A stretch of DNA of 64,000 bases from Thiohalorhabdus denitrificans. Its GTDB lineage: Bacteria; Pseudomonadota; Gammaproteobacteria; Thiohalorhabdales; Thiohalorhabdaceae. The number at the start of each line of letters is the position of its first letter. The stretch's first letter is position 1. Location of the stretch: contig NZ_LJCP01000010.1 in the NCBI RefSeq assembly GCF_001399755.1, forward strand, positions 310,001 to 374,000, written 5' to 3'. This document shows positions 1 to 64,000 of the stretch, one piece after another. The translations under genes were made by a program, and so were the position numbers. The notes under the pieces were generated by a model. That model saw only the letters and a list, made by a program, of their open reading frames with translations. It did no database searches and was not told the origin of the DNA.

Positions 1-2213
1 TGGCCACCGTGGACCTGGACGAAGCCCCGCTGGACGCCGACCTGCTGCCCCTGCTTCCCGTCAGCACCGCGCGCCGCTACCTGGCCATTCCCCTGCACAA
101 GAAGGGCCACGCCATCGTGGTGGCCATGGCCGAGGCCTGGAACGTCGCCCGGGTGGACGAGGTGCGCTTTTCCATCGGGCGGCCCATCAAACCGGTCCTT
201 GCCGCCCGGTCCGCCCTGCGGGAAAAACTGGATGAACTGTTCCCGCCCCCGGAGGAGCCTGAGGAGGAAGCCCCGGAAGAGGAGGAATACGACTTCCTCC
301 AGGACGCCCTCAACGAGATGGAGGACGAGGGCCACGCCGACGACGAGGAGGAGGAGCAGAACGAAGCCGCCCAGCGGTTGCTGCAGGAAAGCACCGCCTC
401 GCCCATCGTCAAGATCGTCAACGACATCCTGATCCGCGCCATCCACAAGGGGGCCTCGGACATCCACATCGAGCCCCAGGAGTCCATGGTCACGGTGCGC
501 TTCCGGGTGGACGGGGCCCTCCGCGAGGTGATGAACCTCCCCGCCAAGGCCCGCAACGCCATCGTCTCGCGCATCAAGGTCCTCGGCGGCATGGACATCT
601 CCGTGGCCCGGCGTCCCCAGGACGGCCGCATCAAGCTCCATTACCGCGACGAGCCCCTGGACCTGCGCGTGTCCACCCTCCCCACCTACTGGGGGGAGAA
701 GGTGGTGATGCGCGTCCTGGACCAGTCGGGGGAGGGACTGGAGCTGGACAAGCTGGGCTTCCTGCCCGGGGAGCGGGAGCGGATCGAAGCCATCATGCAC
801 CAGCCCCAGGGCATGCTGCTGGTTACCGGACCCACCGGATCGGGCAAGACCACCACCCTGTATTCCGTCCTCGGCGCCATCAACCAGGAGGACGTGAACA
901 TCATCACGGTGGAGGATCCGGTGGAGTACCAGCTGGCCAAGATCAACCAGGTGCCGGTGAACCCCAAGGCCGGCATGACCTTCGCCGCCGGGCTGCGCTC
1001 CATCCTGCGCCAGGACCCCAACGTCATCATGGTGGGCGAGATCCGCGACCAGGAGACCGCCGAGATCGCGCTGGAATCCGCGGAGACCGGCCACATGGTC
1101 TTCTCCACGCTGCACACCAACTCCGCCGCCGGCGCGGTAACCCGCTTCCTCGACATGGGCGTGCCCGGCTACCTGCTGGCCTCCAGCGTTTCCGGGGTCC
1201 TCGCCCAGCGCCTCCTGCGCCGCAACTGCCCCGAATGCAGCGAGCCGGTGGAGGTGGGGGAGGGCCTCCGCACCAAGTACAACATCCCCGAGGAGGTGGT
1301 CTTTTACGAGGGCAAGGGCTGTTCCGCCTGCGACGGCCAGGGCACCAAGGGCCGGATCGGCGCCTACGAGCTTTTGCTTGCCGACGCCGAGGTGCGCGAG
1401 GGGATCCACAAGGGGGTCATGGAATCGGAGCTGGTGGACACGGCGCGGACCAGCGGCATGCACCTGATGTTCGAGGACGGCCTGATCAAGGCCATGCAGG
1501 GCAAGGTGTCCCTGACCGAGGTGCTGCGCGCACTGGAACTGCCCCCCGGGGTGGAGGTGGACGGCGGCCGCCTGTGGGAGGAGTCCGATAAGCCCTGGGC
1601 GGACCGCGGCCCGGCCGCCCACCGCGCCGCCACCTTCCGGGACCAGGGGGAGGACGGGGAGGGCGAGCGCCGAAGCCGTGCCCTGGTGATCGGCGTCGAG
1701 GCGGCCACGGTCAAGATGCTGGCCCTGCTGCTGGAGGACGAGGGCCTGGAGGTGGAGACCAGCGATTCCGGGCGGCAGGGCCTGGACCTCATCCGGCACC
1801 ATCGCCCCGAGCTGGTGGTGGCCGAGGCGGACGCCCCCGAGCTTGCCGGCGAGGCCCTGGCCGAGACCTTGCGGCGGGAGGAGAGCCTGCGGGATATTCC
1901 CCTCATTCTGATCGGCGAGGAAGAGGACGTGGGGCGGGAGGCCGCCGCCCTGGGAGCGGGGGCCGACGATTTCCTGGCCAAACCCCTCGACCCCCGCCGC
2001 CTGCTGGCACGGGTTAACCGGTTGCTGGCGACCTACCGGCGCCTTGCCGGTGAGGAGTTGGCGGGGAAGGAAGAACCGCATGAACCGGATGCCTCCGAAG
2101 AGGAAGAGGGGGAGGAGGCCGCGGACGAGCTGGACGAACCGTCCGCTCCTCCGGAGGAGGAAGAGGGGGATTCGGGGGAAGGGGACGAAACGGAAACCGC
2201 CACCGAGGACTGA
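1..2213 (+). CDS. GspE/PilB-family secretion ATPase with C-terminal degenerate receiver domain (5' partial)
   Basis: The reading frame is open from the first base, and the visible protein begins in the middle of a GspE N-terminal domain, so the true start lies upstream of the window. Numbering from the GTG at base 9, residues 130-510 form the hexameric secretion/pilus ATPase core. This has Walker A GPTGSGKTTT (274-283), Asp box ITVEDPVEY (299-307), Walker B VGEIRD (342-347) and a four-cysteine zinc site (C407, C410, C438, C441). Residues 80-125 are a highly acidic linker. Residues 556-672 resemble a CheY receiver domain, followed by a 50-residue Glu-rich tail. In the receiver the phospho-acceptor Asp is replaced by Glu606 and the metal-binding acidic pair is missing, while the conserved Lys658 remains. 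The protein probably powers a pilus or secretion machine. It is a second, divergent ATPase beside the gsp operon, which carries its own gspE. Confidence 0.9.
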   Translation, partial: ATVDLDEAPLDADLLPLLPVSTARRYLAIPLHKKGHAIVVAMAEAWNVARVDEVRFSIGRPIKPVLAARSALREKLDELFPPPEEPEEEAPEEEEYDFLQDALNEMEDEGHADDEEEEQNEAAQRLLQESTASPIVKIVNDILIRAIHKGASDIHIEPQESMVTVRFRVDGALREVMNLPAKARNAIVSRIKVLGGMDISVARRPQDGRIKLHYRDEPLDLRVSTLPTYWGEKVVMRVLDQSGEGLELDKLGFLPGERERIEAIMHQPQGMLLVTGPTGSGKTTTLYSVLGAINQEDVNIITVEDPVEYQLAKINQVPVNPKAGMTFAAGLRSILRQDPNVIMVGEIRDQETAEIALESAETGHMVFSTLHTNSAAGAVTRFLDMGVPGYLLASSVSGVLAQRLLRRNCPECSEPVEVGEGLRTKYNIPEEVVFYEGKGCSACDGQGTKGRIGAYELLLADAEVREGIHKGVMESELVDTARTSGMHLMFEDGLIKAMQGKVSLTEVLRALELPPGVEVDGGRLWEESDKPWADRGPAAHRAATFRDQGEDGEGERRSRALVIGVEAATVKMLALLLEDEGLEVETSDSGRQGLDLIRHHRPELVVAEADAPELAGEALAETLRREESLRDIPLILIGEEEDVGREAAALGAGADDFLAKPLDPRRLLARVNRLLATYRRLAGEELAGKEEPHEPDASEEEEGEEAADELDEPSAPPEEEEGDSGEGDETETATED

Positions 2214-2257
2214 GCACCCTACTCTGGAGGGGTCGGGCGGTTTCGTTCCGCACGGGG

Positions 2258-2273
2258 AAAGGAGCGGACTATC
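2258..2273 (+). promoter_or_regulatory. Shine-Dalgarno and apparent AUC start codon of the AbgT-family gene
   Basis: AAAGGAG (2258-2264) lies six bases before an in-frame ATC (2271-2273). There is no ATG, GTG or TTG in this frame between the upstream stop (2211-2213) and a GTG at 2376. Residues encoded between 2301 and 2376 clearly belong to the AbgT N-terminus. The nearby ATG at 2299 is in the wrong frame. Confidence 0.55.
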
Positions 2274-3824
2274 AGCGCGGGGCCTCAGACGGGAGAGCAT
2301 GGCTGGCTGGCGGTTCTGGAGCGGCTGGGCAACCGGCTTCCGGAGCCCGCCACCCTGTTCTTCCTTGGGACCCTGGTGGTGCTGGCGGTCTCCCAGGTGG
2401 CCGAGAGCGGCGGCTGGGCGGTGGAGAAGACCGTTACCGGGGAGAACGGCCCCACCACGGAAACGGTGGCCGCCCGTGGGGTGCTGGACAGCGGCGGCCT
2501 ATGGTGGCTGTTCTCCAGCATGGTGGAGAACTTCGTCACCTTCCCGCCCCTCGGGCTGGTGCTGGTGGCCATGCTCGGCATCGGGCTCGCCGAGCGCACG
2601 GGGCTGCTGCCCGCCCTTATCGAACGGTCCCTGGGCGGGGTGGCCCCGGGCCTGGTTACCCCGGCCCTGCTGCTGGTTGGGATCCTCTCCTCACTGACCC
2701 TGGACGCGGGCTACGTGGTGCTGCCGCCCCTGGCCGCCGCCCTGTACGCCTCCCAGGGGCGCTCCCCGCTGGCCGGCATCGCCGTCGCCTTCGCCGGCGT
2801 ATCCGCGGGCTTTTCCGCCAACCTCGTGATCACCGGCCTCGATCCCATGCTGGCGGGCCTATCCACGGCCGGCGCCCGGATCCTGGACCCCGATTACCGG
2901 GTGGCCGTCACCGCCAACTGGTGGTTCATGATCGCCTCCACGATCCTCCTGCCCCTGGCGGGCTGGTGGGTGACCCGGCGCTTCGTGGAGCCGCGCCTGG
3001 GAACCCGCGGTCTGGAGCAAGCCGAGCAGGAGGGAGGGCAGCGGGCCCACCGTACGGACCGGGGGGTCGAAGCGGCGGCCTTGCGCTCGGCCGGCTGGGC
3101 CCTGGCACTCACCCTGGGAGCGATGGCGGCCCTCGTACTGGTACCGGGCGCCCCCCTGCACGGGGAAGGGGCGCGCTTCGCCCGCTGGGTGGAGGCCATC
3201 GTCCCTATCCTGTTGATCCTCTTCCTGATCCCCGCCGTGGCCTACGGCGTCCACGCCGGGGCCATCCGGTCCGACCGCGACGCCGCCGGGCTCATGGGGC
3301 GGACCATGGCGGACATGGGCCCGTACATCGTGCTCGCCTTCTTCGCCGCCCAGTTCATCGAAGCCTTCCGTTATTCCCGCCTCGGCGAGATGCTCGCCAT
3401 CGTCGGCGGCGATCTCTTGGCCTCCCTGTCCCTCCCGGCCACCGTGCTCATGGCCGCCTTCGTGCTCGTCACAGTGGTGGGCAACCTGTTCATCGGCTCG
3501 GCCTCGGCCAAATACGCCTTCTTCGCCCCCGTGTTTGTCCCCATGTTCATGCAGGCAGGCATCAGCCCCGAGCTCACCCAGGCGGCCTACCGGGTGGGGG
3601 ATTCCGTGAGCAACGTCGTCACCCCCCTCAACCCCTACATGGTCATCATCCTGTCACTCATGCAGCGGTATGTTCCCGGTGCCGGATTGGGCACCCTCGT
3701 GGCCACCATGCTCCCGTACGCCGTGGTCTTCCTTCTCGTGTGGATAGGCCTCCTGACCGTGTGGGTGGGAGCCGGGTGGCCGCTGGGTCCGGGTGCGCCC
3801 CTGACCGTAGCCTCCCTCTCCTGA
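2271..3824 (+). CDS. AbgT-family transporter (p-aminobenzoyl-glutamate or antifolate transport family)
   Basis: This is a polytopic inner-membrane protein of the AbgT/MtrF family, which imports p-aminobenzoyl-glutamate (AbgT) or exports sulfonamides (MtrF). Family features seen are the N-terminal segment LERLGNRLPEPATLFF, long hydrophobic helices, the motif SLTLDAGYVVLPPLAAAL, and the C-terminal stretch GDSVSNVVTPLNPYMVIIL. Starting at the ATC at 2271 gives 517 residues, close to E. coli AbgT (about 508). The first standard start codon, GTG 2376, would cut off the conserved N-terminus and leave 482. A good Shine-Dalgarno precedes the ATC. The gene follows the ATPase gene by 57 bases and may be cotranscribed with it. 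The substrate cannot be told from sequence. A sequencing error that destroyed a normal start is the main alternative. Confidence 0.85.
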   Translation: MSAGPQTGEHGWLAVLERLGNRLPEPATLFFLGTLVVLAVSQVAESGGWAVEKTVTGENGPTTETVAARGVLDSGGLWWLFSSMVENFVTFPPLGLVLVAMLGIGLAERTGLLPALIERSLGGVAPGLVTPALLLVGILSSLTLDAGYVVLPPLAAALYASQGRSPLAGIAVAFAGVSAGFSANLVITGLDPMLAGLSTAGARILDPDYRVAVTANWWFMIASTILLPLAGWWVTRRFVEPRLGTRGLEQAEQEGGQRAHRTDRGVEAAALRSAGWALALTLGAMAALVLVPGAPLHGEGARFARWVEAIVPILLILFLIPAVAYGVHAGAIRSDRDAAGLMGRTMADMGPYIVLAFFAAQFIEAFRYSRLGEMLAIVGGDLLASLSLPATVLMAAFVLVTVVGNLFIGSASAKYAFFAPVFVPMFMQAGISPELTQAAYRVGDSVSNVVTPLNPYMVIILSLMQRYVPGAGLGTLVATMLPYAVVFLLVWIGLLTVWVGAGWPLGPGAPLTVASLS

Positions 3825-4307
3825 GTCCGCCCCGGAAGCCTCCTTCGGGCCCACTACCCACAACGGCCTTCCCATTGAGGGGCCGGCCCCCTGCGCCCCA
3901 ACGGTTTGCAGGCCGGGAAGTAAGGTGGTGATTTTAAATGTTTCCTGCAATAGTGGGGGAGTAGCCACGGAAGGACCCGGCCATTTTATTCTTTTCGGGA
4001 ATGCCTGGCCGGGGCAGGGCGCTCGCATCGCCCCGGGATACCCAGGACCCATGACCCGTCCCTGCAACTCTCCTAATAAGGGGTAGCCCCCGGAGCGGGT
4101 TGCGGAAATGCGGGGTTCCCATTGCCTCATGGGCGAGACCATTTACACTATGCGGTCATCCTCCCTGGCGGAGGGGTATTCCAGGACCGCCTAACCCGGC
4201 GAGAAGGCCGGGCTATTTCCCTGAACGGCCCGGTAGCAGGGTGCCATCGGGGCCGCAAGCCCCGGACCGAACCCTCTCCACGACCGCACTACGAGACGCT
4301 TTAACCC
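3825..4307 (+). other. Intergenic region before the gsp operon
   Basis: This 480-base gap has no convincing gene. It holds a candidate sigma-70 promoter (TTGCCT 4122-4127, TACACT 4144-4149). It also holds a small hairpin, CCCGGC/GCCGGG with a 6-base loop (4195-4212), which would lie in the gspC leader. A local AT-rich patch near 3930-3945 has no well-spaced -35 partner. Confidence 0.5.
4122..4149 (+). promoter_or_regulatory. Candidate sigma-70 promoter for the gsp operon
   Basis: A -35-like TTGCCT (4122-4127) is followed after 16 bases by a -10-like TACACT (4144-4149). Each matches the consensus at four of six positions. Initiation near 4156 would give a leader of about 150 bases before gspC. 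This is the best sigma-70 match in the gap. Confidence 0.35.
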
Positions 4308-5231
4308 ATGGCCCATATCCCAGCGCCCGATATGACAAGCTTGCTTTCCCGGTTCTCGCCCACCACCGGCATCCGCTTGGCCGAGGGGGTGCTGGTGGTG
4401 GCGCTTGGCGTGGCCCTGGCCGATCTCACCTGGGACGTTTTTCCCCCTTCCCCACCCTCGGCGGGACTCTCGCAGGGCCCGGAGTCCCCGTCCGTCCCCG
4501 GCGGCTTCCAGGCGCCCGTGGGCGGCTCCCCGGGGGCACAAGGGAGGGAAGGACCGGTCTCCGAGAGCACGCGGCGCCTGTTCGGCGTTCCCGCCTCGGA
4601 GGGGAATGGCCCCGGGGCCGACGCCCCGGTGCGCGAGACCCGGCTGGATCTGACTCTCAAGGGGATCCTTGCCCGCCAGGAGGGCACGCAAAAGGTGGCC
4701 CTGATTGCCAGCGGTGAAGGGGAGGAGGGGGTGTACCGGGTGGGTGACTCGCTTCCCGGGGGTGCGGAGATCCTGCGTATCGAGCCGCGCCGGGTGATCC
4801 TGCGCCGCAACGGGGTGACGGAGGCCTTGAACCTGGAGGTAACCGAGCTGGAGGGGAGGGCATCCCGGCAGGGCTCCGCAGGGTCAGGATCGGGCATCCG
4901 GAAAGAGGGTGCGAACCGGCGGGTGGTCTCCCGGCGCACTGTCCGCCAGAACCTCGAGAACCTGCCCTCCCTGCTGCGCCAGGCCAAGGCGGTACCGCAC
5001 AGGGTGAACGGGGAGCCGGCCGGCTTCCGCATCGTGAACATCCAGTCCGGCAGCATCTACGAGGATCTCGGCCTGCGGGAGGGAGACGTGGTGAAATCGG
5101 TGAACGGGCAGGACATTCGCACGCCCTCGGACGCCCTGGGCGCCTACCGGGAGCTGAAGAACGCGGACGAATACAAGGTCCGCTTGGAACGGGACGGCCA
5201 GGAACAAACCCTCAACTACTCCGTTCGGTAA
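4308..5231 (+). CDS. gspC: Type II secretion system inner-membrane protein GspC
   Basis: GspC links the inner-membrane platform to the outer-membrane secretin. The 307-residue protein has a short cytoplasmic segment and one membrane helix (about 24-41). A Pro/Gly-rich periplasmic linker follows. The homology-region domain (about 110-178, starting TRLDLTLKGILARQ) binds the secretin N0 domain. A C-terminal PDZ domain (about 228-307, GFRIVNIQSGSIYEDLGLREGD) implies substrate or partner selection. The start ATG 4308 has no strong Shine-Dalgarno; Met9 is a possible alternative. It is the first gene of gspCDEFGHIJKLMN and ends three bases before gspD. It was recognised from domain order and position. 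Confidence 0.93.
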   Translation: MAHIPAPDMTSLLSRFSPTTGIRLAEGVLVVALGVALADLTWDVFPPSPPSAGLSQGPESPSVPGGFQAPVGGSPGAQGREGPVSESTRRLFGVPASEGNGPGADAPVRETRLDLTLKGILARQEGTQKVALIASGEGEEGVYRVGDSLPGGAEILRIEPRRVILRRNGVTEALNLEVTELEGRASRQGSAGSGSGIRKEGANRRVVSRRTVRQNLENLPSLLRQAKAVPHRVNGEPAGFRIVNIQSGSIYEDLGLREGDVVKSVNGQDIRTPSDALGAYRELKNADEYKVRLERDGQEQTLNYSVR

Positions 5232-5234
5232 TCC

Positions 5235-7205
5235 ATGGGTATGGGACACGTACAGACACGCCTTCCGGAACCTGTCTTTCCGCGGGCGATCCTGCTCGCC
5301 GTTTTCCTCCTGGCCAGCCTGGCCGTCTGGTCCGGAAAGGCACGGGCGGAGGTCAACTTCGATTTCGAGGATGCCGACCTGCGGGCGGTCATCCAGGCGG
5401 TGGCGGAGTTCAGCGGCCGGAACTTCCTCGTGGACCCCAGGGTGGAGGGCAAGGTGACCGTGGTCGCCCCCACCGCCCTCACCGAGGAGGAGGCCTTCAA
5501 GGCCTTTGAGTCGGTCCTGGAGGTGAACGGCTATATGACCGTCCGGGAGGGCGGGGTCACAAAGATCGTGCCCCAGGAGGAGGGGAAGCACCGGGCCATC
5601 GAGGTGAACGAAGGTGAAGACGGCGACCGCATGATCACCAAGGTGGTCCGCCTGGAACACGTCTCCGCCCAGCGCATGGTGCCCATCCTTCGCCCCCTCG
5701 TGCCCGCCTACGGCCACCTGGTGGCCTACCCGGACACCGCGGCCCTGATCCTCACGGACCGGGCCTCCAACATCAACCGGCTCACGAACATCATCGATCG
5801 GCTGGACAAGCCCACCGAGGCCGGGGAACTGGAGGTGATCCCCCTCTCCAACGCCTCGGCCAAGGAGCTTGCCGATATGCTCGGCCGGCTCTACACCGAC
5901 CAGGGGCAGGAAAACGAGGAACAGACGGTAGTTCTGGCCGATCCGCGCACCAACAGCCTGATCATCCGCGGCCGGGAGACCACCCGGGAGGAGATCCAGG
6001 AGCTCGCCGACGGGCTGGATACGCCCACCGGAACCGAGGGCAACACCCGGGTCATCTACCTGAAGAACGCGGACGCCGAAGACATGGTGGAGGTGCTGGA
6101 GAGCACGGTCACCGAGGAAAATGGCGGTGGCCAGGAAGGCGCCGGGGCCGTTGCCGACATCACCATCAAGGCCGACTCCCAGACCAACGCCCTCGTGGTA
6201 CGGGCCTCCAAGTCCGACTTCCGGGCCATCAAGGGGGTGGTGGATAAGCTCGACGTCCGCCGCCTGCAGGTCTATGTGGAGGCCCTCATCGCCGAGATCT
6301 CGGTGGACCAGGCCCGGGAGTTCGGCATCCAGTGGCAGGCCTCGGAGAATCTGGAGGACGGCACCGGGGTGGTGGGTGGAACCTCCTTCTCCGTCGGTGA
6401 CAGCATCCAGGCCAGCGCCCAGAACCCCTTGGGCCTTGGCTCCGGCCTCAGCGTCGGCTACGTGGACGGCACGCTCGAGCTTCCCGGCGGCACGGAAATC
6501 ATCAACATGGCCGGGCTACTGCGGGCCCTGGAAACCCGCAGCCACACCAACGTCCTGTCCACGCCCAACCTCCTGACCATGGACAACGAGGAGGCCGAGA
6601 TCATGGTGGGCCGGAACGTGCCCTTCGTGACGGGCTCCTACAGCTCCACGGACACGGGGGCGGGCTCGGCGGTGCAGAACCCCTTTCAGACCATCGAGCG
6701 CGAGGACGTCGGCCTGACCCTGCGGATCACGCCCCAGATCACCGAGGGCAGCGCCATCAAAATGAACATCTACCAGGAGGTCTCCAGCGTGGACCAGCGC
6801 GGCGAGGCCCGGGACATCGTCACCCGCAAGCGCTCCCTGGAGACCACCGTCATCGCCGAGAACGACCGGATGATCGTCCTCGGCGGCCTCATCCAGACCG
6901 ACAATCAGGAGAGCGTTCAGGAGGTGCCGATCCTGGGCCGGATCCCCATCCTGGGGAACCTTTTCCGCTACAAGCGGACTAGTGAGACGAAGACCAACCT
7001 CATGGTCTTCCTCCGCCCGCGCATCGTGCGGGGCCCGGAGGATATGACGGAGCGCACCAGCACCAAGTACGACTTCATCAAGGACCTTCAGAAAGACGAG
7101 GGCTCCCAGGAGGAAACTCCGCCGCCCATGGAGGAGTGGGAGCGCATCGCGCCCCGGGATCTGAACGGGCCAACCAACGGCAACGGAGAAGAAACGGAGC
7201 AATGA
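5235..7205 (+). CDS. gspD: Type II secretion system secretin GspD
   Basis: This is the outer-membrane channel of the type II system, 656 residues, exported with a signal peptide cleaved near ARA38. The N0 domain covers about 39-110. Three KH-like N1-N3 repeats follow (about 134-195, 198-265, 270-342), with DPRTNSLIIRG in N2 and DSQTNALVVRA in N3. The secretin domain is about 345-598, with VGRNVPFVTGSYS, the QTIEREDVGLTLRITP block and the final VPILGRIPILGNLFR. A short KYDFIKDLQ segment near 611 resembles the pilotin-binding S region, although no pilotin gene is seen here. The start may be Met1 or Met3. The TGA stop overlaps the gspE start in ATGA. Confidence 0.97.
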   Translation: MGMGHVQTRLPEPVFPRAILLAVFLLASLAVWSGKARAEVNFDFEDADLRAVIQAVAEFSGRNFLVDPRVEGKVTVVAPTALTEEEAFKAFESVLEVNGYMTVREGGVTKIVPQEEGKHRAIEVNEGEDGDRMITKVVRLEHVSAQRMVPILRPLVPAYGHLVAYPDTAALILTDRASNINRLTNIIDRLDKPTEAGELEVIPLSNASAKELADMLGRLYTDQGQENEEQTVVLADPRTNSLIIRGRETTREEIQELADGLDTPTGTEGNTRVIYLKNADAEDMVEVLESTVTEENGGGQEGAGAVADITIKADSQTNALVVRASKSDFRAIKGVVDKLDVRRLQVYVEALIAEISVDQAREFGIQWQASENLEDGTGVVGGTSFSVGDSIQASAQNPLGLGSGLSVGYVDGTLELPGGTEIINMAGLLRALETRSHTNVLSTPNLLTMDNEEAEIMVGRNVPFVTGSYSSTDTGAGSAVQNPFQTIEREDVGLTLRITPQITEGSAIKMNIYQEVSSVDQRGEARDIVTRKRSLETTVIAENDRMIVLGGLIQTDNQESVQEVPILGRIPILGNLFRYKRTSETKTNLMVFLRPRIVRGPEDMTERTSTKYDFIKDLQKDEGSQEETPPPMEEWERIAPRDLNGPTNGNGEETEQ

Positions 7206-8869
7206 GCCTGCCGCCCCCCTCCACCATCACCCCCGAGGAATGGCGGGAAGCCTTGGAAGCCCAGAGCGGCGACAGTCTGGCCGCCGCCCGCCAGCTCATC
7301 GATCGGGGCAGCCTGAGCGAGGCCTCCTGGGCGATGGAGCGGGCCCGCCACCTGGGGTGGGCGCACGAGGCGGATCCCGACCTGGGGCGGATCGACCCGG
7401 AGGTGGCCAGCTTGCTGGGTTTCGGGCAGGCACGCCGCCTTGGCGTCCTTCCCGCCTACCAGGAGGATCAGGGCACGGTCGTCTGGGTGCGCCCCGATGT
7501 GGCCTGGGAGACGCTCCTCGAGCTGCAGGGGGAGCTGGGGACCGATTACCGGCCGGTCATGATTCCGGAGGAGCCTTTCAACCGCGCCCTGCAACGCGCC
7601 TTCGAGCGCACTGGAGCCGCCGCCGACGCCGTGGAGGACCTGGGCGATGCGGTGGACCTGGACGCCGCCTCCGCGGGACTTCCGGAATCGGCGGACCTCC
7701 TGGACAGCCAGGACGACGCGCCCATCATCCGCCTCCTCAACGCCGTGATGACCCAAGCCATCGAGGAGGGGGCCTCCGACGTCCACATCGAGCCCTTCGA
7801 GTCCCGGGTGGTGATCCGCTACCGCGTGGACGGGGTCCTGCGGGACCTGGTGGAGCCCCCGCCGGGCCTGTCGGGCCGCATCGCCGCGCGCGTCAAGGTC
7901 ATGGCCCGCATGAACATCGCGGAGCGCCGGGTGCCCCAGGACGGGCGCATCAGCCTGCGCCTGGCCGGCCGCACCGTGGACGTGCGCGTCTCCACCCTGC
8001 CCACCCAATACGGCGAGCGGGTGGTCATGCGGATCCTGGAGAAGGAGCAGGGCCCCCTGACCCTGGCCCAGATCGGCATGCCGGAGTCCATCCGCAACCG
8101 CTTTGAGGACCTCATCCGCTCGCCCTACGGCATCTTCCTGGTGACCGGCCCCACCGGCTCCGGCAAGACCACCACCCTCTACGCGGCCCTGCAGCGGGTC
8201 CGCAGCCCGGAGATCAACATCATCACGGTGGAGGACCCGGTGGAGTACGACCTGGAGGGGGTGGGGCAGATCCCGGTGAACGCCAAGACCGGCATGACCT
8301 TCGCCCGCGGGCTGCGGGCCATTCTCCGCCAGGACCCCGATGTGATCATGGTGGGCGAGATCCGCGACCTGGAGACGGCCGAGGTCTCGGTGCAGGCCAG
8401 CCTCACCGGCCATCGGGTCTTCAGCACCCTGCACACCAACGACGCGGTGGGCAGCATCACCCGCATGGTGGACATGGGGGTGGAGCCTTACCTGGTGGCC
8501 TCGAGCCTGCTGGGCGCCATGGCCCAGCGCCTGGTGCGCAAGCTGTGCCCCGATTGCCGAACGCCCCAGGAGGCCGACGAGGGCGAGCACGCCCTCCTTG
8601 GGCTCGGTCCGGAGGAGCCCGCCGTCATCCATCACCCGGTGGGCTGCGAGGCCTGCGGATACACGGGATACCGGGGCCGTACGGGCATCTACGAGCTCAT
8701 GACGGTGAACGAAGAGCTGCGCCACCTCATTCACGACAGCCGGGGCGAGCAGACCCTGCGGCAGGCCGCCCGCGAGGGGGGCATGACCACTCTCCGCGAG
8801 GACGGCATCCGGCTGGTGCTCGCCGGGGAGACCAGCCTCGAGGAAGTCCTGCGCGTGACCCAAGCCTGA
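7202..8869 (+). CDS. gspE: Type II secretion system ATPase GspE
   Basis: This cytoplasmic ATPase drives pseudopilus assembly. The start ATG 7202 overlaps the gspD stop and gives 555 residues; an earlier in-frame ATG at 7136 lies inside gspD and is not used. The N-terminal domain (about 1-150) docks on GspL. Walker A is GPTGSGKTTT (316-325), the Asp box ITVEDPVEY (341-349) and Walker B VIMVGEIRD (381-389). The zinc-binding cysteines are CPDC (449-452) and CEAC (482-485). Unlike the ATPase at 1-2213 it has no receiver domain. It sits in the canonical position between gspD and gspF, so it is the cognate motor of this system. Confidence 0.96.
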   Translation: MSLPPPSTITPEEWREALEAQSGDSLAAARQLIDRGSLSEASWAMERARHLGWAHEADPDLGRIDPEVASLLGFGQARRLGVLPAYQEDQGTVVWVRPDVAWETLLELQGELGTDYRPVMIPEEPFNRALQRAFERTGAAADAVEDLGDAVDLDAASAGLPESADLLDSQDDAPIIRLLNAVMTQAIEEGASDVHIEPFESRVVIRYRVDGVLRDLVEPPPGLSGRIAARVKVMARMNIAERRVPQDGRISLRLAGRTVDVRVSTLPTQYGERVVMRILEKEQGPLTLAQIGMPESIRNRFEDLIRSPYGIFLVTGPTGSGKTTTLYAALQRVRSPEINIITVEDPVEYDLEGVGQIPVNAKTGMTFARGLRAILRQDPDVIMVGEIRDLETAEVSVQASLTGHRVFSTLHTNDAVGSITRMVDMGVEPYLVASSLLGAMAQRLVRKLCPDCRTPQEADEGEHALLGLGPEEPAVIHHPVGCEACGYTGYRGRTGIYELMTVNEELRHLIHDSRGEQTLRQAAREGGMTTLREDGIRLVLAGETSLEEVLRVTQA

Positions 8870-8870
8870 T

Positions 8871-10082
8871 ATGGCCGCCTTCGAGTACCAAGCCCTCGAC
8901 GCGCGCGGACGCAACCGCAAGGGCATCCTCACCGGGGACTCCCCCCGCCAGATCCGGGCCCAGCTCCGCGACCAGGGCCTCTATCCGGTGGAAGTGCAGC
9001 CCGTGGCCGAGCAGGGGACCCGGCAGGGCCGTCCCATGCTCGGCGGCCGGGTCTCCGCCTCCGGGTTGGCCCTCCTGACCCGGCAGCTGGCCACCCTGGT
9101 GCGCGCGGGCATGCCCCTGGAGGAGGCGCTGCGCGCCCTTGGCGAGCAGGTCAGCGGCCGGCAGCTGCAATCGGTGGTGGCGGGAGTGCGGGCCCAGATC
9201 ACCGAGGGTGCCACGCTCACGGAGGCGTTGGGCAGCTTCCCGCGCACCTTTCCCGAGCTTTACCGGGTCATGGTGGAGGCGGGGGAGGCCTCCGGCCGCC
9301 TCGAGGAGGTACTGGACCGCCTCGCCGACTACACCGAGCAGCGCCAGGCCATGCGCCAGAAGCTGGGGGTGGCGCTGATCTACCCCATCCTGGTCACCGT
9401 GGTGGCCGTGCTGGTGGTCGTGGCCCTGCTCACCTACGTGGTCCCCGAGGTGGTGCGGGTGTTCGAGAGCACGGGGCAGACCCTGCCGCTGCTCACCCGG
9501 GGCCTGATCGCCTCCAGCGATTTCCTGCGGGCCAACGGTCTGTTGCTGGTGGTGCTGCTCGGCGGAGCGGCCCTGCTGGCCACCTACGCCCTGCGCAGGC
9601 CGCGCGTGCGCTACGCCTTCGATCGCATGCTGCTGCGTCTGCCCTTCATCGGGCGCCTGTCCCGGACCATCAACTCGGCGCGTCTGGCCCGCACCCTGGC
9701 CATCCTCACCGAAAGCGGGGTGCCCCTGCTGGAGGCCATCCGCATCGGCGGCCGGGTGGTCCGCAACCAGCCCATTCGCGAGGCGGTGGAAGAGGCCGCG
9801 GTCACGGTCCGGGAGGGCGGGCGGCTGCACACCGCCCTCGGCCAATCCGGCTACTTCCCGCCGCTCATGATCCACATGCTCTCGGCGGGCGAGGAGAGCG
9901 GGGAGCTGGAGAAGATGCTGGAGCGGGCCGCATCCAACCAGGAGCGCGAGCTGGAATCGGCGGTTTCCGCCGCTACGGCCCTTATGGAGCCGGTTTTGAT
10001 CCTGGTGATGGGCGGCATCGTGCTGGTCATCGTACTGGCGATCCTGCTGCCCATCTTCGAGATGAACCAGATGGTGGGCTAG
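8871..10082 (+). CDS. gspF: Type II secretion system inner-membrane platform protein GspF
   Basis: GspF is the polytopic core of the assembly platform. The 403-residue protein opens with the family signature FEYQALDARGRNRKG. It contains two T2SSF domains (about 70-190 and 270-395), each with the conserved block around LxRQLATLVRAGMPLEEAL or LARTLAILTESGVPLLEAI. Three hydrophobic helices follow, the last near the C-terminus (GGIVLVIVLAILLPIFEMNQ). The start ATG 8871 is one base after the gspE stop, consistent with translational coupling. Confidence 0.96.
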   Translation: MAAFEYQALDARGRNRKGILTGDSPRQIRAQLRDQGLYPVEVQPVAEQGTRQGRPMLGGRVSASGLALLTRQLATLVRAGMPLEEALRALGEQVSGRQLQSVVAGVRAQITEGATLTEALGSFPRTFPELYRVMVEAGEASGRLEEVLDRLADYTEQRQAMRQKLGVALIYPILVTVVAVLVVVALLTYVVPEVVRVFESTGQTLPLLTRGLIASSDFLRANGLLLVVLLGGAALLATYALRRPRVRYAFDRMLLRLPFIGRLSRTINSARLARTLAILTESGVPLLEAIRIGGRVVRNQPIREAVEEAAVTVREGGRLHTALGQSGYFPPLMIHMLSAGEESGELEKMLERAASNQERELESAVSAATALMEPVLILVMGGIVLVIVLAILLPIFEMNQMVG

Positions 10083-10133
10083 AAGGTGTTTCAACCAGAC
10101 CGGTTCGGCGTATACCGGCCGAACAAGGAGAGA

Positions 10134-10613
10134 ATGATCTTGATCCGCATCCCATTCGTACCCGCGACCCAGGCCGCCCCCGCTCCGCACGATCGGCGCG
10201 GCGAGGAGGAGGGCTTCACCCTCATCGAGCTCATGGTGGTGGTGGTGATCCTGGGCATCCTGGCCGCCGTGGTGGTCCCGCGCGTAATGGACCGGCCCGC
10301 CCAGGCCCGGGTCACGGCGGCGAAGAACGACATCCGGGCCATCCAGTCGGCCCTGGACATGTACAAGCTGGACAACCATCGCTATCCCACCACGGACCAG
10401 GGGCTCGAGGCGCTGGTGGAGGAGCCCACCTCCGACCCCGAACCGCCCAACTGGAACGGCTATCTGGACCAGGTTCCCAAGGACCCCTGGGGCAACCCCT
10501 ATCAGTACCTGAACCCCGGCAAGCACGGCGAGGTGGACATCGTGAGCCTCGGGGCCGACGGCCGCGAAGGCGGCGAGGGCGAGAATGCCGACATCGGCTC
10601 CTGGGAGCTGTAG
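10134..10613 (+). CDS. gspG: Type II secretion major pseudopilin GspG
   Basis: GspG is the main subunit of the periplasmic pseudopilus. The ATG at 10134 follows AAGGAGAG and is preferred over the GTG at 10086, giving 159 residues. The leader is unusually long (27 residues) and ends EEEG, with processing expected before [18 protein letters not shown]; Glu5 of the mature protein is present. The body carries the GspG signature: [20 protein letters not shown], then TTDQGLEAL, then [15 protein letters not shown], and a C-terminal calcium-loop-like region. The prepilin peptidase that would process it is not in this window. Confidence 0.95.
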
Positions 10614-11109
10614 GCAGGGCTTCTCGTGCACGGCCCCGGCCGGGCAGGACGGCTTCACGCTGCTGGAGATCCTGGTGGTGATCGCCCTGGTGGCGATCAT
10701 CACCGGCCTCATGGTGCCTTCCTTGAATGGGGGAGGCGGCCGGGGTGTCGCGGAGGCCGCGGACCGCATGGTCCTGTTGGTGAACCAGGTGCGGCAGGAG
10801 GCCATGCTCTCTTCCCGCACCTGGCGGGTGGTCCTGGATACGGAGGAGCGCTCCTACCGCTTCCAGGTGCGCCAGGGCCAGGAGTTCGAGCGGGTCAAAC
10901 AGTCGCCCTTCGCCTCCGTGCGCCAAGATCCCGACATAGAATGGGCGGGTCTGTCCATAAACGGCGAGGAGGCGGCCGGCGAGGGGGAGGTCTACCTGTA
11001 CCCCACCGGCGAGCAGGACGCCTTCCGGCTTACCCTGGGGGATGAGGATATCCGGCGAACCGTGGTGCTGGACCCGGTGGGCCGGGCCCGCGTGGAGCGG
11101 CCGGAATGA
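10585..11109 (+). CDS. gspH: Type II secretion minor pseudopilin GspH
   Basis: This is a minor pseudopilin of the pseudopilus tip. The only plausible start in frame is ATG 10585, which overlaps the end of gspG by 29 bases and is preceded by GAGGGCGAG. The 174-residue protein has a 23-residue leader ending QDG, then [20 protein letters not shown] with Glu5 present. The GspH domain follows, with the [20 protein letters not shown] block. Its stop overlaps the gspI start (ATGA). The assignment rests on position and length as well as on the N-methylation motif. Confidence 0.9.
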
Positions 11110-11597
11110 CGGCGTCCGGCCGTCGGGATGCGGGATTCACCCTGGTGGAGGTCCTCGTGGCCCTGGCCGTGGTGGCCTTCGCCTTGGCCGCACTCTGGAA
11201 GGGCCTGAGCCAGGGAATCGCCATCTCCCAGGGCCTCCCCGACCGGCTCATGGCCCGCTGGGTGGCCGAGAACCGGGTGGTCCTCCATCAGGCCCGGAAG
11301 GACTGGCCCGAGACCCGGACCTATGAGGGCTCCAGCGAGATGGGTGGCCGGGAGTGGTTCTGGCGGGAGCAGGTGCGGGAGACCGAGGAGGAGGCCCTGC
11401 GCCGCATCAGCGTGGAGGTGGGGCCCGGCGAGGACGAACGCGACCTGGCCTCCCTGGAGGGGTTCCTGCGGCAGCCCCGGGAGGAAACGCCCACGGGAAA
11501 TCAGGGTCCTGGAAACCAGGGGCGGGGTAACCAGGCACCGGGGGAGCAACGGCCAGGCGGGCAAGGTCCGGTAGAGCAGGGAAGGGAACAGCCATGA
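11106..11597 (+). CDS. gspI: Type II secretion minor pseudopilin GspI with an unusual Gly/Gln/Pro tail
   Basis: This is a minor pseudopilin that, with GspJ and GspK, forms the tip complex. It has 163 residues: a short leader, processing before FTLVEVLVALAVVAFALAAL, and a typical GspI core to about residue 125. The last 35 residues are low complexity, with repeated short units such as GNQGPGNQGRGNQ. That extension is not usual for the family (about 120-130 residues). Four-base overlaps join it to gspH and gspJ. The tail lies just before the gspJ start and could be a recent expansion of reading frame or a flexible periplasmic extension. Confidence 0.9.
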   Translation: MTASGRRDAGFTLVEVLVALAVVAFALAALWKGLSQGIAISQGLPDRLMARWVAENRVVLHQARKDWPETRTYEGSSEMGGREWFWREQVRETEEEALRRISVEVGPGEDERDLASLEGFLRQPREETPTGNQGPGNQGRGNQAPGEQRPGGQGPVEQGREQP

Positions 11598-12259
11598 CCC
11601 GTTCCCCCGGAAACCGGGAGGCGGGCATGACCCTGCTGGAGGTGCTCATCGCCCTTGCCGTTTTTGCCCTGGTGGCGGCGGCAGGGTACACCGCCCTCAG
11701 CCAGGGCCTGCGGACCGAGGAGCGGCTCCAGGATACCCGGGCCTTCTGGCAGCGGCTGGGGTCGGTGCTCAGCCTCATGCGGCGCGACCTCGGCCAGGTG
11801 CGCAACCGTCCCCCGCGCAGCCCGGCCGGGGAGTGGACATTGGCCTTCGAGGGCTCCGAAAGCGGCGCGGCCATGGGGGGCAGGACGGGCGAGGACACGC
11901 TGTTCCGCTTCGTCCGGGGCGGCAGCACCTCCTTCCGCGAGGGGCCGGCCAGCCCCTATCGGCGGGTGGCCTACCGGCTGCGGGAGGGCGAGCTTTTCCG
12001 CCTCACCTGGCCCCGCCTGGACGCCCCGACCGGCCTCGAGCCCCGGGAGGTGGCGCTTATGGACGGCGTGGAGGAGGTGACGATCCGGTACCTGGCCGGC
12101 CAGGATCGGCGCTGGGCCCAGCGATGGCCCCGAGGCGGGGCCGGGGCAGGCCCGGGCGGGAGCGCGGACGCCGGCCTGCCGCGGGCCGTGGAAATTACCC
12201 TGGAATTCGAGGAGCATGGCCGTTTCGAGCGTGTCTTCCATGTCGGCCACCCGCGATGA
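11594..12259 (+). CDS. gspJ: Type II secretion minor pseudopilin GspJ
   Basis: This minor pseudopilin of 221 residues belongs to the tip complex. The leader MTRSPGNREAG is followed by MTLLEVLIALAVFALVAAAG, so the first mature residue is Met rather than Phe; Glu5 is present. Conserved GspJ features are the RLGSVLSLMRRDLGQVRNR segment and the C-terminal LMDGVEEVTIRYL region. The ATG overlaps the gspI stop by four bases. The reading frame runs past the gspK start. Confidence 0.92.
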   Translation: MTRSPGNREAGMTLLEVLIALAVFALVAAAGYTALSQGLRTEERLQDTRAFWQRLGSVLSLMRRDLGQVRNRPPRSPAGEWTLAFEGSESGAAMGGRTGEDTLFRFVRGGSTSFREGPASPYRRVAYRLREGELFRLTWPRLDAPTGLEPREVALMDGVEEVTIRYLAGQDRRWAQRWPRGGAGAGPGGSADAGLPRAVEITLEFEEHGRFERVFHVGHPR

Positions 12260-13181
12260 GCGGGGCGTGGCCCTGGTCACCGTGCTCCTGATCGTCACGG
12301 TGCTGACGGCGGTGGTGGCCCGGCTCAGCCTCTCCAACGAGGTCTGGGTGCGCCAGGTGCAGGGGGACGGCGCCCTCGCGCAGGCGGACCAGGTATCCCG
12401 GGCGGCCCAGCACTGGGTGGGAATGCTCCTGGAGCGGGACACCAACGAATTCGACGGCCACACCGACCTCTGGGCCCGGCCCATCCCCCCGATCCCGGTG
12501 GACTGGGGCGAGCTCAACGGCCGGGTCGAGGACCTCCAGGGGCGGTTCAACCTGAACAATCTGGTGACGGCCGAGGGCGAGGTGGATCCCGTGGCCCACC
12601 AACAGTTCCAGAGGCTTCTCCGGATCCTGGAGCTGGATCCGGGGATCGCCGATGCTGCGGTGGACTGGATCGACCCCGACCAGACCCCCTACGGCGGGGG
12701 CGGGGCCGAGGACGGCATGTACCAGGGTCGACAGCCCCCCTACCTGGCGGCCAATCGCCCCTTCGGGGAGGCGGAGGAAATCCGCCTCCTGCGGGGGGTG
12801 GACGGCGAGGCCTGGCAGGCCCTGGAGCCCCACATCACCGCCCTGCCGGAGGCCACCGGGGTCAACGTCAATACCGCCTCGCCCGAGGTACTCGCCGCGG
12901 TGGTGGAGGCCTGGGGATCGCCCCGCGTGGCCCTGGGCGAGGCGCAGCGATGGGCGGCCAAGACCAGCGAGGAGCCGTTCGCCGACCCCGCCACCTTCGC
13001 CGCCCAGGCCCTCGGCGACGGCCCCGGGGGGGAGACGCCGCCCAACCTCACCGTGCAGACGAACTATTTCCTGGTGCGGACCGAGGCGAGCTTCGGCTCG
13101 GTATCCCGGAGCCTGGCCACGGTGTACCGTCGTTCCGGGGGAGAGGCCCGAATCATCCGCCATAGCACGGAGATCCGATAG
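12240..13181 (+). CDS. gspK: Type II secretion minor pseudopilin GspK
   Basis: GspK caps the pseudopilus tip. The ATG at 12240 gives 313 residues and a short leader MSATRDERG before VALVTVLLIVTVLTAVVAR; an in-frame ATG at 12216 would add eight residues. As is normal for GspK there is no Glu5. Family blocks are LQGRFNLNNLV, then AAVDWIDPDQTPYGGGGAED, and a helix-hairpin-helix-like GVNVNTASPEVLAAV. It overlaps the end of gspJ by 20 bases and ends directly before the gspL start. Confidence 0.93.
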   Translation: MSATRDERGVALVTVLLIVTVLTAVVARLSLSNEVWVRQVQGDGALAQADQVSRAAQHWVGMLLERDTNEFDGHTDLWARPIPPIPVDWGELNGRVEDLQGRFNLNNLVTAEGEVDPVAHQQFQRLLRILELDPGIADAAVDWIDPDQTPYGGGGAEDGMYQGRQPPYLAANRPFGEAEEIRLLRGVDGEAWQALEPHITALPEATGVNVNTASPEVLAAVVEAWGSPRVALGEAQRWAAKTSEEPFADPATFAAQALGDGPGGETPPNLTVQTNYFLVRTEASFGSVSRSLATVYRRSGGEARIIRHSTEIR

Positions 13182-14444
13182 GTGGCGTTACGTGGAGAGT
13201 ACTGGTGGGTCCGCCTGCGGCCGGACGGCCTGGACTGGGCCCGCTGCATGAGCGGCGAGAGCACACCCCGGCAGGAAGGGCGGTGCGTGGATTGGTCGGA
13301 GCTCCCCGCTCCGGCCGGGGCCCGCCTCATGCTCTGCGTGCCCGGCGAGCGTGTCCGGGTCCACCGGGTACACCTTCCGGCCGGGAGCCGCCGCCGTCAG
13401 CGGGCCATCCTCCCCTACGCCCTGGAGGAGCAGCTGCTCCGGGATCCGGGCGAATACCACTTCGTTCCCCTGCCGCGCCCCAAGAGCCAGCCGGATACAC
13501 CCGTCGCCGTGGTGGAGCGGGAGCTCATGGACCAATGGCTGGACGGGCTGGAGGAGAACGGCTGGCGGCCCCGGGTCCTGGTGCCCGAATTTCTGGCCGT
13601 GCCCCCGCCGCCCCCTGGGACCTGGTTCCTGGATGCGGCCGAATCGCCGTTCCTCCTGCGCCTCCCCAGTGGGGGCGGGGGCGCCGCCCTGCCCGGCACC
13701 CTCGGCAGCCAGCCCCCGGGCTCCCTTCTGCTGGCCCTGGAGCAGGCTCGCGTGGCGCCGGCCATCCTCCGGGTGCGGGTCGCGGATGAGGAACAGCGGG
13801 CCCGGGTGGCCGAGTGGTCCGCATGGCTGGAGCCCCGGGAGCTGGATCTGGAGATCCAGGAGGACAGCCGGGCGCGTTCCGCTTGGCTGGCCCGCCAGGA
13901 GCAGCCCCGTGCGGGCTGCAACCTGCTCACCGGGCCCTACGCCTCCCGCGAGGATCCGCGGGTGTGGGGGCGCCGCCTGGCCCCGGCCGCCGGCCTGGCG
14001 CTTGGTTTGCTGGTGGTGGCCGGCATCCAGTGGGCTCTGGAGGGCCAGCGCATCAGCGCCGAGCACGCCCGCCTGGAAGCGGCCATCGAGGACACCTACC
14101 GGGAGGCCTTTCCCGACGCCCGCAATCTGGTGGATCCGCGCTACCAGATGGAGCAGGCCCTGGAACGGCTCCGCCGGCGCGGGCAGGACACGGAGGAGTC
14201 CGACGGGTTCCTGGAGCGGATAGCGCGGCTCGCCCCCCGGCTTACGGAGGCGGGGGAGGACGCGGAGGTGGAGTCCCTCGCCTATGAGCGCGGCGAGCTG
14301 ACCCTGGAGGTCAGCATGGCCGATTACGAGGCCCTGGAGCGATTGCAACGGCGCCTGGGAGAGAACGGCAGCGTGGAAGTGGAAAATGCGGAAATGCAGG
14401 ACGGCCGGGTGAACGCCAGCCTCCGCCTCCGGGAGGAGGGCTGA
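13182..14444 (+). CDS. gspL: Type II secretion inner-membrane protein GspL
   Basis: GspL recruits GspE to the membrane. It has 420 residues from a GTG start that abuts the gspK stop. The cytoplasmic actin-like part (about 1-260) contains LPAGSRRRQRAILPYALEEQ, typical of GspL. One membrane helix follows (about 266-286), then a periplasmic ferredoxin-like domain that pairs with GspM. Similarity within the family is low, so identification uses architecture and operon position. Confidence 0.9.
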   Translation: MALRGEYWWVRLRPDGLDWARCMSGESTPRQEGRCVDWSELPAPAGARLMLCVPGERVRVHRVHLPAGSRRRQRAILPYALEEQLLRDPGEYHFVPLPRPKSQPDTPVAVVERELMDQWLDGLEENGWRPRVLVPEFLAVPPPPPGTWFLDAAESPFLLRLPSGGGGAALPGTLGSQPPGSLLLALEQARVAPAILRVRVADEEQRARVAEWSAWLEPRELDLEIQEDSRARSAWLARQEQPRAGCNLLTGPYASREDPRVWGRRLAPAAGLALGLLVVAGIQWALEGQRISAEHARLEAAIEDTYREAFPDARNLVDPRYQMEQALERLRRRGQDTEESDGFLERIARLAPRLTEAGEDAEVESLAYERGELTLEVSMADYEALERLQRRLGENGSVEVENAEMQDGRVNASLRLREEG

Positions 14445-14445
14445 G

Positions 14446-14948
14446 GTGCTCCGGGAATGGTGGCGGGAGCGCCCCCCCAGGGAACGGGCCGTACTTGCCG
14501 GGGGCGGGGCCGCGCTCTTGCTGGTGCTCGCCTATCTCCTCATCGAGCCCCACCTGGCGGAGCGCCAGCGCCTCGCCCGGGAGATCCCGGAGCTGCGTGA
14601 GGATCTGTCCTGGATGCGGGAGCATGTCGCGGAGGTCAAGCGCCTGGGCGGCGAATCCGCCGGCCCCGCCTCCGGTTCGGTGGAAGGGGAGCGCTCCTTC
14701 GGGCCGGCGCTGGTGGAGGACTCCCTGCGGGGGGCCGGGCTGGCCGACGAGGTGGAGACCCTGCGCTCCTCCGGGGACGAGGGGGTGCAGGTGGCCTTTA
14801 CCCGGGTGGCCTTCCCGGAGTTGGCCGGTTGGCTGGGCGACCTCCGACAGCGTTCCGGGGCGAAGGTGCGCACCGCCCGCATCCAACGGAACGAGGAGCA
14901 GGAAGGGGTGGTGGAGGCGGAGCTCACCCTCGTCCCGGGAGAGGAGCC

Positions 14949-14952
<4 letters not shown>
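14446..14952 (+). CDS. gspM: Type II secretion inner-membrane protein GspM
   Basis: GspM stabilises GspL and the platform. It is a 168-residue protein from a GTG start one base after gspL. It begins LREWWRERPPRERAVL, typical of the family, followed by a membrane helix (about 16-33), a coiled-coil segment and a small periplasmic domain. It ends in GTGA overlap with gspN. It was identified from architecture and position. Confidence 0.9.
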
Positions 14953-17790
<2,838 letters not shown>

Positions 17791-17875
17791 ACCCCGTGGC
17801 TTGTTCCGCGCCTCTTCTGCTAGGGTCCTAGGTACGAATAACCCCCATACCCCCAGCGAGAAAGGGAGCGGGAGG

Positions 17876-18226
17876 ATGCGCGAGCGGCTGAGGACCGCGG
17901 TGGATGTCGCCCTGGGGGCGGCGGTAACCGGCTGGCGGGGCGCGCGGCGGCGTGCGGCCGGGCTGGCGGAGACCGGCCGGGCCAGTCGTGAGCGCTTCCA
18001 GGAGCGCGTGGACCGGGAGACGGAGACCTGGCGGGAGTCGGGCCGGGAGTCGATCCACGAGGTGGAGGAGCGCGTCCGGGAGGAGAGCACCCGGGTGCTG
18101 CACGGCATGCACCTCGTGACCCGCGAGGACCTGGAGGGACTGACCCGCCGCATCACCCAGCTCCAGGCCCGGGTGGCCGAGATGGAGCGCCGGATGGCGG
18201 ATTCCGACACGGGAAACCGGGAGTGA
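17876..18226 (+). CDS. Small amphipathic coiled-coil protein upstream of ubiB
   Basis: This 116-residue protein starts at ATG 17876 after AAGGGAGCGGGAGG and overlaps ubiB by four bases (GTGA). The first 45 residues are Arg/Ala-rich. The rest is predicted helical and ends in a heptad-like segment LEGLTRRITQLQARVAEMER. This layout resembles UbiK/BMFP and phasin-type proteins, which also end in a short coiled coil. UbiK assists ubiquinone synthesis, and the link to ubiB makes a related role attractive. No diagnostic motif is present, so the function is inferred only from shape and neighbourhood. Confidence 0.7.
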   Translation: MRERLRTAVDVALGAAVTGWRGARRRAAGLAETGRASRERFQERVDRETETWRESGRESIHEVEERVREESTRVLHGMHLVTREDLEGLTRRITQLQARVAEMERRMADSDTGNRE

Positions 18227-19893
18227 GCCGGTTCGGCTTCGACGGGCTCCGGCAGATCAATCGGCTGCGGGAGGTTCTGGGGGTACTCGCCCGCTATGGG
18301 TTCGGCGAGCTGGTCCAGCAGCTGCGGCTGGGGCGCTTCCTGCCCTCCTGGGCCCGGAAGGGCCCCGAGCGGGCCCGGGGGCTGACCACCGCCGAACGGG
18401 TCCGCCGGGTCTGCGAGGAGCTGGGGCCATCCTTCATCAAGATCGGTCAGATCCTGTCCACCCGTCCGGACCTGCTGCCCCCCGACTGGATCGAAGAGCT
18501 CTCCAACCTCCAGGGGCGCCTGCCCCCCATCGAGTTCGCCGACATCGAGGAGGAGCTGCGCGCCGCCTGGGGGGACGAGGGGTGGCACCGGCTGGCCCGC
18601 TTCGACCGCGAGCCCATGGCCACCGCCTCCATCGCCCAGGTCCACCGGGGCACCCTGGACACGGGGGAGGAAGTGGCGGTGAAGGTGCGCCGGCCGGGGA
18701 TCCAGGGGCAGGTGGAGGTGGACCTGCGGATCCTCAAGCGGCTCGCCCAGCTGGCCGCCGACCATATCACCGAGCTGGCCCACCACGATCCGGTGCAGAT
18801 TGCCGAGGAGTTCTCGGAGAGCTTCCGCGCCGAACTGGATCTCACCCAGGAAGGGCGCAACCTGGAACGGTTCCGGGAGAACTTCCGCAACCGGCGCGAG
18901 GTACGGTTCCCCGAGGTGCACTGGGAATACACCCGGGAGACGGTGCTGGTGACCGAGCTCATCGACGGCCCCATGGCCCTCACCCCGCCCGAGGAGCTGG
19001 ACGAGCTGGGCTACGACCGCCACCGCCTGGCCCGCGTGGGCGCCCGGGCCTTCCTCAAGATGATCATCCAGGACGGCTTCTTCCACGCCGACCCGCACCC
19101 GTCCAACGTCATCTTCCCGGAGCCCGACCGAGTCTGCTTCATCGACTGCGGCATGGTGGGCCGGCTTCGGCCCGAGCTGCGCGAGCAGCTCCTGGGCCTC
19201 CTGCTCGCCCTCATCGAGCGCAATTCCGAGGAAGCGGTGGACGCCTTCCTCAGCATCGGCCGGGCCCCGGCGGACCTGGACCGGGACCAACTGCTGCTCC
19301 ATGCCGAGCGCTTCATCGAGCGCTACCACAGCGTGCGGTTGGAGAACCTGCAGCTCGGCGAGATCCTGCTCGAGTTCGTGCGCCTCATCCGGGCGCACCA
19401 CATCACCCTCCCGCCCGACCTGGCCCTGCTCGCCAAGGCCCTCATCACGGTGGAGGGGCTGGGGCAGGTCCTGGACCCCGAATTCGACATGGTCTCCGAG
19501 GCCGAGCCCTACCTGCGGGCGGTGATGCGGGCGCGCTATCGCCCGGACCAGATGGCCAGGCGCATGCTGGGCCGGGTGGAGGCGGGGGGCGCGGAGACCC
19601 AGGCGATCTACCGCGATTTCCGCAGCGCCCTGCGCCGGTTGGGGCAGGGCACCCCCATCCAGTTCGAGTTCCGCCAGCTGCGCAGCCTGGAGCAGGAGCT
19701 GGACCGGGCCAGCAACCGCATCGCCTTTGCCCTGGTGGTTGCCGCCCTGGTCATCGGCTCCGCCCAGCTGGTGGTGGCGGGAGCGGGCCCGGAGGTCTAC
19801 GGCCTGCCCATGTTCGGCCTGGTGGGCTTCGGCGTGGCGGCCTTCTTCGGCCTGTGGCTGATCGTGGCCATCTCTCGCTCGGGGCGCCTCTGA
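18223..19893 (+). CDS. ubiB: UbiB/ABC1-family atypical kinase (ubiquinone biosynthesis)
   Basis: UbiB-family ATPases are needed for the ubiquinone hydroxylation steps and act at the inner membrane. The 556-residue protein has the family KxGQ motif in FIKIGQILSTRPDLLP (73-76), the Ala-rich loop SIAQVHRG, catalytic HADPHPSNV and metal-binding IDCGMVG. Two hydrophobic helices end the protein (about 500-552). GTG 18223 overlaps the preceding gene. No other ubi genes lie in the window, so the assignment is to the family. Confidence 0.92.
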   Translation: MSRFGFDGLRQINRLREVLGVLARYGFGELVQQLRLGRFLPSWARKGPERARGLTTAERVRRVCEELGPSFIKIGQILSTRPDLLPPDWIEELSNLQGRLPPIEFADIEEELRAAWGDEGWHRLARFDREPMATASIAQVHRGTLDTGEEVAVKVRRPGIQGQVEVDLRILKRLAQLAADHITELAHHDPVQIAEEFSESFRAELDLTQEGRNLERFRENFRNRREVRFPEVHWEYTRETVLVTELIDGPMALTPPEELDELGYDRHRLARVGARAFLKMIIQDGFFHADPHPSNVIFPEPDRVCFIDCGMVGRLRPELREQLLGLLLALIERNSEEAVDAFLSIGRAPADLDRDQLLLHAERFIERYHSVRLENLQLGEILLEFVRLIRAHHITLPPDLALLAKALITVEGLGQVLDPEFDMVSEAEPYLRAVMRARYRPDQMARRMLGRVEAGGAETQAIYRDFRSALRRLGQGTPIQFEFRQLRSLEQELDRASNRIAFALVVAALVIGSAQLVVAGAGPEVYGLPMFGLVGFGVAAFFGLWLIVAISRSGRL

Positions 19894-19914
19894 CGCCCCG
19901 GCGCTTGCCTCCGC

Positions 19915-20553
19915 CTACAGCTCGTAGCGGCGCTTCTTGCGGAAGCGGATGCGCGGCAGGATCAGGCCCACCAGCATCCCGGCAACAACCACGCCGGCCC
20001 CGCGGGTGAACCAGGTCTGGGCGGAGAGGTCCTGAAGCTGCCTGTTCTCTTCCTGCAACCGCTTGAGCTCCTCGGCCTGCTCCTGGTTGCGCCGCTCCAG
20101 GGTCTCCGCGCGCTCTTTCAGGGCGACCGCGTTGGAGCTTGTCTCCTTGAGCTCCTCGAGCTCCCGCTTGAGCTCCCCGTTTTCCTGCTGCAGAGCCTCC
20201 AGCTCTTCGCGCTGCCCCTCCATCTTTTCCATGCGGGCCTGGTTGCGTTCCATGCGCTCCCGCATGTTGGCGATCCGGTCCCGCGCCGGCCGCTCGTCCA
20301 TCAGGTAGCGGGTCAGGACCCAGCCTTCCGTGCCGGAAGGCGTCCGGACGCGGGAAAACCCTGCCTCCCGGTCCACCTCCAGGACTTCCAGCGGGGTGCC
20401 GCTATCGGGGGACGCCAGGATCTTGTGCTGGACGGACTTGCCGCGCCGGAGCGTAATCTCCAGCTGGTCGCTGACGTAGCGGGTCTCCGCCTGGGCAGCG
20501 ATAGCCGAGAAGGCAAGGAGAAGCATGAGCAGGAATGTGGTCTTGCGTAGCAT
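19915..20553 (-). CDS. Bacterial SH3-domain membrane-anchored protein (TIGR04211/YgiM type)
   Basis: The 212-residue protein has a signal peptide (cleavage near AQA). A bacterial SH3-like domain follows (about 24-90, with RYVSDQLEITLRRG and GWVLTRYL), then a long coiled coil (about 95-180). A C-terminal membrane helix ends in basic KKRRYEL. This architecture matches the TIGR04211/YgiM family of inner-membrane proteins with a periplasmic SH3 domain. Function is not known. It converges with ubiB, 21 bases away. Confidence 0.88.
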   Translation of the reverse strand: MLRKTTFLLMLLLAFSAIAAQAETRYVSDQLEITLRRGKSVQHKILASPDSGTPLEVLEVDREAGFSRVRTPSGTEGWVLTRYLMDERPARDRIANMRERMERNQARMEKMEGQREELEALQQENGELKRELEELKETSSNAVALKERAETLERRNQEQAEELKRLQEENRQLQDLSAQTWFTRGAGVVVAGMLVGLILPRIRFRKKRRYEL

Positions 20554-20763
20554 TTCTTGGAATTCTAAAACCGTATGGGATGGCCTTGTTCGGGCCTAGA
20601 TGATGCCCATTTCCCGGCCCGGGTTCAAACCCCATTGCACTCCGGAACGCCAACATTCGGAATAAACTCCTGATTTCAAGCCGCCTTTTGGATTAGAAAT
20701 TTCCTGTATTCCCATAAGGGATACTGAAGAGGAAGGGGAGGGCTGGAGGCATCCAGGGCAGGG
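20554..20763. other. Intergenic gap between the SH3-domain gene and mutS
   Basis: About 210 bases between two minus-strand genes. It is less GC-rich than its surroundings. No RNA gene, strong terminator or well-spaced promoter was recognised. Confidence 0.4.
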
Positions 20764-23352
20764 TCAGGACTTCCGGGCGCTCGCCAGGCCCTGGAGCTCG
20801 TAGAGAAGCTCCAGGGCCTGGCGGGGGGTGAGGCTGTCGGGATCGGTCTCCCGCAGGCGCTCCACCAGGGGGTCCGCGGCGCTGCCGAACAGATCGAGTT
20901 GCGGGGCCGGCTGGGGATCTCCGGGCTCGTGGGTGGGGGTGACGGCCCCCGACTCCAGCTCTTCCAGGAGGTCACGGGCGCGCTCGATGACGGGGGCGGG
21001 GAGGCCGGCCAGGGAGCCCACCTGCAGGCCGTAGCTGCGGTCGGCCGCGCCGTCGCGCACGGTGTGCAGGAAGATCACCCGGTCGCCGTGCTCCCGGGCG
21101 GAGACGTGGACGTTGGCCACCCCGGAGAGCCGGTCGGCCAGATCGGTGAGCTCGAAGTAGTGGGTGGCGAACAGGGCCCAGGAGCGGTTGTGCTCGGCGA
21201 GGCGCTCGGCGCTGGCCCACGCCAGGGCGAGCCCGTCGAAGGTGGAGGTGCCGCGGCCGATCTCGTCCATGAGCACCAGGGAGTCGGGACCGGCGTTGTG
21301 GAGGATGTTGGCGGTCTCGGTCATCTCCACCATGAATGTGGAGCGCCCGGAGGCGAGGTCGTCGCGGGCGCCGATGCGGGTGAAGATGCGGTCCACCGGG
21401 CGCAGGCGCGCCTCAGCGGCGGGCACGTAGCTGCCGGCGTGGGCGAGCAGGGTGATAAGGGCCACCTGACGCATGTAGGTGGACTTGCCGCCCATGTTGG
21501 GGCCGGTAATGAGCAGCATGCGCCGCCGGTTGTTGAGGATCAGGTCGTTGGGCACGAAGGGATCGCTGCTGGCGGCCTCCACCACGGGATGGCGGCCCTC
21601 CCGGATGGTGAGGGAGCGATCCTCGGTCCATTCCGGCTGCACGTAATCCAGGGCCTCGGCCCGCTCGGCGAAGCAGGCGAGCACGTCCGCCTCGGCGATC
21701 GCCTGGGCCAGGGGCTGCAGGGCGGGCAGGTCGGCCCGGAGGGACTCCACCAATTCCTCGAACAGGGCCTTCTCCCGGGCCAGGGCCCGCTCGGCGGCCG
21801 AGAGGGCCTGCTCCTCGAAGCGCTTGAGCTCGGGGGTGACGAAGCGCTCGGCGTTCTTGAGGGTCTGCTTGCGGATGAAGCGCTCCGGGACCTGGCCCAG
21901 GCGCGACTTGGACACCTCGATGTAGTAGCCGTGCACCTTGTTGTAGGCCACCTTGAGGGTGTCGATGCCGGTGGCCTCCCGCTCCTCGGCCTCCAGGCGA
22001 ACCAGGTAGTCGCCGGCGTTGTCGCCCACGTCCTTGAGCTGGTCCAGCTCGGCGTCGAAGCCGGGCCGGATGAAGCCGCCGTCGCGCACCGTGGCCGGAG
22101 GCTGATCCACCAGGGCGCGCTGGAGGTGGCCCACCCATTCCGGTTGCGGGGGCAAGGCCTCCGCCAGCTCCGCGAGCCGGGGGCTGTCGTGGGACTCCAG
22201 GACCTCGCGCAGCGCGGGGACTACCGCCAGGGTCTCGCCTAGCTTCTTGAGGTCCCGCGGATTGGCCGAGCCCAGGCCGACCCGGGTCAGGATCCGTTCC
22301 ATGTCCCCGGCGCGGTCCAGGATCTCGCGCACCTCCAGGAACCGGCCGCGGTCCAGCAGGGAGCCCACCGCCTGGTGGCGCCGGCGGAGGGCCTCCATGT
22401 CGCGCAGGGGCCGGTTCAGCCAGTGACGCAGGAGCCGCGCTCCCATGGGGGTCACCGTACGGTCGATGACGCCCACCAGGTGGGTGTCGCCCTCTCCGGA
22501 GAGGGTGCGGTCGATCTCCAGGTTGCGGCGGGTCGCGGCGTCCATGACCACCGTCTCCGCCGTGCGCTCGCGCTCCAGGGTGCGCACGTGGGGCAGCAGG
22601 CCCTTCTGCGTCTCCCGGGCGTAGATCAGCAGGGCCCCCGCCGCGGGGAGGCCGGCGGAAAGGCCCTCGCAGTCGAAGGCCGAAAGGTCCCGGGTGCCGA
22701 ACTGCTCGGTGAGGTACTCACGGGCGGTGTCCTCCTGGAAGCCCCAGGTGGGGCGCGGCTGGGCCCGGTCCCGGTAGGGCGGGCCCACGCTCTCCGGGAG
22801 GGCGTGGCCCTCGGGGAGGAGGATCTCCGCAGGGTCGAGGCGCGTCACCTCACCGCCCAGGGACTCCTCCGAGTCCAGTTCCGTTACCGTGAACCGCGCC
22901 GTGGACAGGTCCAGGGCGGCCAGGCCCCAACGGTCCCCCTGCGGCCCGGGTACCACCGCGGCCAGGAAGTTGTTGGCCCGCTCCTCCAGCAGGTGGGATT
23001 CGGTGAGGGTGCCGGGGGTAACCACCCGGACCACCTTGCGCTCCACCGGCCCCTTGGCGGCGTTGGGGTCGCCCATCTGCTCGCAGATGGCCACCGATTC
23101 TCCCGCCTTCACCAGCCGCGCCAGGTAGGGCTCCAGGTTGTGTACCGGGACCCCGGCCATGGGGATGGCCTGGCCGCCGCTCTCGCCACGCTGGGTGAGG
23201 GTGATGTCCAGCAGCCCCGCGGCGCGCTGCGCGTCCTCGAAGAAGAGCTCGTAGAAGTCCCCCATGCGGTAGAACAGCAGGATGTCCGGGTATTCCGCCT
23301 TGATGCGGAGATATTGCTGGACCATGGGGGTGTGGGCGTTGGCCTGGGTCAT
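20764..23352 (-). CDS. mutS: DNA mismatch repair protein MutS
   Basis: MutS recognises mispaired bases and starts mismatch repair. Starting at ATG 23352 the protein has 862 residues, as expected; the frame stays open to 23436 but the family begins at [18 protein letters not shown]. The mismatch-binding motif FYELF is present in [13 protein letters not shown]. The ATPase domain has Walker [14 protein letters not shown] (about 614-626), then [18 protein letters not shown] and [12 protein letters not shown]. The gene is divergent from archease across about 120 bases. No MutL gene is in the window. Confidence 0.97.
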
Positions 23353-23404
23353 GGGTGCTCGCGTCTGGTGCAGGGAGTAGGGGAACCCACGGACGGGGCG
23401 CCGC

Positions 23405-23433
23405 TTGAGCGGCCCGGGAAACGGTAACATACT
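23405..23433 (+). promoter_or_regulatory. Candidate sigma-70 promoter for archease-rtcB
   Basis: TTGAGC (23405-23410) is separated by 17 bases from CATACT (23428-23433), each matching four of six consensus positions. The -35 overlaps an inverted repeat GCCGCT/AGCGGC (23400-23413) that could be an operator. No sigma-54 element, as used for E. coli rtcBA, was found here. Confidence 0.4.
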
Positions 23434-23471
23434 CAAATTTTGCCGCGCTTTCAGGTGCCGGAGGCAACGCG

Positions 23472-23894
23472 ATGGCGCAGTCCGGATGGTCCCACTACGA
23501 GCACCAGGCCGATGTGGGGATCCGCGCCTTCGGTCCCACCCTGGAGGAAACCCTGGTCCAGGCCGCCCTGGGCCTGACGGCGGTGATTACCGAGCCCGAG
23601 GCGGTGGTCCCCCAGGATCCCGTTCCCATCGAGGTGTCCGCCCCCGATCCCGAATTCCTCCTGGTGGAGTGGCTCGACGCCCTCGTCTACGAGATGGCCA
23701 CCCGTTCCATGCTGTTCGGGGCCTTCGAGGTGTCCCTGACGGAGGAGGGCCTGGCCGCCACGGCCTGGGGCGAGCCCGTGGACCGGGCGCGCCACCAGCC
23801 CGCCGTGGAGGTGAAGGGGGCGACCCTCACCGACCTGCGGGTAGCCCGAACGGAGGCCGGCACCTGGACGGCCCAGTGCGTGGTGGACGTCTAG
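23472..23894 (+). CDS. Archease, activator of RtcB RNA ligase
   Basis: Archease promotes guanylylation and multiple turnover of RtcB. The 140-residue protein shows the family start ([13 protein letters not shown]), the [17 protein letters not shown] block and a C-terminal CVVDV, with the acidic metal-binding residues in place ([11 protein letters not shown]). It lies 27 bases before rtcB, the usual pairing, which supports the call. Confidence 0.95.
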
Positions 23895-23921
23895 ACCGGA
23901 ACCCCACGGGAGGAGGCTGGC

Positions 23922-25352
23922 ATGGATATCGACCGGCTGCACAAGGTGGACGACTTCCAGTGGGTGCTGGAGCCGGAAAGGGCCATGCGGGTGCCCGGCG
24001 TCCTCTATGCGGACGAAGCACTGCTGGAAGGCATGGACGACCGGGTCCTGGAGCAGGTGGCCAACGTCGCCGCCCTGCCGGGGATCGTCAAGGCCTCCTA
24101 CGCCATGCCCGACGCCCACTGGGGCTACGGCTTTCCCATCGGCGGGGTGGCGGCCTTCGACCCCGACGCCGGCGGGGTGGTCTCCGCCGGCGGGGTGGGC
24201 TTCGACATCTCCTGTGGCGTCCGCACCCTGCGCACCGGAGTCACTGAAGAGGATATCCGGCCGCACCAGAAGGCCCTGGCCGATATGCTCTTCCACCGCA
24301 TCCCGGCGGGCCTGGGCAGCCACGGCAAGATCCACCTGTCCCCCGGCCAGATGGACGACATGCTCGCCGGCGGGGCCCGCTGGGCAGTGCAGGAGGGCTA
24401 CGGCGAGCCGGAGGACCTGGAGCGGATCGAGGAGTACGGCTGCATGCCCGGCGCCGACCCCGGCCAGGTTTCCGCACGGGCCAAGGAGCGCCAGAAGGAC
24501 GAGATGGGTACCCTGGGGTCCGGGAACCACTACCTGGAGGTGCAGAAGGTAGCCGCGGTCTACGATCCGGATACCGCCAGCGCCTTCGGCCTCCGGGAGG
24601 GCGACGTGGTGATGACCATCCACTGCGGCTCCCGCGGGCTGGGCCACCAGATCGGCACCGAGACCCTGAAATCCATGGCCCGGTCCGCCCCCGGGCACGG
24701 CATCGAGCTGCCCGACCGCGAGCTGGCCTGCGCGCCGTTGCGGTCTCCGGAGGGGCAGGCCTACCTCGGCGCCATGCGGGCCGGCATCAACTGCGCCCTG
24801 GCCAACCGGGAGATCATCACTCACCTGGCCCGGCAGGGCTTCCAGGACATCTTCCCCGAAGCGACCCTGGAGCTCCTCTACGACGTCTCCCACAACACCT
24901 GCAAAGAAGAGGAGCACCGGCTGGACGGGGAGACCCGCCGCCTGTTCGTGCACCGCAAGGGCGCAACCCGGGCCTTCGGCCCCGGCAATCCCAATCTGCC
25001 CCGACCCCTGCGCCCCGTGGGCCAGCCGGTGCTCATCGGCGGCACCATGGGCACCGCCTCCTACATCCTGGTGGGCGAGGAGGGCAACGAAACCCGCTCC
25101 TTCGGCAGCTCCTGCCACGGCGCCGGGCGGCGCATGAGCCGCAACCAGGCCAAGAAGCAGTGGCGCGGCGACCAGGTGGTCCGCGAGCTCGCCCACCGGG
25201 GCATCCTCATCCGCAGCCCTTCCATGCGCGGCGTGGCCGAGGAGGCCCCCGGGGCCTACAAGGCCGTGGAGGAAGTGGTGGAGGCGGCGGAGTCCGCCGG
25301 GCTATCCCGCCGGGTCGCCCGTGTGGAGCCCCTTGTCACCATCAAGGGATAA
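23922..25352 (+). CDS. rtcB: RNA-splicing ligase RtcB
   Basis: RtcB joins RNA 2',3'-cyclic phosphate or 3'-phosphate ends to 5'-OH ends using GTP and manganese. Motifs seen are DAHWGYGFPIGGVAAFD, the metal Cys in GVGFDISCGVR, then HCGSRGLGHQIG, SHNTCKEE, and the guanylylated His in SCHGAGRRMSR near the C-terminus. The length (476) is typical. With archease upstream this is a complete RNA repair module. No RtcA cyclase or RtcR regulator is present nearby. Confidence 0.97.
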   Translation: MDIDRLHKVDDFQWVLEPERAMRVPGVLYADEALLEGMDDRVLEQVANVAALPGIVKASYAMPDAHWGYGFPIGGVAAFDPDAGGVVSAGGVGFDISCGVRTLRTGVTEEDIRPHQKALADMLFHRIPAGLGSHGKIHLSPGQMDDMLAGGARWAVQEGYGEPEDLERIEEYGCMPGADPGQVSARAKERQKDEMGTLGSGNHYLEVQKVAAVYDPDTASAFGLREGDVVMTIHCGSRGLGHQIGTETLKSMARSAPGHGIELPDRELACAPLRSPEGQAYLGAMRAGINCALANREIITHLARQGFQDIFPEATLELLYDVSHNTCKEEEHRLDGETRRLFVHRKGATRAFGPGNPNLPRPLRPVGQPVLIGGTMGTASYILVGEEGNETRSFGSSCHGAGRRMSRNQAKKQWRGDQVVRELAHRGILIRSPSMRGVAEEAPGAYKAVEEVVEAAESAGLSRRVARVEPLVTIKG

Positions 25353-25418
25353 CACCTTACCACCGCGAGCCTTTCTTTCCCGCTCACCTTCCCCTCATTC
25401 GCTCGCGGAATTTCCCGC

Positions 25419-25448
25419 TTGGCATGTTAGTGACAATTAATGTAGGGT
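25419..25448 (+). promoter_or_regulatory. Candidate promoter for the pentaheme cytochrome
   Basis: TTGGCA (25419-25424) and TAGGGT (25443-25448) are 18 bases apart, a weak sigma-70 match. The same bases read TTGGCATG, four bases, TGACA, close to a -24/-12 sigma-54 element but with AC instead of GC at -12. Either reading needs a transcription start to decide. Confidence 0.25.
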
Positions 25449-25515
25449 CTTTCCGGGCTTCGCCAGAGCCGGAGGGAAGCCCGCGTGTTCTGATCCGGCA
25501 CCGAACGAGGGGAGC

Positions 25516-27441
25516 ATGGGGGGGAATAGGCCTCGAATTGCATGGTTGGTACTTGCCGGTACGCTTGCCGGCGCCCTGTTGCTGGCGGGATGCGGTGATT
25601 CGGCGGGGGAAGGGGGGAACCCCGCCTTGGCGGACGAGGACTCCGCCACCCAGACCCCCGGAAACGATTCCGAAAATCAATCGGAAGGCGGATCGGGGGG
25701 GGCCACGGAAACCGATGGCGGCGAGGCGGTGCCGGAAACGGGAATCGCCCCGTTCGAGCCCCACTGGGGCAAGGTAGGGGTCTTCACCGAGGCTACCACC
25801 TGCCAGCGGTGCCACCGTGCCTCTCCCGAAGGGGCCACCCCCGCGGTGATGCGCTACCCGGACGCCGACGGCGCGGACGTGAGCCCGGCGGGCGGGTGGG
25901 GCGGCAGCATGATGGACCAGGCCTTCCACGACCCCTATTACCAGGCGGTGGTGGCCGAGGAGGCCGAGCGGTTCCCCCACTACGCGGGGGATATCGAGGA
26001 CAAATGCCTGACCTGCCACGCGCCCATGGCCCGCACCCACGCCCACCAGACGGGCACCGGGCTGTCCGGCGAGAACTGCCAGCTGAATCCTGACGGCTGC
26101 TTCCGCATGGAGACGGCCTGGGGCCAGGAGCACGCCCGGGAGGGGGTGAGCTGCACGGTCTGCCACCAGATCCAGGACGACGGCAGCCTGGGGACCAAGG
26201 AGGGCTACTCCGGAAAGTACTCCATCTCCGCGGACCCCTCCACCCCCGAGATCTTCGGCCCCTTCGAGAATCCCCGGGGCACCGGCATGGCCAACATCTC
26301 CGGCTACACCCCGGTCCATGCCCCCCACATGGACCGATCCGAGACCTGCGCCACCTGCCACAACCTGTACACGCCCACCTTCGATCTGGAGGGCAACCCT
26401 ACCGGGGACGAGTTCCTGGAGCAGGGCCCTCATCTGGAGTGGAAGAACAGCCGCTTCGCCGGCGAGCGCTCCTGTCAGGACTGCCACATGCCGCAGCCCG
26501 AGGATGGGTACGCCACCCGCATCGCCGTCCGGCAGAGCGGCGAGCCGCAACCGGCCCTGCCCGAGCGCACCCCCTTCCATCGCCATGCGCTGCTGGGCGG
26601 CAACGCCTACATGCTGGATGTCATGGAGGAGTTCCGGGAGGAGCTGGGCCTGCGTCCGGGCGTGGAGGAGCAGCTGGAGGAAAAGGCCGAACAGACCCGG
26701 GCATTCCTGGGCAATCAGGCCGCCGAACTGCGGATCCCCCGCCTGGAACGCTCGGGGGCCGAGCTTCTCGCGGACGTGGAGATCCACAACCTTACCGGAC
26801 ACAAGCTGCCCACCAGCTTCCCCAGCCGGCGGATGTGGCTGCACCTCACCGTCACCGACGCGGAGGGCGAGGTGGTGTTCGAGTCCGGGGCGGTGGACGA
26901 GAAGGGCCGGCTTCTCATGGGCAGCGACCCCCTCCGGGAGAACTGCCTGGCGGTGGAGAAGCCGGAAGGGTTCACCAATGCCGGCTGCTACGAGCCGCAC
27001 CGGAACGAGATCCGGTCCGAGGAGGAGGTGGCGGTGTACGAGGCGGTGCTTGGCGATGTGAACGGGCATGTCACCCACGTGCTCCTGCACGCCGATACCT
27101 ACCTCAAGGACAACCGCATCCCGCCGGAGGGCTTTACCGAATCCGGGGCGGGATTCGTTCCGGATACGGCGGTGGCCGGGGCGGCCCGGGAGGACGGCGA
27201 CTTCAACCGCAACGCCGACGGCCCCGGATCCGGCCGGGACACGGTCCATTACCGGATCCCGTTAGCGGAGGCTCAGGGGTCGTTGACGGTCCGGGCCGAG
27301 CTCCGCTATCAGACCATCCGGCCCAGCTTCGTAGAGGGCCTCCATGCCGAGGATGAGAAGGTGGGCCGGTTCAAGGCCATGTACGGGGCCATGCCACCGG
27401 CGGTGGAACAGTTGGCGGTCATGGAGCGGAGCCTGCCCTGA
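25516..27441 (+). CDS. Pentaheme c-type cytochrome lipoprotein
   Basis: This 641-residue exported protein has a lipoprotein signal with lipobox LLAGC (Cys26), an acidic Ser/Gly-rich linker (about 30-75) and five CxxCH heme sites at residues 96, 164, 213, 278 and 320. Extra histidines (HAHQTG, HAPHMD, FHRHALLGG) could serve as distal ligands. The second half (about 380-640) is heme-free and beta-rich, with a conserved-looking block NLTGHKLPTSFPSRRMWLHL. This resembles periplasmic multiheme cytochromes related to the cytochrome c-554/hydroxylamine-oxidoreductase group, but the electron donor or acceptor cannot be named. The start follows GAGGGGAG. It stands alone and ends at a strong terminator. 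Confidence 0.88.
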   Translation: MGGNRPRIAWLVLAGTLAGALLLAGCGDSAGEGGNPALADEDSATQTPGNDSENQSEGGSGGATETDGGEAVPETGIAPFEPHWGKVGVFTEATTCQRCHRASPEGATPAVMRYPDADGADVSPAGGWGGSMMDQAFHDPYYQAVVAEEAERFPHYAGDIEDKCLTCHAPMARTHAHQTGTGLSGENCQLNPDGCFRMETAWGQEHAREGVSCTVCHQIQDDGSLGTKEGYSGKYSISADPSTPEIFGPFENPRGTGMANISGYTPVHAPHMDRSETCATCHNLYTPTFDLEGNPTGDEFLEQGPHLEWKNSRFAGERSCQDCHMPQPEDGYATRIAVRQSGEPQPALPERTPFHRHALLGGNAYMLDVMEEFREELGLRPGVEEQLEEKAEQTRAFLGNQAAELRIPRLERSGAELLADVEIHNLTGHKLPTSFPSRRMWLHLTVTDAEGEVVFESGAVDEKGRLLMGSDPLRENCLAVEKPEGFTNAGCYEPHRNEIRSEEEVAVYEAVLGDVNGHVTHVLLHADTYLKDNRIPPEGFTESGAGFVPDTAVAGAAREDGDFNRNADGPGSGRDTVHYRIPLAEAQGSLTVRAELRYQTIRPSFVEGLHAEDEKVGRFKAMYGAMPPAVEQLAVMERSLP

Positions 27442-27471
27442 CCGGCCCCGGGCCCACCCTCGAACCTGTCC

Positions 27472-27500
27472 GGCCGCGGCTCTGCCCGCGGCCTTTTTTT
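27472..27500 (+). terminator. Rho-independent terminator after the pentaheme cytochrome
   Basis: GGCCGCGG (27472-27479) pairs with CCGCGGCC (27486-27493) across a six-base loop and is followed by seven T residues. Confidence 0.9.
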
Positions 27501-27746
27501 GGCCCTGCCTGCCCGCGCCATTTCCCTCTCCAGGGCGTTTCCATCCCTGCAGGGGAAAATTTTCCATCCGGACAATAAGGAGGGATCTTCCCCCGTACTG
27601 CACATGCCCGCCGGCCGGCAAGCCGTACGCATGGGACACGTGGCCGGAGTCCGTAAGGGCCCCTTTTTTTCGATGGCTTTTACGGCGGAAGCCCTCGCAA
27701 TCCGGGATCCTGCCTGCCTTGGATAACATGTATTCCACGGATCCCG

Positions 27747-27768
27747 TCGGCCACTTTGCAGTGGCCGA
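27747..27768. promoter_or_regulatory. Inverted repeat, possible activator binding site
   Basis: TCGGCCACT and AGTGGCCGA form a perfect 9-bp inverted repeat around TTGC. It lies about 180 bases before the predicted start of the PEP-CTERM-like transcript, a usual distance for a sigma-54 enhancer site. There is no T-run, so it is not an intrinsic terminator. Confidence 0.3.
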
Positions 27769-27909
27769 TCCCACCGAGCCCTTCTCCACGAAAAATGCGG
27801 CGCCGCACACCGGCACTAGGCCGTTGACGGGCTTTACAGAAGGCAAACGGACAGAATTTTTAATATTTTACCAATAGTTTTAGTTGTTTGTTTTTAAAAA
27901 CCTTTTAAG

Positions 27910-27926
27910 TTGGCTCGCTATTTGAA
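27910..27926 (+). promoter_or_regulatory. Sigma-54-like promoter for the PEP-CTERM-like gene
   Basis: The element reads TTGGCTCG, four bases (CTAT), then TTGAA. Against the -24/-12 consensus TTGGCACG-N4-TTGCA it differs at one -24 base and at the -12 C. The same bases also give a weak sigma-70 match (TTGGCT, 17 bases, TAAATG 27933-27938). PEP-CTERM genes in several proteobacteria are driven by the PrsK/PrsR system with sigma-54, which favours the first reading. Confidence 0.45.
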
Positions 27927-27997
27927 TAGGCATAAATGCAACGGGAAGAGGTCTGGAATACCTTCCCGGACCATGAACCGATTTCAAGGAGGGACAT

Positions 27998-29146
27998 ATG
28001 CGCTCCAAGCTGTTTGGCCTCTCGGCGGCAGGCATCCTGCTGGGCACCGCAACGGGGGCCCAAGGGGGGACGATCCTCAACTGGAACCTCGACAATGTCG
28101 CGGTGGACCCCGGGCCCTACGCGGACGGCACGACCTACTACAGCACCATCTACGACGAGCCCGTTACGGGCGGGGTGGGGGATGCAGCCACCAACGGACG
28201 TATGGCCTTCGAGCCCCCGGAGGGTGCGGCCCCCGGCATGAAGGTGATGAACGATGCCCCGGATCTCAATCCCGGCCAGGACATCGGGAACTGCATCATG
28301 GCGGCGGGGGACGCCACCTGCGAGAGCGGTTTCCAGAGCGGCAAGCGCTACAAGCTGCACGCGACGGAAGCCGAGCCCATTGACCTGGTCTTCAACGTGG
28401 TGGACTCCCAGGAGACCACCGACTACCGGGTCTTCGAGAAGATCAGCAACTACACCGGTGGCTCCCTGGAGGGCTTCGAGCGGGAGCTCGGCTTCGGCAT
28501 CGGCGAGGACTTCACCCAGTCCACCGCCGAGGATGGACTGAGCTTCGGCAGCGAGGCGCGGACCCAGTTCCCGTTCGAGCTGTTCGGGGACGCGGAAGAG
28601 CACCCGTTCCATGAGCTGTCCGGGTTTTACGACCCCACGGCCACCTCCGGCTACGAGCTGGACCTGGCGGAGGACTCCATGGCCAGCAGCGGGTTCTACG
28701 GCGCCTACGGGGACTTCTTCGGCGACTGGCTGGACAACGGCGAGGTCCCGGACGGGTACTTCTGGGATCACGACAACGACCCGGAGACCGAGGACATCCT
28801 GATGGCCACCTACGACGAGGAGGAGGGCGCCTGGATCCAACGCCGGGAGGAGCAGGACGGCGAGGCCGTGCCCATCGAGCCCACGGAGGTTTCCGAGGCG
28901 GAGCTGCTGGAGGACGGGTATTACAGCGCCGCTGTCACCGACCTGGCCAACCTCAACCTCAACTACTTCGTCAACGTGGGTAATGTCACCGACTGGAGCA
29001 CCTACGAGCAGGGCGTGGGGACCTTCACCCTGCGGCTGACCCCGGATAGGGCGGTGGACGTTCCCGCCCCGCAGACCGCCGGGCTGCTGCTGACCGGCCT
29101 GGCCCTGGTGGTCGCCGGCCGGCGCCGCCAAGCCGGCCCCTGCTGA
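27998..29146 (+). CDS. Secreted protein with PEP-CTERM-like sorting tail (choice-of-anchor F-like)
   Basis: The 382-residue protein has a signal peptide cleaved near AQG (23) and begins mature sequence GGTILNWNLDNVAVDPGPY, as I recall from proteins named choice-of-anchor F. The body is acidic, rich in Tyr, Phe and Asp, with one cysteine pair (CIMAAGDATC) and no catalytic motif seen. The C-terminus is a sorting signal: VPAP, a hydrophobic helix (TAGLLLTGLALVVAG) and RRR. This matches PEP-CTERM except that the motif is VPAP rather than VPEP. Such proteins are cleaved by exosortase and linked to exopolysaccharide; no exosortase gene is in the window. A strong Shine-Dalgarno (CAAGGAGGGACAT) precedes ATG 27998. 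Confidence 0.85.
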   Translation: MRSKLFGLSAAGILLGTATGAQGGTILNWNLDNVAVDPGPYADGTTYYSTIYDEPVTGGVGDAATNGRMAFEPPEGAAPGMKVMNDAPDLNPGQDIGNCIMAAGDATCESGFQSGKRYKLHATEAEPIDLVFNVVDSQETTDYRVFEKISNYTGGSLEGFERELGFGIGEDFTQSTAEDGLSFGSEARTQFPFELFGDAEEHPFHELSGFYDPTATSGYELDLAEDSMASSGFYGAYGDFFGDWLDNGEVPDGYFWDHDNDPETEDILMATYDEEEGAWIQRREEQDGEAVPIEPTEVSEAELLEDGYYSAAVTDLANLNLNYFVNVGNVTDWSTYEQGVGTFTLRLTPDRAVDVPAPQTAGLLLTGLALVVAGRRRQAGPC

Positions 29147-29198
29147 CCCGGGATAAGGCGGCCCCGGCCCGGGGCCGCCCCGAGGGCCCAGGAAAAGA

Positions 29199-29231
29199 AT
29201 GCCCCGGCTCCCCTTCGGGGAGCCGGGGCAT
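29199..29231. terminator. Bidirectional terminator hairpin between the PEP-CTERM-like gene and efp
   Basis: A perfect 15-bp stem (29199-29213 with 29217-29231) closes on TTC. On the minus strand it is followed by ATTCTTTTCC, so it ends efp transcripts and probably also acts on the plus-strand gene. Confidence 0.75.
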
Positions 29232-29263
29232 CGTCGTATGGGGCGGGAGCCCCGGACGGTGCG

Positions 29264-29827
29264 TTACTTCACCCGGTCCTCGTAGGTGCCGTCGGCGGGG
29301 TTCACCCGGATCACGTCGCCGGATTCAACGAAGGGCGGTACCATGACGGTCACGCCCGTCTCCACCTCCGCGGGCTTGTAGGAGGCGCTGGCGGTCTGGC
29401 CCTTCACCACGGGCTCCGCCTCCACCACCTTGAGCTCCACGGCCTTGGGGAGCTCGATTCCGATGGGGCGCTCGTTGTGGAAGAGGACCTCCACCTCGGT
29501 GTTAGGCAGGAGGAAGTCCGTGGAGCCCTCCAGGACGTCCTCGCCGATGGTCACCTGGTCGTAGGTCTCCTGGTCCATGAAGACGTAGTGGGCGCCGTCG
29601 TGGTAGAGGAACTGCATGGGTCGGGGCTCCACCACGGCCTTCTCTACCTTCTCCTCGGAGCGGAAGCGGTGGTTGGTCTTGGTCCCGGTCTCGATGTTCT
29701 TGAGCTCCGCCTGAATGAACGCGCCCCCCTTGCCGGGCTTGGTGTGCTCGGTCTTCAGGACCCGCCACAGGCCGCCTTCGAACTCGATGATATTGCCCTT
29801 GCGGATCTGCAGTGCCTCAAGCTTCAT
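29264..29827 (-). CDS. efp: Elongation factor P
   Basis: EF-P relieves ribosomes stalled at polyproline. The 187-residue protein has the three-domain layout. The modifiable tip loop is TKPGKGGAF, with Lys33 at the position that is lysylated or otherwise modified in other species. The C-terminal OB domain has the GDVIRVNPADGTYEDRV signature. No epmA, epmB or earP is nearby; Lys at the tip argues against rhamnosylation by EarP. ATG 29827 follows GAAGAGAAGGGAACC. Confidence 0.97.
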   Translation of the reverse strand: MKLEALQIRKGNIIEFEGGLWRVLKTEHTKPGKGGAFIQAELKNIETGTKTNHRFRSEEKVEKAVVEPRPMQFLYHDGAHYVFMDQETYDQVTIGEDVLEGSTDFLLPNTEVEVLFHNERPIGIELPKAVELKVVEAEPVVKGQTASASYKPAEVETGVTVMVPPFVESGDVIRVNPADGTYEDRVK

Positions 29828-29868
29828 GGTTCCCTTCTCTTCGATTTCCGGTGGGGTGGGGCGAACAT

Positions 29869-29886
29869 ATTATCAAGAACTGATAA
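29869..29886. promoter_or_regulatory. Inverted repeat overlapping a candidate efp -10 element
   Basis: TTATCA (29870-29875) and TGATAA (29881-29886) form a perfect inverted repeat with a five-base centre. On the minus strand GATAAT (29874-29869) matches the -10 consensus at five of six bases, though no good -35 was found. The repeat could be an operator for efp or for the divergent gene. Confidence 0.3.
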
Positions 29887-30019
29887 ATTACGGTCCGGTC
29901 CAAGGAATCAGGCTTTCCCAAGGGGCCGGAGGCCGGGGCCGTTTTTACCATATCCCGTGCAGCCAGCTTAAGTCGGTCCCGGGACGTCAGTGAACCGAGA
30001 TCGAGGAGCGTTTACGGCC

Positions 30020-30334
30020 ATGAGCCAGAATAGCAGCCATCAGCCGGTGGAGATCCGCCCCCACACCAAATCCAAGATCCTCGAGATCGAGTGGGACGAC
30101 GGCCACATCTCCAAGCTCACCTACGAATACCTGCGGGTGGAATGCCCCTGCGCCGACTGCAAGGGCCACACCCCCGACCAGGCGAAGACCATCACCGGCA
30201 AGGAGAACGTGGACATCACCGACTTCCAGCCGGTGGGGAACTACGCCCTCCAGCTTTCCTTCGACGACGGCCATAATACCGGCATCTTCACCTGGGACTA
30301 CCTGCGCCGGCTGGACACCTCCGCCGAGGCCTAG
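30020..30334 (+). CDS. DUF971-domain protein
   Basis: This 104-residue protein consists of a DUF971 domain, found alone in many proteobacteria and as the N-terminal part of gamma-butyrobetaine hydroxylases. The paired cysteines CPCADCKGH look like a metal site, followed by DITDFQPVGNYALQLSFDDG and FTWDYLRRL, typical of the family. Its biochemical role is not known; genomic links to iron-sulfur and ubiquinone genes have been noted in the family. ATG 30020 is used rather than the in-frame ATG at 29990, since the family starts near here and GAGGAG precedes it. Confidence 0.9.
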   Translation: MSQNSSHQPVEIRPHTKSKILEIEWDDGHISKLTYEYLRVECPCADCKGHTPDQAKTITGKENVDITDFQPVGNYALQLSFDDGHNTGIFTWDYLRRLDTSAEA

Positions 30335-30377
30335 GGGCCTCCGGGAACCAAGCCGTCCCGAGGAAGGAATGAGGCGC

Positions 30378-30445
30378 GGGCCGCCCCAGGGGCGGCCCGG
30401 ATTCCCCGCGCTCCCGGATGCCCCGGACCGGTATCGGTCCGGGGC
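30378..30445 (+). other. Two GC-rich hairpins in the rhomboid gene leader
   Basis: A first stem pairs GGGCCGCC (30378-30385) with GGCGGCCC (30391-30398). A second perfect 11-bp stem pairs 30420-30430 with 30435-30445 around GTAT and ends 26 bases before the rhomboid start. Neither has a T-run. They could weaken read-through from the DUF971 gene or control translation of the next gene. Confidence 0.6.
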
Positions 30446-30471
30446 CCGGTCCAAGGGATACCCCATACCCC

Positions 30472-31173
30472 ATGATCCCCCTGTACGACGACAACCCCAC
30501 AAGCCGCCCGCCGGTGGTCACGGTCGCCCTGATCGCCCTCTGCGTGTTGGCGTTCCTGGGTCAGATCTCCCTGAGCGAGCAGGCCGCCACCCGGCTCATC
30601 TACCAGCTGGGGGCCATTCCGGCGGTGATCACCGGCGAGCTGCGCCTGCATCCGGATCTGGCGGGCGCGGCACCGGCGCATGCCACCCTGTTCACGAGCA
30701 TGTTCCTGCACGGGGGGCTGCTGCACCTGGGGGGGAACATGCTGTACCTGTGGATCTTCGGTAACAACGTGGAGGACGCCCTGGGCCACTTCCGCTTCCT
30801 GCTGTTCTACCTCGCCGGAGGGGTGGTTGCGGCCCTGGCCCATATCTACATGGACCCCGTGTCCGAGGTGCCCATGATCGGCGCCTCGGGCGCCATCTCC
30901 GGGGTGCTCGGGGCCTACCTGCTGCTGTACCCCAAGGCGCAGGTGGCGGTGCTGATCCCCATCGGCATCATCCTCCAGCTAGTGCGTCTTCCGGCGGTGG
31001 TAGTCCTGCTGCTGTGGTTCCTATTCCAGTTCCTCTCCAACGTGTTCGCGGGTGCCCAGGAAGGGGGCGGGGGAGTGGCCTGGATGGCCCACATTGGCGG
31101 TTTCCTCGCCGGCATGGTCCTCCTGTTCCTGTTCAAACGCCGGGGTGTCCCGCTTTTCGGCGATGGGCGCTGA
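30472..31173 (+). CDS. Rhomboid-family intramembrane serine protease
   Basis: Rhomboids cleave substrates within the membrane. The 233-residue protein has six hydrophobic helices. The oxyanion-side motif is HGGLLHLGGNMLYLWIFG, the catalytic Ser lies in GASGAISGVLGAYL and the catalytic His in HIGGFLAGMVLL, so the Ser-His dyad is complete. ATG 30472 (MIPLYDDNP, a common start for this subgroup) is chosen over the upstream ATG 30418, which lies in a hairpin. It reads into uvrC 29 bases later. The substrate is unknown. Confidence 0.93.
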   Translation: MIPLYDDNPTSRPPVVTVALIALCVLAFLGQISLSEQAATRLIYQLGAIPAVITGELRLHPDLAGAAPAHATLFTSMFLHGGLLHLGGNMLYLWIFGNNVEDALGHFRFLLFYLAGGVVAALAHIYMDPVSEVPMIGASGAISGVLGAYLLLYPKAQVAVLIPIGIILQLVRLPAVVVLLLWFLFQFLSNVFAGAQEGGGGVAWMAHIGGFLAGMVLLFLFKRRGVPLFGDGR

Positions 31174-31202
31174 TCCGGCAGGAACCTGTACCGCGTTAAG
31201 GC

Positions 31203-33029
31203 ATGACCGAAAGCGAGCAGCGTAACGCCCTGATTCATAAGATGCCCACCGGCCCCGGCGTCTACCAGATGGTGGACGAGGCCGGGGTGGTGGTGTACGT
31301 GGGCAAGGCGCGCAACATCCGCAACCGCATCCGCAGCCATTTCCAGAACGCGGATACGGACGCCAAGACGCGCGCCATGGTGCGCCAGATCCACGACATC
31401 CACGCCACCCTGACGCACACGGAGACCGAGGCCCTGCTCCTGGAGAGCAACCTCATCAAGCGCCACAAGCCGCGCTACAACGTCCTGCTGCGGGATGACA
31501 AGAGCTATCCTTACATCTTCCTGTCCCGCAGCCACGACTACCCCCGGCTGGCCTTCCACCGCGGGCCCCAGAAGGAGAAGGGGCGCTACTTCGGGCCCTA
31601 TCCGTCCGCCGGGGCGGTGCGGGAGACCCTGAAGCTGATGCAGAAAATTTTCCCGGTGCGCCAGTGCGAGGACACCTTCTTCGCCAACCGGTCGCGACCG
31701 TGCCTGCAGTACCAGATCGAGCGCTGCAGCGGCCCCTGCACCGGCGAGGTCGACGAGGAGACCTACCGGGAGTACGTGCGTCAGGCGGAGCTGTTCCTCG
31801 CCGGGCGCAACGAGGAACTCGACCGCGAGCTCACCGAGCGGATGGAGCAGGCCTCGGCGGAGATGCGCTTCGAGGAGGCGGCGCGCCTCCGCGACCAGAT
31901 CCGGGCCATCCGCCGGGTCCAGGAGCACCAGCACGTCAGCGGCGGCAGCGGCGACCACGACGTGATCGCCGTACGCATGGAGGCGGGGGTGGCCTGCGTG
32001 CAGGTGTTCTTCATCCGGGGCGGACGCAACCTGGGCAACCGGGGCTTCTTCCCCAGCCACACCGAGGGGGTGCCCCCCGAGGCGGTGCTGCAGGCGTTTT
32101 TGACCCAGTTCTACGACGACAAGCCGGTCCCGCCGAGCGTGGTGGTGAACCAGCCCCTGGACGAGAAGGAGGCCCTGGAGGAGGCCTTCGCCGAGCGCAT
32201 GGAGCGCAAGGTGACCATCACCCATCCGCAGCGCGGCGAGAAGCGCCACTGGGTGGCCATGGCCGAGCACAACGCGGATAATGCCCTGCAGCGCAGGATT
32301 TCCGACTCGGCCAGCCTGGAGGCCCGCTACCAGGCCCTGGCGGACGCCCTCGGTCTCGAAGCGCCCCCGGAGCGCATGGAGTGCTTCGACATCTCCCACA
32401 CGCGGGGGGAGGGCACGGTGGCCTCCTGCGTGGTGTTCGACCGGGAGGGGCCGCGGAAATCCGATTACCGGCGCTTCAACATCCGGGACATCGAGCCGGG
32501 GGACGACTACGCGGCCATGGAGCAGGCCCTGTCCCGGCGCTACGGCCGGCTGAAACGGGAAGGGGCGCCGCTGCCGGACCTGGTCATCGTGGACGGGGGC
32601 CAGGGCCAACTGCATGTGGCAGAACGGGTCTTCGAGGAGCTGCAGATCTCCGGGGTGGAGCTGCTCGGGGTGTCCAAGGGCCCGGAGCGCCGCCCCGGCG
32701 AGGAGGATCTCTGGCAGCCGGGCCAGGCGCACGCCTTCAGCCTCGACCCGCATTCCAAGGCGCTGCACCTCCTGCAGCAGATCCGGGACGAGGCCCACCG
32801 CTTCGCGGTCTCCGGCCACCGGCAACGACGCAGCAAGGCTCGCCGCGAGTCCGCCCTGGACGGCATTCCCGGGGTGGGGGGCAAGCGCAAGAAGGCCCTC
32901 TTGAGCCACTTCGGCGGCCTCAAGGGCATCCGGACCGCGGGCGTGGAAGACCTCCAGAAGGTGGAGGGGATCAGCCGCTCCCTGGCGGAGCGCATCTACG
33001 CGGAATTCCATTCGGGGAGTAACGGGTGA
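31203..33029 (+). CDS. uvrC: Excinuclease ABC subunit C (UvrC)
   Basis: UvrC makes both incisions in nucleotide excision repair. The 608-residue protein has the GIY-YIG nuclease (GPGVYQMVDEAGVVVYVGKA, about 19-95) and a UVR motif that contacts UvrB (about 205-240, EMRFEEAARLRDQIRAI). The RNase H-like second nuclease region (ECFDISHTRGEGTVAS and VIVDGGQGQL) follows, with tandem C-terminal helix-hairpin-helix motifs (GIPGVGGKRKKALLSHFGG). It overlaps pgsA by four bases, the same order as in E. coli. Confidence 0.97.
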   Translation: MTESEQRNALIHKMPTGPGVYQMVDEAGVVVYVGKARNIRNRIRSHFQNADTDAKTRAMVRQIHDIHATLTHTETEALLLESNLIKRHKPRYNVLLRDDKSYPYIFLSRSHDYPRLAFHRGPQKEKGRYFGPYPSAGAVRETLKLMQKIFPVRQCEDTFFANRSRPCLQYQIERCSGPCTGEVDEETYREYVRQAELFLAGRNEELDRELTERMEQASAEMRFEEAARLRDQIRAIRRVQEHQHVSGGSGDHDVIAVRMEAGVACVQVFFIRGGRNLGNRGFFPSHTEGVPPEAVLQAFLTQFYDDKPVPPSVVVNQPLDEKEALEEAFAERMERKVTITHPQRGEKRHWVAMAEHNADNALQRRISDSASLEARYQALADALGLEAPPERMECFDISHTRGEGTVASCVVFDREGPRKSDYRRFNIRDIEPGDDYAAMEQALSRRYGRLKREGAPLPDLVIVDGGQGQLHVAERVFEELQISGVELLGVSKGPERRPGEEDLWQPGQAHAFSLDPHSKALHLLQQIRDEAHRFAVSGHRQRRSKARRESALDGIPGVGGKRKKALLSHFGGLKGIRTAGVEDLQKVEGISRSLAERIYAEFHSGSNG

Positions 33030-33601
33030 ACTGGAACGTTCCGAACATCTTGACCCTCATCCGCATCGGGGCCATCCCCCTGCTGATGGGCCTGTTCTTC
33101 ATCCCGGGCTGGCCCGGCTACCTGGCGAGCACAGTGGTCTTCGTGCTCGCCGCCATCACCGACTGGGTGGACGGCTACTGGGCCCGCCGCTACGAGCAGA
33201 CCAGCGCCTTCGGCGCCTTCCTGGACCCGGTGGCCGACAAGCTCATGGTGGCCACGGCCCTGGTCCTGCTTACCGCCGACGGCCGCGCTCCGGCCATCCT
33301 CACGGTGATCATCATCGGCCGCGAGATCACCATCTCTGCCCTGCGGGAGTGGATGGCGGAGCTCGGCAAGCGGGCCGCCGTGGCGGTTTCCTGGATGGGC
33401 AAGCTCAAGACCGCCGCCCAGATGGTGGCCATCGTTCTGCTGCTCCTGCACGTGCCCATCCAGGGGGTGAACGTCCATCTCTGGGGCTTGGGGCTGCTGA
33501 CCCTGGCGGCCATCCTGACCCTCTGGTCCATGATCCTCTATCTCAAGGCGGCGCTGCCCATCCTGCTCTCCGGGGAGGAGAGCCCCGCGGAGGGGTCCTG
33601 A
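33026..33601 (+). CDS. pgsA: CDP-diacylglycerol-glycerol-3-phosphate 3-phosphatidyltransferase PgsA
   Basis: PgsA makes phosphatidylglycerol phosphate in the inner membrane. The 191-residue protein has several membrane helices and the CDP-alcohol phosphotransferase signature DWVDGYWARR with GAFLDPVADK, containing all the catalytic aspartates. The GTG start overlaps the uvrC stop. The uvrC-pgsA-tRNA order matches that of E. coli. Confidence 0.95.
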   Translation: MNWNVPNILTLIRIGAIPLLMGLFFIPGWPGYLASTVVFVLAAITDWVDGYWARRYEQTSAFGAFLDPVADKLMVATALVLLTADGRAPAILTVIIIGREITISALREWMAELGKRAAVAVSWMGKLKTAAQMVAIVLLLLHVPIQGVNVHLWGLGLLTLAAILTLWSMILYLKAALPILLSGEESPAEGS

Positions 33602-33625
33602 CCCGCCGACGGACGGGGCGGCGCC

Positions 33626-33654
33626 TTGACACGAAAGGGCCGTTTTGCGAGATT
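33626..33654 (+). promoter_or_regulatory. Promoter of the tRNA-Gly gene
   Basis: A perfect -35 TTGACA (33626-33631) is followed after 17 bases by GAGATT (33649-33654). The expected start near 33660 is a few bases before the mature tRNA at 33667. The -10 is weak but the position fits well. Confidence 0.55.
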
Positions 33655-33666
33655 AAGCCTTGCCGA

Positions 33667-33742
33667 GCGGAAGTAGCTCAGCTGGTAGAGCACAACCTTG
33701 CCAAGGTTGGGGTCGCGAGTTCGAATCTCGTCTTCCGCTCCA
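33667..33742 (+). tRNA. glyW: tRNA-Gly (GCC)
   Basis: Acceptor arms GCGGAAG (33667-33673) and CTTCCGC (33732-33738) pair fully, discriminator T and encoded CCA follow. The anticodon GCC is at 33700-33702 in loop TTGCCAA. The T-arm has GTTCGAATC. It follows pgsA, as glyW does in E. coli. Confidence 0.97.
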
Positions 33743-33770
33743 AACACCAAGCAGGTTCCGCACCTGGAAG

Positions 33771-33797
33771 GGGAAAGCTGTTTGGCTTTCCCTTTTT
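33771..33797 (+). terminator. Terminator-like hairpin between tRNA-Gly and tRNA-Cys
   Basis: GGGAAAGC (33771-33778) pairs with GCTTTCCC (33785-33792) and is followed by TTTTTG. It would end or attenuate transcription before tRNA-Cys, which has no obvious promoter of its own. Confidence 0.7.
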
Positions 33798-33804
33798 GTT
33801 TCCC

Positions 33805-33879
33805 GGCTGGGTGGCAGAGTGGCGATGCGACGGACTGCAAATCCGTTCTACGTCGGTTCGATTCCGGCCCCAGCCTCCA
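33805..33879 (+). tRNA. cysT: tRNA-Cys (GCA)
   Basis: Acceptor arms GGCTGGG (33805-33811) and CCCAGCC (33869-33875) pair fully, with discriminator T and encoded CCA. The anticodon GCA is at 33837-33839. The T-arm has GGTTCGATTCC. It lies 62 bases after tRNA-Gly. Confidence 0.96.
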
Positions 33880-33894
33880 TATAGCGCACCTCCC

Positions 33895-33927
33895 GGAAAA
33901 GGCCGCCCCTCGAGGGCGGCCTTTTCC
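33895..33927 (+). terminator. Terminator after tRNA-Cys
   Basis: A 14-bp stem (33895-33908 with 33914-33927) with loop CTCGA ends in TTTTCC and GTTTC. Runs of A and T on opposite sides make it usable from both directions. Confidence 0.85.
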
Positions 33928-34189
33928 GTTTCTATCCCCCTTGCATCGCATACCCTGCTTCCCCCCAAGGCCGCGCCCGAATGGCAAAGCTCCGGGACGC
34001 GCCTTTTTGCTCCCCGGGGGAGGCCTCGCCCCTTACCAAAGACCGGCTTCCCGCGTGGACCCCGAACCCGTGCCGAGCGGGGAGCAAGTCCCATCCGCGG
34101 GACAGGGGACCCCCGGAAGCCCAGGCTCGCGGGGGTTCCCGGGTTGGTGGGTCTTTACGTTCTCATTTTGTTCTCGTTGGCGGGACAGG
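33928..34189. other. Intergenic stretch between the tRNA-Cys terminator and the 54-codon gene
   Basis: No gene, RNA or repeat was recognised in these 260 bases. Short open frames here lack Shine-Dalgarno sequences and recognisable composition. Confidence 0.4.
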
Positions 34190-34354
34190 CTAGAGGAGGA
34201 GCCGGAACAGACCTACGAGCAGGAAGATCCCGCCGATCAGGGCCAGGGGCAGGATCTCGCCGCGAGGCCGCTGCTGGCGGTGGAGGTTATAGGCGCTGAC
34301 CTCGAGGATGAGGCCGAAGATCAGTGCGGCGATAGCGATGATGGGGGCGTCCAC
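34190..34354 (-). CDS. Predicted 54-residue membrane protein with two helices
   Basis: A GTG at 34354 lies after AGGAGGTCCC, a near-perfect Shine-Dalgarno at good spacing, and opens a 55-codon frame ending TAG at 34190. The product begins MDAPIIAIAALIFGLILEVS, one hydrophobic helix. A short basic loop with HRQQRPRGE follows, then a second helix LPLALIGGIFLLVGLFRLLL at the C-terminus. The helix-basic loop-helix layout is that of a small inner-membrane protein with a cytoplasmic loop. I do not recognise the family. It is divergent from the 27-residue gene at 34545. Confidence 0.7.
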   Translation of the reverse strand: MDAPIIAIAALIFGLILEVSAYNLHRQQRPRGEILPLALIGGIFLLVGLFRLLL

Positions 34355-34544
34355 GGGACCTCCTTAGCTGGAATGATTGGATTGGCTCTACGCCGTACCG
34401 CCGGGGTGGCGGCATGCCACCGGTTGGCCTCCCACAAGGTGCCATAAAGGGTACGGGCTGTAAGGGGTTGCCGGAAGGCCGAAGCGATGGGAACACTGGT
34501 AGCAGGGCCCCGCCATGGGGCGCGATTCCAAAGGGAGGAAAACC
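34355..34544. promoter_or_regulatory. Shared intergenic region between the two small membrane-protein genes
   Basis: These 190 bases separate divergent genes and must hold both promoters. A 6-bp inverted repeat GGTGGC/GCCACC around GGCAT (34405-34421) is the clearest structure. TTGGCC (34424-34429) could be a -35, but no well-spaced -10 was found on either strand. Confidence 0.35.
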
Positions 34545-34628
34545 ATGGAACTTGCCGTCAACGTGCTGGCCGTGCTTTCCCTGCTGATCCTGGCCACGAT
34601 TATGTATATGACGGCGCACCCGCATTAG
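34545..34628 (+). CDS. Predicted 27-residue single-helix membrane microprotein
   Basis: ATG 34545 follows GGGAGGAAAACC, a good Shine-Dalgarno at normal spacing. The frame encodes 27 residues, beginning MELAVNVLAVLSLLILATIM and ending TAHPH before TAG. Almost the entire product is one membrane helix with a His-containing tail. A strong intrinsic terminator follows 30 bases later (34659-34686), so this is a complete short transcription unit with no other candidate gene. Such size and shape are typical of small accessory subunits of membrane complexes (for example CydX or KdpF), but no specific match is recognised. Confidence 0.65.
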   Translation: MELAVNVLAVLSLLILATIMYMTAHPH

Positions 34629-34658
34629 CCGGAAACCGCTGCGGGTACCAAAGAGGAA

Positions 34659-34686
34659 GGCCGCCCCGGAAGGGGCGGCCTTTTTT
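34659..34686 (+). terminator. Rho-independent terminator after the microprotein
   Basis: GGCCGCCCC (34659-34667) pairs with GGGGCGGCC (34672-34680) around GGAA and is followed by six T residues. Confidence 0.92.
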
Positions 34687-34720
34687 CATGGGACCGACGG
34701 TGTCTGGTCCCAGGGTAGCC

Positions 34721-34809
34721 TGGTGGCCGGGGAGGGACTCGAACCCTCACGGAGGTTACCCTCCAGCGGATTTTAAGTCCGCGGCGTCTACCAATTCCGC
34801 CACCCGGCC
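34721..34809 (-). tRNA. leuZ: tRNA-Leu (TAA)
   Basis: On the minus strand the acceptor GGCCGGG (34809-34803) pairs with CCCGGCC, then A and encoded CCA end at 34721. The anticodon TAA is at 34775-34773, and the long variable arm GAGGGTAACCTCC is typical of class II tRNA-Leu. The length is 89. E. coli leuZ has the same anticodon and follows glyW-cysT in the same direction; here it is inverted. Confidence 0.96.
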
Positions 34810-34917
34810 GGAGTATGGCGCCCAAGGACCTTTCGGACCCTAAGGGCGGGAATACTTTACCAGTTCCGACCCGGAGCAGCGACCGGCAGAGCGCGCCAAA
34901 GGGTTGCTACGGCGCGG

Positions 34918-35514
34918 TTATTGGGAGGGCTCGGTGGAGGCGCCACTGACGCGGCTATTCCAGGCCAAATAACCGATGGCCGACCCTTCAGCAAGCAGGT
35001 GGAGGCCGAGCAGAACCCCGAGGACCCAGCCAGCGGAAACCGGCAAATTGCCCAACAGGAAGGCGGCCAGGACCAGCCCAAGGATCCCGCTGCCCAGCAC
35101 CCATTGCCAGTTCGGGATCGGCCGAATGGTCAGGGAGAAGACCACCTTGGAGATGCCTTCCACCATTAGGTAGACCACGAGCAACAGGCTCATTGTGGCC
35201 AGACCCTCCCGCGGCTGCAGCAGGAAGAGCCAGCCAATCAGTACCGAAAGAACCACGGAAATGAGCTGGATCCAGAAGTGGGGGACATGCCTGGCCCCGA
35301 TCAGGCTGATCGCCTGAACCAGCCCGCTGATGATCAGGATCCAGCCGAGGATCGCCACCATGGCCACCGAAGAGAGCAGCGGATAGGCCAGGGCCAGGAG
35401 TCCTGCAACCCCCATGCACCCGCCCTGAATCAAGTGCCAGAGCCAATGCCGCCTGACGGTTTCCCGGAGGGCTTCACGCATGGCCTGGGCAGCGTCTTCC
35501 AAGGATACCGCCAT
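34918..35514 (-). CDS. HdeD-family membrane protein
   Basis: The 198-residue protein has six hydrophobic helices in three pairs, as in the HdeD/DUF308 family. A helix motif GWILIISGLVQAISL is repeated in related form (LLVVYLMVEGISKVVF and VLLGLHLLAEGSAIGYLAW), the internal repeat typical of these proteins. HdeD is an acid-stress membrane protein in E. coli; the role here is unknown. ATG 35514 follows AAAGGAAG and is preferred to an in-frame start at 35562. Confidence 0.88.
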   Translation of the reverse strand: MAVSLEDAAQAMREALRETVRRHWLWHLIQGGCMGVAGLLALAYPLLSSVAMVAILGWILIISGLVQAISLIGARHVPHFWIQLISVVLSVLIGWLFLLQPREGLATMSLLLVVYLMVEGISKVVFSLTIRPIPNWQWVLGSGILGLVLAAFLLGNLPVSAGWVLGVLLGLHLLAEGSAIGYLAWNSRVSGASTEPSQ

Positions 35515-35913
35515 GATCGGGCTTCCTTTGGCCTTCGGAATCGGCGAAGTTCGCCCGGACATCCGGGCTTCCTCAGGCCAAGTTAGCGGCCCAGGTCTCT
35601 AGCGGTCCAGTTTTCCATCTTGCAGCCAAGCGCACCGGGCCGTAATGCAGGGTTTGGCACGGGAAGGCAAAGACCGGCGGGCACGAATAACCCATAGGCG
35701 CCTACCGCCCAGCCTCGGCAGTGAAAGAGCACCAAACCGGGACCCATGCGAAAGGGGCCGCTTACGCGCCCCCGAATTCTATTTAACATAATATACATTA
35801 TGCGCAATCCAGTGGGCCGGAGAAGGCGCCACCTTGAGGCCTAGCGGCCATTGGCGCTGCCGGCAGGCTTCCGCGGGCTCCCGGACGGAGGCCCTCTGCG
35901 TTACACTCCGGAC
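35515..35913. other. Intergenic region between the HdeD-like gene and the aminotransferase
   Basis: This 400-base divergent gap has an AT-rich palindrome CATAAT-ATAC-ATTATG (35787-35802) that could be an operator or promoter core. A near sigma-54 sequence at 35654-35668 has the wrong spacing (nine bases between GG and GC). No gene was recognised. Confidence 0.45.
35787..35802. promoter_or_regulatory. AT-rich inverted repeat, possible operator
   Basis: CATAAT and ATTATG form a perfect 6-bp inverted repeat with centre ATAC, inside the only strongly AT-rich patch of the gap. Both arms resemble -10 elements on opposite strands, so the repeat may overlap divergent promoters. Confidence 0.35.
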
Positions 35914-37077
35914 ATGGCAACCGAAAACCACCACGACGACCCCCTCGAGCCGCTGGTGGCCGCCGAATTCCCGGTGGCCGAACGGCACATCTACCTGAAC
36001 CACGCGGCCATCAGCCCGTGGCCGGAGCGCACCCGGCGGGCGCTGCAGGACTTCGCCGACGGCATCACGCGGGACGGCTCCCTGCATTTCCCCGAATGGC
36101 AGGACAAGGAGCGGCAGCTGCGGCAGCGCCTCGCCCACTTGGTCAATGCCCCCGGGCCGGAGTCAGTCGCCCTGGTACCCAACACCTCCGCCGGCCTGTC
36201 CCTGGTGGCCACGGGTCTGGACTGGCGCCCCGGCGACAACGTGGTCATCACCGACTCCGAGTTTCCCAGCAATCGCATGCCCTGGGAGGCCCTCGCCGAC
36301 CAGGGCGTTGAGGTGCGCGAGGCGGCATGCACGCCCGCCGGCGAGGCGGACTGCGAGGCCAACGTGCTGAGGCTGGTGGACGAACGCACCCGGGTGGTGA
36401 GCATAAGCAGCGTGCAGTTCGGCACCGGGCGGGCCCTGGATCTGGAGCGCATCGGCCGGGAACTGGCGGGGACACCCACCGCCTTCTGCGTGGACGCCAT
36501 CCAGAGCCTGGGCGCCTTCCCCTTCGATGCCCGCGCGGTGCACGCGGACTTCGTGGCAGCCGACGGCCACAAATGGCTGCTGGGGCCGGAGGGGCTGGGG
36601 GTGTTTTACTGCGCGCCGGAATGGCTGGAGGGTCTGCGGCTGCACCAATGGGGCTGGCACATGGCGGAGCCCTTCGGGGACTTCGACGCCCGGCAGTGGG
36701 AACCAGCCCCCACCGCGCGGCGCTTCGAGCCGGGCACCCCGAACACGCCCTCCAACCACGCCCTGGAGGCCAGCCTGTCGCTGCTCCAGGAGGTGGGCGT
36801 CGACCGGGTCGGGGAGCGGATCCGGGAGCGGGTGGACCACCTGATCGCCGGCCTGGAGGACCTCCCCGGCGTGGAGCTCATCTCCCCGGTGGACCCCGAC
36901 CGACGCGCCGGCATCGTCACGGCCCGCTTCGGCGACCGCACCGACACCGTCTACCAGGCCTTGCGGGACGCCGGGGTCCAAGTGCTCCCCCGGGCCGGCG
37001 GGGTCCGCTTCGCCCCGCACTTCTACAACCGCCTTAGCGAGCTGGACCGGGTGCTGGAGATCATCCGCGCCGCCTGA
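35914..37077 (+). CDS. Class V aminotransferase (cysteine desulfurase-like fold)
   Basis: This is a PLP enzyme of the class V fold, 387 residues from ATG 35914. The N-terminus IYLNHAAISPWP is characteristic. The nucleotide-sized loop NTSAGLSLVATGLDW binds the PLP phosphate. DAIQSLGAFPFD supplies the Asp, and Lys in ADGHKWLLGPEG forms the aldimine. The catalytic-Cys loop that defines true SufS/IscS is not evident, so the reaction may be desulfuration, transamination or kynureninase-like cleavage. No suf or isc genes surround it. An upstream ATG at 35851 in frame is less likely. Confidence 0.88.
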   Translation: MATENHHDDPLEPLVAAEFPVAERHIYLNHAAISPWPERTRRALQDFADGITRDGSLHFPEWQDKERQLRQRLAHLVNAPGPESVALVPNTSAGLSLVATGLDWRPGDNVVITDSEFPSNRMPWEALADQGVEVREAACTPAGEADCEANVLRLVDERTRVVSISSVQFGTGRALDLERIGRELAGTPTAFCVDAIQSLGAFPFDARAVHADFVAADGHKWLLGPEGLGVFYCAPEWLEGLRLHQWGWHMAEPFGDFDARQWEPAPTARRFEPGTPNTPSNHALEASLSLLQEVGVDRVGERIRERVDHLIAGLEDLPGVELISPVDPDRRAGIVTARFGDRTDTVYQALRDAGVQVLPRAGGVRFAPHFYNRLSELDRVLEIIRAA

Positions 37078-37102
37078 GACGGCGGCCCGGTCTCCCCCTT
37101 CC

Positions 37103-37888
37103 CTACGCCCTCGCGCCGGAAATGGGGATGCGCAGCCCGTCGTAGGCGGGCTCCATGCCCTCCGGGAGCTCGCCGGCGAGCTGTTCGAAGTCGATGTCGT
37201 GGGTGAAATGGGTGAACACGGTGCGCTTCGCGCCGATCCGCTCGGCCAGGGCCACCGCCTCGTCCACGCGCAGGTGGGTGGGGTGCTCCCGATAGCGCAG
37301 GCAGTCCAGGATCAGGACCTCCAGGCCCTCCAGCAGGGCTAGGCCCTCTTCGGGGATGCGTTTGACGTCGGTTAGGTAGGCGAGCCCGTTGAACCGGTAC
37401 CCGTAGATGGGCCAGCGCCCGTGCTCCACCGGCACGGGGGTGACGGTCACCGAACCCCACTGGAGGGACTCGGTCAGGGGCCGGGCCTCCAGAACGGGGA
37501 TGTACCAGCCCCGCTCGGGTGGTGGCGGGTCGCCGAAGCAGTAGTGGAACCGCTGCCGGGCCTCCTCCAGGGTCGCCGGCCGCCCGTACATCGGGATTAC
37601 CTGCTCCTGGAGCCCGTTGAAGGCCCGCATGTCGTCGATGCCGTTGATGTGGTCGGCGTGGGTATGGGTCAGGAACACCCCGTCCACCCGGTCGATCCCC
37701 TCCCGCAGCGCCTGGTGGCGCATGTCCGTGGAGGTGTCCACCAGGAGGGATTCGCCGTCAACGCCGCGGACCCAGATCGAGGCCCGGGTGCGGTGGTTGC
37801 GGGGATCCTCCGACCGGCAGACCGGGCAACGGCAGCCGATCACCGGGGTGCCGGCGCTGGATCCCGAGCCGAGGATTACCGCCTCCAC
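37103..37888 (-). CDS. PhnP/YycJ-like metallo-beta-lactamase-fold hydrolase
   Basis: The 261-residue protein has the metallo-beta-lactamase motif THTHADHINGIDD, further metal ligands in DTSTDMRH and VFTHFTHDID, and the N-terminal zinc-type cysteines GCRCPVCRSEDPRNHR seen in the PhnP group. PhnP is a cyclic phosphodiesterase; other members have nuclease or unknown roles. No phn genes are present, so the substrate is open. GTG 37888 follows GAGGAG at normal spacing, directly after the tatD-like gene, in the minus-strand housekeeping block. Confidence 0.88.
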   Translation of the reverse strand: MEAVILGSGSSAGTPVIGCRCPVCRSEDPRNHRTRASIWVRGVDGESLLVDTSTDMRHQALREGIDRVDGVFLTHTHADHINGIDDMRAFNGLQEQVIPMYGRPATLEEARQRFHYCFGDPPPPERGWYIPVLEARPLTESLQWGSVTVTPVPVEHGRWPIYGYRFNGLAYLTDVKRIPEEGLALLEGLEVLILDCLRYREHPTHLRVDEAVALAERIGAKRTVFTHFTHDIDFEQLAGELPEGMEPAYDGLRIPISGARA

Positions 37889-37898
37889 GCCCAGCTCC

Positions 37899-38669
37899 TC
37901 AGCCGAGCCGGAACAGGCGGAGGAAGTTCTCGGTGGTGGCCGCCGCCAGCTCCTCCAGCGACTCGCCCCGCTCCTCGGCAACCCGCTCGGCGGTGTAGCG
38001 GACGTAGGCGGGCTGGTTGGTCTTGCCGCGGTAGGGCTCGGGAGCCAGGTACGGGGCGTCGGTCTCCACCAGGATCCGGTCCGCCGGCACCTTCTTGGCC
38101 ACCTCCCGCAGGTCGGCGGCGTTCTTGAAGGTGACGATGCCCGAAAAGCTGATGTAGAAGCCGGCATCCAGGGCCGCACGGGCGGTGTCCCAGTCCTCGG
38201 CGAAGCAATGCATGACCCCGTTAACCCCCTGGTCGGCGGCTTCGCGCACCATGGCAACCGTATCCTCCCGCGCCTCGCGGGAATGGATGATCAGGGGCAG
38301 CCCCATCCGGCGCCCGGCCTCGATGTGGGCGCGGAAGCGCGCCTGCTGGTCGGCCGGCTCCACGTGGTGGCGGAAATAGTCCAGCCCCGTCTCGCCGATA
38401 CCCACCACCTTCTCGTGCGCCGCCAGCTCTGCCAGGCGGTTGGCGGTGGGCTCCTCCACCCCGTCGTAGTTGGGATGGACCCCCACGGTGGCGTACACCT
38501 CCGGGTCGGACTCGGCCACCTCCAGGACCCGGGGGAAGTCCTCCAGGCATACGGAAATGTTCAGCAGGTAGCGGACCCCCAGCTCCCGGGCGTGGCCCAT
38601 GAGCTCCGCCGGGGAGGCCTCGTAGTCGGGGAAGTCCATATGGCAATGGCTGTCGGCCAGCTCGATCAT
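37899..38669 (-). CDS. TatD-family metal-dependent DNase
   Basis: TatD-family proteins are TIM-barrel metal hydrolases with 3'-5' exonuclease activity. The 256-residue protein has DSHCHMDF at the N-terminus, GIGETGLDYF, the metal His in IIHSREA, VMHCFAED, and the final Asp in VETDAPYLAPEPYRGK. The family start MIELADSHCH fixes ATG 38669. In E. coli the homologue ycfH follows holB; here metG and a PSP1 gene lie between. Confidence 0.93.
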   Translation of the reverse strand: MIELADSHCHMDFPDYEASPAELMGHARELGVRYLLNISVCLEDFPRVLEVAESDPEVYATVGVHPNYDGVEEPTANRLAELAAHEKVVGIGETGLDYFRHHVEPADQQARFRAHIEAGRRMGLPLIIHSREAREDTVAMVREAADQGVNGVMHCFAEDWDTARAALDAGFYISFSGIVTFKNAADLREVAKKVPADRILVETDAPYLAPEPYRGKTNQPAYVRYTAERVAEERGESLEELAAATTENFLRLFRLG

Positions 38670-38686
38670 GGCTTGAACGCTCGTTC

Positions 38687-40237
38687 CTACGTTTCCGGTT
38701 CCTGCACCTTCTGGAACACGGGCTTGGGCTTGGTGATGGTCAGGGTGGCGGGCCGGGCGCCCCATTGGGCGTCCCGATCCAGCTCCACCCCCTCCAGACT
38801 GTAGCCCATCTGCATGAACATCCGGTTACAGGCCTCCGGCATCACCGGCCACAGGTGCAGGTCGACGATCCGCACGGTTTCCAACAGGTTGGCCAGCACC
38901 GTGGCCAGGCGCTCCCGGTTGCCCTCCTTGTTCAGGACCCAGGGGGCCGTCTCGTCCACGTACAGGTTGCCGCGGCGCACCACCTCGAACACCGCTTCCA
39001 GGGCCCGGTGGAAGCGCAGCTGGTCCATGTGCTCCTCGAAGGCGGCGGGAAGCCCGTCCAGGTGGGCCTTGAGGTCGGCGTCCTCGTCGGTCTCCACCGC
39101 GGGCAGGCCCACCTCTTCCCCGAGGTATTTGCGCTGCATGGATAGGGTGCGGTTCAGCAGGTTGCCCAGGTCGTTGGCCAGCTCCTCGTTGGCCCGGCGC
39201 ACCATGGCCGCGTCGGAGAAGTCGCCGTCCTGGCCGAAGGGCACCTCCCGAAGGAGGAAATAGCGCACCTGGTCGGTGCCGTAGTAGTCGGTCAGCCCGA
39301 AGGGGTCGAGGACGTTGCCCTTGGACTTGGACATCTTCTGCCCCTCCTTCGTCCACCAGCCGTGGGCGAAGATCTGGCGGGGTAGCGGCAGGCCCGCGGC
39401 CATGAGCAGGGCCGGCCAGTACACCGCGTGGAAGCGGAGGATGTCCTTGCCGATCAGGTGCAGGTCCGCGGGCCAGAAGCGCTGGTAAAGATCTTCATTT
39501 TCAGATCCGTATCCGAGTGCGCTGATGTAGTTCGTGAGCGCGTCGATCCAGACGTAGATGACATGGTCGGGATCGTCGGGGACCGAGACCCCCCAGGTGA
39601 AGGTGGTGCGGCTAATGGACAGGTCCTTCAGGCCCTGGTCGAGGAAGCTGAGGATCTCGTTGCGGAAGTTGTCCGGCTGGATGAACTCGGGGTGGGCCCG
39701 GATGTGCTCCACCAGGGCGTCCCCGTACTCGGACAGGCGGAAGAAATAGCTCTCCTCCTGCACCCGCTCGAGGGGCTGGCCCGACTCGGCGTCGCAGCCG
39801 TCCACCACCTGGCTGTCGGGGACGTAGGCCTCGTCGGAGACGTTGTACCAGCCCTCGTAGACCCCCTTGTAGATGGCCCCGCTTTGCTCCAGCAGGCCCC
39901 ACAGCTTGCGGACCCCGGCGGCGTGTCGGTCCTCGGTGGTCCGGATGAAGTCGTCGTGGCTGATCTCCAGGCGCTCCCACAGTTCGCGGTAGCGGCCCAC
40001 CACCTGATCCGCCAGCTCCTGCGGTGCGATGCCCTGGCGCTGGGCGGAGCGCTCCACCTTCAGGCCGTGCTCGTCGGTCCCGGTCAGGAAATAGACGTCC
40101 CGGCCCCGCAGGCGCTGGTACCGGGCCACCACGTCCGCCGCCACGGTGGTGTAGGCGTGTCCGATGTGGGGGACATCGTTCACGTAGTAGATCGGCGTGG
40201 TGATATAAAACCTTGAATCGGCTTCACTTCCGGCCAT
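38687..40237 (-). CDS. metG: Methionyl-tRNA synthetase, short form
   Basis: MetG charges tRNA-Met. The 516-residue protein carries the HIGH-type motif PHIGHAYT (23-30) and KMSKS (301-305), with the GTDEHGLK and WIDALTNYI blocks. The connective insert lacks the zinc-knuckle cysteines of E. coli MetG, and there is no C-terminal tRNA-binding domain, so this is the compact form seen in many alphaproteobacteria and some other lineages. It is the only synthetase gene in the window. Confidence 0.96.
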   Translation of the reverse strand: MAGSEADSRFYITTPIYYVNDVPHIGHAYTTVAADVVARYQRLRGRDVYFLTGTDEHGLKVERSAQRQGIAPQELADQVVGRYRELWERLEISHDDFIRTTEDRHAAGVRKLWGLLEQSGAIYKGVYEGWYNVSDEAYVPDSQVVDGCDAESGQPLERVQEESYFFRLSEYGDALVEHIRAHPEFIQPDNFRNEILSFLDQGLKDLSISRTTFTWGVSVPDDPDHVIYVWIDALTNYISALGYGSENEDLYQRFWPADLHLIGKDILRFHAVYWPALLMAAGLPLPRQIFAHGWWTKEGQKMSKSKGNVLDPFGLTDYYGTDQVRYFLLREVPFGQDGDFSDAAMVRRANEELANDLGNLLNRTLSMQRKYLGEEVGLPAVETDEDADLKAHLDGLPAAFEEHMDQLRFHRALEAVFEVVRRGNLYVDETAPWVLNKEGNRERLATVLANLLETVRIVDLHLWPVMPEACNRMFMQMGYSLEGVELDRDAQWGARPATLTITKPKPVFQKVQEPET

Positions 40238-40291
40238 GGACGATCCGCTGTAGAGGGTGGGTTGGAATCGGCGCGGTATGGGGTCGCGCCC

Positions 40292-41071
40292 TTATTCCGG
40301 GTTGAGGTGGTATTCGGGCTGGCGCTCGGGGCCGCGAAGCACGATCCGGCCGTCCGGCTCGTCGCCGCGCGCCTCCTTCTTGGCCTTCTTGGCGCCGCAA
40401 CCGCCGCAGCCACCGCCACTGCCCTCTTCCGCGCTGTAGCCTTCGTGCTCGAAGCGCAGGCAGCATTTGAGGCGGCCGCACATCCCGGTGGAGCTGTTGG
40501 AATTGGGCTCGATGCCCTGTTCCCGGGCCATTTTCACGTTGATGGGCGGGAAGCCGTCCATGTGCCCCGCGCAGCAGAGGGTCTTGCCGCAGGGTCCCAG
40601 CCCGCCCACCAGGGCGGCCTCGTCCCGCACGCCGATCTGGCGCATCTCCACGCGGATGTGGAACTTCCGGGCCAGGATTCGCACCAGTTCCCGGAAATCC
40701 ACGCGGTGGGGGGCGGTGAAATAGAAGGTGCCCCGGTCGCCGTCGAAATCCATGCGCACCTTGGAGACCTTCATCTCCAGCTCCAGGGCCCGGGCCTTGC
40801 GGCGGGCGTAGCGCAGGGCCTCCCGCTCGCGCTCCTCCAGGGTGGCCAGCCAGCTCTCGTCGCGGCTGGACAAGCGCCGGAGGACCCGTTTGAGGCGCCC
40901 GGGAAAGGGCAGTTGGCTATTCTCCACCTGGCCGATAACCACATCGGCCACCTCGGTGCCGTCGTCGGTCTCCACCAGGACCCGGTCCCGGGGTGAGATG
41001 GATTCGTCGTCCACGGGGAGAACGAAGACCCCGTCGGAGAACTGACTCTTGATGCCGATCTGCTTAGCCAT
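40292..41071 (-). CDS. PSP1-domain protein (YaaT/RicT-like)
   Basis: The 259-residue protein matches the PSP1 family: an N-terminal beta domain (VLVETDDGTEVADVVIG), RVDFRELVRILARKFHIRVE, and the cysteine cluster GPCGKTLCC with GMCGRLKCCLRFEHEGY. In Bacillus RicT/YaaT these cysteines hold iron-sulfur clusters, and the protein works with RicA and RicF in RNA maturation; neither partner is seen here. The tail has a further GGGCGGCG run. ATG 41071 is 16 bases after holB. Placement after holB is the same as in Bacillus and is unusual for gammaproteobacteria. Confidence 0.92.
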   Translation of the reverse strand: MAKQIGIKSQFSDGVFVLPVDDESISPRDRVLVETDDGTEVADVVIGQVENSQLPFPGRLKRVLRRLSSRDESWLATLEEREREALRYARRKARALELEMKVSKVRMDFDGDRGTFYFTAPHRVDFRELVRILARKFHIRVEMRQIGVRDEAALVGGLGPCGKTLCCAGHMDGFPPINVKMAREQGIEPNSNSSTGMCGRLKCCLRFEHEGYSAEEGSGGGCGGCGAKKAKKEARGDEPDGRIVLRGPERQPEYHLNPE

Positions 41072-41087
41072 GGGAAAACCCGGCCTG

Positions 41088-42107
41088 CTAGGACGTTGAC
41101 GGCGGGATCCGCGGCATGGCCTCCGGATCCCGCCACCAGAAAAGAAACTCCTCGAGGGCCAGCCGCGTGCTGGCCCGACCGGCCTCGGCCTCCGCCAGCC
41201 CCTCCCCGGCGCGGAGGAGCCGCTCCGCGGCCGCCGGCCCCAACCGCCGGGCCTCCTGGGCGAGCCGCTCCCGGCGGTCGGCGTTGACCAGATGCTCCGG
41301 GGGGGCCTGGCCGGCGGTGACCGTAACACGGGTCAGATCCCGCAGCCAGGCTTGCAGGTGGGGGAGCCAAGCGGCCGATTCCCCCTTGGCCCAGCGCTCT
41401 GCCACCTCCAGGAGGGATTCTCCTCCCCGGGCGCGCGCCGCTTCAAGCCCCTCCAGAACGGCGTCCCGCTCCGCCACCAGGGACCGCCGGGCCCACTCCA
41501 GGGCGCGACCGGGGGCGCCCCCGGACATGCGCGCGGCCAGCCGGGGGTCCTCCCCGCTCAGGCCATGGGTCTCGGCGAGCCACTGCTCCACCTCTTCCGC
41601 GGGCACGGCCCCGAACCGGAGCAGCTGGCACCGGCTCCGGATGGTGGGGAGCAGCTGGTCGGACCGATGGCTTACCAGCAGGAATACCACCTCGCCGGGG
41701 GGCTCCTCCAGAACCTTGAGGAGTGCGTTGGCCGCGTGGGCCCCCATGGCCTCGGCGGGATCCAGGATCACCACCCGCAGGCGGCTTTCCTGGGGAGTCA
41801 GCTGCACCTGGGCCACCATCTCCCGGAGGGGATCCACCCGGATCTCCTCCTCCCCTTCCGTCGGCAGGGCGATGAGGTCGGGGGCCGTACCGGCCAACCG
41901 ATGGCGGCAGGGGGGACACTCGCCGCAGGGCGGCTGTCCCGGTCCCCGGCGACACAGCAGACGGGCCGCCATCCACCGCGCAGCGGTGGCCTTCCCCGTC
42001 CCCCGGGGACCGGCCAGCAGGAGACCTTGGGGAACCTGGCCGCTCTGCAGGGTGGCCTCCAGGCGGGCGACGGGGGCTTCCTGGCCGATCAGGCCCCAGC
42101 GCGCCAT
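41088..42107 (-). CDS. holB: DNA polymerase III subunit delta'
   Basis: Delta' is the stator of the clamp loader. The 339-residue protein has a Walker A-like loop GPRGTGKAT, a four-cysteine zinc module ([16 protein letters not shown]), the [19 protein letters not shown] block and the SRC motif [14 protein letters not shown] 42107 overlaps the end of tmk by 19 bases; the protein starts [17 protein letters not shown] as in the family. Confidence 0.95.
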
Positions 42108-42739
42108 TGCGCAAGCTCCCGTGCCAGCCACGCGTCCAGGGCCCCGGCCACTTCCGACCAGGACCCACCGGCGTCAATGGGCTGGAAGCGCTCCGGCTCC
42201 GCCTCGGCCCGCTGCCGGTAAGTGGCCTGGACCCTCCGCAGGAAGTCCGTCCCCTCCTCCTCGAAGCGGTCGGACTGCCCTCCTTCCCCGGCACGACGGC
42301 GGAGCCCCTCCCGGGGCGAAAGCTCGAAGAGCAGGGTCCGGTCCGGCTGAAAGCCGCCATGGACCCAGTGCTCCAGAACGCGGATGCGCTCGGCGGATAG
42401 GCCCCGGCCACCGCCCTGGTAGGCGTAGGTGGCGTCGGTGAACCGGTCGCAAAGCACCCATTGGCCGGCCTGGAGCGCAGGCCGGATGACTTGTTCGAGG
42501 TGCTGGGCGCGGGCGGCGAACATGAGCAGGGTCTCGGTATCGGTCGTGGGCCCCTCCCCCTCCGTGCCCTTGAGCAGGCTGCGGATGGATTCCGCCAGGG
42601 GGGTCCCCCCGGGCTCACGGGTGGCGACCACCTCCACCCCTTCCTCCCCCAGGCGCTCCGCCAGGTAGGACGCCGCTGTGGTCTTGCCCGCGCCGTCGAT
42701 CCCTTCCAGGGTGATGAACCGTCCGGAACGGGCCGGCAA
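42089..42739 (-). CDS. tmk: Thymidylate kinase
   Basis: Tmk phosphorylates dTMP to dTDP. The 216-residue protein has the P-loop [10 protein letters not shown], the DR(F/Y) motif [17 protein letters not shown] and a lid region ([16 protein letters not shown]). The start is a TTG at 42739, one base after the mltG stop and preceded by a G-rich ribosome-binding region; no other start lies closer to the P-loop. Confidence 0.96.
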
Positions 42740-42740
42740 C

Positions 42741-43772
42741 CTACCGCCCCCCCAGTTGGTAGCGCCGCACGGCCCGGTTGTGCTCCTGGAGGGTTTCCGA
42801 GAACACGTGGGTACCGTCCCCGCGGGAAACGAAGTACAGGGCGTCGGTTTCCTCGGGCTGGCAGACCGCCCGGATGGCCGAGCGCCCGGGGTTGGCGATG
42901 GGCGTCGGCGGCAGGCCGTCGATGCGGTAGGTGTTGTAGGGGGTGCGCTCCCGCAGGTGACTGGACCGCAGGTTACCGTCGAACTCCTCCCCCAACCCGT
43001 AGATCACCGTGGGGTCGGTCTGCAGGCGCATCCCCTTCCGGAGCCGATTGATGAACACCCCCGCGATCTCCGGGCGCTCCTCCGGAACGGCGGTCTCCTT
43101 CTCCACGATGGAGGCGAGCACCAGGGCCTCATAGGGCTCCTCGTAGGGCAGGCCCTCCTCCCGGTTCGCCCACTCCTCCTCCAGGATCCGGCGCATGCGC
43201 TGGTGGCTCCGGCGAAGGATCTTGGCCGCGCTCGTGCCGCGCGCGAAGCGGTAGGTTTCCGGAAACAGCCAGCCCTCGGCGCTCTCGTAACCGCGCTCGT
43301 CGAGATTCAGCATCCCCACCAGCTCCGAATCCTCCGGCCCCTCCGGCAGGTCGGCGGCATCGAGGGGATCCTTGGCCCGCAGGCGCTCCAGGAACTGCCG
43401 CACCGTCCGCCCTTCCGGGAAGGACACGGAATGGAGCACCACGTCGCCGCTGATCAGGGCTTCCAGCACGTCCAGGGGGGTCATGTCGGGAGCGAGGCGG
43501 TATTCGCCGGCATGGATCCGGGGGGCGACATTGAACAGCCGCCCGAGCAGACGCATCTCCAGGGGCCGATCCACCCATCCCTTATCCGTCATGCGCTGGA
43601 CCACCGCACGGAACGGGGAGCCCTGAGGCACCTGCAGGAGGGGTGCGGCCGCCGCACCCAGCGGGCGGGTGGCGAACTGGTGGAGATGCCAAGCGCCCCA
43701 GGCGGCACCGAGGACGCCCGTCAGAACCAATACCAGAAGCCAGCGGCGCCAGCCGCGCAACGGATTACGCAT
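42741..43772 (-). CDS. mltG: Endolytic murein transglycosylase MltG
   Basis: MltG cleaves nascent peptidoglycan at the membrane and may act as a terminase for glycan strands. The 343-residue protein has one N-terminal membrane helix ([18 protein letters not shown]), a LysM-like region, and the YceG domain with catalytic Glu in [20 protein letters not shown], then [11 protein letters not shown] and [17 protein letters not shown]. It overlaps pabC by eight bases. Confidence 0.96.
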
Positions 43773-44622
43773 AGGCCGCCTCCAGGGACCGCCGAAGCCG
43801 GACGGTCTGGGGACCGGGAGCCGAAGGCAGGCCCCGACCGCCGTGCTCCCGGATCGGCCAGATCCCGATGATGGAGTTGGTCAGGAATGCCTCCTCGGCG
43901 CGCTCTAGGTCCACTTCCCGGACTTCTCCTTCTTCGGTGGGCAGGCCGGCAGCCCGGGCGTGCTCCAGGATCCGGCGCCGGGTTACTCCGGGCAGGCCCG
44001 CCCCACTCAGGTCGGGGGTCTTCAGGACGCCGTCCCGGACCAGGAAGAGGTTGGTCACGGTCCCTTCCACCAAGCGCTCCTCGTGGTCCCGGAGGAGCCC
44101 TTCGGCGATGTCGGGGTCCGCCCATTCCATGCGGGCGACGATGTGATTGAGCTGGTTCATGCTCTTGATCCGGCCGTCCAGGGCGTCCCCGCTCACCTGG
44201 CGGGTCCGGCAGAGGACGGTGCGTACACCGGAACGCTGCCACTCCGGGGGATGTTCCGGCCACGGCAGGCGCATGACCACGCGGGTGGGCTCCGGATGGG
44301 CCGGGGGCGCGAGGCCGCGTCCGCCCGGCCCTCGCGAGACCAGGATCTTGATCACGTTCCGCTCCCCGCCCCCCTGGTGGGCCACGAGGCCCTCCGCTTC
44401 AGCGGCCAGGCGCGCGGGATCAGGAGCCGGGATCCCCAGGAGCTCCGCCCCCTGCCGCAGGCGCTCCAGGTGGGCGGCGCCGTCGAGCAGGCGCCCGTCC
44501 CGCGCGGCCACCGTCTCGAAGACCCCGTCGCCATACTGGAACCCCCGGTCCGAAACCGGGATGACGGGGTCCCCGATTTCGCACGGATACCCGTTAACCA
44601 GAGCGGCAGGGGGATGACTCAT
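43765..44622 (-). CDS. pabC: Aminodeoxychorismate lyase PabC
   Basis: PabC releases p-aminobenzoate for folate synthesis. It is a class IV PLP enzyme, 285 residues from ATG 44622. The start region VNGYPCEIGDPVIPVSDRGF, the PLP Lys in IKSMNQLNHIVA, EGTVTNLFLV and GLPGVTRRRILEHA match the family. Branched-chain and D-amino-acid aminotransferases are relatives, but the fabF-pabC-mltG position supports PabC. Confidence 0.93.
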   Translation of the reverse strand: MSHPPAALVNGYPCEIGDPVIPVSDRGFQYGDGVFETVAARDGRLLDGAAHLERLRQGAELLGIPAPDPARLAAEAEGLVAHQGGGERNVIKILVSRGPGGRGLAPPAHPEPTRVVMRLPWPEHPPEWQRSGVRTVLCRTRQVSGDALDGRIKSMNQLNHIVARMEWADPDIAEGLLRDHEERLVEGTVTNLFLVRDGVLKTPDLSGAGLPGVTRRRILEHARAAGLPTEEGEVREVDLERAEEAFLTNSIIGIWPIREHGGRGLPSAPGPQTVRLRRSLEAAYA

Positions 44623-44704
44623 GCGGAGCTTCGGGGAAGGCTGTGCAAGATCGTCAGGGGCTCCCGGGAAAGGCGCCGTGCCGGCTGGCCCATGGTAGCA
44701 CAAG

Positions 44705-44726
44705 GGCCGCCGCCGAAGCGGCGGCC
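44705..44726. terminator. Hairpin between fabF and pabC
   Basis: GGCCGCCGC (44705-44713) pairs perfectly with GCGGCGGCC (44718-44726) around CGAA. There is no T-run on either side, so it may attenuate or protect transcripts rather than fully terminate. Confidence 0.45.
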
Positions 44727-44817
44727 CCGCCGCCCGGATTCCGGCGCCCCTCCGGCGGGCCCGTTCCCAGGCAGGCCGCGCGGGGCCCCCAGGGCCCCTT
44801 CCGCGACAGGCAGACGG

Positions 44818-46053
44818 TCAGGCCCGCTTGAGGACCAGGGTGGCGTTGGTGCCCCCGAAGCCGAAGGAGTTGTTGACCGCCGCCCGCACCGGCATCTCCC
44901 GGGCCTCCCCCGGAACGTAGTCGAGGTCGCATTCCGGGTCCGGATTCTCGAGGTTGATGGTGGGCGGCGCGACCCCGTGGTAGACGGCCAGCGCGGCAAC
45001 GATGCTTTCCACGCCGCCGGCGGCGCCCAACATATGCCCCACCATGGACTTGGTGGAGCTGACGGCCAGCTTGCTTGCGTGGTCGCCGAACACGCGCTTG
45101 ACCGCCATGGTCTCCACCCGGTCGCCGGTGGGCGTGGAGGTCCCGTGGGCGTTGACGTAGTCCACCTCCTCCGGAGCGAGCTCGGCGTCCCGCAGGGCCA
45201 GCTCCATGCAGCGGGAGGCGCCCTCGCCGTCCTCGCTGGGGGCGGTCATGTGGTAGGCATCGGCGCTCATGCCGTAGCCCCCCACCTCGGCGTAGATCCG
45301 CGCCCCGCGTGCGATGGCCGCTTCGCGCTCCTCGAGGACCACCACCCCGGCGCCCTCGCCGAGGATGAAGCCGTCGCGCTCGGCGTCGAAGGGCCGGCTG
45401 GCGCCCCGGGGGTCGTCGTTGTTGGTGGACAGCGCCTTGGCTGCGGCGAACCCGCCCACCGCAAGCGGCGAGATGCAGGATTCCGTGCCGCCGGCGACCA
45501 TGGCGTCGGCGTCACCGTACTGAATCAGCCGGGCCGCGTCGCCGATGGCGTGGGTGCCGGTGGCGCAGGCGGTCACCGCCGCCACGTTGGGACCCTTGGT
45601 CCCATGTATGATGGAGAAATGCCCCGATACCATGTTGATGATCGAAGCGGGGATGAAGAAGGGCGAGATCTTGCGCGGCCCGCCGTTCATATAGGACTCA
45701 TGGGCCTTCTCGATGAAGGGCAGACCGCCGATCCCGGAGCCGATGGCCACGCCGACGCGCTCGGCGTTGTCCTCGGTGATCTCCAGGCCGGAGTCATCCA
45801 TGGCCATGGAGGCGGCTCCCAGCCCGTAATGGATGAAGGTGTCCATCTTCCGGGCTTCCTTCTTGGGGATGTAATCCCCGGGCTCGAAGCCGTTCACCTC
45901 TCCGGCGATGCGGACGGGGAAGTCCGACGCATCGAACCGAGTGATGGCATCGATGCCGCTGCGCCCGGCGACGATCGCCTCCCAGCTTTCCGTGGTGGTG
46001 GCGCCTACGGGGGTCACCATGCCCACTCCGGTTATGACCACGCGACGTTTCAA
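44818..46053 (-). CDS. fabF: 3-oxoacyl-ACP synthase II (FabF)
   Basis: FabF performs malonyl-ACP condensations in fatty-acid elongation. The 411-residue protein has the catalytic Cys in [14 protein letters not shown], His in [11 protein letters not shown] and His in [14 protein letters not shown], with the final [15 protein letters not shown]. It starts [13 protein letters not shown] and follows acpP by 80 bases. Confidence 0.97.
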
Positions 46054-46133
46054 GATTCGCCCCTATCCCTGAATAAGAAAGCGGCACCCCCTTTGATCGA
46101 GGCACCGCCCAGGTCCAGCAACCCCGACGGCCG

Positions 46134-46370
46134 CTAGCCGACGTTGTTGTTAATGTAGTTGATCGCTTCCTGGACCGTGGTGATTTTCTCCGCCTCGTCG
46201 TCCGGAATCTCGCAGCCGAACTCCTCCTCGAGGGCCATCACCAGCTCCACGGTGTCCAGGGAGTCCGCGCCCAGATCGTCGACGAAGGATGCCTCGGTGG
46301 AGACCTCTTCCTCGCTGAGACCCAGCTGCTCGGAAACAATCTTCTTCACGCGAGCGTCGGTATCGCTCAT
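46134..46370 (-). CDS. acpP: Acyl carrier protein
   Basis: AcpP carries acyl chains on a phosphopantetheine arm. ATG 46370 follows AAGGAGGAAAAG and gives 78 residues, the usual length. The attachment Ser lies in [19 protein letters not shown]. The protein is acidic throughout. It lies between fabG and fabF. Confidence 0.97.
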
Positions 46371-46471
46371 TGTTAGCTTTTCCTCCTTCAAGGGTTTCGC
46401 GAAGCCCCGACTAGGTACCACATTTGCCGGGGCGGCTCAAACGGTTGAAAAAAGCGCCCTCCCAGAGGGAG

Positions 46472-47212
46472 TTACCCCATGTACATGCCGCCGTTCACAT
46501 GGAGCGTGGAGCCGGTGACGTAGCCGCCCCCCGGCCCCGCCAGGAAGGCCACGCACTCCGCCACCTCGGCGGGATCGCCGAGGCGCGCCAGCGGGATCTG
46601 CTGCAGCAGGGCCTCGCGCTGCTCCTCGGGCAGCTCCCGGGTCATGTCGGTCTCGATGAAGCCGGGGGCGACCGCGTTGACGGTGATGCCCCGCGGCCCG
46701 AGCTCCCGGGCCGAGGACTTGGTGAGTCCCAGGATGCCGGCCTTGGCGGCGGAGTAGTTCACCTGGCCGGCGTTCCCCATGGCGGCCACCACGGAGGCGA
46801 TGTTGATGATCCGCCCGCCCTTGGCCTTCATCATGGGCCGGGCCACCGCCCGGGTCAGGCGGAAGACCGAGGACAGGTTGGTGTCGATGACGTCCTCCCA
46901 GTCCTCGTCCTTCATGCGCATCAGCAGGCCGTCGCGGGTGATCCCGGCGTTGTTCACCAGGATCCCCGGGTTGCCCAGGTCGTCCTGCACGGACTTGATG
47001 AAGGGCTCGATGGACTCGGTCTCCGTCACGTCCAGGGCGTAGCCCTTGGCCTCGATCCCGGACTCCCGGAGGGCCTGCTCCGCCTTCTGCGCGCCGGACT
47101 CGGAGGTGGCGGTGGCAGCCACGGTGGCGCCGAGCTCGCCCAGCCGTTGGGCAATGGCCCGGCCGATCCCCCGGCTGGCGCCGGTCACGATTGCGGTCTG
47201 GCCGTCCAGCAT
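46472..47212 (-). CDS. fabG: 3-oxoacyl-ACP reductase FabG
   Basis: FabG is the NADPH-dependent ketoacyl-ACP reductase. The 246-residue protein has the Rossmann motif TGASRGIG, NNAG, catalytic Ser in INIASVV and Tyr/Lys in VNYSAAKAGILG. The start ATG 47212 shares one base with the fabD stop (TGATG); a GTG three bases earlier is possible. Confidence 0.97.
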   Translation of the reverse strand: MLDGQTAIVTGASRGIGRAIAQRLGELGATVAATATSESGAQKAEQALRESGIEAKGYALDVTETESIEPFIKSVQDDLGNPGILVNNAGITRDGLLMRMKDEDWEDVIDTNLSSVFRLTRAVARPMMKAKGGRIINIASVVAAMGNAGQVNYSAAKAGILGLTKSSARELGPRGITVNAVAPGFIETDMTRELPEEQREALLQQIPLARLGDPAEVAECVAFLAGPGGGYVTGSTLHVNGGMYMG

Positions 47213-48165
47213 CACGCGTCCCCTTGTTGGGCCTGTTCCAGGGCCTGGTTCAGGCTTTCCTCATCGGTCACGGGCAGGCAGGGCATGCGCCGGTCGATGC
47301 GCTTGTTGAGCCCGCACAGCACCTTGCCCGGTCCCATCTCCATCACCCGCGCCACGCCGCTGTCCCGCATGTGGCCGATGGTGGCGGTCCAGCGCACGGG
47401 GTTGGCCAGCTGCCGGACCAGAGCGTCCCGGATGGCCTCCGGGTCCTCGGGCGCGGCCACGTCCACGTTGTTGACCACGGGTACCGCGGGGGCGCGCAGC
47501 TCCACCTCTTGGAGACGCTGGGCCAGCCGCTCCGCGGCGGGCTGCATCAGGGGGCAATGGGAAGGGATGGAGACGGGCAGTTCCACGGCACGCTTGGCGC
47601 CGGCTTTTCCCGCCTCCTCCATGAGGCGGTCCACCGCACCGGCCGCCCCGGCCACCACAACCTGTCCGGGGGCGTTGAAGTTCACGGCGCGGACGATCTC
47701 GCCGGACTGGCGCTCCTCGGCGGTGCACAGCTCCTCCACCGTGGGATCGTCCAGGCCGAGGAGCGCGGCCATCTTGCCCTCGCCCGCGGGCACGGCCTCC
47801 TGCATGAACCGGGCCCGGTCGGCCACCAGCCGCACCGCGTCGGCGAATTCGAGGCTGCCGGCGGCCACCAGGGCGGTGTACTCGCCGAGGCTGTGGCCGG
47901 CCATGAAACGGGGCGCGGCGCCGCCCCGAGCCGACCACAGCCGGTGCGCGGCCACCCCGACCGTAAGCATGGCGGGCTGGGTGACCTCCGTCCGGTTCAG
48001 CTCCGCTTCCGGGCCTTCGCGCACCAGCGCGCCCAGATCCAGACCCAGGGCCTCGGAGGCCTCCTCCAGGGTCCGGCTGACCACCCCATCCGGGTCGGGA
48101 TAGGCGTCGAGCATGCCCACGCTCTGCGAGCCCTGGCCCGGGAAGACGAATGCGAAATCGCTCAT
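47212..48165 (-). CDS. fabD: Malonyl-CoA-ACP transacylase FabD
   Basis: FabD loads malonyl groups onto ACP. The 317-residue protein starts FAFVFPGQGSQSVGML, has the catalytic Ser in MAGHSLGEYTALVAAG and the His in VSIPSHCPLM. It lies between fabH and fabG in the standard order. Confidence 0.97.
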   Translation of the reverse strand: MSDFAFVFPGQGSQSVGMLDAYPDPDGVVSRTLEEASEALGLDLGALVREGPEAELNRTEVTQPAMLTVGVAAHRLWSARGGAAPRFMAGHSLGEYTALVAAGSLEFADAVRLVADRARFMQEAVPAGEGKMAALLGLDDPTVEELCTAEERQSGEIVRAVNFNAPGQVVVAGAAGAVDRLMEEAGKAGAKRAVELPVSIPSHCPLMQPAAERLAQRLQEVELRAPAVPVVNNVDVAAPEDPEAIRDALVRQLANPVRWTATIGHMRDSGVARVMEMGPGKVLCGLNKRIDRRMPCLPVTDEESLNQALEQAQQGDA

Positions 48166-48201
48166 GGTTCGGCTGTTCCCCCTCTTGGTGTGCGGTCGGA
48201 T

Positions 48202-49173
48202 CTACCAGCGCAGCAGCGCGGAGCCCCAGGTGAACCCGCCGCCAAAGGCCTCGAGGAGGACCAGGTCCCCCGGGCGGATGCGGTCCTGGCGCACCCCTTC
48301 GTCCAGGGCGAGCGGGACGGAGGCCGCAGAGGTATTGCCGTGGCGGTCCACGGTGACGACCACCCGGTCCATGGGCAGGGCCAGTTTCTTGGCAGTGGCC
48401 TGGATGATGCGGATGTTGGCCTGATGCGGCACCAGCCAGTCCACCTCCCCCTGGTCCAGCCCGTTGGCCGCCAGGGTCTCCTCCACCACCTGGCCCAGGG
48501 TGTTCACGGCCACGCGGAACACCTCGTTGCCCTTCATGTGGATGGTGCTCTCGGGGTCCTCGCTGTCCCAGCCGGTGGCCACGCCCTTGGGGACATTCAG
48601 GAGGGCCTCCTGGCTGCCGTCGGCGTGGAGGTGGGTGGAGAGGATCCCCTGCTGATCGGTGTCGTCCGCCTCCAGCACCACCGCCCCGGCGCCGTCGCCG
48701 AACAGCACGCACGTGCCCCGGTCCTCCCAGTTCACGATCCTGGACAGGGTCTCCGCCCCCACCACGAGGGCGCAGCGCGCCGCGCCGGAGCGCAGGAACT
48801 TGTCCGCGGTGGCGAGGGCGTAGACGAAGCCGGTGCAGACGGCCTGGACGTCGAAGGCCGGGGGCCCGACGACGCCGAGGCGGCCCTGCAGCAGGCAGGC
48901 GGTGCTGGGGAAGACCTGATCGGGGGTGGTGGTGGCGACGATGATGAGGTCCACCTCGGCGGGCTCGCGGCCGGCGGCCTCCAGGGCGCGGCGGGCGGCC
49001 TGTTCCGCCAGGTCCACGGTGGACTCGTCGGGGGCGGCGATACGCCGCTCCTTGATGCCCGTACGGGCGGTGATCCACTCGTCGCTCGTGTCCACCAGGG
49101 ATTCCAGTTCCTGGTTGGTCAGGACCTTCTCGGGGAGGTAGCTCCCCGTGCCGGTTATCCGCCCGCGCGTCAT
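48202..49173 (-). CDS. fabH: 3-oxoacyl-ACP synthase III FabH
   Basis: FabH starts fatty-acid synthesis by condensing acetyl-CoA with malonyl-ACP. The 323-residue protein shows catalytic Cys in [13 protein letters not shown], His in [10 protein letters not shown] and Asn in [12 protein letters not shown], the complete triad. It starts 22 bases after plsX. Confidence 0.97.
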
Positions 49174-49194
49174 GCGTCCGCTCCCCCGCCCCTG

Positions 49195-50205
49195 TTATTC
49201 GGCCACTTCCAGCATCTGCTGGATCTCGTGGGTAATCCGCCGGTTGACGTTGTTCCGGGCCTCCGAGGCCGCCACCTCGATGGCGCGGGAGAAGGCGTAG
49301 CTGTCCGCGCTCCCGTGGCTCTTGACCACGATCCCGTTGAGCCCCAGGAGCATGGCCCCGTTGTATTCCCGATGGTCGGCGCGGCGCTTGAAGTCCTTCA
49401 GCACCTTGCGGGCGAGGAAGGCCGCCAGCTTGGAGCTCCACGAGGCGGAGAAGGCCTGCCGCAGGAAATGGGCGAGGAGCTCCGCCGTTCCCTCGGAGGT
49501 CTTGAGCGCCACATTGCCCACGAAGCCGTCCGCCACCACCACGTCCGCCTTCCCGGAGAAGATGTCCCGCCCCTCCACGTTGCCGACGTAGTTCATGTCG
49601 CTCTCGCGCAGGAGCTGGCCGGCCACCTTCACCACGTCGTTGCCCTTGATGTTCTCCTCGCCGATGTTGAGGAGCCCGATGGAGGGGTCCTCCACCCCGT
49701 ACACGGCCCGCGAGGCCACCTCCCCCATGACGGCGAACTGGAACAGGTGGTCCGAGTTGCAATCCACGTTGGCGCCCAGGTCCAGCATGAGCACCCGGCT
49801 GTCGCGGGTGGGCAGGAAGGTGGCGATGGCGGGTCGATCGATGCCGGGCAGGGTCTTGAGGATCAGACGGGGGATGGCCATGAGGGCGCCGGTGTTCCCG
49901 GCGCTCACGAAGCCGTCCACCTCGCCCTCCTTGACCAGGGTGGCCCCCACGTGAATGGAGGAGTCCCGCTTGCTGCGCAGGGCCTGGGAGACATCGTCCT
50001 CGGAGGACACCACCTGGCTGGCGGCACGCACCGTGATGCGTTCCTCGGCCTCCAGGCCATGGTCGGCGAGCGACTCCCGGATGGCGTCCTCCAGACCCAC
50101 CAGGACCAGCTCCAGGTCCGGATGGCGGCCCAGGGCGGCGGACGCCGCCGGGACCACCACGGCTGGGCCGTAGTCCCCCCCCATTGCATCCAGAGCTATG
50201 CGCAT
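49195..50205 (-). CDS. plsX: Phosphate acyltransferase PlsX
   Basis: PlsX makes acyl-phosphate from acyl-ACP for phospholipid synthesis. The 336-residue protein starts MRIALDAMGGDYGP and has FVSAGNTGALMAI, LDLGANVDC and GFVGNVALKTSEG, all typical. It follows rpmF in the usual rpmF-plsX-fab arrangement; its acyl-phosphate user PlsY is not in the window. Confidence 0.97.
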   Translation of the reverse strand: MRIALDAMGGDYGPAVVVPAASAALGRHPDLELVLVGLEDAIRESLADHGLEAEERITVRAASQVVSSEDDVSQALRSKRDSSIHVGATLVKEGEVDGFVSAGNTGALMAIPRLILKTLPGIDRPAIATFLPTRDSRVLMLDLGANVDCNSDHLFQFAVMGEVASRAVYGVEDPSIGLLNIGEENIKGNDVVKVAGQLLRESDMNYVGNVEGRDIFSGKADVVVADGFVGNVALKTSEGTAELLAHFLRQAFSASWSSKLAAFLARKVLKDFKRRADHREYNGAMLLGLNGIVVKSHGSADSYAFSRAIEVAASEARNNVNRRITHEIQQMLEVAE

Positions 50206-50277
50206 TGACGTCCCAGGTCGAGGTCGGCGTGGCGGATTCCGTTGGAATCGGCTTCTCAGGGGCCGGTTACGCCCGCT

Positions 50278-50463
50278 TCAGTCCTCTTCCGCGACGGCCA
50301 TGACCTGGCGGTCGCGGTAGGAACCGCAGCTCTGGCACACGTGGTGCGGCCGCTTGCGCTCCCCGCACTCCGGGCAGGTGCTCATATTAGCGGGGCGGAC
50401 GGCGTGATGGGCGCGCCGTTGATCGCGGCGGGCCTTGGAGGTCTTCTTCTTCGGTACGGCCAT
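50278..50463 (-). CDS. rpmF: Ribosomal protein L32
   Basis: The 61-residue protein starts [20 protein letters not shown] and has the zinc-ribbon cysteines [17 protein letters not shown], so it is the zinc-binding form of L32. It lies between yceD and plsX as usual. Confidence 0.98.
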
Positions 50464-50538
50464 TTCTGCTCTCCCAAACGTTGGTTCCCGGTCCGTTTCC
50501 GGCCGCGGACAGGGACCGCCGAACGGCGGCGTGGGCGG

Positions 50539-51102
50539 TTATTCGTCTCTCTTCAACTGCGCCAGGACATCGAACGGGCTCTCGCGCGGGGACGAAGAGC
50601 AGCCGCATTCTGCCTCGTTCCGATCCGTTCCGCAAACCGGACATATCCCCTTGCAGCCCTCGGCGCACCGCGGGCTGATGGGAAGCTCGAGCAGCCATTC
50701 GTCCTCCAGGGACTCCACGAGCTCGAACCGCCCCTCCGGGGCCTCGATCTGTTCATCGGAATGATCGATGACCCAGACCTCGCCCTTCTGGGTCGGATCC
50801 CGGTACAGATCGTTCTCGGGATTGGGGTCGATGGTCAGCTGCAGGGCCTCCTGCAGAGGGAACCGGAATCGGGCCCGGCAGGACTCGCACTCCAGCTCCA
50901 CCGCCCCCTGCACCCGGCCGTGCAGGATGTACACGTCGTTGTTCGGCTCCAGGCGCAGGTCCACCTCCACGCCCTCGCCCACCATCCCGGCCACGGCCTC
51001 TTCCAGCCTGGGCAGGGCACTCACGGGGACGAGCCCCTGGAAGAGCAGCCCCTCGGGCGGCACCTGCGCCAGCCGGATCACGGATTCACGAAGTTCACGC
51101 AT
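50539..51102 (-). CDS. yceD: YceD/DUF177 protein
   Basis: DUF177 proteins precede rpmF in most bacteria and have been linked to 23S rRNA or ribosome assembly in plants and bacteria. The 187-residue protein has the CESCRARFRFPL block and, unlike short YceD forms, a C-terminal cysteine cluster CAEGCKGICPVCGTDRNEAECGC that could bind metal. Position rather than motif carries most of the identification. Confidence 0.92.
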   Translation of the reverse strand: MRELRESVIRLAQVPPEGLLFQGLVPVSALPRLEEAVAGMVGEGVEVDLRLEPNNDVYILHGRVQGAVELECESCRARFRFPLQEALQLTIDPNPENDLYRDPTQKGEVWVIDHSDEQIEAPEGRFELVESLEDEWLLELPISPRCAEGCKGICPVCGTDRNEAECGCSSSPRESPFDVLAQLKRDE

Positions 51103-51108
51103 AAGCGA

Positions 51109-51828
51109 CTAATTATATCCTTGTGCCGGTTCGGATTCCAAACCCTCACAACCCAGGTGCCCCAGCACTCCGGGGAAGCTGTCCGCCCAGGCGTGGGGCT
51201 CCCAGGGCGCCAGACGCTCCCGTTCGTGGACCCCGTAGGTAACCGCGATCCGGTTGAGACCGGCCCGGTGGGCCATCTCCATGTCGAAGGCGGTGTCCCC
51301 CACCAACACGGCCCGTTCCGGCGCCACCTCGGTCTCCTCCAGCAGCTCGCGGACCATGCGGGGATCGGGCTTGGAGCAGGTCTCATCGGCGCAGCGCGTG
51401 GCCAGGAAGCGCTCCTCTAGGCCCCATTCCATGAGCATGCGGTCCAGACCGCGGCGGGACTTGCCAGTGGCCACCGCCAGGGTCCGGCCCTCCGCGGCCA
51501 GCGCCTCCAGCCCCTCCGCCGCCCCCGGGAAGAAAGGCATGTCCGTGGCCCGATAGGCCTGGAAGCGTCGGCCATAGGCCTCCCGCAGGCGGTCCCGGGT
51601 TGGGGTGTCGGCGTGGGGAACAAGGGCCTCGATGGCCTCCTGCAGGCCCAGGCCGATCACCTGCTGCAGCTCCCGGCCGGGCAGCTCCGGCAGGCCCACC
51701 TCTCGCAGGCTGGCACGCAGGGTGTCCACGATCACCCCGCGGCTGTCCACGAGGGTCCCGTCCCAGTCGAAAATGATCAGCTCCGCGTCGCGGAGGGACA
51801 CGGTTTCAAGGCGATGCTCTGGGGTCAT
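51109..51828 (-). CDS. HAD-family phosphatase (phosphoglycolate phosphatase-like)
   Basis: This 239-residue haloacid dehalogenase-type hydrolase has motif I FDWDGTLVDS, motif II VATGKS, and motif III/IV KPDPRM with VGDTAFDMEMA. The helical cap (about 30-95) is of the Gph/phosphoglycolate phosphatase type. It lies between rluC and yceD, a place often held by an HAD gene in gammaproteobacteria. The substrate is not certain. Confidence 0.9.
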   Translation of the reverse strand: MTPEHRLETVSLRDAELIIFDWDGTLVDSRGVIVDTLRASLREVGLPELPGRELQQVIGLGLQEAIEALVPHADTPTRDRLREAYGRRFQAYRATDMPFFPGAAEGLEALAAEGRTLAVATGKSRRGLDRMLMEWGLEERFLATRCADETCSKPDPRMVRELLEETEVAPERAVLVGDTAFDMEMAHRAGLNRIAVTYGVHERERLAPWEPHAWADSFPGVLGHLGCEGLESEPAQGYN

Positions 51829-51867
51829 GTCCTGTGCCAGGTTTGAATGATCGGCAGGGCTCGCGCC

Positions 51868-52845
51868 TCAGCCCGAAAGGCGGTCCAGGAGCGCCTTCAG
51901 GGGGGCGGGCAGCGGGGCCCGGAAATGCTGGGTTTCTCCGGTCACCGGATGAGGCAGCTCCAGTTCCGCACTGTGCAGGAATATGGACTCCAGCCCCAGC
52001 TCCTTCAATGCCCGGTTGGCCTCGCGGTCGCCGTAGAGGGGGTCGCCGGCAATGGGGTGCCCCCAATGGCGGGCGTGGGCCCGGATCTGGTGGGTACGCC
52101 CCGTCTCCGGCTCCGCCCGCACCAGGGTGTACCCCGGGAAGGCGCGGAGCACCAGAAACCGGGTGGCCGCCCTGCGGCCGGTCTCCGTATCGACGATCAT
52201 GGGCCGCTGGCCGCCTCGTTCCGGCCCCCTGCGCAGGGGCGCCTCCTCCACGTGCTCGCCCTCGACCACCCCCCCGACCAAAAGGGCCAAGTAGGCCTTT
52301 TTGGCCCGGTTCTCGCGGAAGGCGGCCTGGAGACGGCGCGTGGCCTTGCCGTTCTTTCCGACCACCAGAACACCGGAAGTTCCCCGATCCAGCCGGTGCG
52401 CCAACCCCCATTCCACCTCCGGTCGGGCGGCAACCAGAGCCTCGACGATCCCGAACGGGGTGCCGCTTCCGGCGTGGACCGCCAGCCCCGGGGGCTTGTT
52501 CAGCACGGCGAGCTCGGCGTCCTCGAACAGGATGGCCTCGATCACCGCCTTTCGGACCCCCTCCGGGACCCTGGCGGCCGGCGGAGCCTCGCGCTCCGTC
52601 ACCGGCGGGATGCGCACGCGATCGCCCACCCGGAGCCGGGCCGAGGGGCGGCAGCGCTTGCCGTTGACCCGCACTTCCCCCTTGCGAAGCATCCGGTAGA
52701 TGCGGGTCTTGGGGACACCCTTCAGCCGTCCCAGCAGGAAGTTGTCCACCCGCTGCCCGTCCTGGCCCTCCGCGACATCGACCCAGCGCGGCCCTCCGTT
52801 TCCCGCGCCCTCTTTTCGTTTGGCGCCTTCTGCGTCCTTGCTCAT
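51868..52845 (-). CDS. rluC: 23S rRNA pseudouridine synthase RluC
   Basis: RluC modifies three uridines in 23S rRNA. The 325-residue protein starts at ATG 52845 (a TTG at 52896 in frame is possible). It has an S4 RNA-binding domain (RVDNFLLGRLKGVPKTRIYR), the catalytic Asp in HRLDRGTSGVLVVGK and the family block ETGRTHQIRAHARHWGHPI. It is divergent from rne, the same arrangement as in E. coli, which supports RluC over RluD. Confidence 0.93.
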   Translation of the reverse strand: MSKDAEGAKRKEGAGNGGPRWVDVAEGQDGQRVDNFLLGRLKGVPKTRIYRMLRKGEVRVNGKRCRPSARLRVGDRVRIPPVTEREAPPAARVPEGVRKAVIEAILFEDAELAVLNKPPGLAVHAGSGTPFGIVEALVAARPEVEWGLAHRLDRGTSGVLVVGKNGKATRRLQAAFRENRAKKAYLALLVGGVVEGEHVEEAPLRRGPERGGQRPMIVDTETGRRAATRFLVLRAFPGYTLVRAEPETGRTHQIRAHARHWGHPIAGDPLYGDREANRALKELGLESIFLHSAELELPHPVTGETQHFRAPLPAPLKALLDRLSG

Positions 52846-53204
52846 GGAATGAGGAATGTCCCTTTGTCCCGCCCTGACGGGCCGGATCCTCGCCAATTGA
52901 AAAAAACCAAGCGTTCGGTTACGCTAGTCGTGGAGTATTTTTGCGGGTTTTTCGGGGTGTTAGCCCCGCTGCGCATACCGAATTGAATCGGCCTTTAAGG
53001 CCCGGGGAGCCCCCAGAAAATCTTCTCTTGCCAGTATCTTAGCAAGTCCCCCTCCGGCCCCGCGCAGGATGAAACCCGTGCCGAACAGCAAGACGGCGGG
53101 CAGGGAATACCACCCCGTCCGCTTCACCAAATTCCAGCGCCGCCGACGCATTCGGCGGCCGCGATCCCATATACCCCAACGGGTGTAGGAGCCGAATACC
53201 CAAA
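52846..53204 (+). promoter_or_regulatory. rluC-rne intergenic region with long rne leader
   Basis: The region holds a candidate rne promoter at 52897-52925 and would give an rne leader of about 270 bases. It contains a hairpin CGGGG/CCCCG (52953-52968) and the palindrome GGCCTTTAAGGCC (52990-53002). In E. coli the long structured rne leader lets RNase E regulate its own mRNA; a similar role is likely but not shown. No gene was recognised. Confidence 0.5.
52897..52925 (+). promoter_or_regulatory. Candidate sigma-70 promoter of rne
   Basis: TTGAAA (52897-52902), then 17 bases, then TACGCT (52920-52925). The -35 matches five of six consensus bases. It starts transcription near 52932. Confidence 0.5.
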
Positions 53205-55628
53205 ATGAAACGGATGCTGATCAATGCCACCAACCCGGAGGAGCTCCGGGTGGCGGTGGTGGACGGCCAGAAGCTTCTCAACCTGGATATCGAGAACGCC
53301 GCCCAGCAGCAGAAAAAGGGGAATATCTACAAGGGCCGCATCACTCGGATCGAGGCCAGCCTGCAGGCCGCCTTTGTGGAGTACGGCGGCGACCGCCAGG
53401 GCTTCCTGCCCATCAAGGAGGTGGCCCGGGAATATTATCCCCGTGACGAGCAGGGAAAAACCCCCTCCCCCCGCAAGATCCGGATCCAGGACGTCCTCTC
53501 CGAGGGTCAGGAGCTGATCGTCCAGGTGGACAAGGAGGAGCGCGGCACCAAGGGCGCCGCGCTCACCACCCTGCCCAGCCTGGCCGGACGCTTCCTGGTG
53601 CTCATGCCCAACAACCCCCGCGCCGGCGGGGTCAGCCGGCGGATCGAGGGCGAGGACCGCAAGGAGATGCGCGAGGCCCTCAACACGCTGGAGATCCCGG
53701 ACGGGATGGGGGTCATAATCCGTACGGCGGGCATCGGCAAGAGCTCCGATCAGCTCCAGCGGGACCTGAACCACCTGCTGCAGCTGTGGCAATCCATCGT
53801 GGAGCAGACGGAGCAGCACCCCGCCCCGGTCCTGATCTACCAGGAAGGCAACACCGTCATCCGGGCCCTGCGGGACAACTTCGAGGAGGACATCGGCGAG
53901 ATCCTGGTGGACGACCCGGAGGTGGTGCAGACCGCCCGGGACTTCATGCAGGCCATCATGCCCGAGTGCGTGAACCGGGTTAAGCCGTACAAGGACTCCA
54001 TCCCCCTGTTCTCCCGGTTCCAGATCGAGCACCAGATCGACACCGCCTACAGCCGCGAGGTCCCGCTTGACGGCGGCGGCTCGCTGGTCATCGACCCCAC
54101 CGAGGCCCTGGTGTCCATCGACATCAACTCGGCCCGGGCCACGAAGGGTGCGGACCTGGAGGAGACGGCCCTCCAGACCAACCTGGAGGCCGCCGAGGAG
54201 ATCCCCCGCCAGCTGCGCCTGCGCGACGTGGGCGGGCTGATCGTCATCGACTTCATCGACATGAAGCGCAAGCGCAACATCCAGGCCGTGGAGGACAAGC
54301 TGCGCCAGTCGGTGAAGGTGGACCGCGCGCGCATCAAGGTGGGCAAGATCTCCCGCTTCGGGCTGCTGGAGATGTCCCGGCAGCGCCTGCGGCCGTCCCT
54401 CGGAGAGGCCACACACACCGCCTGCCCTCGCTGCAGCGGACAGGGCCGTATCCGGACCACCGAGTCCTCCGCCCTCCACATCCTGCGGGTGCTGGAAGAG
54501 GAGACCCTGAAGGAGAACACGGCCTACATCGACACCCGGGTCCCGGTGGAGGTCGGCTCCTACCTGCTCAACGAGAAGCGGGGCATCCTGGCCCAGCTGG
54601 AGGACCGCTACCAGGTCCGGATCACCATCATCCCCGACCCCAACATGGTGACTCCCGATTACTCCATGGAGCGGGGCCGGGCCAAGGACGCCGAAGGCAA
54701 GGGCGGCCGGGCCCTAAGCTACCAGCGCATCCCCCAGCCCGAGCCGGCGGAGAGCCCCCGCAGCGAGCCCGAGCCGGCCGCGCCCCAGGAGCAGGCGCCC
54801 CTCTCCCCCACCGCGGTGGCCCACGCCCCCGCGGCCGAGGAAGGCAAGCAACCGACGGAGGCCGGGCCGGAGGAAGCCTCGCAGGCCACCGAGGCCAAAC
54901 CGGGCTTCTTGAAGCGGATCATCCAGGCGCTGTTCGGCGAGCAGGCCGGTGAGGAGGCCTCGGGGCTGCAGCCCGAGGCGGAGAAGGCCCCGGCCGAGCC
55001 GACGGAAAAGCCCGCTCCCAGCGAGGGCAAGAAAGGCGCCGCGGGCGCCAAGGCGCGGGGTGGCGACCAGGGAGGCGCCCAGGAAGGGAAAGCCGCCTCT
55101 TCCGGCCAGAAAGGCGGCGGCCGCAAGGGAGGCAACGGCCAGAAGGCCCCCGCGGAGGCCGCCAAGGCCGAGGAAGGAGGCAAGCAGGGCGGCACCGGCG
55201 GCAAGCCCGCCTCCGGCGGGAACGGCCGCAAGCGGAACCGCAAGCCTTCCGGCGGTAACGGCGGCAAGAAGCCGGCCCAGGAGGCTGCCAAGCAGGAGGC
55301 CGCCAAGGCCGAGTCCCCCAAGGCGGAAGCCCCGGAAAAGGGCGGCAAGCAAGGCGGCGAGCCCGCCAAGGGCAGGGGTGGCCGCGGAAGCCGGGGCGGC
55401 TCCCAGCGCAAGCCTGCCCAGCAAGGGAAGAAAGGCGGCGGCGAGACGGCCCCGAAGCCCAAAGGCGGGGGGGGGCCGGCCTCCGAGCGGGTCACGCCGC
55501 CCAAGCCCTCAACGGAGGGCATCCGGGTCCCGGCGCACACGGCCGACTTCTTCGAGGAGACCGAATCCGCCCAGGGCGGCGGCCAGCGGGAGCCCGAGTC
55601 CCAAGGCGGTGGAGAGGATTCCCGTTAA
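53205..55628 (+). CDS. rne: Ribonuclease E
   Basis: RNase E starts mRNA decay and processes rRNA and tRNA. The catalytic half (about 1-500) has the S1 domain (GNIYKGRITRIEASLQAAFVE), the DNase I-like metal site (SIDINSARATKG and IVIDFIDMKRKRN) and the zinc-link CPRCSGQG near residue 407. From about 510 the protein is low complexity: an acidic/Pro-rich part and then a long Lys/Gly/Ala-rich tail (about 600-780) with a short conserved-looking end, TEGIRVPAHTADFF. An amphipathic helix (PGFLKRIIQALFGEQ, near 566) probably anchors it to the membrane. The tail length is shorter than in E. coli (1,061 in total). Confidence 0.96.
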   Translation: MKRMLINATNPEELRVAVVDGQKLLNLDIENAAQQQKKGNIYKGRITRIEASLQAAFVEYGGDRQGFLPIKEVAREYYPRDEQGKTPSPRKIRIQDVLSEGQELIVQVDKEERGTKGAALTTLPSLAGRFLVLMPNNPRAGGVSRRIEGEDRKEMREALNTLEIPDGMGVIIRTAGIGKSSDQLQRDLNHLLQLWQSIVEQTEQHPAPVLIYQEGNTVIRALRDNFEEDIGEILVDDPEVVQTARDFMQAIMPECVNRVKPYKDSIPLFSRFQIEHQIDTAYSREVPLDGGGSLVIDPTEALVSIDINSARATKGADLEETALQTNLEAAEEIPRQLRLRDVGGLIVIDFIDMKRKRNIQAVEDKLRQSVKVDRARIKVGKISRFGLLEMSRQRLRPSLGEATHTACPRCSGQGRIRTTESSALHILRVLEEETLKENTAYIDTRVPVEVGSYLLNEKRGILAQLEDRYQVRITIIPDPNMVTPDYSMERGRAKDAEGKGGRALSYQRIPQPEPAESPRSEPEPAAPQEQAPLSPTAVAHAPAAEEGKQPTEAGPEEASQATEAKPGFLKRIIQALFGEQAGEEASGLQPEAEKAPAEPTEKPAPSEGKKGAAGAKARGGDQGGAQEGKAASSGQKGGGRKGGNGQKAPAEAAKAEEGGKQGGTGGKPASGGNGRKRNRKPSGGNGGKKPAQEAAKQEAAKAESPKAEAPEKGGKQGGEPAKGRGGRGSRGGSQRKPAQQGKKGGGETAPKPKGGGGPASERVTPPKPSTEGIRVPAHTADFFEETESAQGGGQREPESQGGGEDSR

Positions 55629-55653
55629 CCGGCCATGACCGGATCCGCTAACC

Positions 55654-55679
55654 AGCCCGGGCCAAGCCCGGGCTTTTTT
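55654..55679 (+). terminator. Rho-independent terminator of rne
   Basis: AGCCCGGG (55654-55661) pairs with CCCGGGCT (55667-55674) around CCAAG and is followed by TTTTT. Confidence 0.92.
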
Positions 55680-55709
55680 GTGTTGCACGGACCGGCACGC
55701 CCGGAACGC

Positions 55710-55747
55710 AAAAAGGCCCCAGCGGAGTGCTCCGCTGGGGCCTTTTT
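55710..55747. terminator. Bidirectional terminator between rne and tRNA-Asn
   Basis: A nearly perfect long stem (55710-55727 with 55730-55747) carries A5 on one side and T5 on the other, so it works in both directions. On the minus strand it lies just after tRNA-Asn. Confidence 0.9.
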
Positions 55748-55754
55748 CAATCTC

Positions 55755-55830
55755 TGGCTCCCCGGGCCGGACTCGAACCAGCGACAGGGTGATTAACAGT
55801 CACCTGCTCTACCAACTGAGCTACCGGGGA
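55755..55830 (-). tRNA. tRNA-Asn (GTT)
   Basis: On the minus strand TCCCCGG pairs with CCGGGGA, followed by G and encoded CCA ending at 55755. The anticodon arm GTGACTGTTAATCAC gives GTT. D-arm GTAGCTCAGTTGGTAGAGC and T-arm GGTTCGAGTCC are standard. Confidence 0.97.
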
Positions 55831-55843
55831 AGCGAGATGCGTA

Positions 55844-55872
55844 AATGTAGCGAATCCCCCTCCCTGTGTCAA
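55844..55872 (-). promoter_or_regulatory. Promoter of tRNA-Asn
   Basis: On the minus strand a perfect TTGACA (55872-55867) is followed after 17 bases by TACATT (55849-55844). The start would be a few bases before the tRNA at 55830. This is the strongest sigma-70 promoter in the window. Confidence 0.8.
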
Positions 55873-56130
55873 ACGGGGAGGCTGCCCGCCCGCGGGGCAT
55901 TTCGCCATCCGGCCGGAATCCGCGATCCCCTCTTAGTGCCTCTAGCGGCCGGGAGGTTCCCGCTCGGTCTCCGGAGACAGGTCAAAACGGCCGCGGCCGT
56001 TCCGAAACCGAACCTTGCGGAGCCGGCCCCCTCCCCGGGAATCGATCCAAGGACAAAACCCGGCGCCCCCTAGCCTGGGAGGACAGAGGCTCGAACCAGG
56101 AAACGGTTTGCCGGAACCGAGCGTGCCGCC
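55873..56130. other. Intergenic stretch between the tRNA-Asn promoter and the RHH gene
   Basis: About 260 bases with no recognised gene or repeat. No integrase or direct repeat of the tRNA end was found, so there is no sign of an integrated element. Confidence 0.4.
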
Positions 56131-56520
56131 TCAGTTCTGCCGCTCCCGGGGCGGGCGACCCGTCTTCACGCGCTCCAGGCTCTCGAAGGCCTCGCGGAAT
56201 TTCCGCTCGTTGGACCAACCCAGGTTCTTGAGCGCGGCCCGCACCACCTCGCTGCGGGTGGGTGTCCGCAGGCCCATGCGATCGGCCAGCTGCTGGATGT
56301 CGGCGATGAGGGCCTCGTCGCTGTTGGGCAAGGTGAAGGTGCACCGCTGGACCCGCCTTCCACGCCCTCGTCCGCCGCCTTGGGTGGTAGCGCTTCCGCC
56401 GGTGGACTCGTTCTCGGTTTCCCTACGCATACCGGATTCCTTATCGAATAAATACTTCATAACTTTGTCCCCCAGGGGCCCGGATGTCCCGGCCACGTCG
56501 TCTTTATTTACAGTGGACAT
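56131..56520 (-). CDS. Ribbon-helix-helix-like small protein
   Basis: The 129-residue protein starts at ATG 56520 after AGGAAGGAATAAGT. The first 55 residues are polar and Gly/Arg-rich. The rest, CTFTLPNSDEALIADIQQLA followed by TRSEVVRAALKNLG, looks like a ribbon-helix-helix DNA-binding fold: a strand, then two helices with the usual TRSEVVRAAL turn. The first 30 codons are clearly less GC-rich than the neighbours. It lies 23 bases after the hydrolase gene and is probably in the same operon, perhaps as its regulator. The target is unknown. Confidence 0.7.
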   Translation of the reverse strand: MSTVNKDDVAGTSGPLGDKVMKYLFDKESGMRRETENESTGGSATTQGGGRGRGRRVQRCTFTLPNSDEALIADIQQLADRMGLRTPTRSEVVRAALKNLGWSNERKFREAFESLERVKTGRPPRERQN

Positions 56521-56543
56521 ACTTATTCCTTCCTGTAAATGGG

Positions 56544-58565
56544 TTAGACAAGATTCCTGGGAATGGAAGTATTCCAGTTCTTCGAAAAGACCCGGGTGTC
56601 CCCTTCGTAGGCGTCCAGCTCGGCGCGGATATAGAAGTTCTCCTCGTCACAGGTCAGGACAGTGCGGGTAAGGGTCTTGACCGCCCAATCCCCCCGCCTG
56701 AACCCCCGTATGCAATAGGTCTCGCCGCGAGGGGAGCCGAAATCGTCGTCCTCGTAGGTGTACCACTCGTTGGTCCGCCTCTGGATCTCGGTCCCGGTGG
56801 GCTCCAGGCGGTAGGTGCCCTCGTCGTTGATGACCTCCAGAGTGGAGACATCCCCGGCAAGGTCTCGGACCACCGTCCAGCGGTGCTCTTCCGGCTCGAG
56901 GAGGGTCATCTCGGTGGAGGGGGCCGCCTCCGGTTCCTCGAACCCCCGCAGGCGCCCGTCCAGTTCCTGCGGCAGGCGCACGGGAGCCTCGAAAAAGGAG
57001 GTCCCCGAACGGATGGTCAGCTGCACCGGCTCCGGCGGCGGCCAGGCCAGGGGCCAGTAGGAGGTGGAAATGGAGACCCGCAGTCTGTGGCCTGCGGGGT
57101 AGGATTGGGCGATGTCGTTGAGCTGGATGCGGGCCCGGTACCGCTTCCCCGGTTCCAGCGGCGTGGGCTGCTCGTGGCTGTCGCGATGGGTGAGGTTGAG
57201 CAGGCCGTAGGTGTTGCGGGTGGCCTTGCCGTCCGGGGCAACATCCGACAGCCGGACGGCAACCATCCCCACGGCCCGGTCCGCCTCCAGGTCCAGCTCG
57301 ACAACCGGCGCCCCCAGGATCTCCAGGTCCTCCGGGAGGGGGTCGGAGTCGAAGACCAGGGCTCCCCCGTCCTCTTCCCGCTGGTCGTGGGGCAGATCCG
57401 GCGGGGCGGTGTAGGAGCACCATTTTCCGGCAAAAAGCCCCACGGAAAGGGGCGATCGGATGCTCATGGGCTGATCCGCCACGGAGGTCCCCGGCTCCTC
57501 GAGCTTTCTGGGGGCAAGGGGCATCCGCCGCATCTCGATGTTGGAGGAAGGCCAGGCCTCCTCCCCCACCCACCGGCCGGGACGGAACTTGTACATGGTG
57601 GTGGGGGGGACGGAATCCTGCATCCAGACCCGTAGCATGGGCTCGTCCATGATCCCCGTGTCCTCCCCCTTGAGCCAGTAATCCCACCAGCGCAGGGCCT
57701 CCTGGAGGAACCCGATGGCCGGCCCGGGCTTGCCCAAGTGGGGATATTTGTGGCTCCAGGGCCCGATCAGGCCCTTTCGGGGCACCCCGAGGTTGGCCAG
57801 CATGCGGAACACCGCATTGGTGTAGCCGTCCGCCCAGCCGCTCACGGCGTAGACCGGGCATTGCACCCTCGTGTAATCCTCGCAGATGGACCCATGGAGC
57901 CAGTACGCGTCCCGGTTCTGGTGCCGGAGCCATTTTTCGAGCCACAGCCCGGAGCCTTCCAGGCGCTGAAACCACATGTCCCGCCAACGCTCCCCCACGA
58001 TGGCTGGATCGGGGGGACAGGAGTTGTAGGCGAACATCACGGAGGCCCAGGATAGGTTGTCACCGAGCAGGCACCCGCCCATGTGGTGGACATCGTCCGC
58101 ATACCGGTCATCGGTGGAGCAGACCGTTATGATCGCCTTCAGCTCCGGGGGCTGGAGCGCGGCCACCTGCAGCCCGTTGAAGCCGCCCCAGGAGATCCCG
58201 ATCATGCCCACGTTGCCGTCGCACCAGGGCTGCTCCGCCAGCCACCGGATCACCTCCACGCCGTCGTCCAGCTCCTGCCGCAGGTACTCGTCCTCCAGGA
58301 CCCCATCCGAATCCCCGGATCCCCGCAGGTCCACCCGTACCGCGGCGTACCCGTGCCCGGCGAAATAGGGATGGTTCTGGTCGTCCCGATCCCGGGTCAT
58401 ATCGCGCTTCCGGTACGGGATGTATTCCAGGATGGCCGGCACCGGGTGCTCCTCCGCGTCCTCCGGGAGCCAGATCCGGGCGGCCAGCCGGGTCCCGTCG
58501 GACAGAGGGATCCATACGTTCTCCAGCTCCTGAACATGGCGGGGAAAGTCGTGGACGGTCTTCAT
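56544..58565 (-). CDS. CocE/NonD-family hydrolase (X-Pro dipeptidyl-peptidase/esterase fold)
   Basis: The 673-residue protein is an alpha/beta hydrolase of the CocE/X-Pro dipeptidyl-peptidase S15 group. It has the oxyanion region YIPYRKRDMT, the nucleophile Ser in GMIGISWGGFNGLQ, the Asp in YAVSGWADGYTNAV and the His in GPWSHKYPHLG. A C-terminal jelly-roll domain (about 400-600) is also typical. No signal peptide is seen, so it is cytoplasmic. ATG 58565 follows GGGAAGGG. Members hydrolyse esters, amides or dipeptides; the substrate cannot be told. Confidence 0.9.
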   Translation of the reverse strand: MKTVHDFPRHVQELENVWIPLSDGTRLAARIWLPEDAEEHPVPAILEYIPYRKRDMTRDRDDQNHPYFAGHGYAAVRVDLRGSGDSDGVLEDEYLRQELDDGVEVIRWLAEQPWCDGNVGMIGISWGGFNGLQVAALQPPELKAIITVCSTDDRYADDVHHMGGCLLGDNLSWASVMFAYNSCPPDPAIVGERWRDMWFQRLEGSGLWLEKWLRHQNRDAYWLHGSICEDYTRVQCPVYAVSGWADGYTNAVFRMLANLGVPRKGLIGPWSHKYPHLGKPGPAIGFLQEALRWWDYWLKGEDTGIMDEPMLRVWMQDSVPPTTMYKFRPGRWVGEEAWPSSNIEMRRMPLAPRKLEEPGTSVADQPMSIRSPLSVGLFAGKWCSYTAPPDLPHDQREEDGGALVFDSDPLPEDLEILGAPVVELDLEADRAVGMVAVRLSDVAPDGKATRNTYGLLNLTHRDSHEQPTPLEPGKRYRARIQLNDIAQSYPAGHRLRVSISTSYWPLAWPPPEPVQLTIRSGTSFFEAPVRLPQELDGRLRGFEEPEAAPSTEMTLLEPEEHRWTVVRDLAGDVSTLEVINDEGTYRLEPTGTEIQRRTNEWYTYEDDDFGSPRGETYCIRGFRRGDWAVKTLTRTVLTCDEENFYIRAELDAYEGDTRVFSKNWNTSIPRNLV

Positions 58566-58662
58566 GGGGCCCTTCCCTGCGTGGTGCAAGAGGTTTCGCT
58601 TCCCACCATAGTAAGCACGAAGCGGGGGGAAAGAGCATTCGCCGCAGGGTTTGCGCGGCTTT

Positions 58663-58693
58663 TTGGCAGGACCTACCGTTTTTGGTTTATATT
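58663..58693 (+). promoter_or_regulatory. Weak candidate promoter before the M23 peptidase gene
   Basis: TTGGCA (58663-58668) and TATATT (58688-58693) are both good hexamers but are 19 bases apart, wider than optimal. The gene start is 208 bases away. Confidence 0.25.
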
Positions 58694-58900
58694 GCCGCTA
58701 CCCTCGCAATCGGCCGATGCACGCCGCCGCACCAGAGGAAGGATCGGCCCGGGGGGGAAGGAAAAGGGGGGGAACCAGGATTTGGGGAAGCACGCTCCCC
58801 GAACCGGATCCCCCGTTCCGGGGGTCTAAATCATTCCAGGGTGCCTCCCGTCCCCCGGACGGGCGCGGGCACCCTGCAAACATCCGGTTGGAGGAGCAAG

Positions 58901-59734
58901 GTGGTCCCACAAACCCGATCCTGGCTATTCGGCCTGGCGGCCCTTCTGGTGTTTCCCCAGGCCGCCGGCAGCCCGTCCCCCGTGCAGCTCAAGGGCTCCT
59001 TTCAGCAAGGGGGTTTGGTCGTGGGAAAGACGACGCCCGGGACGGAGGTCCGTTTCCGCGGCCGGCCTATCCGGGTCTCGGAGAAGGGGGCTTTCCTCCT
59101 GGGGTTCGGCCGGGACGCCCCCAGAAAGGCACAGCTCACCCTGATCAGCCCAGATGGCACTCGGGATTCCGCGGCCATCCCCGTACGGCAGCGCGCATAC
59201 GCCACCCAGCGCCTGGAAGGCCTTCCCGAGCACAAGGTCACCCCTCTGGCCGAGCACCTGCCCTGGATCCTTCTGGACCGGGCCATGGTCCAGAAGGCCC
59301 GGAGCCTGGAATCCCCCTATCCCCATTTCCATGCCGACTTCCGCTGGCCCGTGCACGGGCCCATCTCCTCGGTCTACGGATCGCAGCGGATCCTCAATGG
59401 AAAGCCCCGCAAGCCGCACACGGGGGTGGATATCGCCGCCCCCACCGGCACCCTGGTCCGTGCCCCGGCCCCGGGCCGGGTGCGTCTGGCCGAGAAGGGC
59501 CTGTTTTTCTCCGGGGGAACCCTGATCCTCGACCACGGCCACGGGCTGAGCTCCTCCTACCTGCACCTCGGAGAGATCCTCGTGAAGGAGGGCGAGCGGG
59601 TCGGAAAGGGGGATCCCATCGCCCGGGTGGGGGCCACCGGCCGGGCCACCGGGGCCCACCTGGACTGGCGCATCAACCTGCACGGTTGCAGCCTGGATCC
59701 CGCCCTGGTGGCCTCGGGGAGCCCGACCCAGTAA
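58901..59734 (+). CDS. M23-family (LytM) peptidoglycan peptidase
   Basis: GTG 58901 follows GGAGGAG and opens a 277-residue protein with a signal peptide (SWLFGLAALLVFPQAAG). A middle Ig-like domain (about 35-100) precedes the LytM domain. There the zinc motif HxxxD is present in HTGVDIAAP and the mid motif in LDHGHGLSSSYLHL. The final motif, usually HLH, is GAHLDWRI here, so one zinc-ligand His is replaced by Asp. This may alter or abolish activity, although HLD variants exist in related periplasmic proteins. It lies upstream of a lipoprotein gene. Confidence 0.88.
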   Translation: MVPQTRSWLFGLAALLVFPQAAGSPSPVQLKGSFQQGGLVVGKTTPGTEVRFRGRPIRVSEKGAFLLGFGRDAPRKAQLTLISPDGTRDSAAIPVRQRAYATQRLEGLPEHKVTPLAEHLPWILLDRAMVQKARSLESPYPHFHADFRWPVHGPISSVYGSQRILNGKPRKPHTGVDIAAPTGTLVRAPAPGRVRLAEKGLFFSGGTLILDHGHGLSSSYLHLGEILVKEGERVGKGDPIARVGATGRATGAHLDWRINLHGCSLDPALVASGSPTQ

Positions 59735-59825
59735 CCGCAACGAGCGGCAGACCCGGGCCCACCCCCATGGAAGGGCTCCTTTGCTAGGGTGGATGGAAAG
59801 GAGCCCTATACCGGGAGGGTCCCCC

Positions 59826-60395
59826 ATGCGCCTGACCGTCCTTCTCGGAGCCGCAATATGCCTGGTCCTGTCGGCCTGCAGCCCCCTTCGGGAAGGAGAG
59901 ACCTGGGCGCCCCTGCCCATAGAGCGGCTAAAGCTCGAACCGGTGACCCTCCAGGGCCCGCCTCCCGCGGACCACGCCCGGGAAACCTGCGGCCGCGCCC
60001 CGGATCAGCTCCAGGACCACCTGGTGGGCCTGCTCCGTAATCGCCTGGGTCCGGTGGAGCTGGTGCCTCCGGAGGCCGGGGGCGCCCCCGGCAGCGGTAC
60101 CCTGGAGGTTTCCATCCTCCGCTGCCGCCTGGAAAGCCATCAGTGGGACGTGGGCTCGGCCGAACCGGACATAAGCTTCTACCTGACCCTGAGCCTCCAT
60201 GTCCGCTTGCTGGATCCCGAGGGGGAGGTCTTGCTGGAGCGTATGGCGGAAACGGTGGAACAGGCCCACACCGACACCCCTACCCCGCTGTACGAGCTGA
60301 ACAACTACCCGCCGGCGCGCTGGGTGGCCGACCTGTTCTCCGAGGGGCGCTACCGGAAGAGCCAAACGGACCCCGCCGCCCTGCCCTCGCCCTAG
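59826..60395 (+). CDS. Uncharacterised lipoprotein
   Basis: The 189-residue protein has a lipoprotein signal (MRLTVLLGAAICLVLSACSP, lipobox LSAC). The mature part has two further cysteines (ETCGRAP and LRCRLES), beta-rich sequence with FYLTLSLHVRLLDPEGEVLL, and a C-terminal segment YPPARWVADLFSEGRYRK. It resembles ABC-type or LPS-assembly-like outer-membrane lipoproteins only in general form; no family is recognised. It follows the M23 gene by 91 bases with its own GGGAGGG. Confidence 0.75.
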   Translation: MRLTVLLGAAICLVLSACSPLREGETWAPLPIERLKLEPVTLQGPPPADHARETCGRAPDQLQDHLVGLLRNRLGPVELVPPEAGGAPGSGTLEVSILRCRLESHQWDVGSAEPDISFYLTLSLHVRLLDPEGEVLLERMAETVEQAHTDTPTPLYELNNYPPARWVADLFSEGRYRKSQTDPAALPSP

Positions 60396-60532
60396 CGGGG
60401 TCTTCCCGAGCCGGTCCCGGGAACGGCGTCCAAAAGCTGGTCGGGGGAATGGGGCAACGAAGTGGTCGGGAAGGAAACGGCCAGGGGGTCGGGCTGGCCC
60501 CGAACCCCCCGGCAGGGGAAGCGGCTTCCGGA
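60396..60532. other. Convergent gap between the lipoprotein gene and the DUF2173 cluster
   Basis: No strong terminator or gene was recognised in these 137 bases. Confidence 0.4.
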
Positions 60533-60871
60533 TCAGTAGTGGGCCAAGTGGTTCAGGACCCGGTAAAGCTCGTTGTAGGATACCTCGGCATTCCGCACGA
60601 TGCAGGCGAACTCGCCCAGGGCCCAGATGCTGTATTCATCTCCGTGCATGGCCCAGCCTTCCGGCGGCGTCCATCCCCGCATCCCCGAATACGCGGCGAA
60701 CAGATCCGCTTCCTGCTGCATAAGTTGGTTGGTGGCGCTACACATGTCCGAAGCGAGATCCGCATTCGCGGAGGAAATGTCCCCAACCTGCTGGGCCAGG
60801 GATCCATCCTCCCGGAAGCGGACCGCCGCAATCGTCCCCTTTACCTGCATGAGCTCGTCAAGGTTCGCCAT
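60533..60871 (-). CDS. DUF2173-like protein, third of a tandem trio
   Basis: The 112-residue protein is similar over its length to the two genes before it: start LDELMQVKGTIAAVRF, a Gly-Asp turn (VGDISS), the block SDMCSATNQLMQQE with its invariant Cys, and GWAMHGDEYSIWALG. This matches my recollection of DUF2173, a small roadblock/LC7-like family. AAGGAGG precedes ATG 60871. Role unknown; with two sisters it may form a mixed oligomer. No small GTPase partner is near. Confidence 0.8.
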   Translation of the reverse strand: MANLDELMQVKGTIAAVRFREDGSLAQQVGDISSANADLASDMCSATNQLMQQEADLFAAYSGMRGWTPPEGWAMHGDEYSIWALGEFACIVRNAEVSYNELYRVLNHLAHY

Positions 60872-60906
60872 TGCCTGGCCTCCTTCCGGATCGGTACGTT
60901 CGGGGG

Positions 60907-61233
60907 TCAGCCACCCATGACCTGGAAGGCCCGGTCATAATCGGCGTCCCTTTTCCGCAGAAAAACCGCCTGGTCCCCGTAGGAGGCCACGGCGAAATCC
61001 AGGCCCATGAAGGCGAAGCCCCGTTCGGGGTAGAAGCCCTTTTGCCCGGTGAGACGCCCCCAGCCGTCGGCCTGCATCCGGAAGATCCCCATATTGGCCG
61101 CGCACATCTGGGCCGCCATGGAGGCCAGATCATCCGTCAGGTCGCCGCGGAAGTCCTTGATCTCGCCCTGGCTGTCGAACTGGATGGCGGCAACCGCCCC
61201 AGGAAGCTCCATCAACTCGTCCAGTTTGGTCAT
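60907..61233 (-). CDS. DUF2173-like protein, second of a tandem trio
   Basis: The 108-residue protein shares its layout with both neighbours: LDELMELPGAVAAIQFDSQG, RGDLTDD, AAQMCAANMGIFRMQADG, then FAFMGLDFAVASYGDQAVFL. It lies 35 bases before the third and 39 after the first gene, with AAAGGGGA before ATG 61233. Divergence between the three is substantial, so the duplication is old or the copies have specialised. Confidence 0.82.
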   Translation of the reverse strand: MTKLDELMELPGAVAAIQFDSQGEIKDFRGDLTDDLASMAAQMCAANMGIFRMQADGWGRLTGQKGFYPERGFAFMGLDFAVASYGDQAVFLRKRDADYDRAFQVMGG

Positions 61234-61272
61234 TGCGATTCCCCTTTCTGGTTTATTTCTCGGAAGAGGCCC

Positions 61273-61617
61273 TCAGGGCTTCAACGGCCGGGCGACGCTG
61301 TCCACGGCCTCCGAGACCTGATTGAGGGACGCCTCCTCCCGGTTCAGGAAGCAGGCGGTGTCGCCCTTGACGTAGACCCCGAGCTCCGGCCCTAACATGG
61401 CCCAGCCCTCGAAGTTCTTCCATTCCGGCTGCCGCGAATAGTCGGCAAAGAGCCGCCCCTGCATCTGCATGAGAGAGGAGTTCGAGTAGCACATATGGGC
61501 GGCCATCCGTGCCTGATCCTCTGAGATATCCCCCTTGTAGTCATTAAGCTCCCCCTTGGGGGAAAATATAACCACCCCCAGGACCCCCGGAACACTGAGA
61601 ACCTCTTTGATCTTCAA
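61273..61617 (-). CDS. DUF2173-like protein, first of a tandem trio
   Basis: The start is taken as TTG 61617, after GGAGGG at five bases, giving 114 residues in line with the sister genes (112 and 108). An ATG at 61653 would add 12 residues and lies in the FNR-like box. The protein reads KIKEVLSVPGVLGVVIF, KGDISED, AAHMCYSNSSLMQMQG, FEGWAMLGPELGVYVKGDT. The invariant Met-Cys and Gly-Asp positions agree with the other two. Confidence 0.8.
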   Translation of the reverse strand: MKIKEVLSVPGVLGVVIFSPKGELNDYKGDISEDQARMAAHMCYSNSSLMQMQGRLFADYSRQPEWKNFEGWAMLGPELGVYVKGDTACFLNREEASLNQVSEAVDSVARPLKP

Positions 61618-61862
61618 AGCACCCTCCTTCCAATGCGCCTTGATCCAAATCAAGGCCCTTTCTTAATTTCAGTTCGCCACCAATACTTTATCCTGTCAAA
61701 CCAAAAAAACCTTTTATTATTTAAAGGGACGCCAATATTAAAAGGTTGTCATACATTTTTATTGCCGGGTATTGGGACTTTCCCCCATGGCCGGCGTAGG
61801 CAGGGCTTCTGGATCCAGTGGGATGAAAGGCCGGAAACACCAGAGAAGACGGAGGCAGGACA
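61618..61862. promoter_or_regulatory. AT-rich divergent promoter region of the DUF2173 trio and the HDAC-like gene
   Basis: This gap is the most AT-rich stretch in the window. It holds the perfect FNR-type palindrome at 61640-61653 and a minus-strand TTGACA (61699-61694), but no -10 at standard spacing was found for either direction. It probably contains promoters read with help from an activator. Confidence 0.5.
61640..61653. promoter_or_regulatory. FNR/Anr-type binding site
   Basis: TTGAT-CCAA-ATCAA matches the FNR/Anr/Dnr consensus TTGAT-N4-ATCAA at every specified base. Its centre is 29 bases before the TTG start of the first DUF2173 gene, so at that promoter it would act near or after the start of transcription, as a repressor would. 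It could also act on the divergent gene. Confidence 0.7.
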
Positions 61863-62822
61863 GTGAGCGAGGTCCAAAACGGACAAGCCTGCATGTACCT
61901 CGGAGCCACCCTGGGGGCCTATGGCTTCGGCGGGGGCCATCCCTTCGGCCGGGACCGGATGGAGGCCTTCCAGCGCCGCGCGGCGGAGAAAGGCCTGGAG
62001 GAGCTGGTTCGGGTCTGCTCCCCGGTCACCGCCGGTCGGGACCTTCTGGAGCGCTTCCACGCCCCGGAATACGTGGAGCGGGTCCGGACCCTTGCGGAGC
62101 GTGGTGGAGGTTACCTGGACCTGGGGGATACCCCGGCGGAACCGGGCATCTTCGAGGCGGGGTCAACCGTGGTGGGGAGTGCGGTGGACGGCGCGGAACG
62201 CCTGTTACGTGGGGATTGCACCGCGGTCTTCGTGCCCATCGCCGGACTGCACCACGCCCGCCGGGACCGCGCCTCAGGGTTCTGCGTGTTCAACGATTGC
62301 GGGGTCGTGATCGAAACCCTGAAGCGGGACCACGGGCTGCAGCGGATCGCCTACGTGGACATCGACGCCCACCACGGCGACGGGGTGTTCTACGAATTCG
62401 AAGCGGATCCGGCCGTGTGGATCGCGGATATCCACCAAGACGGCCGCACCCTGTTTCCCGGCACGGGGGACGCGGAGGAGCGGGGGAAAGGGGCGGCGGA
62501 GGGCACTAAGCTGAACCTGCCCCAGCAACCGGGAGCGGACGAAGGGGACTTCCGTACCGCCTGGGAGGAAGTGGAGGCCCATCTGGACCGGGCGCGTCCC
62601 GAATTCATCATCCTTCAGTGCGGGGCCGACAGCCTGGCCGGGGATCCCCTCACCGACCTGGCCTTCTCGCCGGCCACCCATGCCCGGGCCGCCGCCCGCC
62701 TGCAGGAACGGACCGCCTCCTGCCGCGGCGGCCTGCTGGCCCTGGGGGGAGGGGGATACAACCGCGAGAACCTCGCCGAAGCCTGGACGGAGGTGGTCGC
62801 CGCCCTGGCCCGCGTCTCCTGA
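61863..62822 (+). CDS. Histone deacetylase-family zinc amidohydrolase (AcuC/class II HDAC-like)
   Basis: This is a zinc hydrolase of the HDAC/acetoin-utilisation/acetylpolyamine amidohydrolase superfamily, 319 residues. It has the catalytic His pair in GLHHARRDRASGFCVFND, metal ligands Asp and His in YVDIDAHHGDGVFYEF, and the Asp in QCGADSLAGDPL. The GGGGYN loop ends the site. In bacteria such proteins deacetylate lysine or polyamines. GTG 61863 follows GGAGGCAGG. It diverges from the DUF2173 trio. The substrate is not identifiable. Confidence 0.9.
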   Translation: MSEVQNGQACMYLGATLGAYGFGGGHPFGRDRMEAFQRRAAEKGLEELVRVCSPVTAGRDLLERFHAPEYVERVRTLAERGGGYLDLGDTPAEPGIFEAGSTVVGSAVDGAERLLRGDCTAVFVPIAGLHHARRDRASGFCVFNDCGVVIETLKRDHGLQRIAYVDIDAHHGDGVFYEFEADPAVWIADIHQDGRTLFPGTGDAEERGKGAAEGTKLNLPQQPGADEGDFRTAWEEVEAHLDRARPEFIILQCGADSLAGDPLTDLAFSPATHARAAARLQERTASCRGGLLALGGGGYNRENLAEAWTEVVAALARVS

Positions 62823-62829
62823 GCCGAGC

Positions 62830-63411
62830 CTAGGCCCCGCGGCTGCCCGGCTTCTCCAGGGGCAGGCCTTCGGCGCACAGGGGGCAGTCGGCGGGCTCCC
62901 AGGCCTGGACCTCCAGCCCTACCAGGGCGTACAGGGGCAGCCCGTTCAGGTCGGCCTGCCCGTCGGAGCGGTCCACGAGGCAGCCGCAGCCGGCGATCTC
63001 GATGTCCTTCTCCTTCAGCGCCTCGTGGCACTCCCGGATGGAGGTACCCGTGGTGAGGATGTCGTCCATGATGAAGACCCGGGCCCCCGCCGGTAGCTGG
63101 AAGCCACGCCGGAGCTGCATGGCCCCCTCCTTGCGCTCCGTGAACTGGCCGTAGGCACCCAGGGCGCGGGCCAGCTCGTAGGCCACCACCACTCCGCCCA
63201 GGGCCGGTCCCACTACGTACTGGATTCCCTCCGGCAGGCGCTCCGCCAGCGCCCGGCACAAGGTCTCCGCCTTGCGGGGATCCTGCAGCACCAAGGCCGA
63301 CTGCAGGTAACGGTTGCTGTGGAGGCCGGAGGAGAGCTGGAAATGGCCCTCCAGCAGGGCTCCGCTCTCGCGGTAGAGGTCGAGGAGCGCTTCCGGGGAT
63401 TGGGCTTCCAT
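62830..63411 (-). CDS. pyrE: Orotate phosphoribosyltransferase PyrE
   Basis: PyrE makes orotidine 5'-phosphate from orotate and PRPP. The 193-residue protein has the PRPP loop VFIMDDILTTGTS, the GPALGGVVVAYELARALG block and SGLHSNRYLQSALVLQ. The QFTERKEGAMQLRRGF loop supplies catalytic Lys. A CPLC-type pair near the C-terminus (DCPLCAEG) marks a PyrE subgroup. It lies beside pyrF and ends eight bases from the convergent HDAC-like gene. Confidence 0.95.
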   Translation of the reverse strand: MEAQSPEALLDLYRESGALLEGHFQLSSGLHSNRYLQSALVLQDPRKAETLCRALAERLPEGIQYVVGPALGGVVVAYELARALGAYGQFTERKEGAMQLRRGFQLPAGARVFIMDDILTTGTSIRECHEALKEKDIEIAGCGCLVDRSDGQADLNGLPLYALVGLEVQAWEPADCPLCAEGLPLEKPGSRGA

Positions 63412-63443
63412 GGCGTGCGAGGTTCTCCTTTGGGTTGGTCGGA

Positions 63444-64000
63444 TCAGGTGCCGCCGGCGGCGGCGTCCATCTCGGCGATCAGGGAGCTCCAGGCCCGGGC
63501 GGGGTCCTCGGCCCGGGTGAGCGGCCGGCCCACCACCAGGTAATCGGCCCCGTCGGCCACCGTCCGACCCGGCGTGGCGGCCCGGCGCTGGTCGTCCGCC
63601 CCCGCCCCGGCCGGACGCACCCCGGGGGTGACCAGGAGGAAGTCCGGCCCGAGCTCCTCCCTCAGCATCGGGACCTCCATGGGGCTGGCCACCACCCCGT
63701 CCAGTCCGGCCTCCCGGGCCAAGCGGGCCAGGCGGAGCACCTGGTTCTCGGGATCACCTTCCACCCCGACGGCCCGCAGCTCTCTGGCATCCATGCTGGT
63801 CAGGACCGTGACCCCGATTAGCCAGGGCCGGGCCTCCGATCCCTCCAGGGCCTCACGGGCGGCCTCCAGCATGCGCGGCCCGCCACTGGCGTGCACATTG
63901 ACCATCCATGCGCCGATATCGGCCGCGGCCCGAAGGGCCCCTGCCACCGTATTGGGGATATCGTGGTATTTGAGGTCGAGGAAGACCTCACGGCCGCGGT
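63444..64000 (-). CDS. pyrF: Orotidine 5'-phosphate decarboxylase PyrF (5' partial)
   Basis: PyrF makes UMP. The gene runs off the right edge, so its start is missing; the visible part encodes 185 residues. The catalytic block [17 protein letters not shown] (with the K-DxxxN pattern) is at the edge. [59 protein letters not shown] and [15 protein letters not shown] follow, all typical. It is 32 bases before pyrE in the same direction. Confidence 0.95.

Follow-up and report, generated by a model that had tools for sequence, protein, structure and literature searches.

DinQ of Escherichia coli is described as a 27-aa peptide with one transmembrane segment under LexA control (PMC3567139), and TisB as a 29-aa LexA-repressed membrane toxin (PMC8309996); according to the latter account, positive residues are common but not universal at the C-terminus of type I toxins. 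The LexA operator of Caulobacter is listed as GTTCN7GTTC (PMC9578287). PMC4325964 presents CydX (YbgT) as a short membrane protein of one helix whose sequence varies greatly and in which few residues are conserved, with its gene in cydAB operons and a Pfam family that recognises it.

Here we analysed a 27-codon frame within a 64,000-nt stretch of Thiohalorhabdus denitrificans DNA (the window). A sequence-only reading had taken it for a membrane microprotein gene, minimal but complete, with its own ribosome-binding site and terminator, and had suggested that the product may serve a respiratory or transport complex as an accessory subunit. Our analysis points to a well-supported gene below the usual annotation length limits. 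The confirmation comes from the sequence and a single ortholog, and the product is most likely a new small membrane protein that is specific to the genus and ordinary in kind.

A short hydrophobic frame with its translation signals

The frame (MELAVNVLAVLSLLILATIMYMTAHPH) lies on the plus strand at 34545–34628, running from an ATG at 34545 to a TAG stop codon at 34626–34628. Inspection of the sequence places a Shine–Dalgarno motif, GGAGG (34534–34538, plus strand), 6 nt before the ATG. Downstream, a strong terminator occupies 34657–34686 of the same strand, consisting of a hairpin (34657–34682) and a run of T's up to 34686 (−33.5 kcal/mol; z = −6.0 versus shuffles). The initially described elements, Shine–Dalgarno motif, ATG, mostly hydrophobic 27-codon frame and strong terminator, are therefore all present. 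The best 19-residue Kyte–Doolittle mean of the peptide is 2.39, its amphipathicity is low, and it contains a single E and no K or R; residues 3–22 would span the membrane. With fewer than 50 aa, one helix and a conserved coding frame, the product has the features of single-pass small membrane proteins. Its gene is single copy.

This combination of signals is rare in the window. Among 341 ATG-initiated frames of 20–50 aa on both strands, a window-wide count that takes in nested starts, 17 had a Shine–Dalgarno motif and six had a 19-mer hydropathy mean of at least 2.0; the 27-aa frame was the only one with both. A 37-aa version starting at an upstream ATG (34515) was rejected, as this start has no counterpart in the ortholog from genome G001 (same genus), whose frame is open for only 10 codons upstream and contains no ATG, GTG or TTG there. 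A simple consensus scan of 34000–35300 returned no sigma-70 promoter. The gene is presumably transcribed separately.

The terminator lies 38 nt past the 3′ end of a convergent tRNA-Leu (TAA) gene (34721–34809, minus strand) and folds on both strands, in the window's genome as well as in G001, where the hairpin is longer and differs in sequence but has the same structure. It may therefore serve both genes. The proposal of a complete minimal gene thus holds for the frame and its codon constraint, both kept in G001, whereas the terminator may be common to the microprotein gene and the tRNA rather than the former's own.

Coding conservation in a related species

The ortholog in G001 (L002:1501-1584) is syntenic, lying at the same place ahead of the same tRNA-Leu. 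It has the same start and stop, no indel and 15 of 27 identical residues (56%), and was found with an E-value of 3.1e-4 genome-wide in a single-sequence search. It is likewise devoid of K and R, and is preceded by a Shine–Dalgarno motif (GGAG) 8 nt before the ATG.

The two frames differ at 27 nucleotides over 27 codons (10/5/12 by codon position). The resulting rates (dN 0.35, dS 0.77; NG86, window versus G001 ORF) give a dN/dS of ∼0.46, a weak ratio from a comparison of two sequences. With the stop codon counted, synonymous and non-synonymous codons stand at 7:12 in the sense frame, the best of the six frames. Of 50,000 neutral simulations that introduced equally many changes, 0.012% reached the BLOSUM62 score of the real pair with no stop, 2.3% reached its identity and 0.5% kept the seven C-terminal residues equally well. 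The DNA 5′ of the frame showed no recognisable conservation in this alignment. Between the orthologs, the helix core (residues 9–20) drifts yet stays hydrophobic, while both ends of the peptide are kept, in this one pairwise comparison, as ME..V.VL and YM[ST]AHPH, the C-terminal part partly via synonymous changes. Taken together, this pair of sequences provides good evidence that the frame is coding. A search for purifying selection across relatives had been suggested as a check, with an unconserved frame, or DNA kept without codon bias, as the contrary outcomes; we found neither, and saw coding conservation in one species, G001.

Distribution of the gene

Among the three genomes of the order that were examined, two carry the gene. 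The third, G002 (82% complete), lacks it at both expected places: its locus is rearranged, pgsA and tRNA-Cys giving way to unrelated genes, and its tRNA-Leu is on another contig without the peptide. Unless the G002 copy fell into assembly gaps, the gene is not essential to the genus.

A search of 56 genomes of relatives gave matches at E ≤ 1 in three, namely the window's own genome, G001 and G003. The G003 match (L003; E 0.073 with the single sequence, 3.7e-4 with the profile) is antisense inside a 1096-aa gene, AAA-type by eye, and was discarded as a chance match. The profile search of 369 class genomes gave matches at E ≤ 1 in 108, the best after the two orthologs being L003. We fetched the best 30 of these matches, including the two orthologs and L003, and inspected 15 of them, the remaining matches being judged by E-value only. 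Three minus-strand matches among the 15 (L013, L021, L031) were uninformative. Two further candidates were set aside as chance matches: L041 (Priestia), at the N-terminus of a 211-aa protein that we take to be azoreductase-like, and L010, inside a 549-aa frame. A DNA pattern for the C-terminus matched once in 398 phylum genomes, a sample that left out G001, and this match was the window's own genome; of its 22 matches in viral contigs, none was confirmed. Hence no further convincing relative emerged from the class profile, phylum DNA pattern, genome-contig or viral-contig searches. Searches of Pfam, NCBIfam, PADLOC, PHROGs and PDB sequences returned nothing for the peptide; neither ortholog hit a Pfam or NCBIfam family at E ≤ 10, and no Rfam family except tRNAs reached its cut-off at the locus. 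Judged by these searches, the gene is lineage-restricted.

Genomic neighbourhood

The 27-aa gene is surrounded by tRNAs, uvrC-pgsA, a 54-aa ORF and a DUF308 protein. The 54-aa ORF (34190–34354, minus strand, GTG start) is divergent from the 27-aa gene and encodes a two-helix membrane protein that is 76% identical in G001, both starts being read as M. Its minus-strand differences follow a clear coding pattern (12/5/25 by codon position; 19 synonymous versus 13 non-synonymous codons). The protein had no family match above cut-off, and its profile, run over 369 genomes, matched 11 at E ≤ 0.01, of which only the two orthologs were strong; the others (E 1.2e-4 and weaker) were inside long frames or carried stops and were set aside.

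Ahead of the 54-aa gene, the order is uvrC, pgsA, tRNA-Gly, tRNA-Cys. In E. coli SCU-111, uvrC, pgsA, tRNA-Gly, tRNA-Cys and tRNA-Leu are consecutive on one strand, which places the 54-aa/27-aa pair between tRNA-Cys and an inverted tRNA-Leu here. From 33667 to 34809, the window keeps the E. coli order from pgsA to tRNA-Leu, except that the latter is inverted and split off by two small membrane genes. In G001, tRNA-Cys and the pair are additionally separated by a 275-aa frame that matches no Pfam family.

A LexA-type box near the gene

The stop codon of the 54-aa gene is followed, 14 nt on, by a LexA-type (SOS) box, GTTCTCATTTTGTTCTC (GTTCTC-N5-GTTCTC; 34159–34175, plus strand), in a non-coding block conserved in G001, where the box differs by one base. 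It resembles the direct-repeat operator listed for Caulobacter (GTTCN7GTTC; PMC9578287). The pattern GTTCTCNNNNTGTTCTC had five exact matches in three genomes, two at the peptide loci (window and G001) and three at lexA genes, compared with none for a reversed control pattern. Pfam LexA_DNA_bind and Peptidase_S24 domains were found in both lexA genes of G000. LexA thus very probably binds the box at 34159–34175.

Allowing one mismatch, 24 matches were obtained versus five in the control. By eye, their contexts included a recX-side site (L071), the first lexA as it occurs in G001 (L068), several transposase-like genes and, at L061 in G002, a Y-family polymerase-like gene together with the end of a rarA-like gene. 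Both G000 and G001 have two lexA genes with GTTCTC-N5-GTTCTC operators (L056, L060, L057, L068). Separately, GTTCTCNNTATGTTCTT sequences recur beside similar transposase-like frames (MTQPRS.LVS.SDTPWYHCVSRC) at L069, L074 and L076, near position 1501. Two of the one-mismatch boxes, L070:1501-1517 in G001 and L061:1501-1517 in G002, adjoin the 3′ end of a rarA-like gene; they have no evident target gene, and their placement is like that of the window's box.

The box suggests an alternative, namely a membrane peptide induced in the SOS response, like TisB or DinQ. After DNA damage, a promoter at 34159–34175, otherwise repressed by LexA, would fire rightward. The resulting RNA of ∼490 nt, terminating at 34686, would run antisense to the 54-aa gene and contain the 27-aa frame close to its own 3′ end, and the peptide made from it would depolarise the membrane or remodel it. 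The exactness of the box, its retention in both peptide-bearing genomes and the confinement of all other exact matches to lexA genes speak for this scenario, as does the precedent of the similarly sized LexA-controlled DinQ and TisB. The peptide is also short, hydrophobic and single-helix, as SOS type I toxins are. However, the box lies in a convergent gap ∼370 nt from the 27-aa ATG, beyond the oppositely read 54-aa gene, and we found no convincing promoter beside it on either strand: the best window score was 5.8 (shuffled median 6.6), and in G001 the best score, 9.8, stayed short of the 95% point of shuffled sequence (10.1). The one-mismatch boxes behind rarA-like genes similarly lack an evident target. 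Moreover, the peptide has low amphipathicity and, in both orthologs, none of the positive residues usual in such toxins, its gene is single copy, and no antisense antitoxin RNA is known for it. We therefore consider an SOS-induced peptide unlikely. An elaborated version is distinctly doubtful: a genus-specific SOS module whose LexA-controlled transcript would run antisense through the 54-aa gene into the peptide with its conserved YM[ST]AHPH tail, DNA damage thereby silencing one small membrane protein and switching on the other. If the box does drive the 27-aa gene, membrane peptides induced by SOS would have evolved anew in a lineage remote from the enterics, with a different LexA operator.

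Interpretation

The suggestion of the sequence-only reading that the peptide belongs to a respiratory or transport complex as an accessory subunit was, unlike the gene itself, not supported. Many small subunits are single hydrophobic helices of comparable size, among them CydX and the KdpF class. The 27-aa gene, in contrast, stands alone between two tRNAs beside a divergent 54-aa gene, outside any operon with a complex, matches no small-subunit family in Pfam, NCBIfam or PDB, and is found in only two of the three genomes of the order, being absent from the 82%-complete G002; we regard this role as rather improbable. That the unit is a small RNA or terminator region with an incidental frame would suit a short transcript with a strong terminator, but is very hard to reconcile with codon-level conservation, a kept start and stop, tolerated synonymous changes, the lack of conserved RNA sequence 5′ of the frame and the lack of an Rfam family over its cut-off except tRNAs.

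We thus favour the reading that this is a true gene, restricted to its lineage and transcribed on its own, for a peptide that crosses the inner membrane once and whose exposed C-terminal motif docks on a membrane partner; taken as a whole, this reading has in our estimate about an even chance of being right. The helix would anchor the short motif YM[ST]AHPH in the membrane, and the motif, more than the other conserved end, would dock on the partner and modulate it. Docking is suggested by the conservation pattern, as a drifting hydrophobic core with kept ends fits a helix that anchors an exposed docking motif; the HPH residues may serve as a contact surface or as a metal or heme ligand.

Compared with the described systems, the peptide shares with DinQ and TisB its length, its single membrane helix and a LexA-type box near the gene, and differs from them in the missing K and R and in a box that is 370 nt off, beyond an opposing gene and with no promoter found there. 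Like CydX, it is short, single-helix and variable; unlike CydX, it is encoded by a lone gene without cydAB and has no Pfam or NCBIfam (YbgT_YccB) match. The proposed mechanism, docking on a membrane partner and modulating it, is that of known small membrane proteins such as CydX and AcrZ, and the likeness of the 27-aa peptide to AcrZ and other small membrane regulators is one of model, that of a membrane-embedded modulator.

Follow-up and report, generated by a model that had tools for sequence, protein, structure and literature searches.

In Thiohalorhabdus denitrificans, a perfect FNR/Anr box lies just upstream of three consecutive DUF2173 genes (the trio), and we consider it a true site for the native FNR/Anr within the trio promoter, at which FNR/Anr would repress the trio when oxygen is absent. 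From the evidence of sequence comparison, we give this reading a probability of roughly 0.6.

The box and its locus

The locus lies in a contiguous stretch of 64,000 nucleotides, referred to here as the window, and its features are collected in Table 1. An earlier note, made from the letters of the window, had described the box as a perfect match, and TTGATCCAAATCAA does agree with all ten specified bases of the FNR/Anr consensus TTGATnnnnATCAA. Also as described there, the box is inside the 245-bp gap separating the trio from a divergent histone-deacetylase (HDAC)-like gene; this gap has a G+C content of 46.5% vs. 68.6% for the window. The box is the sole match to the pattern in the window, where 100 dinucleotide shuffles gave a mean of 0.01, and the expectation for a perfect box within the gap is ~0.0003. 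A pattern search of the whole genome (2.87 Mb) returned three perfect boxes vs. ~0.45 expected (the shuffle mean scaled up) and none for the reversed-pattern control, while sites with at most one mismatch number 30 vs. 2 for that control. The genome-wide count, which the earlier note had proposed as a check, therefore finds perfect boxes to be rare and above expectation. The centre of the box precedes the start codon of the trio by 29.5 nt and that of the HDAC gene by 216 nt. Taken as a prediction, the assignment of TTGATCCAAATCAA as a site for the native FNR/Anr and as part of the trio promoter is well supported.

Table 1 Features of the DUF2173 locus, in window coordinates.
Feature	Position	Strand	Remarks
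DUF2173 gene 3 (gamma type), 112 aa	60533..60871	-	PF09941, E 4.3e-33
DUF2173 gene 2 (beta type), 108 aa	60907..61233	-	PF09941, E 8.5e-36
DUF2173 gene 1 (alpha type), 114 aa	61273..61617	-	PF09941, E 1.4e-30; start codon TTG 61617
Shine-Dalgarno AAGGAGGG of first trio gene	61622..61629	-	kept in sister species
Perfect FNR/Anr box TTGATCCAAATCAA	61640..61653		palindromic; CC..GG extension on both sides
Promoter-like pair TTTGACAGGAT-N9-GTGGCGAACTG	61670..61700	-	11-mers fully conserved with sister species, fixed spacing
Divergent histone-deacetylase-like gene, 319 aa	61863..62822	+	start codon GTG 61863; PF00850, E 1.1e-73

The distance between box and trio depends on the start codon of the first gene, which is fixed by the Shine-Dalgarno sequence and by the onset of the domain at residue 2-3. 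TTG 61653, the pick of a mechanical open reading frame list, was rejected in favour of the TTG that follows AAGGAGGG. Further upstream, the pair of 11-mers may be read as a -35 element TTGACA (61699-61694) and, after 17 nt, a poor -10 element CGAACT (61676-61671) with an extended TGG. On this reading the trio transcript is predicted to start near 61664, which would place the box at about +11 to +25. The TTTGACAGGAT/GTGGCGAACTG pair is absent from the output of a consensus promoter scan because its -10 is poor; the poor -10 reading also makes an unusual sigma factor or another regulator possible. A small lipoprotein-like gene (59826-60395) with no Pfam match sits together with the trio between the genes for an M23 peptidase and the HDAC-like protein.

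The box accompanies the trio within the genus

The sister species (G001) is the only other member of the genus with a trio, and its gene order is the same. Its box, TTGATCTCAGTCAA, carries one mismatch and stands at the same offset as in T. denitrificans. When the two gaps are aligned there is strong decay everywhere except at the two 11-mers, the box with its CC..GG flanks and the Shine-Dalgarno sequence. A third member of the genus (G002; 82% complete) lacks the trio, and at its HDAC locus there is no match to the box even when two mismatches are allowed. As in T. denitrificans, the HDAC orthologue of G002 is found at the pyrF-pyrE locus, where it immediately follows the gene for the M23 peptidase (pyrF-pyrE-HDAC-M23). 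The region upstream of another HDAC orthologue, in genome G173, likewise lacks the box. Since the box is missing at the HDAC orthologue of a genus member without a trio, we assign it to the trio and not to the HDAC gene; the genus pattern is a natural deletion test, if one of small numbers, in which the predicted site accompanies the trio. Relative to window positions 58682-62822, the G002 locus (L192) lacks both the trio and the small lipoprotein-like gene between the M23 and HDAC genes, the result of either an insertion or a deletion.

FNR-type regulators and boxes elsewhere in the genome

The genome encodes two FNR/Anr-type proteins, each with a C-x2-C-x5-C motif, a central Cys and a P-E-T-x-S-R helix. 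One (P0001; CEGCSIRELC, SLCEIPF, PETISR) aligns along its length with FNR crystal structures (E 5e-60), and the other (P0002; CDRCSNLPAC, SICALPF, PETLSR) matches them with E 5e-39. A third CRP/FNR-family protein (L005) has a QPETFSR helix and is without the cluster cysteines, so that the E-x2-S-R motif, which reads TTGAT, is common to all three. The gene for the second FNR-like protein with cluster cysteines (L006, G000:C11:57596-58327) adjoins that of a CBS-domain-like protein.

Is this type of box in use in the genome? The FNR-like sites (TTGAY-N4-RTCAA and near forms) are mostly intergenic, and most of the sites within genes look like chance occurrences. For 23 of the 30 sites the surroundings were retrieved and genes were called by codon usage; narK, norC, nosR, ubiT and sqr were named from sequence, with Pfam giving domain families. 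The intergenic boxes precede narK-like, norC, nosR, ubiT-like SCP2, nnrS, sqr-like, Fur-family and small COX1-like genes. Because FNR-type boxes thus precede denitrification and related genes, we conclude that T. denitrificans makes use of this type of box; its gene content would fit a denitrifying sulfur oxidiser. The sqr-like gene (L127, G000:C7:343426) has an FNR-type box with a well-placed TCTAAT 21 nt downstream, and this arrangement suggests that sulfide oxidation may be FNR-activated in T. denitrificans. One of the three perfect boxes, at C11:59511 (L010), is upstream of a 92-aa open reading frame, with an RND pump gene on one side and the second FNR-like gene on the other, and the sister species retains this box in the corresponding position (L181).

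Position of the box and proposed repression of the trio

Among the 23 FNR-activated promoters of E. coli whose start is known, 19 carry the site at -41.5 +/- 4, whereas at FNR-repressed promoters its location varies widely, reaching from far upstream up to the start, with examples at -0.5 (fnr), -11.5 (can, hisL) and +30 (yecR) (PMC3688515). The class II arrangement, with the box at -41.5 and a -10 about 22 nt downstream, is seen on neither side of the box studied here. For the trio, class II activation was rejected, as a start 41.5 nt downstream of the box would fall inside the gene; for the HDAC gene it was rejected as well, there being no correctly spaced -10 after the box on that side. Other genes of the same genome provide a useful comparison. 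Their box centres are 66-233 nt before the start codon, and the 29.5 nt of the trio is the only distance too close for class II. At the sqr-like (TCTAAT), COX1-like (TGTAAT) and norC (GATACT) genes, the box has a -10-like hexamer 21-25 nt downstream of it, consistent with a class II pattern. These promoters, together with that of nosR, share box type and regulators with the trio but have both the spaced hexamer and a start codon 66-130 nt away, neither of which is found at the trio.

The box is therefore too close for activation from -41.5 and lies downstream of a conserved promoter-like pair, which makes repression of the trio the best reading. Its place near the putative start fits the conserved TTGACA-17-CGAACT reading, with the start itself a prediction and the -10 poor. 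The earlier note had likewise taken the closeness of the box to the start codon as a sign of repression, which fits the measured distance. Like the FNR-repressed promoters of E. coli (PMC3688515), the trio would have one consensus palindrome near the start and below the promoter elements, in a genome with a cluster-bearing FNR; it differs in that its start is predicted and its targets are DUF2173 genes. We infer FNR/Anr binding at the box, the site at which the transcript starts and the direction of control (repression), and propose the following. Without oxygen, a dimer of [4Fe-4S] FNR/Anr would form and bind just downstream of the trio promoter elements, covering the transcript start or lying slightly beyond it. 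The bound dimer would block initiation or early elongation, lowering trio expression. With oxygen present, the cluster would be lost and the trio expressed.

Trios outside the genus

A single scan of species genomes gave 80 loci, and 83 upstream regions were compared, comprising these 80 and the loci of a first search, with some duplicates. A box with at most one mismatch is present in 6 of the 83 regions vs. 0.62 expected, and five of the six begin 20-60 nt before the start vs. ~0.09 expected, but the six are non-independent, two being from this genus and two from one clade (the near-identical L046 and L047, met again as L169). Outside the genus this leaves four perfect or one-mismatch cases among the 83 regions (L038, L046, L047 and L094). 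In the lineage of L046, L047 and L169, CTGATAAATATCAA stands at the same offset, and these genomes use perfect boxes elsewhere. The L038 case is weak, coming from a genome (G021) that is without any perfect box, and in Thiohalophilus (L094) the box is perfect and farther upstream. A further 30 loci from members of the class added no new lineage. The idea that the box is a general feature of DUF2173 systems was rejected, as most trios outside the genus are without it. The conservation before DUF2173 genes that the earlier note proposed to look for is thus found in the sister species, with one mismatch, and is missing from most trios beyond the genus. Judged from these comparisons, the predicted site is a lineage-level feature and a local adaptation, with conservation confined to the genus and one or two possible independent cases elsewhere.

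Several loci have features of their own. In the clade with a box of its own, the gene that comes next after the trio at L046 (8751-9360), on the other strand, resembles a CRP/FNR-family regulator in sequence. Loci L048-L124 have their own promoter-like patterns before the trio, which differ from those of this genus; examples are GTGACA-17-TATGAA with TG before the -10, and GTTGCACTTTTT..TCTATCAT. The neighbours of the trio in other lineages are mostly housekeeping-like (LptF/G-like, aminopeptidase-like, RDD-like) and offer no functional clue.

Alternative explanations

The identity of the regulator raises the question as to whether oxygen is the signal. The box could be a real CRP/FNR-family site whose main reader is a DNR-like regulator that responds to NO or nitrate, instead of the oxygen sensor. 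The E-x2-S-R recognition motif is common to the three CRP/FNR-family proteins, the third of which could bind the same box despite having no cluster cysteines, and the gene for the DNR-like one of the three adjoins the box preceding the COX1-like gene. The box alone cannot discriminate between regulators; a cluster-bearing FNR is, on the other hand, the canonical reader of a perfect palindrome, and we regard a mainly DNR-like reader as unlikely. Of the control by oxygen, nitrate or NO that the earlier note had put forward, FNR-type control is thus backed by the native FNR/Anr proteins and by the boxes before denitrification genes, but with three E-x2-S-R proteins oxygen is inseparable from nitrate or NO. 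That note had also allowed for control of the divergent HDAC-like gene. The form this could take is activation from a class I position, with the box centred at about -80 relative to a promoter-like site on the + strand, CTGTCA-16-TATTAT (61693-61720), which the promoter scan does find; the box of the narK-like gene is also far upstream, at 233 nt. Against this, the HDAC orthologues of G002, at the same locus, and of G173 have no upstream box, TATTAT has not kept its place in the sister species, and FNR seldom uses class I sites (PMC3688515). Given the missing box at the orthologue of the trio-less genus member and the lack of a spaced -10, control of the HDAC gene does not hold up well, and class I activation appears quite unlikely.

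A site without any function would be easier to accept if only the genome as a whole were considered, where ~0.1-0.45 perfect matches are expected, and its conservation is limited to one genus. The expectation for the gap is far smaller, and the box keeps its offset in the sister species despite diverged surroundings and is missing where the trio is missing; a chance match is for these reasons very unlikely. The palindrome might instead act as RNA, either as a hairpin in the trio leader or as a terminator on the + strand. On the + strand of the window, GCCTTGATCCAAATCAAGGC with CCTTTCTTAA after it resembles a terminator by score, and the leader folds better than shuffles (z -2.8), but the leaders of the sister species (z -0.4) and of two others show no such gain in stability over shuffles. 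The T tract is lost in the sister species, and the substitutions preserve TTGA-N6-TCAA and not a stable stem. An RNA role is the explanation to which we give the least credence. Repression of the trio by FNR/Anr thus remains the preferred reading.

The DUF2173 family and the meaning of the site

DUF2173 genes nearly always come as a set of three copies that have diverged from one another, in the fixed order alpha, beta and gamma (60533-61617 in the window; loci L036-L124), and one genome (G021) has two such sets. In the scan of species genomes all three genes are in the same order at 76 of 80 loci; at two of the remaining four no first gene was recognised, and the other two are truncated where a contig ends. 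The AlphaFold2 model of the beta protein has a pLDDT of 94.2, and its top Foldseek match is the roadblock/LC7 protein 3kye (E 1.8e-5), so that a roadblock/LC7 fold is predicted for it with high confidence. The model resembles the roadblock/LC7 proteins 3kye from Streptomyces, MglB and Ragulator subunits in fold (TM ~0.6-0.76), whereas sequence identity to them is only 9-20% and DUF2173 comes as three different copies in a row, with no partner GTPase noticed next to them. There is almost no literature on DUF2173, and we found none under COG4831, which we take to be a name for the family.

In a sample of 56 relatives, SoxY is present in 26 genomes, among them all 8 that bear the trio (hypergeometric p 0.001, uncorrected for relatedness). 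Sulfur induces a DUF2173 gene 99-fold in A. brierleyi and 32-fold in S. ohwakuensis, one of the strongest inductions by sulfur in either of these Sulfolobaceae (PMC11323534). These archaea share the Pfam domain and sulfur oxidation with the trio-bearing organisms; their DUF2173 protein is, on the other hand, a single putative membrane protein, whereas the trio encodes three small proteins with little beyond the domain (PMC11323534). It is no more than a guess that the three proteins form a roadblock scaffold that takes part in sulfur oxidation.

Putting these results together, we tentatively suggest, at somewhat less than even odds, that a three-part roadblock/LC7-like complex is under an FNR off-switch in this genus, while FNR activates denitrification and sqr-like genes. 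If true, the trio would serve sulfur oxidation in its oxic mode only, and the repression reading predicts that it is off during denitrifying growth. The regulation would be of a familiar kind, with the trio as a newly predicted target. For a trio that is widespread in genomes with sulfur-oxidation genes, oxygen or its absence would be a first condition under which to seek its function.
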